Assembly: GCA_020723765.1 (NCBI GenBank)
Contig: DYIF01000020.1
Span: 1-41,861, forward strand
DNA length: 41,861 nucleotides
Origin: Elusimicrobium minutum
Lineage (GTDB): Bacteria > Elusimicrobiota > Elusimicrobia > Elusimicrobiales > UBA9959
Reading direction: 5' to 3'
Under the pieces are notes generated by a model. The model was not told the origin of the DNA. It did no database searches and was given only the letters and a program-made list of their open reading frames with translations. Shown one piece after another: positions 1 to 41,861 of this stretch. Position 1 is the stretch's first letter. The number at the start of each line of letters is the position of its first letter. The translations under genes and the position numbers were made by a program.

Positions 1-36
1 ACCACTTACCTTTCACTTATCTTCAATATTTTACAC

Positions 37-81
37 ACTTTATTATACATAACCTTGTAGGTGGGTTATGTATAATAAAGT
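37..81. repeat. perfect 18-bp inverted repeat (stem-loop)
   Basis: Positions 37-54 (ACTTTATTATACATAACC) are the exact reverse complement of 64-81, with a 9-nt loop at 55-63. The stem could form on either strand. It lies about 165 bp beyond the stop codon of the EamA gene and no T-run follows it on either side, so it is a poor match to an intrinsic terminator. An operator, a small-element end or an RNA stability structure are all possible. Nothing else was recognised in positions 1-245 apart from the weaker repeat at 174-213. Confidence 0.7.
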
Positions 82-173
82 TTCTAAACTTATGATAGCA
101 ATATCTTATAACCAGACTAAATACTAAAAATATTATTTACTACCATTAACCTTAATAATTTGTTTTTTATTAG

Positions 174-213
174 CTAACCACTTTTAGAGACGATCGTTCG
201 TATCAGTGGTTAG
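174..213. repeat. 9-bp inverted repeat around a short palindrome
   Basis: CTAACCACT at 174-182 is matched in reverse complement by AGTGGTTAG at 205-213. The spacer contains the palindrome CGATCG. It lies 33 bp beyond the stop codon of the EamA gene and may fold in the 3' end of that transcript. There is no clear T-run on the minus strand, so its role as a terminator is uncertain. Confidence 0.4.
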
Positions 214-245
214 TGGAAAGCTATACAATTTTTTATAAAAATCAC

Positions 246-1256
246 TTAATGATGCGTGTGGTGGATATCGTTATAATGAGGATGGGAGTGAGTGATGTTA
301 TGAGCGTGAGTATGAGAATGTTTTATATCCGAATTACGGTCGTGGTAGTGATGGCCGTCGTTATGGGAATGCAGATGTTCGTGTTCGATAAGATGAGTAT
401 GCGCGTGTTTATGTTTTGAAAATATTACAAACCACATTCCCGCGGCTACAAGCGCAAAAGCGGAAACAACCTGAAATGTCAAGCTTTCTTTAAAAATTAT
501 CATGGACAATATAAACGCAAAAAGCGGATATGAGTTGAATATGGCAAATGTATGAGAAACTCCGCTATGTCTTATGGAATATATCAAAAAGACAAGACTT
601 AAAGCGTAGCTTAAAATACCGGTTATTACGCCGCCGATAAAAGAAGCAACCGAAAGAGAAACGATATCCCCGCTTAAATAACCCGCGGTAAAACTTAATA
701 TTCCCCCTCCCAGACCTTTAAACATAGTTATCGTTATGGGATCGGAAATAGAAATTTTCGCGGTAAAGTTATTATCTAAAGCCCAAAAAAAAGAGGACAA
801 CAAAACGAATAAAACTCCCCTGTTTAAGTTCAACTCCATAAGATTAAAGTTAAAATTCAATATTACGACTCCGATAAAAATAAGCGAAAAACCTAAAAAG
901 AATTTAAAATCCTTACTTTCTCCCAAAAAAATAATTGCTATTATTACGGTAAATATCATCTCGAAGTTTGCAAATAATGATACCATGGACGCCGATATAT
1001 ACTTAAGCGCAAAAATCATAAAAACGGGACCCAAAAATCCGCCGAATATTATACTGCCTATGAGGTATGGAATATCTTTTCTTTTAAGATTCGGCTCTAA
1101 ATTTTTTTTGAAAGTTTTTAAAACAAACAAAAAAACAAAAGAAGAAAAATATAATATGGAACTTAGTTGAAAAGCCGGAATATCGTTTAATAAAATCTTG
1201 CTAAAAGGTATGGATAGAGCAAACAAAAAGGCCGAAAATAATGAGTATATCGTCAT
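246..1256 (-). CDS. EamA/DMT-family exporter with a histidine-rich C-terminal tail
   Basis: A 336-residue integral membrane protein with two tandem EamA-like halves (about residues 1-140 and 145-280), each with about five hydrophobic segments. This is the usual layout of drug/metabolite transporters that export amino acids or other small metabolites. The unusual part is the tail after the last membrane segment: roughly residues 281-336 contain 22 histidines in 56 residues, mostly as HxH and HH pairs mixed with Asp, Glu and Asn. Such tails bind Zn, Ni, Co or Cu in other proteins, so metal buffering or metal-gated transport is possible; this is inference. The start codon overlaps the stop of the upstream MFS gene by 4 bp (ATGA), which suggests translational coupling, and no clear SD is visible. 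It is the last gene of a six-transporter run. The substrate is unknown. Confidence 0.8.
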   Translation of the reverse strand: MTIYSLFSAFLFALSIPFSKILLNDIPAFQLSSILYFSSFVFLFVLKTFKKNLEPNLKRKDIPYLIGSIIFGGFLGPVFMIFALKYISASMVSLFANFEMIFTVIIAIIFLGESKDFKFFLGFSLIFIGVVILNFNFNLMELNLNRGVLFVLLSSFFWALDNNFTAKISISDPITITMFKGLGGGILSFTAGYLSGDIVSLSVASFIGGVITGILSYALSLVFLIYSIRHSGVSHTFAIFNSYPLFAFILSMIIFKESLTFQVVSAFALVAAGMWFVIFSKHKHAHTHLIEHEHLHSHNDGHHYHDRNSDIKHSHTHAHNITHSHPHYNDIHHTHH

Positions 1257-2485
1257 TTATATTTTAAAAAAGGTATTAAAATCATACCGGGTATTGTGGC
1301 TATACAAACGATTATAAAAAATACGGGATATCCAACGGCAACCTGCAGTTTACCGCTAAACATACCGGGTATCATAAGACCCATAGCCATAATGCTTGTT
1401 GATATCGCAAAATGAGCGGTTTTATATTTCTCGCCCGTAATTTGTATCAAATAAAACATAAAAGCCGTTGTACCAAGCCCGTAGCCGAACTGTTCCATAG
1501 AAACCAATACATATACGAATTTAAGCGGTAAAGTATTATGGTAAGCCATATATACGTAAACAAGGTCGGGAATATTTAACATTAAAGCCATAGGCCATAT
1601 ACATTTTTTAAGCCCCCATCTGGATATGGCGATACCTCCGAGTATATTTCCAAGTATCAGCGATATAAGCCCAAATATCCCATAAACTCTGCCGTATATG
1701 TCCGTATCGAGTCCAAGCCCGCCTTTTTCAATAGGGTCTAACATAAATAAAGGCGATATTTTTAAAAGCATTGCTTCGCCGAATCTGTAAAGTATTATGA
1801 AAGCTATCGCAAGCCATATTTTTTCTATTTTAAAATAACTTACAAAAGCGTCGGCAAACTCTGACCAGTTAATTTTTTTTGGGGAATCGGATTCCGGAAA
1901 AGGAAGAATTACGGTATGATACAAAAATAAAACCGCCATAATAATCGCAACTATCCCCAAACATATCTGCCAGGAGCCCACTATATTCCCGGTATTTTTT
2001 TCAAGTTTTCCCACATAAATCAAAAGAACGCTGGATGAAAAAAGCATCGCCAATCGATAAAAAAAAGCTCTTATGCCCACAAAAAAAGCCTGCTTTTTCT
2101 CGTCCATACTAAGCATATAAAAACCGTCAACCGCAATATCGTGAGTTGCGGACATAAAAGCCATTAGCATAAACAAAGATAAAGTAATATAAAGAAAATA
2201 AGAGGATGAAAGAAAAAAAGCCGATAACAAAGAAACTAAAGAAATTAGGAGCTGAGTATATATTATCCATTTTCGTTTAGTGGATACCGTATCCACCACC
2301 GGACCCCATAAAAATTTTACGGTCCAAGGAAGAAAAAGCCAGCTGGTTAAAAAAGCTATTATTTCGTTTGGAACATTCAATTTTTTATATAAAATCACAA
2401 CTATGGTGTTAACGGTTACATAAGGCAAACCTTCAGCAAAATATGTCGTCGGGACATAAAACCACGGATTAACGTTAGTTTTCAT
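1253..2485 (-). CDS. MFS transporter, AmpG/PAT-like
   Basis: A 410-residue polytopic membrane protein with about 12 hydrophobic segments. The N-terminal stretch (FAEGLPY near residue 17, then the LPWTVKFLWGPVVD region near residues 52-65) resembles the PAT/AmpG branch of the major facilitator superfamily, which imports muropeptides or acetyl-CoA-type compounds. AmpG itself recycles anhydro-muropeptides, but many distant members have unknown substrates. A good SD (AAGGAG) lies 6 nt before the ATG. It is 23 bp downstream of the AEC carrier gene and overlaps the EamA gene by 4 bp, so it is part of the transporter operon. Family placement is fairly secure; a peptidoglycan-recycling role is not shown by the context. 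Confidence 0.7.
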   Translation of the reverse strand: MKTNVNPWFYVPTTYFAEGLPYVTVNTIVVILYKKLNVPNEIIAFLTSWLFLPWTVKFLWGPVVDTVSTKRKWIIYTQLLISLVSLLSAFFLSSSYFLYITLSLFMLMAFMSATHDIAVDGFYMLSMDEKKQAFFVGIRAFFYRLAMLFSSSVLLIYVGKLEKNTGNIVGSWQICLGIVAIIMAVLFLYHTVILPFPESDSPKKINWSEFADAFVSYFKIEKIWLAIAFIILYRFGEAMLLKISPLFMLDPIEKGGLGLDTDIYGRVYGIFGLISLILGNILGGIAISRWGLKKCIWPMALMLNIPDLVYVYMAYHNTLPLKFVYVLVSMEQFGYGLGTTAFMFYLIQITGEKYKTAHFAISTSIMAMGLMIPGMFSGKLQVAVGYPVFFIIVCIATIPGMILIPFLKYK

Positions 2486-2508
2486 ATCTTCTCCTTAGTT
2501 TAATTATA

Positions 2509-3423
2509 TCAAAAAAGCAAAGATATCAAAGCGTTATAAAAGGGATAAAAAAAGAAATACAAAATCGTAGTAAACAATATGGACTGAGCCACGACATCGT
2601 ATTCCAGATTAAACTCGTAAGCAAGGACATAACAGGCCACAGCAACCGGCATGGTATATTGAATAAAAACTATTTTATAGTTTATATCCGACTCCCCAGT
2701 AAAATAAATCCAAGCGAAAACGACCAGCGGCAAAAAGACGAGTTTAAAGAATGAAATTATAAGTATTTTATTGATATTTAAAATAGTTATTTTTTTGCCG
2801 TAAAGCCCGATGCCTACCGTAAATAGAGCTATGGATGTTACGGATTTTGAAAATTCGGTTAAAAATCGTATTACAAAATCGGGAACCGGGAATGAGAAGT
2901 AAGACCATAAAATGCCCAGAATGGAAGAAGCAAAAAGCGGGTTTTTTATAATTTTAGAAAAGAATATTTTTAAACAAGAACCGTCGTCGCATATTATATT
3001 AAGAAGAAAGACGCCGGCTGTAAATATTACCAGATTTTGTATTACGGCTATCACCGCCCCCGTCCCAATAAATTCTTCGCCCTGGGTAAAAGATATTACA
3101 GAAAGGCCCAAGTAAACAAGATTTCCCAGAGTGGACGTTACGGCGAGAGTTCTTGAAAAATTCGAACCGAAAATTTTTGTTTTCCATAAAATATAAATTA
3201 AAAAATAAACAAACAGTATCGGAACTGAATTTATTAAAGTAAAGTTTAAAGAAACGATTTCCGTTTTTAAGCCCGCGGTTTTTAAAAATATCGTAAAAGG
3301 AAGAGCGATATAATAAAGATATTTGTTAAGTCCCTTTTCGAGTTCGTTTCTTTCGGTTGTTTTATGCGCGAAAAAATATCCGAAACCTATTATGGAAAAT
3401 ATTAAAATTACGGATTTATCCAT
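2509..3423 (-). CDS. AEC-family (auxin efflux carrier-like) transporter
   Basis: A 304-residue membrane protein with about ten hydrophobic segments in two inverted halves. The length and N-terminal pattern (short helix, polar DKS/ERNE loop, then LNKYLYYIALP near residues 32-42) fit the bacterial auxin efflux carrier family. Characterised bacterial members move malate or other organic acids. The start overlaps the end of the AspT/YidE-like gene by 8 bp and no strong SD is visible, so translation is probably coupled to that gene. The substrate cannot be read from the sequence. The neighbours suggest export or exchange of fermentation products or amino acids. Confidence 0.75.
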   Translation of the reverse strand: MDKSVILIFSIIGFGYFFAHKTTERNELEKGLNKYLYYIALPFTIFLKTAGLKTEIVSLNFTLINSVPILFVYFLIYILWKTKIFGSNFSRTLAVTSTLGNLVYLGLSVISFTQGEEFIGTGAVIAVIQNLVIFTAGVFLLNIICDDGSCLKIFFSKIIKNPLFASSILGILWSYFSFPVPDFVIRFLTEFSKSVTSIALFTVGIGLYGKKITILNINKILIISFFKLVFLPLVVFAWIYFTGESDINYKIVFIQYTMPVAVACYVLAYEFNLEYDVVAQSILFTTILYFFFYPFYNALISLLF

Positions 3424-5065
3424 AGAAAAACAATATTAAAATCTGAGCGGATATTATTCTTAAAAACATGGTAAGAGGATAAACCGTAGCGTAAGAAATA
3501 GACGGGAGATTGGAATCCGAAATGGAATTTGCAAAAGCCAAAGCCGGCGGGTCGGTCATAGAACCGCTTAAAAGACCGCATATGGTAAGGTAATGTATTT
3601 TATATATTTTTTTTAATACATATCCTACAATAAAAACCGGAATAAAAGAAACCAATAAACCGTAAAAAACAAGTACAAGGCCGTTACCGTTTATTATCGT
3701 ATCGAAGAAACTGTGTCCCGATTTAAGCCCGACTGCGGCCAAAAACATTATTATTCCAAGCTCCCTTAACATAAGGTTGCTTGCCGGAGGTATGTACCAG
3801 GATATTCTTCCGATGTTTCCCAAATTTGCGAATATTATGGCGCTTATAAGCTGTCCCCCGGCCAGTCCCAACTTTAAAGTTCCGTTTACAAAAGGAAGAT
3901 GTATGGGTATTATTCCTATTATTATTCCGACTATCATACCTATAAATATCGGAACAAGTTCGGGGTGATTTAAATCTTTCGGAGAATTTCCTATGAAATT
4001 GACGGCCTTTTTTACATTCTCTTCGTCTCCCACTATTACTATGTTATCGCCGAATTGTATGGTATAATCGTCCGAAACTATAAACTCCACATCGGCTCTG
4101 GAAGCTCTCGTTATTATAACTCCGTAAGAAGGTATTTTCGTTTCGTATATTTTTTTGCCTATTATGGATTTGTTGGTTACGACTGCTCTTGTATGAATTA
4201 TTTTTTGAGACTGCGATTTCAAATCCACATCCGATTTAGAACCTACTATTTTTATAAACTCTTCTATATTTTTTTCTTCTCCTACCGCCAAAATCAGGTC
4301 GTTTAATTTAATTTCGGTATCGGGATGGGCCAGAAAAACATCTCCTCCTCTTTTGACCCGGGTTACGACTATCTTTAAATCGTCTATCGCCGGTATGTCT
4401 TTTATTTTTATATTGTTTATATTTTTATTTTCGACGGATACAGTTACGTTTAATATCTTAGGCTTGTCCGAAATCACGGTTTTATTCATATCCTCTTCAT
4501 AATCTTTTTTGAAAACGGTTTTCAATATAATCATGGATATGACAAGCGAAAATATAGCTCCGGGGTAAGCTATGGCGTAAGAAGAAGATATATTATCCAG
4601 AATGAAATTTTTACCTAAAGAACTCGCGGTGGCCTGGGCGCTTGCAAGAGCCGGCGTATTTGTAACGGCCCCGCAGTAAAGCCCGGTAATTAAAGAAGGA
4701 TCGATATTTGCGAAATACTTTATCAAAAGAACTATAATTACGTTAAGAGCGATTACCGTTAAAGCGAATATATTAAACCTTAAACCGTTTTTTTTGAATG
4801 CGGAAAAAAAACCGCCTCCGACCTGCATACCTACCGCATATACGAAAAGAACAAGCCCGAACTCTCTTATAAAATGTATTAAATTTTCGTCGAATTTAAT
4901 GCCCAAATAAGAAAGAACTATCCCGGCAAACAATACTCCGGTTATTCCTATGTTTATCTTAAATAACTTTATGCTTCCTATATAAAGGCCTATGACTCCG
5001 CATGCGGATATCGCAAAAAGAGTGGAGAATATGGGGTTTAAAAATATAGAGTTAATAAGTTCCAT
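3416..5065 (-). CDS. AspT/YidE-family (aspartate-alanine exchanger family) antiporter
   Basis: A 549-residue membrane protein with the full family layout: an N-terminal membrane half (about 1-180), two central cytoplasmic TrkA-C (RCK-C) domains (about 200-365), and a C-terminal membrane half (about 370-549). The paired family signatures are visible: GAVTNTPAL at residues 132-140 and GSMTDPPAL in the second half. AspT exchanges aspartate for alanine and relatives exchange dicarboxylates; TrkA-C domains usually bind a regulatory ligand. In an amino-acid fermenter an amino-acid or dicarboxylate exchanger is sensible, but the substrate is inferred. The 35-bp gap before it is AT-rich and shows no clear SD at the ATG. 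The gene overlaps the AEC gene by 8 bp. Confidence 0.8.
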   Translation of the reverse strand: MELINSIFLNPIFSTLFAISACGVIGLYIGSIKLFKINIGITGVLFAGIVLSYLGIKFDENLIHFIREFGLVLFVYAVGMQVGGGFFSAFKKNGLRFNIFALTVIALNVIIVLLIKYFANIDPSLITGLYCGAVTNTPALASAQATASSLGKNFILDNISSSYAIAYPGAIFSLVISMIILKTVFKKDYEEDMNKTVISDKPKILNVTVSVENKNINNIKIKDIPAIDDLKIVVTRVKRGGDVFLAHPDTEIKLNDLILAVGEEKNIEEFIKIVGSKSDVDLKSQSQKIIHTRAVVTNKSIIGKKIYETKIPSYGVIITRASRADVEFIVSDDYTIQFGDNIVIVGDEENVKKAVNFIGNSPKDLNHPELVPIFIGMIVGIIIGIIPIHLPFVNGTLKLGLAGGQLISAIIFANLGNIGRISWYIPPASNLMLRELGIIMFLAAVGLKSGHSFFDTIINGNGLVLVFYGLLVSFIPVFIVGYVLKKIYKIHYLTICGLLSGSMTDPPALAFANSISDSNLPSISYATVYPLTMFLRIISAQILILFFYG

Positions 5066-5100
5066 ATTTATATTTTATAATTTTAATAAAAAATAATGAA

Positions 5101-6825
5101 TTATCCGTTTTCTATTTTATATTTATCGTATATTTTTTTATACAATCCGTTTTTGTTTATAAGCTTTAAATGACTTCCGTATTCCACTATTTTTCCGCCG
5201 TCCATTACCGCCACATTATCAGCTTTTTCTATGGTGGATGTTCTGTGGGTTACGAATATTACCGTAGTATTTGAAAAATGATTTTGAAACTCGCTCCAGA
5301 ATCTATGTTCGGTATGAGCGTCCATCTGGTTGGTAGAGTCGTCCATGATAAGAAGCTCCGGGTTTCTAATCAAAGCCCGGGCCAGAGAAATTCTTTGTTT
5401 TTGTCCTCCCGATAGAGTTACCCCTTTATTTCCGACCACGGTATTCAATTTATGAGGCATATCCGATATATCTTTCTCAAGCTGAGCTATTTTCAGTATC
5501 CTATTTATTTGCTCTTCGCTGTATTTTTTATACATCGTTATATTGTTTAAAACGGTATCGCTTATTATCTGAGCCTCCTGGCTTACGTAAGATATCTTAG
5601 ACTGATAATCTTTTATATCGAACTCGTTTATGTCGGTTTCGGAAATTTTAAACTCTCCGCCGTCGTAAGGAAGTATTCTCGCTATGACTTTAAGAAGAGT
5701 GGATTTGGAGCTTCCTATCCTTCCCACAACCGCCAATTTCTCGCCTTTTTTAACATTTAAATCTATATCGTTTAATATTTTTTTGTCTCCCAGAGAAAAA
5801 GATAAATTTTTAATTTTTATATCCCCTATTTGGGCAAGTTTCGCCGGTTTTTTGGGAGAGGGTATTCTTGATTTGAAGTTTAAAATTTCATCCACTCTTT
5901 TTATGCTGACGCCGGCTCTGTTTAAAGATATGAAAAACTGGCTTATATCCGAACAGGGCCATATCAGCATAAAAGTATAGATTTGAAAAGAAACCAGGGT
6001 CCCTACGCTCAAATTACCGTTTATTACCTCCACTCCTCCGAAAAGATAAACTAAAAAAACCGAAAGAAAAGCGGTGAAGAAAAAAACAAAATGAGTAAGT
6101 ATCTGTTTTTTTTCTACATTTACGGCTTTTTCCATTTGAGAAGAAGTGATTTCCAAAAACTTATCCTCGAAATTTTTTTCCTTTAAATTGGCTTTAATAA
6201 CTTTTATGCCGGAAAAACTCGTTTCGATATAATCGTAAACGTTGGAAATCGCTTTTTGAAGCTCCTCGTATTTTTTATTTAGTATCTTTCCCATTTTTAT
6301 GACAAATAAAACCATAAAAGGCAAAGGAATAAGAGAAATCAAAGTTAACTTAACGTTTAAATATAACATTACCGAAACTATGGATAAAAAAGTAAAAATC
6401 GCTTGAATAAATCTAAAAACACCCGAACAAGAAAACCACGCTATTTTTTCGGATATATCGTCCACAAGTCTCGTCAGAACCTCGCCTACGGAGTATTTGA
6501 AAAACAAAAATTCGTCTAAAGACAAAATATGAGAAAAAAGTTTGTTTCTTATCTCATATTCCGTTCTATAATTCATATAAGCCCTGTTTCTTTGAGCGAA
6601 AAGGTTTACCAAAAAATGAGCTATGCCCAGAAAAAGCATAACGGCCACGTTTAATTTTAGATAGTTTAACGTAAGATTATTTTCAAAACCGTTTATTATT
6701 TTTTTAACATAAAAAGGTATCGCGGCCTGCAAAAAAGCGCTTAAAATACCTAAAAGCACTATTAAAAACATCCTGTACTTATGCTTTTTCCAGTAAGGCA
6801 AGAGCCATTTAATGGTATATTTCAT
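5101..6825 (-). CDS. ABC exporter half-transporter with degenerate catalytic residues (heterodimer subunit 1)
   Basis: A 574-residue fusion of a six-helix ABC exporter membrane domain (about 1-310) and a nucleotide-binding domain (about 335-570). The Walker A motif is GRIGSSKS (368-375), with Ser at the usually invariant third Gly. The signature motif LSGGQ (471-475) is canonical. The Walker B region LLIMDD (491-496) has Asp at 496 where the catalytic Glu is expected; a His switch (THR) follows. Its ATP site is therefore predicted to hydrolyse poorly while its signature motif serves the partner's good site, as in TM287/288, BmrCD and LmrCD heterodimers. The start overlaps the partner gene by 4 bp. 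The substrate is unknown: drugs, peptides and lipids are all possible. Confidence 0.88.
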   Translation of the reverse strand: MKYTIKWLLPYWKKHKYRMFLIVLLGILSAFLQAAIPFYVKKIINGFENNLTLNYLKLNVAVMLFLGIAHFLVNLFAQRNRAYMNYRTEYEIRNKLFSHILSLDEFLFFKYSVGEVLTRLVDDISEKIAWFSCSGVFRFIQAIFTFLSIVSVMLYLNVKLTLISLIPLPFMVLFVIKMGKILNKKYEELQKAISNVYDYIETSFSGIKVIKANLKEKNFEDKFLEITSSQMEKAVNVEKKQILTHFVFFFTAFLSVFLVYLFGGVEVINGNLSVGTLVSFQIYTFMLIWPCSDISQFFISLNRAGVSIKRVDEILNFKSRIPSPKKPAKLAQIGDIKIKNLSFSLGDKKILNDIDLNVKKGEKLAVVGRIGSSKSTLLKVIARILPYDGGEFKISETDINEFDIKDYQSKISYVSQEAQIISDTVLNNITMYKKYSEEQINRILKIAQLEKDISDMPHKLNTVVGNKGVTLSGGQKQRISLARALIRNPELLIMDDSTNQMDAHTEHRFWSEFQNHFSNTTVIFVTHRTSTIEKADNVAVMDGGKIVEYGSHLKLINKNGLYKKIYDKYKIENG

Positions 6826-8576
6826 AATTGAAGCCTGTAAAAATTATAATAGCAACCTTTCAACTCCATAAGTTCTTTGTGATTTCCAAACTCTACAATT
6901 TTCCCTTCGTTTAAGAACGCTATAAAATCCGCTTTTTCTATCGTTGAAAGCCTGTGAGCTATTACGATCATGGTTTTATGTTTCATCACATTTTTTACGG
7001 CGTTAGTTATAATTCTTTCGGTATAAGGGTCCACATTGGATGTGGCCTCGTCCAGTATTATTATTTCTTGATCCAAAACCAGCGTCCTTGTAATGGATAT
7101 TATCTGCTTTTCCCCGACCGAAAGATTCGCCCCTTTTTCCATTATAAAAAAATCCAGTTTATGTTTTTTATAAAATTCTTCGAGTTCCAGAGTTTTTATC
7201 GCGTAATTAATTTTATCTTCGTCTATGCTTAAATCCATCAATCTTAAGTTATCTTTTAAACTTGCCGGGAAAAGGTACATATCCTGTTGTACAAGCCCGA
7301 TTTTTTTTCTCAAAGATTTGATGTTTATTTCTTTTATATCCGTTCCGTCTATAGTTATTTTGCCTTTTTGATAATCGTAAAACCTGAATATGAGGTTTGC
7401 TATAGTCGTTTTTCCTCCTCCTGTTCTTCCGACTATGGCTACGGTTTTTCCTTTGGGAAGGGAAAAACTGATTCCTTTTAAAATCCAATCCGACGATGGA
7501 TATTTCATCCAGACGTCGGAAAATCTTATTTCATTATCGAATTTATCCAGATATTTTTTTCCGTCGATTAAGTTCGTTTTTACCGAAAGTATCTGATTAA
7601 CTCTTTCCACCGCGGCGAAAGATTTTTGAAGCGTGGAAACATATTCGGAAAATCTAAAAAGAGGTTCGAAAAGCTGGCCTACATACAAAACAAACATTAC
7701 AACCGTTCCTATCGTCATATAAGAATTTAAAACCTTAACTCCGCCGTAAGAAAATATTACCGATTTGGAAATAGGATCAAAAAGCATTATGGTTAAAAAA
7801 AACAATATGGCCATATATTCCGCCGCGACGGTTTTTAAAAATTTTTCGCGGTTTGCTAACTCCAGCTTTTCGTTTATTTTATCTTCTATCGAAAAAACTC
7901 TTATACTGCTCATAAAATTAAGATTTTCGGAAAGAAAAGAGGTAAGCTCGGCTATCTTTTTTCTTACGTCTATAAAAAGCTTCTGGCTTTTTTTAATAAA
8001 AATAGTAATCAAAATTATTATCGAGATTATAACCGGGATCAACAAAAGGGTAAGTTCCAGATTATGATAAGCCATTATCGAAAATACGGTTATAAAAATT
8101 ATTATATCGACAAATATGGTTATGGAAATTTCTGTAAATATATCATAAACGGAAGTGGTATCGCTTTGAACCCTCGCCGCCAATTTTCCCGGGTTATTGT
8201 ATGAAAAATAATCTATATCGAGAGATAGAATATGAGAGTAAATTTTATTTTTCAAATCGTATATCAAATTTTGACCGTTTTTAATTAAAAGAATCAAAGA
8301 GGAGTAGTTAAGAGTAAAATAAACGATGTTTATTCCCAAATACCCGAATGTCATTATAAAAAGATACTTAATATCCTTATTTTTAATCGCTACGTCTATA
8401 ATTTGTTTTATAAAAAGAGGACCGGATAATCTTATTACCGTTGTAATTATGAAAAGAATTATCGCTTTTAAAAAATTTTTTTTATATTTTCTGGCAAACG
8501 AATATAATACTTTTATTCCCTTAGAGTAATTTATTTTTTCTTTTAACGGCGTTTCTTCTAAAGATTCGGATATCAT
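6822..8576 (-). CDS. ABC exporter half-transporter with canonical Walker motifs (heterodimer subunit 2)
   Basis: About 584 residues from the ATG at 8576: an exporter membrane domain with six helices, then a nucleotide-binding domain. Walker A is GRTGGGKT, and Walker B ends LDEATS with the catalytic Glu present, followed by an AHR His switch. The signature motif is LSVGE, not LSGGQ. This complements the partner at 5101-6825, so the pair should have one active and one degenerate ATP site. The reading frame is open to an ATG at 8615, but those 13 extra codons run through the GC-rich hairpin at 8591-8613 and look non-coding. Neither start has a clear SD, so the start is uncertain. It is the first gene of the transporter run. 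Confidence 0.87.
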   Translation of the reverse strand: MISESLEETPLKEKINYSKGIKVLYSFARKYKKNFLKAIILFIITTVIRLSGPLFIKQIIDVAIKNKDIKYLFIMTFGYLGINIVYFTLNYSSLILLIKNGQNLIYDLKNKIYSHILSLDIDYFSYNNPGKLAARVQSDTTSVYDIFTEISITIFVDIIIFITVFSIMAYHNLELTLLLIPVIISIIILITIFIKKSQKLFIDVRKKIAELTSFLSENLNFMSSIRVFSIEDKINEKLELANREKFLKTVAAEYMAILFFLTIMLFDPISKSVIFSYGGVKVLNSYMTIGTVVMFVLYVGQLFEPLFRFSEYVSTLQKSFAAVERVNQILSVKTNLIDGKKYLDKFDNEIRFSDVWMKYPSSDWILKGISFSLPKGKTVAIVGRTGGGKTTIANLIFRFYDYQKGKITIDGTDIKEINIKSLRKKIGLVQQDMYLFPASLKDNLRLMDLSIDEDKINYAIKTLELEEFYKKHKLDFFIMEKGANLSVGEKQIISITRTLVLDQEIIILDEATSNVDPYTERIITNAVKNVMKHKTMIVIAHRLSTIEKADFIAFLNEGKIVEFGNHKELMELKGCYYNFYRLQL

Positions 8577-8590
8577 AAAACATAAATGTT

Positions 8591-8613
8591 GAGGGAGGGT
8601 TTGCCCCTCCCTC
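8591..8613 (-). terminator. GC-rich hairpin after the fermentation operon
   Basis: GAGGGAGGG (8591-8599) pairs perfectly with CCCTCCCTC (8605-8613) around a 5-nt loop. It lies 31 bp after the stop of the oxidoreductase gamma gene and just before the first ABC gene. The bases after it on the minus strand are AT-rich but contain no clear T-run. It may be a weak terminator or attenuator, or an mRNA-processing or stability structure between the two gene blocks. Confidence 0.55.
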
Positions 8614-8644
8614 ATAAACTGTCGCTATAGGAATGTAAGATAAC

Positions 8645-9181
8645 TTAATTTACGCTGTTGTATCCTTCCTCTACGGCTTTTACGTTAAGGTTTATAAGCT
8701 CCGGTTTTAATTTTTTATAAACCTTAGGCAAAGCTTCGGTTAAGGATTTTTTAGATACCGCGCCGGTGGCTTTTGAAAGGGCTCCTAAAGCTATCATATT
8801 TATAACCTTGGAGTTTCCTATTTTGTCGGCTATCTGGTTTAACGGAATTTCTATTATTTTTATGTCGGTTCTTTTGGATTTTGAATTTACGAGAGAGGAA
8901 TTTATTATAAGAATTCCGCCTTTTTTTACCATAGGCTCGAATTTTTCAAACGACGGTTCGTTGAAAACCACCGCCACATCCGGAGCGGTAACGACGGGAC
9001 TTGCTACCTCGTCGTCGGATATCACTACCGAACAATTTGCCGTTCCGCCTCTCATCTCCGCCCCGTAGGCCGGGAAAAAACTTACGTTTTTGTTATCTAT
9101 CATTCCGGCATAAGCCAATAATACTCCGGCGGATATTACACCCTGACCTCCGAAACCGCTTAATCTTGCGCCTAAATACAT
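8645..9181 (-). CDS. 2-oxoacid:ferredoxin oxidoreductase, gamma subunit
   Basis: A 178-residue protein matching the gamma subunit of the four-subunit 2-oxoacid:ferredoxin oxidoreductases (PorC/KorC/VorC type). The N-terminal GFGGQGV (about residues 9-15) and the AYGAEMRGG region (about 39-47) are family signatures. It helps form the CoA-binding side of the enzyme that converts a 2-oxoacid, CoA and oxidised ferredoxin to acyl-CoA, CO2 and reduced ferredoxin. A good SD (AGGAGG) precedes the ATG. It is the last gene of the ferredoxin-alpha-beta-gamma set, 10 bp after the beta subunit, and a strong hairpin follows it. The substrate class (pyruvate, 2-oxoglutarate or branched-chain) is not decided by this subunit. 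Confidence 0.9.
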   Translation of the reverse strand: MYLGARLSGFGGQGVISAGVLLAYAGMIDNKNVSFFPAYGAEMRGGTANCSVVISDDEVASPVVTAPDVAVVFNEPSFEKFEPMVKKGGILIINSSLVNSKSKRTDIKIIEIPLNQIADKIGNSKVINMIALGALSKATGAVSKKSLTEALPKVYKKLKPELINLNVKAVEEGYNSVN

Positions 9182-9191
9182 AAAATCCTCC

Positions 9192-9938
9192 TTATTTTAC
9201 GTCTTTATAAACTCCGAGCGGGAATATCTTTATCATCTGCTCGTCGATATACTTTGTCGCTTCCGAAGGATTATCCAGTCTTGTTCCCCAGTTAGTCGGA
9301 CACATTGATAGGACCTCGACTATTGAAAAACCGACTCCGTCTACCTGGTTTTTAAAAGCTTTTTTAATCGCATTTTTTGTTTTTATCACTCCGGCGACGT
9401 TATGAACGGTGGTTCTCTCGGCGTATCTTGTTCCTTCAAGAGCCGATAACAACTCGCAGACCCTTATCGGATATCCGTTAACCTTCGGATCTCTTCCGTA
9501 AACGGAAGTGGTCGATTTTTGACCTATCAGGGTTGTAGGAGCCATCTGTCCGCCGGTCATTCCGTATATGGCGTTATTTATAAAAATTATTGTTATGTTT
9601 TCGTTTCTTGCCGCGGCATGTATTATCTCCGCCATACCTATGGAAGCTAAATCTCCATCTCCCTGATATGAAAAAACTACGGTATCGGGTTTTGCTCTTT
9701 TAATTCCGGTGGCTATCGCCGGTCCTCTACCGTGAGGACCCTGCGTGGCGTCGCAGTTAAAATACTGATCGGCAAACACCGAACACCCTACAGGCGCTAC
9801 GCATATGGTTTTTTCTCTTATATTAAGATCGTCCATAACCTCGGCCACCAGTCTATGGACTATTCCATGTCCGCATCCCGGACAGTAATGCATTTTTACA
9901 TCGAGTAAAGATTTCGGTTTTTCATTTAATAGTTGCAT
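9192..9938 (-). CDS. 2-oxoacid:ferredoxin oxidoreductase, beta (TPP-binding) subunit
   Basis: A 248-residue thiamine-diphosphate subunit. The N-terminal CPGCGHG (19-25) is a family signature. The TPP/Mg-binding pattern is complete: GDGD at 93-96, NN at 121-122 and YGMTGGQ at 125-131. It catalyses decarboxylation of the 2-oxoacid and passes electrons to the ferredoxin subunit. The length is short compared with pyruvate enzymes of about 300 residues and fits the 2-oxoglutarate/branched-chain (Kor/Vor) group. The start overlaps the end of the alpha subunit by 17 bp; an SD (GGAG) lies about 10 nt upstream. Confidence 0.92.
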   Translation of the reverse strand: MQLLNEKPKSLLDVKMHYCPGCGHGIVHRLVAEVMDDLNIREKTICVAPVGCSVFADQYFNCDATQGPHGRGPAIATGIKRAKPDTVVFSYQGDGDLASIGMAEIIHAAARNENITIIFINNAIYGMTGGQMAPTTLIGQKSTTSVYGRDPKVNGYPIRVCELLSALEGTRYAERTTVHNVAGVIKTKNAIKKAFKNQVDGVGFSIVEVLSMCPTNWGTRLDNPSEATKYIDEQMIKIFPLGVYKDVK

Positions 9939-11004
9939 AATTTTTCACTCCTTCTTTAGTTATTTTAATTATCGAATCAAAAACCTCTTCCGGGGCTATT
10001 AAAGATCCTCCCGGTTTGGCGTGAAGATGGACATCGGCTCTGCCTTCTACGCTCAATCTCACATCCTCCACCATCTGGCCTAAGCTCATCTCCACCGTAA
10101 GTATATTTTTTACTCTGTTAGCCAGATTGGCAAGTTGTTTCTTCGGAAAAGGCCATAAAGTTATAGGCCTGAACAACCCCGCTTTTATTCCTTTTTCTCT
10201 CGCCATCTTAACGGCGCTTGCGCTTACTCTGGCGCTTGTACCGTAAGCGACAAGAACAATCTCCGCGTCCTCCGTCATTCTTTCTTCCCACCTCACTTCT
10301 TTTTCTTCTATTTCCTTGTATCTTTTAACTCTCTCAAGCACCATCTTTTCAAGCATTCCTTCTCTTAAATCGTAAGATGTTATTCTTCTCTTTTCTCTGC
10401 CGTTATTTACGCCTATCGCCCAATTTGGCTCTTTCAAAGATTTCGGGTCTATTTCCGGAGTTTTCCATTCTATTGACTCCATCATCTGTCCTATTACCCC
10501 GTCGGCAAGTATCATAGCGGGAATTCTATATTTGTATGCGACTTCATAGCAGTAATAAGGAAAATCCGCCATCTCCTGAACTCCCTGAGGCGCCATGACA
10601 AAAAGCCTGTAATCTCCATGTCCTCCGCCTCTTGTGGATTGAAAATAATCTCCCTGAGCGCCAGCGATATTTCCGAGTCCCGGACCTCCTCTCATAACGT
10701 TTGCTATAAGAAACGGTATATCGGCTCCGGCGCAGTAAGATATTCCTTCCTGTTTTAAGCTTATTCCGGGGCTTGAAGAACTCGTCATCGATCTCACTCC
10801 GGTGGAAGCCGCTCCATATATCATATTAATCGCGCTAACTTCAGATTCAGCCTGAACAAAAGCCCCACCGACTTCGGGAAGCCTCCAAGACATATATTCG
10901 GGGACTTCATTTTGAGGGGTTATTGGGTATCCGGCAAAAAATCTACAACCCGATCTAATCGCTCCTTCGGATAACGCTTCATTTCCTTTCATTAATATCT
11001 TCAT
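9922..11004 (-). CDS. 2-oxoacid:ferredoxin oxidoreductase, alpha subunit (VorB/KorA-like)
   Basis: A 360-residue alpha subunit resembling proteins commonly annotated as 3-methyl-2-oxobutanoate dehydrogenase subunit VorB. The pyrimidine-binding region has KGNEALSEGA near the N-terminus, then GYPITPQNE, and later TSSSSPGISLKQEG. The frame extends to a GTG at 11013, but the AAGGAG SD is 8 nt from the ATG at 11004 and almost touches the GTG, so 11004 is preferred. With the ferredoxin, beta and gamma subunits it makes a complete enzyme. In this fermentation operon it could oxidise 2-oxoacids left by transamination (2-oxoglutarate or branched-chain) and supply reduced ferredoxin. The exact substrate is inferred only at class level. 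Confidence 0.9.
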   Translation of the reverse strand: MKILMKGNEALSEGAIRSGCRFFAGYPITPQNEVPEYMSWRLPEVGGAFVQAESEVSAINMIYGAASTGVRSMTSSSSPGISLKQEGISYCAGADIPFLIANVMRGGPGLGNIAGAQGDYFQSTRGGGHGDYRLFVMAPQGVQEMADFPYYCYEVAYKYRIPAMILADGVIGQMMESIEWKTPEIDPKSLKEPNWAIGVNNGREKRRITSYDLREGMLEKMVLERVKRYKEIEEKEVRWEERMTEDAEIVLVAYGTSARVSASAVKMAREKGIKAGLFRPITLWPFPKKQLANLANRVKNILTVEMSLGQMVEDVRLSVEGRADVHLHAKPGGSLIAPEEVFDSIIKITKEGVKNYATIK

Positions 11005-11016
11005 ATTCGTCACTCC

Positions 11017-11229
11017 TTATATTTCGTATATTTTTATAGCAAGGTCGGGACATATCTTAACGCAACTCAAACATGCTATACAATCGCTACCTTTATACTT
11101 AGCCGGATAATATCCAGTTTTTGAAAACTTATCCGACCTCTCTATGCATTTTTTAGGGCATACCGAAACGCATAGATAACATCCTTTGCATCTCGTTTCA
11201 TCCACTTCCATTTTTCCGGTTTTTGGCAT
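11017..11229 (-). CDS. 2x[4Fe-4S] ferredoxin subunit (delta) of 2-oxoacid oxidoreductase
   Basis: A 70-residue ferredoxin-type protein with two complete CxxCxxCxxxCP motifs, near residues 14-25 and 50-61. Each binds one [4Fe-4S] cluster. It is the electron-transfer subunit of the adjacent oxidoreductase, carrying electrons from the TPP site to external ferredoxin. An SD (AAGGAGG) precedes the ATG. The alpha subunit start follows 12 bp after its stop. The order delta-alpha-beta-gamma is common for Kor/Vor enzymes. Confidence 0.92.
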   Translation of the reverse strand: MPKTGKMEVDETRCKGCYLCVSVCPKKCIERSDKFSKTGYYPAKYKGSDCIACLSCVKICPDLAIKIYEI

Positions 11230-11257
11230 TTAGACCTCCTTGGCTCTCAATTTTATT

Positions 11258-12442
11258 TTATATTTTTTCTATACAAATCGCAATTCCCATTCCTCCGCCT
11301 ATGCAAAGCCCGGCGACTCCTTTTTTCGCGTTTATTCTTTTCATCTCGTACATAAGAGTAACAAGTATTCTCGCTCCGCTTGCTCCTATCGGATGACCAA
11401 GTGCTATGGCTCCGCCGTTTACATTTACATTTTCTCCGCTAAGCCCTAAATCCTTCATAACCGCTAAGGACTGAACCGCAAAAGCCTCATTTAATTCCCA
11501 CAACTCAACCTCGTTAATTTTCCAGTTCGCTTTTCTTAAAGCCGATTTCACGGCTTCAACCGGACCTATTCCCATAACCATAGGATCCACTCCGTAATAA
11601 CCGTAAGATACGATTTTAAAAGAAGGTTTAAAATCGTACTTTTTAACGGTTTCTTCGTTCGCTAAAATTACGGCAGCGGCTCCGTCGTTTATTCCGCTTG
11701 CGTTTGCCGCGGTAACGGTTCCGTCTTTTTTAAAAGCAGGTTTTAAAGAAGATATTTTTTCTATAGTGGTTCCAAACTTCGGATACTCGTCGGTATCAAA
11801 TTTTATAGGATCTCCTTTTTTCTGAGGTATTAAAACTTCAGCTATCTCCTCTTTAAATTTTCCTTCTTTTATCGCCTTTTCCGCTTTGTTTTGAGATTTT
11901 ACCGCGAACTCGTCCTGTTCTTTTCTTGTTATACCGTAAGTTTCGGCAATCTTTTCGGCGGTTATTCCCATATGGCAGTTATTAAAAATGTCGGTAAGAC
12001 CGTCGTATATCATACAATCTACGGCTTCGGAGTTGCCCATTCTAAAACCCCATCTTGCGTTTTTTAAAAGATAAGGAGCCATAGACATAGACTCAGTTCC
12101 GCCGGCTATAATCATATCCGCTTCATGAGATTTAATAAGCGAAGATGCTATCGCCACGCTTCTAAGCCCCGAACCGCAGACCATATTAACCGTCATTGCG
12201 GTATTTTGTACCGGTATGCCGGAGCCCAGCTGAACCTGCCTTGCCACGTTCATTCCGTTTCCCGCCTGCAAAACGTTACCCATTATCACCTCGTTTATAT
12301 CTTTCGGGTTTATTTTATTTTTTTCTATAAGTTTTTTTACCACTATCTCCCCCAATTTCGCGGCCGAAAAATCTTTCAAACTTCCGCCGAAACTTCCTAT
12401 GGGAGTTCTTAAACCGTCTATTATATAAACTTCGCTATGCAT
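11258..12442 (-). CDS. acetyl-CoA acetyltransferase (thiolase)
   Basis: A 394-residue type II thiolase of normal length. Active-site features are visible: the acyl-accepting Cys89 in MVCGSG, the [10 protein letters not shown] His motif near the C-terminus, and the second catalytic Cys in CIGGGMG. In the degradative direction it splits acetoacetyl-CoA with CoA into two acetyl-CoA. This is the logical last step of the lysine route here: acetoacetyl-CoA would come both from the CoA-transferase and from the neighbouring transaminase. SD (GAGGAG) lies just before the ATG. The gene starts 10 bp after the aminotransferase stop. Confidence 0.93.
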
Positions 12443-12452
12443 ATCTCCTCCT

Positions 12453-13700
12453 TTATTTAAAAACTTCTTCCAGCGACTCTATTACCATATCCGCCGCATG
12501 TTTTATCTCCTTATCCTTATGTCTATAACAAACATATCCGTGGTGATAAGGTTGCAAGAACACGCCTCTTCGTATAAGCTGAGTATAAAACTCGGTTCTG
12601 TATTTTTTATACATATCCTTATCGTCTTTATTAAAAGTTATATAAGGCATAAGAGGCCTGCCGGAAAACTGAACCGGCAAACCTCTCTTGTTTATATATT
12701 TTTCCACCTTTGAAGAAAATATTTCGCCTTTTCTTCTGACCTCGTCGAGTATATTATCTCTCTCCATAATCTCTATCGTTTTTAACGCCGCGACCATAGC
12801 GGTGCTGTTTGGGAAATATGTAGAAGAAACAAATACTTTATTGGGCGGAGTAACCACATCCATAATCTCGTTTTTTCCGCAAACCATGCTTATCTCATAA
12901 CCGTTCGCCATAGCTTTTCCAAAGCATGCCAAATCCGGAGTTACTCCGAAATATTTCTGAGCCCCGCCGATAGAAAACCTAAAACCGGTCCTTATCTCGT
13001 CGAATATCAAAACCGCGTTATATTTTTTGGCTATCTCTTTAACCGTTTCAAGATACCTTTTTTTTGGCATCTCTACGGGATGAGCAAGGGGATGACCAAC
13101 CGGAGTTATTATTATTGCTGCAAGGTCGTCTTTGTGTTCTCTTGCCAATTTTTCAAGCCCGTCTATGTCGTTATAATGAAACTCAAAAACGTCTTCGTAT
13201 AACTTTTTAGGTATTCCCCCTTTAACCTCCACGCACCAATCGTGCCATCCGTGATATCCGCATCTCAAAATCTTATTTTTACCGGCAAAACCTCTCGCTA
13301 TTCTGGTGGCCAGGGTCGTAGCGTCAGAACCCGTTTTTACAAAAACCACCTTTTCGGCGCATGGAATTATTTCGGTTATTTTTTTAGCTAAGATATTTTG
13401 CACGGGCTGAACCAGAGACATACAAAAACCTTTCTTATTTATCTGCTCTATAACCGCTTTATCTATTTCTTTTTCCCTATGCCCTATTATTATGGGACCG
13501 TAAGCGCATAACATATCTATATACCAGTTTCCATCTGCGTCTTTAACTTTCCCGCCTTTGGCTTCCTCAAAAAATATGGGATACTCCCCCGGGACAAAAT
13601 TATAAGGTCTTCTTATACCCGCCATTCCGCCGGGAATCAATTTTTGGGCTTCATCGTATAATTTAAACGAATTTTCAAGATTTAGTTTTTGAGCGGTCAT
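12453..13700 (-). CDS. kat: class III aminotransferase, probable 3-aminobutyryl-CoA transaminase (Kat)
   Basis: A 415-residue PLP-dependent aminotransferase of the glutamate-1-semialdehyde-mutase-like group. The PLP motifs are FDEIRTGFR (Asp234) and the Schiff-base Lys262 in FGKAMANG. It is not likely to be HemL: no haem genes are nearby and it sits inside the lysine-fermentation operon between KamE and thiolase. A transaminase acting on 3-aminobutyryl-CoA (Kat) was described from Candidatus Cloacamonas acidaminovorans lysine fermentation, where it replaces the ammonia lyase Kal and makes acetoacetyl-CoA plus glutamate. No Kal-like small hotdog protein is present here, which supports the Kat assignment. 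A strong SD (AGGAGG) precedes the ATG. The 99-bp AT-rich gap upstream may hold a secondary promoter. Confidence 0.72.
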
Positions 13701-13799
13701 TGCTCCTCCTAAAAGTATTTTAACAAATTTTTTTAAAAATAAAATAATAAACGAGTTTTATAAGGATTTCATTTTTAATCGGGAATTATATTATAAAAT

Positions 13800-14534
13800 T
13801 TATTTAACCTTTTTCTCGTATAACTTTTTTACTATGAATGTGGCCACATCTTCGGCATAAGTCCCTGGTCCAAATCCCGCATCAAACCCCAGCTCCAAAG
13901 CCAACTTATTGTTTATCCTCGGGCCTCCGACTATGAGCACAAATTTGTCTCTCAGTTTTTCGGCCTCTATAAGCTCTATGAAGTTTGTCAGATTTTTTAT
14001 ATGAGAATCTTTTTGCGTAACTATTTGAGATATAAGTATGGCATCCGCATTTATTTTTTTAGCAGTTTCAATGAGTTTTTCGTTCGGAACCTGAGCCCCC
14101 ATATTCATAGCCTCTATCATGGGATATCTTTCAAGTCCAAAATGATGATTATATCCTTTCATATTCATTATGGCGTCTATCCCTACGGTATGAGCGTCGA
14201 AACCGGTGGCCGCTCCGACAACGACAACCTTTCTTTTTATCTTTTCTTTAATAAAAGCGTTGACCTCGTCCATGCTCATGGCTTTATCTATAGCCGGGGT
14301 GAATTCCACGCTGTCGTAATCTATTGACACATCGGTTTTTACATAAGCCACAAAGAAACTGAAACTCTCGCTTAACTCGGCCATATGGACGATATCCGCT
14401 TTTTTAAAACCCAATTTTTCAAGATAAAGTTTTGCGCATTCTTTTGCTTTGCCTCCGAAAGGAACGGGCAGGGTGAAAGAAATCTGCATGGCTCCGTCGT
14501 TTAAAGTATCGCCGTAAGGTTTAACGAGATTCAT
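13800..14534 (-). CDS. kamE: lysine 5,6-aminomutase, beta subunit
   Basis: A 244-residue adenosylcobalamin- and PLP-binding subunit. The N-terminal part (about 1-95) is the dimerisation region and the rest is a B12-binding Rossmann domain. The base-off cobalamin motif DAHTVG has its ligand His at 115. Lys126 lies exactly 11 residues after it, the same spacing as His133 and Lys144 of the Clostridium sticklandii enzyme, where that Lys binds PLP. It moves the terminal amino group of beta-lysine (or D-lysine) from C6 to C5. SD AGGAGG is close to the ATG. It follows kamD by 9 bp. Confidence 0.93.
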   Translation of the reverse strand: MNLVKPYGDTLNDGAMQISFTLPVPFGGKAKECAKLYLEKLGFKKADIVHMAELSESFSFFVAYVKTDVSIDYDSVEFTPAIDKAMSMDEVNAFIKEKIKRKVVVVGAATGFDAHTVGIDAIMNMKGYNHHFGLERYPMIEAMNMGAQVPNEKLIETAKKINADAILISQIVTQKDSHIKNLTNFIELIEAEKLRDKFVLIVGGPRINNKLALELGFDAGFGPGTYAEDVATFIVKKLYEKKVK

Positions 14535-14543
14535 AAAACCTCC

Positions 14544-16133
14544 TTAACGTATTTTTAATTTGTTTTTTAAATAATCCTCTATGGGATTAAAATAATCTTC
14601 GGATTTTTCAAAAACCCCCTCAAAACCTTTCCCGCCGTCCTTAGGCCTTTTTACATCCGCAAACATCCCTTTTTCTATGGCGTCGAAAAGACCTATCTTG
14701 TTTACTTCTTCAAGCATCTTAACCGATTCGTCCAAAACTTGTTTCGCCCTTTTAACTATTATACCGTCCTTTTTAAAAGAAACTTCGCCCAAAAAATCGG
14801 CTATATTATTATGTACGTATTTTGCGTTTTCTATAGCCAAAAATCTATCCTGAAGATACGGAGTGTGAATGGCCTCGGTAAGCATACCTAAAAGCTGTAT
14901 TGTTTGATTTGTAGCTTTGGTAACGAAATTAAACATAGTGTTCATAGCATATCCTTTAAATATATCTCCAGTCATAAATTTAGTAGGCGGCATATACTTT
15001 AAAGGATGTAGCGGAAAAATTTCTCTGGCCATCAAAGCCTGAGAAAACTCCAACAAAAATCCGTTTTTAATATCGGGATTCATCTCAAAAGCGTGACCCA
15101 GGCCTATAAGATCTTCTTTCATACCCGCCCTTTTTGCGAAACTCTCGTTTATAAACTGAGAGGTTAAAACCGTATGGGCTTTTTCCACCGCGTCGGAGGT
15201 GGTAAGATAATTATCTTCCCCCGTGTTTATTATTATTTCTACGGAAGCGTTTATCATTCTCGAAAAAAACTGGTCGGTAAAAGTTCTATACATATTTATG
15301 TCTCTAAATAAAATTCCATACATAGAATCGTTCAACATCATATCCAATCTTTCCATAGCCCCCATAGCCGCGATTTCCGGCATACAAAGCCCCGAACAGT
15401 AATTAACAAGCCTTATATACCTCTTCAATTTATCTCCGACCTCGTCCAAAGCCTTTCTCATTATTCTAAAATTTTCCTGAGTCGCATAGGTTCCGCCGAA
15501 ACCCTCGGTTGTGGCTCCGTAAGGGACATAATCCAGAAGGCTTTGAGCCGTGGTTCTTATAACCGCTATTATATCCGCTCCTTCCATCGCCGCGGCTTGA
15601 GCCTGTTTTACGTCTTCGTAAATATTTCCGGTGGCGACTATTACATATATCCACGGCTTCTTTTCGTTAGAGGAATATTCTTTTATTTTTTGATTTCTAA
15701 ACTTAACGTTTTCGCTAAGTCGTTTGTCCAAAGCTTCAACCATCTCTTTTGCCTTGGATTTTATTTTAGACTCATCCCCCAACTCCATTTTAGATATGTC
15801 TAAGCCGTTTGCTATTTCGTTGTTTAACTCTCCCGGGGTTTTGCCCGATTTTACTAAAGCGTTCAAATAATACTTGCTAACCCCCTCCGATATTTTGTCT
15901 TTCATCTTATCCACTATAATATTCGGAACCGGAACTCCGTTTTTATCTGCCCCATCAGCTCCTAGAAGTCTTAATGTTGCTCTTTCTATAGTGGTGGTGG
16001 TATGAAGGTTTATATATTTTTGAACATTTGCGGTTATTCCGTCGCTCAATTTGCGAGCTTTTTCTATTTTTTTAAATTCAAGCCCGAGTATTTCTGTTTT
16101 TTTAAGGTTTTTTTTCGCTTTTCGAGTTTTCAT
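14544..16133 (-). CDS. kamD: lysine 5,6-aminomutase, alpha subunit
   Basis: A 529-residue catalytic TIM-barrel subunit of normal length, partner of KamE. It carries the substrate and PLP pocket; typical segments include TTTIERATLRLLG near residue 45, YATQENFRI near 220 and the central NYCSGLCMPEIAAMGA region near 245. With KamE it converts beta-lysine to 3,5-diaminohexanoate by a radical mechanism. The start lies 32 bp inside the end of kamC, with a clear GGAGGG SD, which supports coupled translation of reactivase and mutase. Confidence is high from the family resemblance and the partner genes. Confidence 0.93.
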   Translation of the reverse strand: MKTRKAKKNLKKTEILGLEFKKIEKARKLSDGITANVQKYINLHTTTTIERATLRLLGADGADKNGVPVPNIIVDKMKDKISEGVSKYYLNALVKSGKTPGELNNEIANGLDISKMELGDESKIKSKAKEMVEALDKRLSENVKFRNQKIKEYSSNEKKPWIYVIVATGNIYEDVKQAQAAAMEGADIIAVIRTTAQSLLDYVPYGATTEGFGGTYATQENFRIMRKALDEVGDKLKRYIRLVNYCSGLCMPEIAAMGAMERLDMMLNDSMYGILFRDINMYRTFTDQFFSRMINASVEIIINTGEDNYLTTSDAVEKAHTVLTSQFINESFAKRAGMKEDLIGLGHAFEMNPDIKNGFLLEFSQALMAREIFPLHPLKYMPPTKFMTGDIFKGYAMNTMFNFVTKATNQTIQLLGMLTEAIHTPYLQDRFLAIENAKYVHNNIADFLGEVSFKKDGIIVKRAKQVLDESVKMLEEVNKIGLFDAIEKGMFADVKRPKDGGKGFEGVFEKSEDYFNPIEDYLKNKLKIR

Positions 16134-17703
16134 ACTTTCCCTCCAAAAATTTCAACGCGTTTTCGTATATTTTTTTATCCAAACCTATTATTTTGGATAT
16201 CTCAAGCGCGTCGCTTAGATTTGATGAAGAGTTTTTTATCCTTATTATCTCGTAATCCATAAACTTATTTATTATTTTTATTTTATCCGAAATATCCATT
16301 TCTTTTCTCTCATCCGAAAAATTTTGATATTTATTTTTATTAAACCCTTTCATCCTTAAAAAATCCAGGTTATTAAAATCGGATATGCCGGAAAAGTGGG
16401 TCGCCAGGAAAAAGAAAACATTTTTTCTTTGGGAAAAATCGGCGACTATGGAATTTATCAAGGAGACCGCTTCGGATACGTTGGTGGTTTTGGCGAACTC
16501 ATCCGCCAAAATTAATACTTTCTTTTCTTCTATATTTTTATAAACCCTTATAAAATCGTATATCTCCATAGCGAAATTGGATAGACCCTTTGTTATCTCA
16601 TCCTGAGTCAAAGCGTATAAAGAATCGAAAACCTGCGTCTTAAACTCCTTCGCCGGAACAAAAAAACCGCATTGGGCCATTAATTGCAAAACTCCGACGG
16701 TTTTTAAAACCACGCTTTTCCCTCCCATATTTGAACCCTGAATTATATTTATCCTATTATCGAACGTAAAACTAAGCGGAACGTAATTTACACCTATTTT
16801 ACTCAGTTCTTCTTTAAGAGGAATAAAAAAACCTTCGGTTACTTTTATGCATTTAAATCCGAATTGCGGTCTTTTAAGAGAATATTTAACGGCAAGTTCC
16901 GCCGAATAAACGGCTATATCCAGATTAAGGACGGCGGAAATGGATCTGTAAATTTCGTTTTTAAAACGATTTATTTTTTCTATCAGTTTTCTAATAACTT
17001 CCGCTTCTATCTTCTTTTCTTCCGATAAAATTTTTTCCCTTTTTTGGATAAGTTCAATGTATTCTATGGGATACTTGGGTTTTAAAACAAACTTAGAAGA
17101 ATCGTATATTTCTATATTGAAATAGTCGGCAAAATTTTTCTTGATATCCAGAGATTCTACGACAGCGAAATCCTCGACCGGAGAAATTCCCGTATCTTTT
17201 TTTATTTTTTCTAAAAATTCTTTTTTGGTGTGTTCTATTTTTTTCGAAATTTCGGATATTTCGTTTCTAACCTCCTCAAGTCTTTTATCGTATTTATCGC
17301 TTAAATAAAAACTATCGCTAAAACCGTCGATATTCAAAATATCGTAAAGCTCTTTAAAATCGAAACAGAAACCGAAAAAATCTTTCTCTTTTTTATTTAA
17401 CAACCCGCATATCGCCGTATAGTTATTTATAAATTTTTTGCAAATAAAAATATCCGATATATCCGAAAACTCTTTTTCGATATCTATATGAGGAACGTTT
17501 TTCAGATGATATTTTATTTTATCGTAATTAAATCTCTTTTTTTTCCTTATTTCAAGCGCCTTTTCTATAGCGTCGTATTTTTTTTCCAATTCTTTTGGAG
17601 ACGAAATTATTTTAAGATTTTCCTTATATATTTTCCCGTAACTTGTCGACGGTTTAAACTCTTTTTTTATATACTCAAACTCACAATATTTTTCTATGTT
17701 CAT
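16102..17703 (-). CDS. kamC: MutS-like ATPase, lysine 5,6-aminomutase reactivase subunit KamC
   Basis: A 533-residue protein with a coiled-coil-rich N-terminal half and a C-terminal MutS-type ATPase domain. Walker A is GSNMGGKS (323-330), Walker B ends in Asp401-Glu402, and a THFSGIS segment follows. It lacks the N-terminal mismatch-recognition domain, so it is not a repair MutS. In Fusobacterium nucleatum the KamB/KamC pair reactivates lysine 5,6-aminomutase after cofactor inactivation, and KamC is the MutS-like partner; the same gene order is seen here. It overlaps kamB by 23 bp and kamD by 32 bp. No SD is visible at its ATG, so translation is probably coupled to kamB. Confidence 0.85.
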   Translation of the reverse strand: MNIEKYCEFEYIKKEFKPSTSYGKIYKENLKIISSPKELEKKYDAIEKALEIRKKKRFNYDKIKYHLKNVPHIDIEKEFSDISDIFICKKFINNYTAICGLLNKKEKDFFGFCFDFKELYDILNIDGFSDSFYLSDKYDKRLEEVRNEISEISKKIEHTKKEFLEKIKKDTGISPVEDFAVVESLDIKKNFADYFNIEIYDSSKFVLKPKYPIEYIELIQKREKILSEEKKIEAEVIRKLIEKINRFKNEIYRSISAVLNLDIAVYSAELAVKYSLKRPQFGFKCIKVTEGFFIPLKEELSKIGVNYVPLSFTFDNRINIIQGSNMGGKSVVLKTVGVLQLMAQCGFFVPAKEFKTQVFDSLYALTQDEITKGLSNFAMEIYDFIRVYKNIEEKKVLILADEFAKTTNVSEAVSLINSIVADFSQRKNVFFFLATHFSGISDFNNLDFLRMKGFNKNKYQNFSDERKEMDISDKIKIINKFMDYEIIRIKNSSSNLSDALEISKIIGLDKKIYENALKFLEGKYENSKSEKKP

Positions 17704-18559
17704 ATGGGTTATAAATAAACTTTGAGGTTATTTTTTTATCAAACCTCGACTCGAAATCTTTTATACTAATATCATATAAATTTATGACATATCCGCAAAA
17801 TTTAAAAGAATAAGAGAATAAGACTTTATATTTTTGGCTAAAAGAAACCCAATCGTTATAACCCAAAAAAACCTTCGTAAAATCCGAAATTACGATGTTC
17901 TTTATATTTGACGGAAAGCCTTTTATTTTAGAGTAAGTAAGGGCTCCTTTTAAATAAAGGGTATCGCCGAAAACTTCAAAATCTTTTTTAGTTTCGTTTA
18001 AAAAATCCATATTTTGCCTTTTTATTTCGGCGGTCATAAAAGAGTTAAGAAGTTTTATTTTATCGGATACAGTTTCCATATTGGAAGCGTTTACTTTAAA
18101 AACATAGTAAAACTCCGAACCCTCCAACCTCGATATCTGGGTTATTCTATCGAAAGCTCCGTCTATAAAAAATCTTTCGACATTAAATTTTTGAGAATCA
18201 AGTATTCTTAAAAGGTCCGGGCCGGGGGATGAAAGCTTGATATAAGAATCGTATTTAGGGGTTATGAGTACCGGTTTTCCCCCCATAACATCCGTGTCGT
18301 AAACATCGTTTATTTCGTAAGAAAAATTAAACGACTTTAAAAAAGAGGTATTGGTTAAAGCCTTCCAGTTTTTTTTAACATATACCTTGGGCTTGTAATC
18401 ATCGTCTAAAATACCCTTACCGTCGTAATCCAGACCCACCGTAAGACACATTATTTTTTTGTTGGAATCGTATTTTGAAAGAAGATAATTTAAAAAGGTG
18501 GTTTTACCGCAGTTTTTTTCAAAACCGGTAATAAAAGTGACTTTTTTAGACAACTCCAT
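17681..18559 (-). CDS. kamB: P-loop protein, lysine 5,6-aminomutase reactivase subunit KamB
   Basis: A 292-residue soluble protein with a Walker A motif at the N-terminus (GFEKNCGKT, residues 12-20), followed by a DYDGKG segment that may form part of the nucleotide site. The remainder shows no well-known domain. Position next to the MutS-like KamC and before KamD/KamE, and the length, match KamB of the fusobacterial reactivase. It is expected to use ATP with KamC to exchange damaged cobalamin from KamDE. No obvious SD is seen at the ATG, which follows the kamA stop by 18 bp. Function rests mainly on gene order and the P-loop. Confidence 0.78.
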   Translation of the reverse strand: MELSKKVTFITGFEKNCGKTTFLNYLLSKYDSNKKIMCLTVGLDYDGKGILDDDYKPKVYVKKNWKALTNTSFLKSFNFSYEINDVYDTDVMGGKPVLITPKYDSYIKLSSPGPDLLRILDSQKFNVERFFIDGAFDRITQISRLEGSEFYYVFKVNASNMETVSDKIKLLNSFMTAEIKRQNMDFLNETKKDFEVFGDTLYLKGALTYSKIKGFPSNIKNIVISDFTKVFLGYNDWVSFSQKYKVLFSYSFKFCGYVINLYDISIKDFESRFDKKITSKFIYNPYEHRKIL

Positions 18560-18577
18560 AAAATAAGAATACGATAT

Positions 18578-19849
18578 TTATTTTTTATGTCTTTTGGTTC
18601 TTATCAGGTTTGCCGGTTCCAGCGTAAGTTTCTCTCCGTTTAAAAGCTTCGCCACGCCGTCCATCGGTTTATAATTTTCGTCTTTACAATATTCGCAATC
18701 GCATTCTTTGGTTTTATAATCCGAGGGCTGGGTATAAGTCGTTATAACCCCTTCATAATTTCTCAAAACCGCTCTTTTATCGGACATGGATATAAGGTAA
18801 TTGGGCATAACCGGTATTTTCCCTCCTCCTCCGGGAGCGTCGACTACAAATGTTGGAACCGCCATGCCGGTGGTATGGCCTCTTAAATTTTCTATTATTT
18901 CTATGCCTTTGGATACCGAAGTTCTGAAATGGCTTATTCCCATGGAAAGGTCGCATTGGTATATGTAATAAGGCTTTACTCTTATCATCAAAAGTTCGTG
19001 AACCAATCTTTTCATAGTCTGAGGACAATCGTTTAAATCTCTTAAAAGAACGCTTTGATTGCCCAATTGTATTCCGGCATTCGCCAGTTTTTCGCAGGCT
19101 ATTTTTGCGTCTAATGTTATTTCTTTCGGATGATTAAAGTGCGTATTTACGTAAATCGGATGATATTTTTTTAGCATATTAACAAGATTATCCGTTATTC
19201 TCATAGGCATAACCACGGGGGTTCTTGTTCCTATTCTTATTATTTCCACATGTTCTATTTTTCTTATCTCGCTTATTATTTTTTCAAGCATATCGTCCAT
19301 TAAAACGAAAGGGTCTCCGCCCGATATTAATACATCTCTTACTTCTTTCGCATTTTTGATATATTCTATGGCTTTAGATATGTTTTCCCAGGACATATGA
19401 ACATCTTCAAACCCTACAAGCCTTCTTCTGGTGCAGTGTCTGCAGTTCATGGAACAAATATTGGTAACCAAAAACAAAACTCTATCAGGATATCTGTGAG
19501 TAAGTCCGGGGGCAGGGGAATCTACGTCCTCATGAAGCGGGTCGGATAGGTCCTCGGGAGCGTCTATAAGCTCTTTATGAGAAGGAACCGCAAGCATTCT
19601 TACCGGACATTTTTTATCTTTTTTATCCATTAACGCCGCATAATAAGGAGTTATGGACATCCTGAACTTTTTTAAAACATTTTTCAAATCCTCTTCCTCT
19701 TCTTTATCTATATACGCCACTTTTTTCAAGGTTTCTATGTCTTTTATGGTATTGGATAACTGCCATTTATAATCGTACCACTGTTCTTCCGTTATGTTTT
19801 TCCATAAAGGAATATCTTTCCACTCCACCTTTTTAAATTCTTTTTTCAT
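18578..19849 (-). CDS. kamA: L-lysine 2,3-aminomutase (radical SAM)
   Basis: A 423-residue radical SAM/PLP enzyme that starts the pathway by converting L-lysine to L-beta-lysine. The radical SAM cluster motif CxxxCxxC is at Cys132, Cys136 and Cys139. The PLP lysine lies in the PGGGGKIPV segment. C-terminal Cys residues (CDCEYC) match the zinc-binding region that mediates tetramerisation. Length agrees with the clostridial enzyme. A strong SD (AGGAGG) lies just before the ATG. It is 8 bp downstream of kdd and begins the aminomutase section of the operon. Confidence 0.95.
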   Translation of the reverse strand: MKKEFKKVEWKDIPLWKNITEEQWYDYKWQLSNTIKDIETLKKVAYIDKEEEEDLKNVLKKFRMSITPYYAALMDKKDKKCPVRMLAVPSHKELIDAPEDLSDPLHEDVDSPAPGLTHRYPDRVLFLVTNICSMNCRHCTRRRLVGFEDVHMSWENISKAIEYIKNAKEVRDVLISGGDPFVLMDDMLEKIISEIRKIEHVEIIRIGTRTPVVMPMRITDNLVNMLKKYHPIYVNTHFNHPKEITLDAKIACEKLANAGIQLGNQSVLLRDLNDCPQTMKRLVHELLMIRVKPYYIYQCDLSMGISHFRTSVSKGIEIIENLRGHTTGMAVPTFVVDAPGGGGKIPVMPNYLISMSDKRAVLRNYEGVITTYTQPSDYKTKECDCEYCKDENYKPMDGVAKLLNGEKLTLEPANLIRTKRHKK

Positions 19850-19857
19850 CCTTCCTC

Positions 19858-20913
19858 CTAAGCGTAGTGTTTTTCGTATTCTTTTCTTATAATTTTGCTT
19901 TTCCTTAATATATCTAGTGAAATCTCAGCATGCCCCTTCATATAACCATTGCCTATTATCATATCTATATCTTTCCCTACACCCTCAGCACCTAAAGCCG
20001 CTTTTGTGAAACTGGTTGCCATAGAAAAGAAATAAACAGTTCCTCTTTCTCTTGTCATAAGTATGCTTGACATTTCGGTATTGCTAACATTTACGCAGTT
20101 AATCACAACATCCGCCATTTTTCCGCCCGTTATTTTATAAATTTCTTTATAACAAGAAACGGCGTTTGTAGCGTCTAATTTTAAAGCAAAATCGCAAAAA
20201 CCCATTTTTCTCATTTTTTCTACTCCCGCATCCGAATATTCTATTCCTATAACATTACCGGTAACTCCGGCTCTGTTTTTAGCGGAGTATGAGCATAATA
20301 TGCCGGATTTCCCGCCTCCTCCTATTATTACCACGGTGTCTCCCGGTTTTACAAGTCTATCGGTCTGAGCCGGAGCTCCGGCCACATCTAAAACCGCAAG
20401 AGCCAATTTTTCCGGTATGTCATTTGGGATTTTTGCATATATACCGCTTTCAAAAAGAACGGCTTTGGCTTCCACATTAACCTGTTCGGTTCCCTTTTTA
20501 ATTCCAAGTATTTTATTTATTTTAAGCGGTGTCAAAGAAAGAGAAACAAGACTTGCTATCTTATCCCCTTCTTTTAAATCTATTTTTCCTTTCAGTTTAG
20601 AGCCTATTTTAAAAACTTTTCCTATAAACATACCTCCAGAGCCCGTAACCGGGTTTTGCATCTTACCCTTTTGATTCACTATTTCCAATATTCTTCTCTT
20701 TATATTCTCTTCATTCCCTTTCTGTTCTTCTTTTATCTGAGTGAAACTTGCCGAGTCTATGTTTAAGGTCATTACGTTGACCATTATTTCGTTATCCCAC
20801 ATATAATCCATATTATTATCTATTTTTAATGCCGGCTGAGGCAAAACGTTTTTGGGTTCTATAACTCTATGGGTTCCAAACGGACAACCGTTAGATTTTT
20901 CATTAACCGCCAT
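19858..20913 (-). CDS. kdd: L-erythro-3,5-diaminohexanoate dehydrogenase
   Basis: A 351-residue dehydrogenase that oxidatively deaminates 3,5-diaminohexanoate to 5-amino-3-oxohexanoate with NAD(P)+. It has the start typical of Kdd (NGCPFGTHRVIEP near residues 8-20) and a medium-chain-dehydrogenase-like Rossmann segment, VVIIGGGGKSGIL, in the second half. SD GGGAGG precedes the ATG. It sits between kce and kamA with 11-bp and 8-bp gaps, in the expected pathway context. Family assignment is firm from sequence and position. Confidence 0.93.
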   Translation of the reverse strand: MAVNEKSNGCPFGTHRVIEPKNVLPQPALKIDNNMDYMWDNEIMVNVMTLNIDSASFTQIKEEQKGNEENIKRRILEIVNQKGKMQNPVTGSGGMFIGKVFKIGSKLKGKIDLKEGDKIASLVSLSLTPLKINKILGIKKGTEQVNVEAKAVLFESGIYAKIPNDIPEKLALAVLDVAGAPAQTDRLVKPGDTVVIIGGGGKSGILCSYSAKNRAGVTGNVIGIEYSDAGVEKMRKMGFCDFALKLDATNAVSCYKEIYKITGGKMADVVINCVNVSNTEMSSILMTRERGTVYFFSMATSFTKAALGAEGVGKDIDMIIGNGYMKGHAEISLDILRKSKIIRKEYEKHYA

Positions 20914-20924
20914 AAATCCTCCCG

Positions 20925-21740
20925 TTAATCTCTTAGTTTAAAAAACTTCCTAACATCAATAGGCTTTGCCACCTCTTTTTGAGCTTCTTTTACAAGCCTT
21001 ACGGCTCTTTCTATAAACTCCGCATTGGATTTGGCGACAACGCCTTTGGAATAGTATATATTATCTTCATAACCGACTCTTATATGACCTCCGAAAGCTA
21101 TGGCGGAATAAACCGCCGGTATATGAGCTTTACCTATACCCATAACCGTAAATTCGCTTTCCAAAGGTATATGGTCTATCATAATGGAAAGCTGCTTAGA
21201 ATTAAATCCCAAAGCTCCGGGAACATTCATAACAAATCCATAATGATAAGGCGGTTTTATAAGATTTTCTTTTATAAGTATCTGAGATGAAAGTATATGT
21301 GACAAATCGAAGCATTCAAGCGTCGGTTTAACTTTATATTTATTCATCTCTTCGGCAAATTTTTTCATTATAGGCAAAGTGTTTACTATATAATCGTTTC
21401 CGAAATTAACAGTACCGCAATCCAAAGAAGCCATATCCGGTTCAAGTTTAACAGGCGCTATTCTCTCCTCTGGCGTCATACCAACCGCCCCGCCCGTGGT
21501 TATCTCTATTACTATATCGCATTTTTTTCTTATAAGAGTTATTGCTTCTTTAAAAACTTCTACGCTTTGAGTCGGAGTTCCGTCATTATTTCTAACATGC
21601 AAATGGACTATACTTGCTCCGGCAAGATACGCCTCGTAAGTAGAATCGGCTATTTCCTTCGGAGTTATCGGAAGATTCGGGCATTTTTCCTTCGTAGTCT
21701 CGGCTCCGCAAACGGCGCATGTTATTATTACTTTATCCAT
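20925..21740 (-). CDS. kce: 3-keto-5-aminohexanoate cleavage enzyme
   Basis: A 271-residue BKACE-family zinc enzyme. The metal-binding HLH motif is at His46 and His48 (VHLHVR), the same positions as in the characterised Cloacamonas enzyme. It condenses 5-amino-3-oxohexanoate with acetyl-CoA and releases acetoacetate and 3-aminobutyryl-CoA without net hydrolysis. The acetoacetate would be activated by the adjacent CoA-transferase, and 3-aminobutyryl-CoA would go to the class III aminotransferase. It starts 8 bp after the CoA-transferase B gene. Confidence 0.94.
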   Translation of the reverse strand: MDKVIITCAVCGAETTKEKCPNLPITPKEIADSTYEAYLAGASIVHLHVRNNDGTPTQSVEVFKEAITLIRKKCDIVIEITTGGAVGMTPEERIAPVKLEPDMASLDCGTVNFGNDYIVNTLPIMKKFAEEMNKYKVKPTLECFDLSHILSSQILIKENLIKPPYHYGFVMNVPGALGFNSKQLSIMIDHIPLESEFTVMGIGKAHIPAVYSAIAFGGHIRVGYEDNIYYSKGVVAKSNAEFIERAVRLVKEAQKEVAKPIDVRKFFKLRD

Positions 21741-21748
21741 ATAATCTC

Positions 21749-22408
21749 CTAAAATCTCTTAAGATTACCCGCAACCTCAAGTCTCGCTTGAGTGTTTTTA
21801 ATAACCTCTTCAACCGTAGTATCTTCCGCTATTTCTTCCAAGACAAGCCCTTTCTTAGTCACTCTTATAAAAGCTAATTCCGTTACTATTATATCAACCT
21901 CTCCTTTTGCGGTAAGAGGCAATGTACATTTTTTTAAAATCTTTGGCTCGCCGTTTTTATTTGTATGTTCCATTGCTATTATTACGTTTCTGGCTCCAGC
22001 GACCAGATCCATCGCGCCACCCATCCCTGGAACCATTTTACCCGGTATCATATAATTTGCCAAATTTCCTTCCTCATCCACCTCCAGTGCCCCCAAAACG
22101 GTATAATCCAGATGTCCGCCTCTTATTATGGAAAAAGACATTGAAGAATCAAAGAAGCATCCGCCTTTTACTATAGTTACAGGTTTTCCTCCGGCGTTTA
22201 CAATATCTTTGTCTATGGAATTTTTATCCGGTTCGGGACCGAGTCCAATAAAACCGTTTTCTGAATGAAACAGTACTTGTTTATCGGAAGGTATGTAATT
22301 TGCCACAAGAGTAGGCATTCCTATACCAAGGTTTACTATAGAACCGTCTTTAAATTCTTTTGCTATTCTTTTTGCTATTCTGATTCTTTTTAATTCTTTA
22401 TCGTCCAT
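21749..22408 (-). CDS. atoA: acetoacetate/butyrate CoA-transferase, subunit B
   Basis: A 219-residue beta subunit of a 3-oxoacid CoA-transferase. The catalytic glutamate is Glu50 in the SENGF motif, and GGAMDLVAGA and the C-terminal region also fit the family. With subunit A it transfers CoA between acyl-CoA and acetoacetate, here most likely recapturing the acetoacetate released by Kce as acetoacetyl-CoA. SD AAGGAG precedes the ATG. The partner gene ends 12 bp upstream. Confidence 0.92.
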   Translation of the reverse strand: MDDKELKRIRIAKRIAKEFKDGSIVNLGIGMPTLVANYIPSDKQVLFHSENGFIGLGPEPDKNSIDKDIVNAGGKPVTIVKGGCFFDSSMSFSIIRGGHLDYTVLGALEVDEEGNLANYMIPGKMVPGMGGAMDLVAGARNVIIAMEHTNKNGEPKILKKCTLPLTAKGEVDIIVTELAFIRVTKKGLVLEEIAEDTTVEEVIKNTQARLEVAGNLKRF

Positions 22409-22420
22409 AACTTCTCCTTT

Positions 22421-23080
22421 TTAACCGTTAATTTCCGCTTTAACTATTGCTTTTACAAATACCGAAGGCACCGTTACCATATCCGGATCCAGCTCCCCGA
22501 CTTCCACTATTTTTTCGGCCTCCGCCACCACATAATCTGCTGCCATTGCCATAATCAAATTAAAATTTTTAGCGGCTTTTGCAATAAAGCAATTCCCGTT
22601 CTTATCAGCAATACTCGCTTTTATAAAAGCGAAATCCGCTCCCAAAGGCAACTCCAAAAGATAATCTCTGCCGTTTATGTTTTTTTTCTCTTTCCCATTT
22701 TCAACGGCGGTTCCTACACCTGTAGGTGTTAGTATCCCTCCAAGCCCTGCTCCTTTTGCTCTAATTCTTTCGGCCAATGTGCCTTGAGGTACAAGATCCA
22801 CTCTCATCTCCCCGCTATTCATCTTTTGCCCAGCTATAGGATTTAAACCTATATGAGAAGCTATAAGGTGAGAAACCTGACCGTTTACTATTAACTTACC
22901 AACTCCTTTATCTGGGAAACCCGCGTCGTTGGATATAATAGTAAGATTTTTAACGTTTTTTTTCAAAAGCTCTTCCATTAATGTAAAAGGATGGCCGCAT
23001 ACCATAAATCCGCCAACCATTATGGAAGAACCATCTTTAACCTGCGTTATGACTTCTTTAGCGGTTAAAATTTTTTTCAT
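22421..23080 (-). CDS. atoD: acetoacetate/butyrate CoA-transferase, subunit A
   Basis: A 219-residue alpha subunit of a 3-oxoacid CoA-transferase, with GGFMVCGHP near the N-terminus and the GGILTPTGVGT segment in the middle. The frame extends to a TTG at 23098, but AAGGAG stands 6 nt before the ATG at 23080, so that is chosen as the start. It is the first gene of the 15-gene fermentation operon. The region upstream (23081-23153) is AT-rich with a weak possible promoter, but no lysine or cobalamin riboswitch was recognised in it. Confidence 0.92.
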   Translation of the reverse strand: MKKILTAKEVITQVKDGSSIMVGGFMVCGHPFTLMEELLKKNVKNLTIISNDAGFPDKGVGKLIVNGQVSHLIASHIGLNPIAGQKMNSGEMRVDLVPQGTLAERIRAKGAGLGGILTPTGVGTAVENGKEKKNINGRDYLLELPLGADFAFIKASIADKNGNCFIAKAAKNFNLIMAMAADYVVAEAEKIVEVGELDPDMVTVPSVFVKAIVKAEING

Positions 23081-23153
23081 ATCATTCTCCTTATTCAAAT
23101 ACCTTTCTATATTTTATAAAAATTTTAAACCAAAAATATATCTGTATAAAAAA

Positions 23154-23180
23154 TAAGGGAGCGGTTATACCGCTCCCTTA
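23154..23180 (-). terminator. intrinsic terminator of pilin gene 1
   Basis: A perfect 12-bp stem, TAAGGGAGCGGT against ACCGCTCCCTTA, with a 3-nt loop. On the minus strand it is followed by TTATTTTTTATA. It begins 27 bp after the pilin stop and separates the pilin from the fermentation operon. Confidence 0.9.
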
Positions 23181-23206
23181 AATATTAGACTTTCTCAAGA
23201 TTTTGG

Positions 23207-23653
23207 TTAGTCTATAAGCTCCGAAGTACAATAAGTATTATTACAACCCATAGTACCGCTCGGACCTAAATAGTTTATCACATAAGCTCCGTATCTTTGG
23301 GTTGTGGCAAGCCTTGTAGCGTTTATTAAAAAGTTGGCGTTTGAATTGGAAACTATCTGAACGTTAAAATATTTTAAAGTACACGCTGCAGTACCTGTAC
23401 AGTCGGTACCGCTTGCGTTTTTAACCGTTATGTCCACATCGTCCCAGTTGTTTGTATAGTTAAGTTTTCTCGAGTAAAACCTTTCCTGAGCGTTTTTTAT
23501 GTTTGAAAATATATTAGTAGCTTCCGATACTCTTGAGCGCTCTACCGCTTTAAAATACTGCGGAATTCCCATAGCCGCCAATATTCCGATAATCAATACG
23601 ACAACGAGAAGCTCTATCAATGTGAACCCTTTTCTAATATTTTTCTTTGTCAT
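23207..23653 (-). CDS. type IV pilin / pseudopilin, copy 1
   Basis: A 148-residue type IV prepilin. A short basic leader ends in KG, prepilin peptidase should cut before Phe, and mature Glu5 is present in FTLIE; a hydrophobic helix (LLVVVLIIGILAAMG) follows. The globular part has two Cys pairs (CTGTAAC and CNNTYC) likely to form disulphides. The sequence, including GIPQYFKAVERSR, is very like the multicopy pilins of Elusimicrobiota. It carries a good SD, its own promoter at 23691-23720 and terminator at 23154-23180, so it is a single-gene unit. It is 827 bp from a nearly identical copy; the central 278 bp are identical. No assembly genes are nearby. Confidence 0.92.
   Translation of the reverse strand: MTKKNIRKGFTLIELLVVVLIIGILAAMGIPQYFKAVERSRVSEATNIFSNIKNAQERFYSRKLNYTNNWDDVDITVKNASGTDCTGTAACTLKYFNVQIVSNSNANFLINATRLATTQRYGAYVINYLGPSGTMGCNNTYCTSELID
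23301..23578. repeat. 278-bp identical core shared by the two pilin genes (copy 1)
   Basis: Every base of 23301-23578 matches 24128-24405 (offset 827) when read side by side. Immediately outside the core the two genes differ strongly: about a dozen differences in the last 94 bp of coding sequence and about ten in the roughly 50 bp toward the 5' end, mostly synonymous. Sharp edges of identity inside one gene are typical of recent gene conversion. Confidence 0.88.
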
Positions 23654-23690
23654 ACATTTTATACCCTCCTTTTATTGGTACTAATTTTTA

Positions 23691-23720
23691 ATATTACAAA
23701 ATTAACAGACATATTGTCAA
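23691..23720 (-). promoter_or_regulatory. sigma-70-type promoter of pilin gene 1
   Basis: On the minus strand a consensus -35 TTGACA (23715-23720) is followed after 18 bp by TAATAT (23691-23696). The pilin start lies 38 bp downstream, with a clear AGGAGG SD between them. This is the best promoter match in the window. Confidence 0.75.
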
Positions 23721-23725
23721 TACTT

Positions 23726-23745
23726 CGCATTAGATAATAAAAAAT
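23726..23745. repeat. 20-bp dispersed repeat, copy 1
   Basis: The sequence cgcattagataataaaaaat is identical to 41808-41827. This copy lies directly upstream of the -35 element of pilin gene 1. An exact 20-bp match that includes CGC is unlikely by chance in 42 kb. Confidence 0.7.
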
Positions 23746-23974
23746 ATGATTAAAATCCCATAAATTACTCAGTTAATAAATAATTGAACTGATTTTAAAT
23801 TTTGGATATGCAATAAATAAGTTTCTAAACATATCTTTATAAAGTTCAAATAGGATTATATTTTATAAATTTTTTAAAAGCAAATGGTTTAATGGTTTAT
23901 TTGAACTTAAAAATAAAAACTTATATAACAACTATTATTCTAACGATAATACTAAAAAACAATTGTATAACAAA

Positions 23975-24006
23975 ATAAAAAAGGAGCGGAATAATCCGCT
24001 CCTTTT
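23975..24006 (-). terminator. intrinsic terminator of pilin gene 2
   Basis: AAAAGGAGCGGA (23979-23990) pairs perfectly with TCCGCTCCTTTT (23995-24006) around a 4-nt loop, and the minus strand continues into TTTTTTATTTTG. It begins 28 bp after the stop of the second pilin gene. Its GGAGCGG core is the same as in the pilin-1 terminator. Confidence 0.9.
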
Positions 24007-24033
24007 AATCTTAAAATACATTTTTACGTAATA

Positions 24034-24474
24034 TTAATCTATAAGTTCCGAGGTACAATAAGTATTATTACAACCCATAGTTCCATTAGGACCTAAATAG
24101 TTTATAACATAGGCGCCATACCTTTGAGTTGTGGCAAGCCTTGTAGCGTTTATTAAAAAGTTGGCGTTTGAATTGGAAACTATCTGAACGTTAAAATATT
24201 TTAAAGTACACGCTGCAGTACCTGTACAGTCGGTACCGCTTGCGTTTTTAACCGTTATGTCCACATCGTCCCAGTTGTTTGTATAGTTAAGTTTTCTCGA
24301 GTAAAACCTTTCCTGAGCGTTTTTTATGTTTGAAAATATATTAGTAGCTTCCGATACTCTTGAGCGCTCTACCGCTTTAAAATACTGCGGAATTCCCATA
24401 GCCGCAAGTATTCCTATAATTAATACCACGACCAATAACTCTATCAAGGTGAACCCTCTTCTATGATTTTTCAT
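24034..24474 (-). CDS. type IV pilin / pseudopilin, copy 2, riboswitch-preceded
   Basis: A 146-residue prepilin nearly identical to copy 1. The leader is MKNHRRG rather than MTKKNIRKG, and one mature residue differs near the C-terminus (GPNGT for GPSGT). Cleavage site, mature Glu5, hydrophobic helix and both Cys pairs are conserved. The gene lies 23 bp below a fluoride-type riboswitch; its SD (AAGGAGGGG, 24478-24486) can pair with the 3' strand of the aptamer. It has its own terminator. The two copies therefore encode almost the same pilin under two quite different controls: one plain promoter, one ligand-responsive leader. Confidence 0.92.
   Translation of the reverse strand: MKNHRRGFTLIELLVVVLIIGILAAMGIPQYFKAVERSRVSEATNIFSNIKNAQERFYSRKLNYTNNWDDVDITVKNASGTDCTGTAACTLKYFNVQIVSNSNANFLINATRLATTQRYGAYVINYLGPNGTMGCNNTYCTSELID
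24128..24405. repeat. 278-bp identical core shared by the two pilin genes (copy 2)
   Basis: Partner of 23301-23578. The first mismatches at the edges are 24127 (A against G at 23300) and 24406 (A against C at 23579). The conserved N-terminal helix codons outside the core show many synonymous differences, so selection on protein sequence alone does not explain the core identity. Confidence 0.88.
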
Positions 24475-24477
24475 CTA

Positions 24478-24502
24478 CCCCTCCTTAATTTAAATTTAGG
24501 AG
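24478..24502 (-). promoter_or_regulatory. SD-sequestering hairpin of pilin gene 2
   Basis: On the minus strand CTCCT (24498-24502) can pair with AGGAG of the SD (24481-24485). Three further AT pairs lie inside a single mismatch, with a TTAA loop. The CTCCT strand is also the 3' strand of the riboswitch pseudoknot, so the two structures exclude each other. Ligand binding should free the SD and turn translation on. This mechanism is inferred from the pairing pattern. Confidence 0.65.
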
Positions 24503-24543
24503 CCATCAGCCTAAAAGACGGTTTGAGGAGAGCTCCATCTCCG
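24498..24543 (-). ncRNA. fluoride riboswitch (crcB motif) aptamer
   Basis: Read on the minus strand, the segment matches the crcB-motif consensus throughout. Stem GGAG (24539-24542) pairs with CTCC and encloses ATGGAGCT. Then come AAACC, a short stem GTCT/AGGC with a T-rich triloop, and TGATGGCTCCT. The loop GGAGCT pairs with GGCTCC to make the pseudoknot. Positions equivalent to A6, U7, G8, U38, A40, U41, G42 and U48 of the Thermotoga petrophila aptamer are all present, including the metal-binding ATG and TG and the A40-U48 linchpin pair. A -10 box sits 8 bp before it and a pilin ATG 24 bp after it. Known relatives control fluoride exporters and fluoride-sensitive enzymes, so a pilin target is unusual. 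Confidence 0.87.
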
Positions 24544-24551
24544 TTTTTTAA

Positions 24552-24557
24552 ATTATA
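24552..24557 (-). promoter_or_regulatory. -10 element for the riboswitch-pilin 2 transcript
   Basis: A perfect TATAAT on the minus strand places transcription start near 24544-24546, right at the first base of the riboswitch. The -35 region falls in the T-tract after the tRNA gene and has no TTGACA match, so the promoter may be weak or need an activator. Confidence 0.6.
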
Positions 24558-24581
24558 ACAAATTTTAAAAAAAAAAAAAAA

Positions 24582-24655
24582 TCGGGGCACCCGGGGTCGA
24601 ACCGGGAACCTCTCGCTCCCAAAGCGAGCGCTCTATCCAATTGAGCTATGCCCCG
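24582..24655 (-). tRNA. tRNA-Pro(UGG)
   Basis: On the minus strand a full cloverleaf can be drawn: acceptor stem CGGGGCA/TGCCCCG, D arm GCTC/GAGC, anticodon stem CTCGC/GCGAG with loop TTTGGGA (anticodon TGG), and T arm CCCGG-TTCGACC-CCGGG. The discriminator base is A and CCA is not encoded. A 15-base T-run follows directly and may help end transcription. Confidence 0.97.
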
Positions 24656-24664
24656 TATTTATAA

Positions 24665-24692
24665 TTTATATCAAATTTAAATTTTTTTTCAA
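24665..24692 (-). promoter_or_regulatory. putative promoter of tRNA-Pro
   Basis: TTGAAA (24687-24692) and TATAAA (24665-24670) are spaced by 16 bp on the minus strand, with the tRNA 5' end about 10 bp downstream. It overlaps the divergent pan-operon promoter region. Confidence 0.5.
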
Positions 24693-24703
24693 AAAATATA
24701 TAA

Positions 24704-24709
24704 TATAAT
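24704..24709 (+). promoter_or_regulatory. putative -10 element of the pantothenate/CoA operon
   Basis: TATAAT lies 31 bp before the ATG of the first gene. The -35 region (about 24681-24686) is T-rich and has no clear consensus. The leader would be only about 24 nt. Confidence 0.5.
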
Positions 24710-24739
24710 CGGAGCGGACCTTTGAGGCCGCTACCGATT

Positions 24740-25420
24740 ATGAGCGAAATTATTATAATAGGTAATTCAAAAGCCGCTATCAACTTTTCGAATTACTTGA
24801 AATCTATCGGCTTAAAAAATAAGATAATACCGTACAGAAAAACCTATCTAAACGAAAAATCCATAAAAAAAGCCAAAACCCTTTTCATACTTACAAAAGA
24901 CGACAGTATCAAAAAGTTTTACCTCAAAAATCGCAAATTAATCAAAGACAAAAAACTATTTCACTTTTCCGGAGCTTTAACTTTTAAAAACATAATATCT
25001 CTTCATCCTCTATACTCTTTTTCAAAAAAACCTTTAACTCAAAAAGAATTTGAAAAAATTATTTTTACATCCGAAAATCCAAAATATATAAAATCGAATT
25101 TGAAATGGTTTAAAAACAAAATCATAAAAATAAATACTTACCAAAAACCTTATTATCACGCCATCGTTTCGATTTACTTCAATTTTCCTTTGATTATGCT
25201 TAGAGATTTTTCCCGTTTAATGGGGAAGAAATTCAAAATACCAAAAAAATATTTGCAAGAGGCATTTTTAAAAAATTTAAACAACTTTTTAAAAACCGGC
25301 GAAGTTACAGGGCCTATAGAGAGAAAAGACGGCGAAACGATAAAAAGACATTTAAAAGCCCTTAAAAAAACGAAGCTTTTAAACCTATATAAAGGAATGT
25401 TAGAATTTACGGGGAGATAA
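24740..25420 (+). CDS. DUF2520/Rossmann-like protein, candidate ketopantoate reductase (PanG-type)
   Basis: About 226 residues from the ATG at 24740; the frame also opens at a TTG at 24722, but GAGG at 24724-24727 better serves the ATG. The N-terminus is a Rossmann-like strand-loop (IIIIGNSKAA) whose glycine-rich loop departs from GxGxxG. The C-terminal half has DUF2520 hallmarks: HFSGAL, LHPLYSF, YHAIV and VTGPIERKDGETIKRHL. Proteins of this type sit beside panB in other bacteria, and PanG of Francisella, an alternative ketopantoate reductase, belongs in this area as far as I recall. No panE is present in this otherwise complete operon, so NAD(P)H reduction of ketopantoate to pantoate is the best guess. 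It is somewhat shorter than the usual 250-290 residues. Confidence 0.7.
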   Translation: MSEIIIIGNSKAAINFSNYLKSIGLKNKIIPYRKTYLNEKSIKKAKTLFILTKDDSIKKFYLKNRKLIKDKKLFHFSGALTFKNIISLHPLYSFSKKPLTQKEFEKIIFTSENPKYIKSNLKWFKNKIIKINTYQKPYYHAIVSIYFNFPLIMLRDFSRLMGKKFKIPKKYLQEAFLKNLNNFLKTGEVTGPIERKDGETIKRHLKALKKTKLLNLYKGMLEFTGR

Positions 25421-25421
25421 A

Positions 25422-26192
25422 ATGAAAATAACCGATTTTTACAGTTTTAAAAAAGGAAATAAGATATCCATGATTACCTGCTACGATTACTGTTTTGCTA
25501 AAATAATTTCCAAATCCGAAATAGATTCGGTTCTTGTAGGAGATAGTCTATCTATGACCGTATACGGCTATTCTTCGACTATATACGCTACCGAAGAGAT
25601 GATGATAAGACATACCGAAGCGGTGAAAAAAGGACTGGGAGATGAAAAAATAATAATAACCGATATTCCTTTTCTTTCCACAAGAAAAGGAATTCAAAAA
25701 GCGATAGAAACCGCAGGAAATTTGATAAAAGCCGGGGCCGACGCCGTTAAGATAGAAAACATAAAAGGTCAGGAAAGGGTTATACAAGAAATAATAGAAT
25801 CAGGGATACCTGTTATGGGACATTTGGGAGTTACCCCTCAGTATATTAAATATCTGGGAAATTATTCCAAAAGAGGAAAAGAAAAACAAGAAGCTAATAA
25901 TTTGATAAAAGACGCGATTAAAATGCAAAAAACTGGTTGTTTTTCAGTAGTGCTTGAATGCGTCGAAGCAAGTATAGCTATGCAAATTTCCAAAAAACTG
26001 AAAATAGCGGTAATAGGGATAGGAAGCGGAAAAGATACCGACGGTCAGGTCCTGGTAATAAACGACATATTAGGTCTTTTCCCCTCTCCTCCTTCTTTCG
26101 CCAGAGTATACGAAAGACTCGACGAAAAAATATTGAATGCTTTAAATAAATTCGATTCGGATGTAAAAGGAGAGCGAAATGGAAATATTTAA
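25422..26192 (+). CDS. panB: 3-methyl-2-oxobutanoate hydroxymethyltransferase
   Basis: A 256-residue TIM-barrel enzyme that adds a one-carbon unit from methylene-tetrahydrofolate to 3-methyl-2-oxobutanoate, giving ketopantoate. Family motifs are MITCYDY near residue 17, the metal-binding VGDSL near 39, DIPF near 81 and MGHLGVTPQ near 133. It is one base after the upstream stop and its end overlaps panC by 14 bp. Length is slightly below the usual 265 residues. Confidence 0.95.
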   Translation: MKITDFYSFKKGNKISMITCYDYCFAKIISKSEIDSVLVGDSLSMTVYGYSSTIYATEEMMIRHTEAVKKGLGDEKIIITDIPFLSTRKGIQKAIETAGNLIKAGADAVKIENIKGQERVIQEIIESGIPVMGHLGVTPQYIKYLGNYSKRGKEKQEANNLIKDAIKMQKTGCFSVVLECVEASIAMQISKKLKIAVIGIGSGKDTDGQVLVINDILGLFPSPPSFARVYERLDEKILNALNKFDSDVKGERNGNI

Positions 26193-26946
26193 AGATATTA
26201 AAAAATTCAAAAATAGAAGAAAAGAAATAAAAAAAACCGTAGGCTTCGTTCCTACTATGGGAGCGTTACACGAGGGGCATTTATCTTTAATAAAAAAATC
26301 TAAATTGGAAAACGAGATTACTATCGTAAGCATATTCGTAAATCCAACCCAGTTCAACGACAAAAACGACCTAAAAAAATATCCTCGACCGCTAAAAAAA
26401 GACATTAAATTATTATCCGACGAAAAAGTCGATATACTAATAACGCCATCTTATGAAGAAATTTATCCGGATGGATACAGATATAAATTGACCGAAACCG
26501 ATTTTTCAAAAAAACTATGCGGAAAATTTAGACCGGGGCATTTCGACGGAGTTTTAACCGTAGTTATGAAATTGTTTAATATAGTAAAACCGGATAAGGC
26601 ATATTTCGGAGAAAAAGATTATCAACAATACGTTTTAATAAAAGAAATGGCAAAAGCTTTTTTTCTCGACATAGAAATAGTGGCTTGTCCAACGGTGAGA
26701 GAACCGGACGGATTGGCCAAAAGCTCGAGAAATTTATTATTAAATCCCAAAGAAAGAAAAAAAGCTTCTTTAATATTCGAAACGATGGTAAAAAACATAT
26801 CGGACGAATCGGTAAAAAAAATTCTTAACGAAAACGGATTTAAAGTGGAATACGTGGAAACAATTAACGATAGGAGATTCGTAGCCGCAAAATTAGGAAA
26901 CGTCCGATTGATAGACAATATAAAAATATCAAGGAGAAAAGAATGA
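26179..26946 (+). CDS. panC: pantothenate synthetase
   Basis: A 255-residue enzyme joining pantoate and beta-alanine with ATP. Motifs are FVPTMGALHEGHLSL (the HIGH-like HEGH), VNPTQF, GEKDYQQ and the KMSKS-like SSRN. It is about 25 residues shorter than the E. coli enzyme, mainly near the C-terminus. The SD (AAAGGAG) and start lie inside the end of panB. It overlaps coaC by 4 bp. Confidence 0.95.
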   Translation: MEIFKDIKKFKNRRKEIKKTVGFVPTMGALHEGHLSLIKKSKLENEITIVSIFVNPTQFNDKNDLKKYPRPLKKDIKLLSDEKVDILITPSYEEIYPDGYRYKLTETDFSKKLCGKFRPGHFDGVLTVVMKLFNIVKPDKAYFGEKDYQQYVLIKEMAKAFFLDIEIVACPTVREPDGLAKSSRNLLLNPKERKKASLIFETMVKNISDESVKKILNENGFKVEYVETINDRRFVAAKLGNVRLIDNIKISRRKE

Positions 26947-27482
26947 AAAACAAAAACATAATATTTTCTCTTTCCGGTTCGATAGCCTGCTATAAAGCCT
27001 GTTTTGTAATATCCGGATTAATTCAAAAAGGATGCTCGGTTCAATGCGTATGCACCAATAACGCTTTGGAGTTTATAGGAAAAGCCACTTTGGAAGGGCT
27101 TACCAAAAGACCTGTTTTATGCGATATGTTTGAAAAAGAAGTTTATACCAAACATATAGAACTATCCGAGTGGGCCGACATATCAATACTTTGTCCGGCT
27201 ACGGCCAATATTATAAACAAATTGGCATCCGGAATAGCGGACGATTATGTAACCACCAATTTTCTGTCCTGGAAGATAAAAGAAAAACCGTATATAATAT
27301 TCCCGGCTATGAACGAAAATATGTACGAACATCCGATAACTAAAAAATCCTTAAAAAAACTAAAAGAAATCGGGGTTATAATTTTGGAAACGGAAAAAGG
27401 TTATTTAGCCTGCGGAGCTAAAGGAAAAGGAAGACTTTTAGAGCCTAAAAAAATAATAAAAACGATAGAAAAATATTTATGA
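26943..27482 (+). CDS. coaC: phosphopantothenoylcysteine decarboxylase (CoaC, unfused)
   Basis: A 179-residue HFCD-family flavoprotein. It has SGSIACYK at the N-terminus, the catalytic His in the KHIELSEWAD segment, the substrate-binding PAMNENMYEHP motif and the catalytic Cys in GYLACGAKGKGRL. It decarboxylates 4'-phosphopantothenoylcysteine to 4'-phosphopantetheine using FMN. In most bacteria this is the first half of the bifunctional Dfp/CoaBC; here coaB is a separate gene overlapping by 4 bp. Confidence 0.92.
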   Translation: MKNKNIIFSLSGSIACYKACFVISGLIQKGCSVQCVCTNNALEFIGKATLEGLTKRPVLCDMFEKEVYTKHIELSEWADISILCPATANIINKLASGIADDYVTTNFLSWKIKEKPYIIFPAMNENMYEHPITKKSLKKLKEIGVIILETEKGYLACGAKGKGRLLEPKKIIKTIEKYL

Positions 27483-28141
27483 AGATTTTAATAACCGGCG
27501 GCGGGACCGTAGAGCAGATAGATAGCGTGAGATTTCTAACAAACATATCAAGCGGGAAAACCGCAACTTGCTTAGCCGATTACTTATCTAAAAAAAATAA
27601 GATAACATATCTTACCTCCGTAACCGCAAGATATATTCCAAAAAATCTTAGAAAAATAAGAATATTAAACTTTTCCGATTTTAATTCTCTAAACCGACTA
27701 ATAAAAAAAGAGCTTTCAAAAAAGAATTACGACGCAATAGTACATCTCGCCGCGGTAAGCGATTACTCGCCTGTAAAAATCAAAATAAACGACAAATTTT
27801 TTAAAACTCCTTTAAAAGAAAAAATAGATTCAAAATCCAAAACGATACAAATAATCCTTAAAAAAAACTTCAAAATATTAGACAGATTAAAGGATTATTC
27901 AAAAAACAAAAAAATAATCATAGTGGGTTTTAAATTGACATCAAACGGAACCGCAAAAGAAATCGCGACCAAAATCGAAAAAATTAAAGCGGATATAGTA
28001 GTTCATAACGACACATCCCAAATAAAAAAATCAAAACACATATTTAACATATATAAAAGCGCGAAAAAAATTTCCAAGGCTGAAAACCCAAAAGAACTTG
28101 CAAAGAGGCTGTCGAAGATATTGGAAAAGGAGGAGATGTGA
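27479..28141 (+). CDS. coaB: phosphopantothenate-cysteine ligase (CoaB, unfused)
   Basis: A 220-residue CoaB. The N-terminal ITGGGTVEQID and VRFLTNISSGK segments are typical of the nucleotide-binding fold. HLAAVSDYSP (substrate/dimer region), the GFKLTSN segment with the conserved Lys, and ADIVVHND also fit. It couples cysteine to 4'-phosphopantothenate using a nucleoside triphosphate. It overlaps coaC and coaX by 4 bp each, so the three steps are translationally linked. Confidence 0.92.
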   Translation: MKILITGGGTVEQIDSVRFLTNISSGKTATCLADYLSKKNKITYLTSVTARYIPKNLRKIRILNFSDFNSLNRLIKKELSKKNYDAIVHLAAVSDYSPVKIKINDKFFKTPLKEKIDSKSKTIQIILKKNFKILDRLKDYSKNKKIIIVGFKLTSNGTAKEIATKIEKIKADIVVHNDTSQIKKSKHIFNIYKSAKKISKAENPKELAKRLSKILEKEEM

Positions 28142-28914
28142 ATCTTGTAATAGATGTCGGAAACACTCAGATATTCGGGGGAGTATTCGATAAAGAAAAA
28201 TTGCTTTTTACATTCAGGAAGAGCTCCAAAAACGACTTCTCTTCGGACGAATTTGGAATATTTTTAAAATCGGTAATAAGAGAAAACCTAAAGAAAGAGA
28301 TTAAAGATATTAAATCTTGCGTATCGAGCGTGGTTCCCAGACTAAATTACACATTAAGAAATTCCATTATCAAATATTTCGAAACCGAACCGCTATTCGT
28401 ATCCTCTGGAATAAAAACCGGGATAAATATAAAATATAAAAACCCCTCCGATGTCGGCGCGGATAGAATAACAAACTGCATAGGCGCAATAAAACTTTAC
28501 GGATCCGGCAACTACATAATAATAGATATGGGTACCGCCACGACATTCGACATACTTACCGAAAAAAAAGAATATCTTGGAGGGCTTATAATACCCGGGC
28601 CTAAAATCCAAACCGAATCCTTATTTTTAAATACCGCGAAACTTCCATCGATAGAGATAAAACCTATGGAAAATATTGATATAAATAACACAAACGGAGC
28701 GATACAAAGCGGAATATACTTTCTAAATTACTACGGCATATACGCAATAACAGAAAAGATAAAAAAAGATTTTTTTAAAGACAAGACGACTAAGGTGATA
28801 GGAACCGGGGGGTTTTCCAGAATATATGAAAAATCTAAAATTTTCGATATAACAAACGGAGATTTAACTCTCTACGGGTTAAACGAAATAATAAAAATCA
28901 ATTCGGAGGAATAA
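28138..28914 (+). CDS. coaX: type III pantothenate kinase
   Basis: A 258-residue ASKHA-fold kinase with the family motifs DVGNTQ at the N-terminus, [11 protein letters not shown] in the middle and the DMGTATTFD phosphate-binding motif followed by GGLIIPG. It phosphorylates pantothenate; type III enzymes are not inhibited by CoA and often need a monovalent cation. The start is GTG, overlapping the coaB stop (GTGA), with a strong AAGGAGG just upstream. Confidence 0.94.
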
Positions 28915-29234
28915 TGTTAATAGAAATGCTAAAATCCAAAATACACAGAGCGAAAGTTACGGCGAGAGATATAAATTATGAAGGATCCATAACCATAGAC
29001 AAAAAACTATGCGATAAGGCAAAAATAAAGGAATTTGAAAAAGTCGACATATATAACATAAATAACGGCGAGAGATTTACGACATACGTAATATACGGCA
29101 AAGACGGAGAGATACAAATAAACGGAGCGGCCGCGAGATTGTGCGAAAAAGACGACCTTATAATAATAGCCTCTTACTGTATTTTAGACGAAAATAATGC
29201 AAAAAAACACAAACCTATCGTGGTAAAACTTTAA
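28914..29234 (+). CDS. panD: aspartate 1-decarboxylase (pyruvoyl)
   Basis: A 106-residue PanD proenzyme. The self-cleavage site Gly24-Ser25 (YEGSI) is intact; cleavage there makes the pyruvoyl cofactor on the alpha chain. The NGAAARL segment near residue 71 is part of the active site. It makes beta-alanine from aspartate for PanC. It is about 20 residues shorter at the C-terminus than the E. coli protein. Its start overlaps the coaX stop by one base, with an SD (GGAGGA) just before it. Its TAA shares the palindrome TTAA with the stop of the convergent gene downstream. Confidence 0.95.
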
Positions 29235-29869
29235 TTTTTATCTTCAGGCCTTGTCTTGTCGCCCATATTATCCGCTTCTACTGTCAAAACCATACTTATT
29301 ATATAAGAAACGATTTTTTTGGAATAAACGGTTTCGTCAAAGTTGCCGTTAACGGAATACTTATCGAAATAAATATTAAGACCGGCAGTGTTTACAGCGA
29401 ATGAAAATTCGTCCGAAAATCTTTTAAAGACAGTCAAATTGATATATTTATATTTCCCGTTTTCGTCTTTTACATTTCCGGTTATATCGTAGCTTTCTCC
29501 CCATCTGGCCATTCTAAGATTTCCGTTATAATTCGAAAATTCATAAGCGTTTGAAAATTTTCTTATATTTAGATACTCAAACTTTCTATCCACATTTAAG
29601 CTTGCCTCAAAATTCGTATCGAAAACTTTTCTTACTCTTATCTCTATCTGTTTGGAATAATCGTAAGCGTTTATCTCCTTTATAGATTCGTTTACATAAA
29701 CGTTCATCCATATGTTTGTATAAGCTTTGGAATATTTGGCATCTATTATAAGTTTGGGGTTTGAAATATTATCCAGCTCTTTTATTTTTGTTATATTCGT
29801 ACCTTCAAATTCTCCAAATACCATAGAGGTTAGAGACATAAACAAACCCGAGAAAATAATTTTTTTCAT
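29231..29869 (-). CDS. secreted protein of unknown function
   Basis: A 212-residue protein with a clear signal peptide ([19 protein letters not shown], cleavage probably before Glu20). The mature part alternates polar and hydrophobic residues in a beta-strand-like way and is rich in Lys, Asp, Tyr and Asn; no known domain was recognised. It begins after a good SD (AGGAGG). It is the last gene of the envelope block but is separated from the PhnD-like lipoprotein by 151 bp, so it may have its own promoter. It converges on panD with overlapping stop codons. Confidence 0.75.
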
Positions 29870-30020
29870 AAATCCTCCTGCTTAATTTATATCACAAAAC
29901 AAAAAAAATTCAAATATCTTTATTACCATATATGTTTAGGTCTTATTTCCCATATTTTTACAAATTAAATATAAGAATAACCCCTAAATTATATAAATAT
30001 TTTCAAAAGAATAATACGAC

Positions 30021-30911
30021 TTAATTAAAACTATAATCCTCGTTAAGTTTCCTTATTTTTATCCCGTCGGGTATTAAAGAATAGATTCCTTTCGAGTAGT
30101 TTTTAACGGTGTTATGAATCTCCGCGTATTTTTTTACATCCGTTTCGGAAAAACCGTCTATATCGGCCATTTTTTTAAATATTCCAGAGAAATCTTTATC
30201 TCTGGACATAGATAAAAGCGTAGTTTTAATTCTCTCACAAATATCGGACTTCATTTCTTTTCTGCATACCACCGGCTCGTTAGGTATGGGACCTATCTCG
30301 TATATTATGTTAAGGTCTTTGTGGTTTATCGCAAAATGCTTATAAAAACCGGCCGCATCTATCTTGCCTTCTTTAATCATCTTATAACTTTCCTCATAAG
30401 AATCGGAAAAGACAAACTCCGGATTTATTCCGCCTTTTACAAAAAGTATTGAAGGTAAAACAAAGCTTGAAATGGAATATACGTTTCTTGAGCCGAATTT
30501 TTTGCCGTTTATATCGTTTAAGTTTTTTATATTTTTATTCAAAGAGGCTATAACTCCGTAATACTCCTTTTCCCCGCCTCTTCTTACAAACTGCAATACC
30601 GGTATAATCTTATACTCTTCTCTCCCTATCAAATATTCGTTTATAGTCAAAAAAGCCAGATCCGCTTTTTTGCCGCCCAAATTTTCTATTATTTCCACCG
30701 AATCGGCCACGGTTTTAAGCTTTACATTTAAACCCGAATATCTTTTTAGCCCGTCTTCAAACATTTTCATATCTTCCCGAGTCAAGTTTTCAAAATAAGG
30801 TTTTGAAAGAGCCAATATTAACGGATTATTATCGGTTCCTATATTCTTTTCGCTTCTAAAGCATCCGACAAAAAATAAAGATAAAAAGAAAATAAAATAA
30901 ATTTTTTTCAT
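30021..30911 (-). CDS. PhnD/phosphonate-type substrate-binding lipoprotein
   Basis: About 296 residues from the ATG at 30911, which has a GGGAGGG SD; an upstream in-frame start at 30947 has none. A lipoprotein signal ends in the lipobox FVGC. The mature part resembles PhnD/TauA-type periplasmic binding proteins: LILALSKPYF near the start, a KKADLAFLTINEYLIG hinge segment, GKKFGSRNVYSISSFVLP and KEGKIDAAGF. Relatives bind phosphonate, phosphate, thiamine precursors or other small ligands. No ABC permease or ATPase lies next to it; instead it follows a PorV-like barrel and a giant secreted protein, so it may be a ligand sensor or surface lipoprotein rather than part of an importer. Confidence 0.75.
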   Translation of the reverse strand: MKKIYFIFFLSLFFVGCFRSEKNIGTDNNPLILALSKPYFENLTREDMKMFEDGLKRYSGLNVKLKTVADSVEIIENLGGKKADLAFLTINEYLIGREEYKIIPVLQFVRRGGEKEYYGVIASLNKNIKNLNDINGKKFGSRNVYSISSFVLPSILFVKGGINPEFVFSDSYEESYKMIKEGKIDAAGFYKHFAINHKDLNIIYEIGPIPNEPVVCRKEMKSDICERIKTTLLSMSRDKDFSGIFKKMADIDGFSETDVKKYAEIHNTVKNYSKGIYSLIPDGIKIRKLNEDYSFN

Positions 30912-30972
30912 AATCCCTCCCGTTTTTCCATAAATAAATGATAACAATTAAATAAAACAATTTCAACAGATA

Positions 30973-31896
30973 TTAGAATTTAAAAACTATATCGAATCTG
31001 TTCGTATCTCCCAGCTCCCCGAAAGGAACATAAGCGTAATTAAAGCCCACATCCGATGTGATTACCCCAAAACCTATCGAAAGCCCCGCGTCCCAGCCCA
31101 AATTGGATGTGTCGTATCCGAACCTGTATCCTCCCCTTAAAGCGAAACTTTCTTTTAACATATATTCGAAAGCGACGGACGGATAAAACTTCGAATCGTT
31201 TATATATTCTTCAATCTCTCCTATTAGTTTAAAGTTTTCTTTAATTGAATAATACCCACCTGCTTTTAAACTTAAAGGAAGAGGATCCGACTCTTCGTCA
31301 AATTTCATCCCGGTCCCCAAATTTGAAATTGTAAAAGCCAAATTCATATTTTTAGAGTACTCATATAAAAAACCTAAATCTACGGCCAGGGCATAAGCCG
31401 TTTTTGAGTCCAATTTGGACCTTATTATTTTTAAATTAACTCCTCCGCTCAAATCGTCCAGAATATTTTTAAATACTCCTTTCTTAGAATATCCGAAAAT
31501 AAAAGCCATATCGTTGGAATCAAAACTCCCGTCCGAATCCATAATGCCGGAGATATCGGCGCTTCCTCTTCTTTCTATATCTCCCACATTAAACAAAGAT
31601 AAACCCAAACCAATTTTATAATCATCCTTACCCCATGAGTAGCTGAAAAGCCCCAATTTGGAGCCCTGTATATAGCTTGTAAAACCTAACGAAAACTCTT
31701 TTTTAGAAGTTTTAACAAGAGAAGCCGGATTTGAAAAAATTGAATTGGAGTCGTTACCGACGCTCGAATAAGCCCCGGCCAAAGCGGATTCCCTTGCGGA
31801 CCTTGAAATTTTCAAAAAAGCGGCTCCCGTAGTCCCTTCGGAAGAATATACATTAAAATGAAAATTAAATAAAAAAATAAAAAACAAAAACTTCAT
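30973..31896 (-). CDS. PorV/PorQ (UPF0164)-like outer-membrane beta-barrel
   Basis: A 307-residue protein with a signal peptide and an N-terminal mature motif (GAAFLKISRSARESALAGAY, then NDSNSIFSNPASL) typical of the PorV/PorQ and UPF0164 family. Repeated amphipathic strands end in an aromatic residue (final Phe). PorV in type IX secretion shuttles cargo to the surface, while many non-Bacteroidota homologues have no proven role. It follows the giant secreted protein by 15 bp with an SD (GGAGGT), so it may help transport or anchor that protein. Outer-membrane location implies a didermal cell. Confidence 0.85.
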   Translation of the reverse strand: MKFLFFIFLFNFHFNVYSSEGTTGAAFLKISRSARESALAGAYSSVGNDSNSIFSNPASLVKTSKKEFSLGFTSYIQGSKLGLFSYSWGKDDYKIGLGLSLFNVGDIERRGSADISGIMDSDGSFDSNDMAFIFGYSKKGVFKNILDDLSGGVNLKIIRSKLDSKTAYALAVDLGFLYEYSKNMNLAFTISNLGTGMKFDEESDPLPLSLKAGGYYSIKENFKLIGEIEEYINDSKFYPSVAFEYMLKESFALRGGYRFGYDTSNLGWDAGLSIGFGVITSDVGFNYAYVPFGELGDTNRFDIVFKF

Positions 31897-31911
31897 ATTA
31901 CCTCCGTACTT

Positions 31912-34900
31912 TTATTTTATAACGGCCATTTTGTGCGGTTTTCCTATTTTTTCTCCGTTTATAAAACTTACAAGCAGATAAACTCCGCTTGCCACATCCT
32001 CGTTTTTATCGTTTTTACCGTCCCACTCCGAGTAATATATCTCTCCGCCGGTTCTAACCCCTTCGTCCAAGGTCCTGACTTTTTCTCCGGCCATGTTATA
32101 TATTACGAATTTCATACTTCCGCTTTTTCCTTGAGGCAGAAAATATTTTATAACGGTTCCCCTGGTAACATAAGCCCCGCTATACCAGGCTCCCCCGTCG
32201 GAGGATATGGTCACCGTTTTGTTTTTTAAATTGAAAGGATTCGGCAAATTATAAACTTCGTATGAGGAACCGGAATAGGCCGTTAGAGTCGGCGGTTTTG
32301 ATACGAAAACGGCGAATTGACCGGTTTGAGAAGAGGAGTTTGACTGCGGAACGTAATATCCCAAAGGAGAAATACCGCTCATCTTCAGATTTTTTCTTCC
32401 AAAAGGAGATATAGTGTCTTTAGAGTCTTCATAAGCTTTCTCTATGCTGGCCACATCGACCGAAACGGTCCCTATCATAGGATCCACGTTATAATTCCCT
32501 TTTATTTCTTTCCACTGCCCCGATGTTTCGTCGTACTGATATATTCTAAGGCCGTTGGGGTCTATTACTTTATCCTTATCGTACTGAAGATTTAGAGTAA
32601 AAGATTTATTGGGTTGAGCGTTTTCGAGATTTATGGTATATACCTCCGAAGCCATAATATTTTTTATCGCGTCGGATATATTCATAACGCCTTTTGCCGT
32701 CTTTATCGTTCTTACGTTCGGAAGAGCTTTAAAAAATCCGCCTATAAGGTCTTCGTCTCCACCCGAAGACATTACTTTAATATAACTTGCGGAAAGCGAG
32801 GAGGTAGACTGAGTTAAAGCCCCGGCGTCAAAGGTTATACCCGAATATTCCTCTCTCTCTTCGTCTACGTATATATCTCCGCCTATAAGCCCGGCCTCAT
32901 AGGCGTACTGATCCGCTTTGACTTTGGATTGAGAATCGTAAATTATGTCTTTTTGAAGCTTTATCACATCTCCGACCTCGACTCTCACCGTATAATATCT
33001 TTGATTTGCCGATATTGTAAATTCGCCCAAATAAGTATTGTTTGTTCCGGGTATAAGAGCCAAAGAAACGGAATTGGTTTCGTCGAAATATGTCCCCGGA
33101 GAATAATAGCATTTTGGAGTAGAATTGAGTTCTTTCGGGCTTTTAATTACAACCTGAGATTTTTTTTCGTTGTCGGGATTTTTTCTGACTATCAATTGTA
33201 TCTGAGGCGGAAGATCTAAAAGAACTATTTCTCCCATATTATTATCGGTTGAAGAAATAATTGAAGAAGAAGATATTAAAGACGTATATGTCATTTTAGC
33301 GGGTTCCGAGATAACGACTCTATAATTATGACCGGCTATTATCCCGTCGAGAGTAAAGTTACCGTCGTCGTCTGTCAAAGAAACTATGGTAGGAAGATAA
33401 GATTCAGGATTTGTAACATTCAATGTTTCGTCGTACGCGTAAACCTTAATCCCTTTTTTTGTTTTGGGTTGAGGAAACCTTGAAAGCAAAACTCTGCCGG
33501 ATATCGTTGTATTGGTAGGCGCAATATAAAATGTTCCAAGATCTAAAGTTTTATTGTCTATGTTTATTTTTTTGCCGGTCTTAACAAACCCATCCCTTGA
33601 GACTTCTATCCTGTAAGTTCCGGGAGGAAGCTTATCGAAAACAAAAACTCCGTTTTCGTTAGTATAAGTATTTTTCTCCACTGTTTTGCCTTTAATGTAT
33701 ACAAGAGCGTTTACTATGTTAGCTTGAGAAGCCGATGATTTTACGACCCCGTATATGTCGTATGTTTTTATTTTTTCTTCGTCGAAATTTATGTTATATA
33801 CGATGTCGGAGGATACGGCGATTTGTTTTGTTATTATCGGATAGTTCGGGTTTGTTATTACCGCCGTATAATTCCCGTTTCCAAGCCCCCATACTTTATA
33901 TGTAAAGCTTCCCTGTTCTATTTGAGTTAAAACGGATGCGGAATCTTTTGAAATCATATAGTTCATAAAGTTGTTAAATTGGACTTCTCCTCCCGGAAGC
34001 GAATGAGCGAATGCTTTTATTTCGCCTGCGGAATCGTAAATCATAATAGAAGGTATAAGCGGAATTATATAATTTACATCCATTTGAGAAAACAATCTCT
34101 CGTAATCTTTTGCCGTAAAAATATCTTTTCCTTTAGTCCAGCCGGAAACGGTCTTTCCGCCTATGCTTCCGGTAATCTGAACCGGTAAAGGTTGAGAGGA
34201 CGAACCGATTAAAGGATTATTATCGTCTTTTTTAACCTCAAAACTCTTTTTTCTGCCTATAAAATATACAAATTGGTCGAAGTTTTTATTTTCGCCGAAA
34301 TAATCGTCCGCTTCGTAATGAGAGTATGCTATAAGATAAAAATCGTATAATCCTTCGTCCATAGCCATCATAGGCCAGTTAGCCGTGGTCGTGTCGTACT
34401 CAAAAGAATATTTCGGTTCCGAAAATAAAAGTTCGTTTAGCAAATCCCTATTCATTTTCTTGCCGCTTTCTACGGCTATAACGGAGTATTCGTATTTGGG
34501 AGACGGAAGTGATGGAAGGCCTAAAATTTGAGGTTTAACGAAAACTCCGTTTTTTATATCCGCGGTTAGATCGGTACTGCTACCTGGTTTTACTATTATA
34601 TCTCCTACTTCTATTGGAGCGTAAGCCACATAAGTGCTTTTAAAATTTATATACATTTTATATTTTCCCCCTGGTATATTTGCCAATTCAAAAATTCCCG
34701 TTTCCCATTCTAAATTAGCGCTGTATTGGAAATCGACGTTTATACCTTTAAAATTAACCTCAACCCCGTTTGGAAAAAGCGGTTCGTTGGCGGGGATGAA
34801 AAAACTTCCGTCCGGTTTTCTAAGTCTTACCGTAAATCTTCCGGCCGGCGCCAATTTTAAGTCTTTATTTATATTTAAATAATCGAACTTAACCGAGTTA

Positions 34901-37900
34901 TCGAAATTGCTAATACTCGCCCATCTATCCGATACGATTTTTACGCTGTATTTTATTTTCTCTCCATTTTCCGTAGAAACCGCGTTTATTTCGTAAGGTA
35001 TCATATTTGAATTAAAGCTTCCGTATATAGGATCGGATGTAAAAACTTTTCTATTATTTTGGCATGGTCCGTTGCAATCCTGCTCGATTAAAACGATAAT
35101 TGGAGATTGAGAAGATATCAAAATAGGATTTGAAGCGTTTATGGTATAAGTCGTAGCCAATATTAAATTGCCGTATAATTTAGAATCGGTGACAATACTG
35201 TCGTCCCCGACATCGAAGGCGTAAGGCATAACTCCTTTACAGGTTCCGGAAGAGTCTAAAAGCCAAACTCTGCCCGGAGCGCAAGGATTAGCGTATGGCA
35301 TTGAAGGAGAGACGGCTCCGGATGAGGAAACCGATATTCTTATATCGTCGCTATCTATCGATTCCCAGTTTTGTACTTTACCTTCGTTTATGGATTTCCA
35401 AAAAGGTGTTTCTACCGATAAAAAGTAATTACCGTCGTTAATGCCGTTGAAAGTAAATCTTCCCTGACCGTCTAAGTATGTTTCATAAAAAACCGAAGCA
35501 GTACACCTGTCCCTATAAGAGTCGTCACCCGGCCAGCCGCATCTATCGTTTCTTAATACAACTTTCGCGTAAGCTATAGGTTTTCCGAAATTGGTTATCA
35601 CACCGGACAAAGAATAGGTGGCTTTTTGCATAACGTAATTGTAAGAATTTTTAATCCAGACTCCATTGTTTACGATATTATCGCTTCCGCCGTTTTCTTC
35701 GTCGTAAAAATAACCCAATTTGGAAAATCTAACCCACCAGGATTCGCCTAAGGTATCAAGCTCGTAAACGTCGAATCTTCCGTTTTCGGAAGTATATAAA
35801 TTAACGTTTTTACACGGTATAGTTTGCGAACATTGATTATATAAAGTCACTTTTACGTTTGAAATCGGAACTCCGTTGGTATCGAAAACATATCCGGTAA
35901 ATAAGGATTGTTTCGTCGTATTTATATTTTGATCCACATTTTTAATCGGAGGAACGGCGGTGGAAAAATCAACGACAAAGTTTAAGTCCTTATTTATCGG
36001 AACAGCCGGAGTTAACGAAACATTTAACCAGTTGGGCATAGATACGTTGATATAATAATCGATAGCGCTCAGGTTCGGAACATTATCTATATTGAAAGTG
36101 GAAACCGTATCCGTGGCTTTCATAATACCGAATGACACCGTTTCGTTTGTCTTGGATAAAATGACCTCGCCGGTAATAACGGCGCCGGGATATATATTTT
36201 TAACTGTTAATGTTATGGTGTTAGTGGATTTTGAAATCTCGCCTAACCTATAATAATATGTGGCGTCAGAGTTAAAAGTCTTAATAAAACTCTGCAATGG
36301 GTCGGACATCTGCTCTTTTACCGTAGGCCCGTAACGGGAAGTGCTTATGGCTATAAAATAAGGTATACCGTATTTTAATTTAAAATTGGCGTTACCGCTT
36401 GAATCGGTAAACGAAATCTTGGCAAAAGACGGGTCCGGCTCTCCCTTTAAATTAAAAGCTATCAACCCGACTTTTACTCCGCTCATATTCGAGTTATTAG
36501 CTTTATTTTTAACGTTTATCGTTATATTTTTATTGTAATCGGAACCTGGATTTATGATTCTTTTTAAAAGCGATTTGGTTTGTGTTAAAAGGGTGGATTC
36601 TATTTGAGTTAAAACATATATATTAGACCAATCCGATGAAAAATCAAAGTCTATTCCTTTTGAATATCCCGTACTTATAACCATATCGGTTATCATATTT
36701 AAATTTTTATCGTATTTAACTATAACCGACTGATTTGTCAAATCATTACCGAAATCCTTTTGTCCTACAAGATAAACATTGCCTAAACTATCCAGCTTTA
36801 TATCGGAAAATTCCCCTCTGGTTCCGCCGTCGTACATAACAGCGTCTAAAAATTTTATTTTATTATTATCGTTTACGTCTATCGTCGATTTTATAACCAT
36901 CCAGCTATTTTTAATTCCGTTGTTTACCGTAACCCCTATGTATGCCCATTCGTTATTTATGGCCATTTTGGGATTTTTATAATATGAAACAGAAAAAGGT
37001 TTATAAAACGGCACGGTAGTATCCGTTATAATCTCGTAACTCCCGTCGACTTCTTTAGACTCGCCGAAAAATATCCCGTTTGTTGAATATGCAACGATAT
37101 ATGAGTTATTATTGAAATACTTTATGGAATTTATTTCTACTCCTTTTATGAAATTAAAAAGGTCCGTAAATTTTTGAGATGTCATATTCCAGCTAATGGT
37201 GGAAATGCTTAAGTTAGAATCAAACCTCATTATTCCGTCTCTTCCTATAAAAACATAAAATTTACCGTCACCCGCATTATACTCCATAGAATAAGCTCTA
37301 TCCGTATAGCTTGAAGAAGCAAGTTCAAACCACCTGGAATATGTTTGAGAGGATATCCATGCGGTCAAATTCTTATCGTATTTGTAAATTACGACATCCC
37401 ATAGTTCATTATTCGGCAAAGAACTTTCAAACTTAGAAATAACGACATAAGGATATCCCGATGAATCGGTATCAACCCCGACAAGCTTCGGTTTGCAATA
37501 ATCGTAATTCCACTGGCATTTTAAGGGATCGTAATACTCCGATATCCTTGCCGTTTTATTTTGAGAATTGGCCCCGGTCGAATATTTAACCAGTATTATA
37601 TCTCCGTCGGATTCCGAGGCCGAATATATATAATCGTTATTTACTTTTATTTTTTTCGCTTTTATGACAGAACCGTTTGAAAACTCGATTCCGCTTGCCA
37701 TATCTCCCAAAAATCCTTTTTTAACCGTTATCGGACCGTTTACTTCCGTTGGATAACCGTAAGCCGTGTTGGAACTTATATCGGCGGCCTCAAACTTATA
37801 ATAATAACTACCTTCGGCTAAAAAAACGGATGTTGAATAACCCACCATACCGGATGGGACGTTCGAAACTCCTCCCAAATTAAGATTTATATTTTTTATT

Positions 37901-39441
37901 ATATTGGAACAATTATTATCCGAACATATTTTCAATCTCATATATGCGGTAGGATCCGATTCCAGATCGTTATAAAGAACTTTAAAATTAAACGGGTCTG
38001 TCTCTATTCCGTAATTTTTATCGACTCCTTTATTAAAATAGCCGAACTCGTTTACCCAGAGCAAGTTCGGAGGAGTATTTGAAACTATTTGCGGAAGACG
38101 AAACGATTTTAAAATTATATCCGAGTTTAGAGTTCCGTTATAATTTACATTTCTTAAACCGCTTAAAAAAAGATCGACATCGTTTAACCAGACATAATAA
38201 GGAGTCGTTTGAGGATACGTATATATCGATTTTAGTTTTATATCCGAAATATCGGAAACGTCGAACAAGTAAACAACCGAATCGTAAGGATTATCAGTAG
38301 AGGTATTATTGTTAACCGCCGACAAAAGGGCCATATAATTACCGTAATGCTTCACATCTTTAATTGAAGGATTCGAACTATACGGCATAGGAAAATTAAA
38401 AATTTTTGATCCTTTGGAGCTCATATTTGCCGGATATGTAGTTATAAACAAATCCCAGCTATTTCCATTCCATGCGAATCTTAAAGCCGTTATTGTAGAA
38501 TTTATGACGTCGAAATTTTGAAAAGCGTTTGGCCAGGTAAATGTTGAGGCTATAAGGCTAAAATCGGTCGCGGAACGTTTATATATATATGAGGTTTCCA
38601 GTTTGCCTATGTATATATTATTTTGGCTATATACAATTTTACTGCACCCGCCTATATTGGAAGAGGACAATAAAATTGAAGAAATATCAGCATTTATTTT
38701 TTGTATTATCCCCGAAGTATAACATGAATAAAGATTGTTTCCGTCCGTTGCGACATCGGAAATATAATCCGTAGTTCCCAAATTCAAATAATTATTTAAT
38801 CCTAAACTTTGAGTGTATCCCCATACGCCGCTACCTGTAGGACCGGAAACAAATAGTTTTAAACCGTTTGAATTAAAAACCGCTTTTTTATAATTAATAC
38901 CCAAGCTTTCTACGACATCGGAGATTCTGTCGTATATCATATTTCCGTTTGAATCGGTTGAAAATCTTACCACATAATGGTTGGGATTGGTATAGCCTAT
39001 CATATAAAGATATGTGGCTCCGGCTGTAAAGATATCGGTTAAACTCAAATCTTTTAAATTTTCCCAACCGTAAGGAGTATAAAATCTCAAACTCTCTCCC
39101 ATATTCCCTTCCGAAACAAGCTGTGTGTTTAAATAAAAATTCAAATTATTTATGCTGTTAGTAACAACAATAGTAGTAGATGTCGTTATAAAATTGGGAG
39201 CGGTAACCGAAACATTATAGATTCCCGTAGATAAAGGCAAGGTATAATATCCGTTTGTGCCTACCTGAGTGTTAAAAACGATAGATGTATTTCTAATATT
39301 AAAATTTACCGTTGCGTTTTTAACGGGAATATTTTTATCCGTATAAACCGTCCCGGAAACACCGAAAAAAGCTTGGGCAAAAATAGGTTTAGAAAAAATA
39401 ATAACAAGCAAAGCTAAAATATAATTTCTTATAAATTTCAT
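31912..39441 (-). CDS. giant secreted multidomain protein (2509 aa) with CarboxypepD-like repeats and FlgD-like C-terminus
   Basis: Starts with a signal peptide (cleavage near IFAQA). Layout by eye: a carboxypeptidase-regulatory-like domain (about 27-105); a beta-propeller-like region (115-460); an Ig/Fn3-like segment beginning NTPPNLLWVNE (460-580); a second propeller-like region (580-980); then several carboxypeptidase-regulatory-like domains (about 1000-2000), each with a GxV, xVxxxG or GNF pattern; a lower-complexity region; and a final FlgD/T9SS-CTD-like Ig fold containing WDGKNDKNEDVASGVYLL. The C-terminal type matches proteins displayed or secreted across the outer membrane. It is likely a surface adhesin or scaffold; no catalytic motif was found. 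Cys pairs (for example CSDNNC, CSQTIPC) suggest disulphides. It starts after a GGAGGGG SD and is followed closely by the PorV-like gene. Confidence 0.88.
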   Translation of the reverse strand: MKFIRNYILALLVIIFSKPIFAQAFFGVSGTVYTDKNIPVKNATVNFNIRNTSIVFNTQVGTNGYYTLPLSTGIYNVSVTAPNFITTSTTIVVTNSINNLNFYLNTQLVSEGNMGESLRFYTPYGWENLKDLSLTDIFTAGATYLYMIGYTNPNHYVVRFSTDSNGNMIYDRISDVVESLGINYKKAVFNSNGLKLFVSGPTGSGVWGYTQSLGLNNYLNLGTTDYISDVATDGNNLYSCYTSGIIQKINADISSILLSSSNIGGCSKIVYSQNNIYIGKLETSYIYKRSATDFSLIASTFTWPNAFQNFDVINSTITALRFAWNGNSWDLFITTYPANMSSKGSKIFNFPMPYSSNPSIKDVKHYGNYMALLSAVNNNTSTDNPYDSVVYLFDVSDISDIKLKSIYTYPQTTPYYVWLNDVDLFLSGLRNVNYNGTLNSDIILKSFRLPQIVSNTPPNLLWVNEFGYFNKGVDKNYGIETDPFNFKVLYNDLESDPTAYMRLKICSDNNCSNIIKNINLNLGGVSNVPSGMVGYSTSVFLAEGSYYYKFEAADISSNTAYGYPTEVNGPITVKKGFLGDMASGIEFSNGSVIKAKKIKVNNDYIYSASESDGDIILVKYSTGANSQNKTARISEYYDPLKCQWNYDYCKPKLVGVDTDSSGYPYVVISKFESSLPNNELWDVVIYKYDKNLTAWISSQTYSRWFELASSSYTDRAYSMEYNAGDGKFYVFIGRDGIMRFDSNLSISTISWNMTSQKFTDLFNFIKGVEINSIKYFNNNSYIVAYSTNGIFFGESKEVDGSYEIITDTTVPFYKPFSVSYYKNPKMAINNEWAYIGVTVNNGIKNSWMVIKSTIDVNDNNKIKFLDAVMYDGGTRGEFSDIKLDSLGNVYLVGQKDFGNDLTNQSVIVKYDKNLNMITDMVISTGYSKGIDFDFSSDWSNIYVLTQIESTLLTQTKSLLKRIINPGSDYNKNITINVKNKANNSNMSGVKVGLIAFNLKGEPDPSFAKISFTDSSGNANFKLKYGIPYFIAISTSRYGPTVKEQMSDPLQSFIKTFNSDATYYYRLGEISKSTNTITLTVKNIYPGAVITGEVILSKTNETVSFGIMKATDTVSTFNIDNVPNLSAIDYYINVSMPNWLNVSLTPAVPINKDLNFVVDFSTAVPPIKNVDQNINTTKQSLFTGYVFDTNGVPISNVKVTLYNQCSQTIPCKNVNLYTSENGRFDVYELDTLGESWWVRFSKLGYFYDEENGGSDNIVNNGVWIKNSYNYVMQKATYSLSGVITNFGKPIAYAKVVLRNDRCGWPGDDSYRDRCTASVFYETYLDGQGRFTFNGINDGNYFLSVETPFWKSINEGKVQNWESIDSDDIRISVSSSGAVSPSMPYANPCAPGRVWLLDSSGTCKGVMPYAFDVGDDSIVTDSKLYGNLILATTYTINASNPILISSQSPIIVLIEQDCNGPCQNNRKVFTSDPIYGSFNSNMIPYEINAVSTENGEKIKYSVKIVSDRWASISNFDNSVKFDYLNINKDLKLAPAGRFTVRLRKPDGSFFIPANEPLFPNGVEVNFKGINVDFQYSANLEWETGIFELANIPGGKYKMYINFKSTYVAYAPIEVGDIIVKPGSSTDLTADIKNGVFVKPQILGLPSLPSPKYEYSVIAVESGKKMNRDLLNELLFSEPKYSFEYDTTTANWPMMAMDEGLYDFYLIAYSHYEADDYFGENKNFDQFVYFIGRKKSFEVKKDDNNPLIGSSSQPLPVQITGSIGGKTVSGWTKGKDIFTAKDYERLFSQMDVNYIIPLIPSIMIYDSAGEIKAFAHSLPGGEVQFNNFMNYMISKDSASVLTQIEQGSFTYKVWGLGNGNYTAVITNPNYPIITKQIAVSSDIVYNINFDEEKIKTYDIYGVVKSSASQANIVNALVYIKGKTVEKNTYTNENGVFVFDKLPPGTYRIEVSRDGFVKTGKKINIDNKTLDLGTFYIAPTNTTISGRVLLSRFPQPKTKKGIKVYAYDETLNVTNPESYLPTIVSLTDDDGNFTLDGIIAGHNYRVVISEPAKMTYTSLISSSSIISSTDNNMGEIVLLDLPPQIQLIVRKNPDNEKKSQVVIKSPKELNSTPKCYYSPGTYFDETNSVSLALIPGTNNTYLGEFTISANQRYYTVRVEVGDVIKLQKDIIYDSQSKVKADQYAYEAGLIGGDIYVDEEREEYSGITFDAGALTQSTSSLSASYIKVMSSGGDEDLIGGFFKALPNVRTIKTAKGVMNISDAIKNIMASEVYTINLENAQPNKSFTLNLQYDKDKVIDPNGLRIYQYDETSGQWKEIKGNYNVDPMIGTVSVDVASIEKAYEDSKDTISPFGRKNLKMSGISPLGYYVPQSNSSSQTGQFAVFVSKPPTLTAYSGSSYEVYNLPNPFNLKNKTVTISSDGGAWYSGAYVTRGTVIKYFLPQGKSGSMKFVIYNMAGEKVRTLDEGVRTGGEIYYSEWDGKNDKNEDVASGVYLLVSFINGEKIGKPHKMAVIK

Positions 39442-39461
39442 ATCCCCTCCATAATTTTCCC

Positions 39462-39490
39462 ATTATAATGGTTCATACGCTCTAACTAAA
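39462..39490 (-). promoter_or_regulatory. possible internal promoter before the giant secreted-protein gene
   Basis: TATAAT on the minus strand at 39462-39467, with a weak -35 (TTTAGT) 17 bp upstream at 39485-39490, at the end of the previous gene. The giant gene starts about 20 bp below the -10. Confidence 0.4.
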
Positions 39491-40691
39491 AACTCATTTC
39501 TAATCCCAATAAGAAACTTTGAGAATCGTAGTTATATCTATAACCCGCCTCATATCTCATATTTGAGTTTACGACCTGATAAGAATAAATTCCCCTCGCA
39601 TATATGTTTTTTAAAATCGGATAGCTAATAGCTAAAGAGCTTAGATAATAATTTTGATTTATTTTAGAAGCCAAATAGTCTCCGTTAACATCCTGAGAAT
39701 ATCTTCCGGTATAATTCAGTCTGGTATAACTAAAAGAATAAGAAAAATTTCCTCCGTTTTTAAAATTGAATTTAACAGTCGGGTATATGGCGAAGGAAAT
39801 ATAACCGTAATAATCTTCTATGTATTTGGTTCTTGAAGCGTCGTAAGAATTTTGATTTGATTTAAGCCACAAAAGATCCGTTCCCAGAGAAAGATAAATT
39901 TTTTTTGAAGTGTTTTCCAAAAGCGAGGATATTTTAAACTCCATATCTTTTCTTTTATCCGACTTAAAAATCGGATTTCCCATAACGGGTTTTGTTATTA
40001 TGGACTGGTCGTAATAATCCTTGTAAGTAAAGCTAAAATCTTTGGTAAAAACTATATCCTTTGGAAAAGTTATATGAGAAAACCCAAGCCTGTAATTTCT
40101 TGAATTTAATATATCCGTTCCCGCGTTTTCTGATAGTTCCGAATAAGTGGTAGTATCTATCACCGTATTTGATTTTGAAATCAAAGAGGCATAATTTGGA
40201 TAATCCACTTTATAAAAATCGAAATACTCTTTATACGTAGCCTCCGGTCTTTCCTGTTCCAATTCAAAACCGACGGAAATGACGTCGTAATCGAAAAGCC
40301 CCTTTCCCCAACTCTCGTCTTTTGTTTCTTTTATTCTGTTTATCGAATAAGAAACTCTTGGTTTTACCGAGTTAAAATCTTTCGAACGCTTGTATTTTAA
40401 AGAAAATGTGTGTCCCATTCTTTGTCTTGTCAAAACATCTCCGCCGGCCAGCTCCTGAATATCCTGAGTACCGTTATAATAACCGCTATAAACTGGATAT
40501 ATCTGATTTTCCTCGTCCAAATTTATAACGTAAGACCCGAACAATTCGGTCTTTAAATCCATAGAAGAAGAATCCCCGTCTATATAATACTTACCGCCGT
40601 AAATTGAAAGATCGATGGAAGGTATAAATCCGACATCCGCGCTTAAACCCATATTAAAAAAAACAAAAGAAAAATATATCAAAAATTTCAT
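39486..40691 (-). CDS. probable outer-membrane beta-barrel protein of unknown function
   Basis: A 401-residue protein with a signal peptide (cleavage near GLSA/DVG). The mature chain has many alternating-hydrophobicity strands with Tyr and Phe at the ends, and closes with a strand ending in Phe (LLGLEMSF), the usual outer-membrane barrel signature. No specific family was recognised. The N-terminal ending GGKYYIDGDSSSMDLKTEL is like many Elusimicrobiota/spirochaete-type barrel proteins. It begins after a good SD (GGAGGT), 15 bp below the FecR-domain gene, and is followed by the giant secreted-protein gene. It may form a channel for the module. Confidence 0.7.
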   Translation of the reverse strand: MKFLIYFSFVFFNMGLSADVGFIPSIDLSIYGGKYYIDGDSSSMDLKTELFGSYVINLDEENQIYPVYSGYYNGTQDIQELAGGDVLTRQRMGHTFSLKYKRSKDFNSVKPRVSYSINRIKETKDESWGKGLFDYDVISVGFELEQERPEATYKEYFDFYKVDYPNYASLISKSNTVIDTTTYSELSENAGTDILNSRNYRLGFSHITFPKDIVFTKDFSFTYKDYYDQSIITKPVMGNPIFKSDKRKDMEFKISSLLENTSKKIYLSLGTDLLWLKSNQNSYDASRTKYIEDYYGYISFAIYPTVKFNFKNGGNFSYSFSYTRLNYTGRYSQDVNGDYLASKINQNYYLSSLAISYPILKNIYARGIYSYQVVNSNMRYEAGYRYNYDSQSFLLGLEMSF

Positions 40692-40706
40692 TAATTACCT
40701 CCGATA

Positions 40707-41795
40707 TTATTTTATGCTTAATATTCCTATGTCTTTTAAAAGTTTTGCGGAAAAAACAAGGTCTATCTTATCATCAAACATAGAGCTTTTATAAACCCTT
40801 TGAAAATTTAATTTATCTATAAAAGAATCTTTATCCTCCGACGGCTTTAAATAAAAATCCGATATGCTTGCGACCTTGCCGTTGTCGAAGATAACATAAT
40901 CGTCCGAACTTATCCACGTTCCGTCTACATATGTATTTTTAGAATAATTGTGAAGAATGTTTTCTCCTTCCGGACTTAAAGTTAAAGACTCGGGCCTTAT
41001 CCCTCCAAGATAGCTATAAGAACCGTTGGAATAGCTCCATAAAAGCCTTCCTTTTCCTCCGTTTTCGTTCGATTCGTTTTTACCAGCCGCATAGAAAGAA
41101 TAATCGGTAAATTGATGCGTCCATACCGACGGATTTAAAGGATTGTCCGGCTTCATATAGCCGCCCGTTCCCTCCTCGGTTACTTTATCTACGGTATTGG
41201 ACATAACGCTGTTTATCTCGGTAAGATAAATGGAAGGAGCCGAAGAGCCGTAGTAGCTCATCATATTTCTTGTAACCTGAGACAAATCCGACGGCAAAGC
41301 GGTGTTAAAAGTAAAAAGAATTTTACCGAAATCAAATCTGTTTTCTCTCGTATTTAAAACGACATATTTGAACTGGTTATCCGAAGGCCTTATAACATAC
41401 TCCTCCATTCTAACCCTATAACCGAATGCGTCCACCGCCGTTTTTCTATTTTGATACTCGGCGGATTGTATTTCGGTTTGAGATCTTTTTATAACCTCGT
41501 CCTTTGAAATCTCGGAATATATCTCCTTTTTAGCTAAGATTTTGGGGTTTAAAGAAGAATTTAAATCCGAAGGCGGATTAGAATTTTTCATCGGTCTTTT
41601 TATGCCGTCTCTACCCACCTCCACAAACTCGTCTTTTCTAACTATAAAACTTTTATTTTTAAGGTCTTTGACTTCTACGCTTCCGTCGTAAACCTCTACC
41701 CTCGAAACACCGTTTTTATCCGATTCCACCATAAAATCGGTACCCCTTACTCCGCATACCGCCCCCGGAGTTCTAACTTTATATTCTTTAGACAT
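40707..41795 (-). CDS. FecR-domain protein, probably 5'-truncated or interrupted
   Basis: 362 residues from the first ATG. The N-terminus is the end of a FecR domain: VRTPGAVCGVRGTDF at residues 7-21, then VEVYDGSVEV. About half of the usual FecR domain and the signal peptide are missing. The upstream frame continues for 11 codons ending NAWVRK, which looks like FecR coding sequence, and is then closed by a TGA. There is no SD before the ATG. Both points suggest a frameshift, insertion or assembly problem just upstream, close to the window edge, where a 20-bp repeat lies. The rest of the protein (about 60-362) has no known domain but is rich in Tyr, Asn and Ser and probably extracytoplasmic. 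FecR domains are also found in large envelope operons in this type of organism. Confidence 0.75.
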   Translation of the reverse strand: MSKEYKVRTPGAVCGVRGTDFMVESDKNGVSRVEVYDGSVEVKDLKNKSFIVRKDEFVEVGRDGIKRPMKNSNPPSDLNSSLNPKILAKKEIYSEISKDEVIKRSQTEIQSAEYQNRKTAVDAFGYRVRMEEYVIRPSDNQFKYVVLNTRENRFDFGKILFTFNTALPSDLSQVTRNMMSYYGSSAPSIYLTEINSVMSNTVDKVTEEGTGGYMKPDNPLNPSVWTHQFTDYSFYAAGKNESNENGGKGRLLWSYSNGSYSYLGGIRPESLTLSPEGENILHNYSKNTYVDGTWISSDDYVIFDNGKVASISDFYLKPSEDKDSFIDKLNFQRVYKSSMFDDKIDLVFSAKLLKDIGILSIK

Positions 41796-41807
41796 TTTTC
41801 TAACCCA

Positions 41808-41827
41808 CGCATTAGATAATAAAAAAT
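41808..41827. repeat. 20-bp dispersed repeat, copy 2
   Basis: Identical to 23726-23745. It lies just upstream of the apparent start of the FecR-domain gene, inside what seems to be the damaged 5' part of that gene. A related shorter motif (gttagataaaaaatat) ends the window at 41846-41861. Confidence 0.7.
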
Positions 41828-41861
41828 GTCATCAAAGTTAATGTCGTTAGATAAAAAATAT

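Follow-up and report, generated by a model that had tools for sequence, protein, structure and literature searches.

A fluoride riboswitch ahead of a type IV pilin gene with a close twin in Elusimicrobium minutum

Introduction

Fluoride riboswitches (crcB motif, RF01734) are usually read as markers of detoxification genes. In the Bacillus cereus switch, the A40-U48 pair is essential for locking upon fluoride binding (PMC8752731). A pilin gene under riboswitch control is known from Clostridioides difficile, where the c-di-GMP-II riboswitch Cdi-2-4 lies upstream of pilA1 (PMC6366702), and adhesion or biofilm genes rise upon fluoride exposure in diverse bacteria (review, PMC11139923). Each half of a fluoride-pilin connection consequently has a precedent. 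For a pilin gene as the target of a fluoride riboswitch none was found in the searchable literature, in agreement with the earlier note on this DNA; the one full text found to name a fluoride riboswitch together with pilin lists the two as separate switches.

Here we analyse a stretch of 41,861 nucleotides from Elusimicrobium minutum (GCA_020723765.1, contig DYIF01000020.1; hereafter the window), in which a fluoride aptamer stands ahead of a pilin gene, p2, that forms a single-gene unit and has a twin, p1. The locus resembles other RF01734 members in aptamer sequence, P1, P3, pseudoknot and linchpin, and in its translational platform, with a CUCCU strand able to sequester the Shine-Dalgarno (SD) sequence as in the antiporter leaders of this genome (G000) and of the relatives G002 and G021. 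It differs in having a pilin target instead of a fluoride exporter, CPA2 antiporter, enolase or CLC, and in its weak P3 and C-G fifth pseudoknot pair. With Cdi-2-4 and pilA1 it would share the arrangement of an ON riboswitch on a type IV pilin gene, that of the major pilin in C. difficile, but there the ligand is a second messenger and not a toxic ion, the aptamer is unrelated, and control is exerted by transcription read-through that also reaches downstream pilus genes (PMC6366702).

Results

Aptamer anatomy

A scan of the whole window against all Rfam families (cmscan) gave only two matches, one tRNA and the RF01734 aptamer (Table 1). The latter covers model positions 1-64 of 64 and scores 53.1 bits with E 4.4e-12, the gathering score of the family being 34. 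Residues of the fluoride site were mapped by the numbering of the Thermotoga petrophila aptamer, which we take to be A6, U7, G8, U38, A40, U41, G42 and U48, and direct reading finds every one of them in place. The proposal of the earlier note, a fluoride riboswitch with its conserved residues intact, is borne out by this covariance match, and it is very likely that such a riboswitch precedes the pilin gene.

Table 1. Features of the pilin locus, in the direction of transcription (positions in the window)
Feature	Positions	Strand	Basis or remark
tRNA-Pro (TGG)	24582..24655	-	Rfam; upstream neighbour of pilin locus, conserved in sister species
15-T run between tRNA and -10 box	24567..24581	-	longest single-base run in window; next is 8
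Extended -10 promoter TGTTATAAT	24552..24560	-	sequence; expected start ~24545
-10 box TATAAT	24557-24552	-	sequence
Fluoride riboswitch aptamer (RF01734)	24490..24551	-	cmscan; coordinates read directly
P1 GGAG/CTCC, 4 bp	24542-24539/24530-24527	-	sequence
A6, U7, G8 (ATG)	24538, 24537, 24536	-	direct reading
Pseudoknot GGAGC/GCTCC, 5/5 Watson-Crick	24536-24532 with 24503-24499	-	sequence
P3	24519-24516/24512-24509	-	sequence
U38	24508	-	direct reading
Linchpin A40-U48	A40 24506, U48 24498	-	sequence
U41, G42 (UG)	24505, 24504	-	direct reading
CTCCT, 3' pseudoknot strand or anti-Shine-Dalgarno	24498..24502	-	folding
Shine-Dalgarno AAGGAGG	24480..24486	-	sequence
p2 start codon	24474-24472	-	
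Type IV pilin gene p2, 146 aa, leader MKNHRRG/FTLIE	24034..24474	-	PF07963, PF16732, TIGR02532, PDB relatives
Intrinsic terminator just past p2, 12 pairs then T-rich tail	23979..24006	-	terminator search
p1 promoter TTGACA-18-TAATAT	23720-23691	-	
Second pilin gene p1, no riboswitch	23207..23653	-	own promoter and terminator
p1 terminator	23180-23154	-	

Two features set the aptamer apart within the phylum set described below. Its P3 comprises 3-4 bp with one G-U pair and is among the weakest of the set, at about -1.2 kcal/mol by a crude fold in which the P3 stem itself does not appear. As its fifth pair the pseudoknot has C-G, as in two distant genomes, whereas this pair is U-A in 84 of the 87 phylum aptamers (73 of the 76 that could be parsed, with the 11 unparsed ones judged U-A by eye). 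A compensated change on both sides of the pair suggests, as a single instance, a structure that has been maintained, but it could also have been passed on by a source outside the sample.

Promoter and upstream region

The -10 box carries a TG one base ahead of TATAAT, and the predicted start lies 2-5 nt before P1, as the earlier note had placed it, at the 5' end of the aptamer. No good match to a -35 element was found at this promoter by reading of the sequence or by promoter search. The element ATTT..GTTATAATT is common to the leaders of both fluoride switches in the genome. The T15 run may be the terminator of the tRNA, part of the promoter, or both. Within the promoter predicted for the pilin gene it spans approximately positions -36 to -22; length changes in such tracts can make a promoter phase-variable, although the run may merely terminate the tRNA transcript.

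Two genes for one mature pilin

The target gene p2 matches PF07963 (1e-9) and PF16732 (5e-9), and scores above the cut-off for TIGR02532 and under the cut-off for GspG. It has a class III leader (G/FTLIE) followed by a hydrophobic N-terminal helix, and its relatives in the PDB are type IV major pilins; the assignment as a pilin made in the earlier note is upheld. Because a strong terminator follows directly, the switch most likely serves p2 alone. The mature products of p1 and p2 are identical in 138 of 139 residues, the genes share a 278-bp identical tract between diverged ends, and 22 of their 24 nucleotide differences are synonymous. Judged from these patterns, p1 and p2 look like old paralogues whose sequences gene conversion has evened out while the product was kept constant, leaving one pilin under two controls. 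When GTDB genomes were scanned with a protein pattern for the pilin, no confirmed relative was obtained.

Directly downstream of the pilins (18578-23098), genes for a lysine-2,3-aminomutase-like protein, a zinc-binding dehydrogenase-family protein, BKACE and two CoA-transferase subunits stand in a row that resembles a lysine fermentation operon. Elsewhere in the window (31912-39441), a protein of 2509 aa, which has several carboxypeptidase-regulatory-like domains and at its C-terminus a FlgD-like Ig domain, is probably a large surface or secreted protein.

Predicted switching at the Shine-Dalgarno sequence

The CTCCT strand of the aptamer is complementary to AGGAG (24485-24481) within the SD sequence, and the first codon lies 24 nt beyond U48. 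When the leader was folded with ViennaRNA, the mean unpaired probability of the SD sequence rose from 0.31 in the free leader to 0.92 with the aptamer docked, the docked state being represented by withdrawing all aptamer residues from folding, with the energy of the pseudoknot outside the model. A docking model that withdrew the pseudoknot strands only left the SD sequence paired with unprotected aptamer bases, and was set aside in favour of full withdrawal. By the same calculation, the antiporter switch of this genome goes from 0.29 to 0.66, and those of two relatives go from 0.19 to 0.54 and from 0.21 to 0.32, so that the modelled opening is larger in the pilin leader than in all three antiporter leaders compared.

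On the coding strand, the aptamer is free of overlapping terminators, which makes transcriptional control unlikely, and the switch looks to be of the translational type. The translational ON architecture described in the earlier note is thereby reproduced in the model, and functional translational control of the pilin is probable. Complementarity to the SD sequence is, however, inherent in the CUCCU of any fluoride aptamer and cannot count as separate evidence of design; similar folding would be expected wherever a gene has a good SD sequence behind such an aptamer, which means that the calculation speaks for plausibility and not for selection.

Targets of fluoride switches

A survey of 341 genomes of the phylum, with stricter filters at which some weak matches are lost, gave matches in 74 of them. 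By tblastn, the genes behind 87 switches comprise 43 antiporters, 22 crcB, 7 enolase, 4 EamA-type, 3 CLC, 2 Mrp/Nuo-like and 1 MFS genes, 4 unassigned genes and a single pilin, which is p2; beyond antiporter, crcB, enolase and pilin, the family labels are our own reading of the sequences. The same arrangement in related genomes, which the earlier note had suggested looking for, does not recur among these switches. A DNA-pattern scan of about 85,000 species genomes (GTDB) for CTGATRNCTCCT followed by a pilin start likewise gave no second case, at a stringency that demands the exact consensus, which the window's own sequence fits on inspection, and therefore misses relatives with altered letters. 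Three places fitting the pattern have no RF01734 match and were put down to chance. As a separate observation, tRNA-Val (CAC) or a tRNA-like 3' end stands directly before the fluoride switch of crcB or enolase in the relatives L003, L005, L006, L010 and L011, so that adjacency of tRNA and fluoride switch recurs among several relatives.

Locus history and fluoride handling

The sister species (G001) has tRNA-Pro(TGG), pilin, ctfA, ctfB and BKACE in the same order as the window, and differs by the missing switch and the missing second pilin. The tRNA-Pro/pilin arrangement thus predates the split of the two species. No fluoride switch above cut-off was found in the sister genome, a looser search included, and no match to the CPA2 antiporter of this genome; the best candidate for a degenerate switch, at 17.3 bits, is well under the cut-off and away from the pilin. 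The switch was either gained in the present lineage or lost along with the antiporter in the sister species, two directions that a single sister cannot polarise. The leader between tRNA-Pro and pilin in the sister species (C5, L062, 6290-6478, minus strand) carries long imperfect inverted repeats (gatatcgt...acgatatc; gatgtc...) that match no Rfam family; they may mark a further regulatory RNA, or an operator, in the corresponding position. The pilin neighbourhood of six further genomes of the family (L063-L068) includes a tRNA-Lys gene; proximity of tRNA and pilin thus recurs with different tRNAs.

A second fluoride switch in this genome (G000 C21:132297-132359) precedes a PF00999/CPA2 cation/proton antiporter and has the layout CTCCT...AAGGAGG seen at the pilin leader. 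The two switches have the P1 sequence, the GTTATAATT box and the SD layout in common, possibly from a common source, but the antiporter switch serves an ion transporter, has a stronger P3 and carries U-A as the fifth pair of its pseudoknot. The flanks are less alike, with 3.6% of shuffles reaching the upstream similarity score and 26% the downstream score, and because of this weak flank homology a duplication of the pilin switch from the antiporter leader is suggestive only. Neither crcB nor CLC was found in this genome (98% complete), so the known fluoride response consists of the antiporter plus, perhaps, the pilin. CrcB was not found in the sister genome either, which has two enolase genes where this genome has one; fluoride handling differs sharply inside the genus.

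Discussion

We consider it likely that a canonical fluoride switch has been recruited ahead of one of the twin pilin genes and controls its translation. A promoter-aptamer-SD unit related to the antiporter switch probably arrived ahead of p2, with transcription expected to start from the extended -10 box. Without fluoride, the aptamer CUCCU would pair with the SD sequence AGGAG and block translation. With Mg2+ and fluoride bound, the pseudoknot (GGAGC/GCUCC) and the A40-U48 pair would hold CUCCU, leaving the SD sequence free for synthesis of the pilin. Because p1 supplies the same mature pilin from an ordinary promoter, fluoride would raise the pilin dose and not start piliation from nothing. 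The extra pilin may benefit the cell through adhesion or aggregation under fluoride stress. It is a tentative proposal that a rise of intracellular fluoride, by prompting translation of the extra copy, serves the bacterium as a signal for attaching to surfaces, and an adaptive fluoride-pilus response is put forward just as guardedly. Counting against the reading as a whole are the restriction of the pairing of switch and pilin to one genome, the lack of the switch in the sister species, and the weak P3.

The main rival is a recently captured but useless switch, one that binds fluoride and came to stand before p2 by a neutral accident such as duplication of the antiporter leader. Such a switch would be tolerated because p1 supplies pilin, and with 138 of 139 residues of the mature protein encoded there as well, control of p2 would be mostly redundant; the confinement to one genome and the automatic sequestration of any good SD sequence behind a fluoride aptamer are also what a chance capture would give. 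On the other hand, the aptamer retains every key residue despite its divergence from the antiporter copy, its pseudoknot has a C-G pair where nearly all others have U-A, and it is cleanly placed with respect to promoter, SD sequence and terminator, all of which makes neutral capture rather unlikely.

Much less probable is the relic suggested in the earlier note, a switch that once served a resistance gene, taken here as crcB or enolase, whose place a pilin copy has since filled. Arrays of tRNA-Val, fluoride switch and crcB or enolase do occur in relatives, and this genome has no detectable crcB or CLC, but the upstream tRNA is Pro and not Val, no tRNA-Pro (TGG) was seen ahead of a resistance gene among 30 relatives, and the unchanged gene order in the switchless sister locus argues against such a replacement. 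The switch probably joined the pilin locus, to judge from this comparison. An assembly chimera formed through the repeated pilin genes would suit a draft contig from a 32-contig assembly with a tract identical in both twins; it is very improbable, because the aptamer, the p2 leader and the distinct 5' coding end of p2 are single-copy sequence upstream of that tract, and the tRNA-Pro/pilin junction is matched in the sister species. Least credible is the other proposal of the earlier note, a variant aptamer for another ligand. The unusual target gene and the weak P3 could be taken to favour it, but every residue that contacts fluoride or forms the linchpin is canonical, the score exceeds the family cut-off by a wide margin, and a second, ordinary fluoride switch exists in the same genome.

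A canonical aptamer ahead of a pilin shows that an unrelated surface gene can acquire a promoter-aptamer-SD unit. Since CUCCU is conserved and matches a Shine-Dalgarno sequence, any gene that comes to lie behind the aptamer is potentially under fluoride control immediately. If functional, this would be the first riboswitch found, within the searchable literature, to couple production of a pilin to an inorganic ion that is toxic, and it would allow a direct test of the known connection of adhesion with fluoride stress. If fluoride is indeed a cue for attachment, the fluoride regulon would extend from detoxification to the cell surface, and would do so in an organism in which no member of the two known families of fluoride exporters (CrcB/Fluc, CLC) was found.
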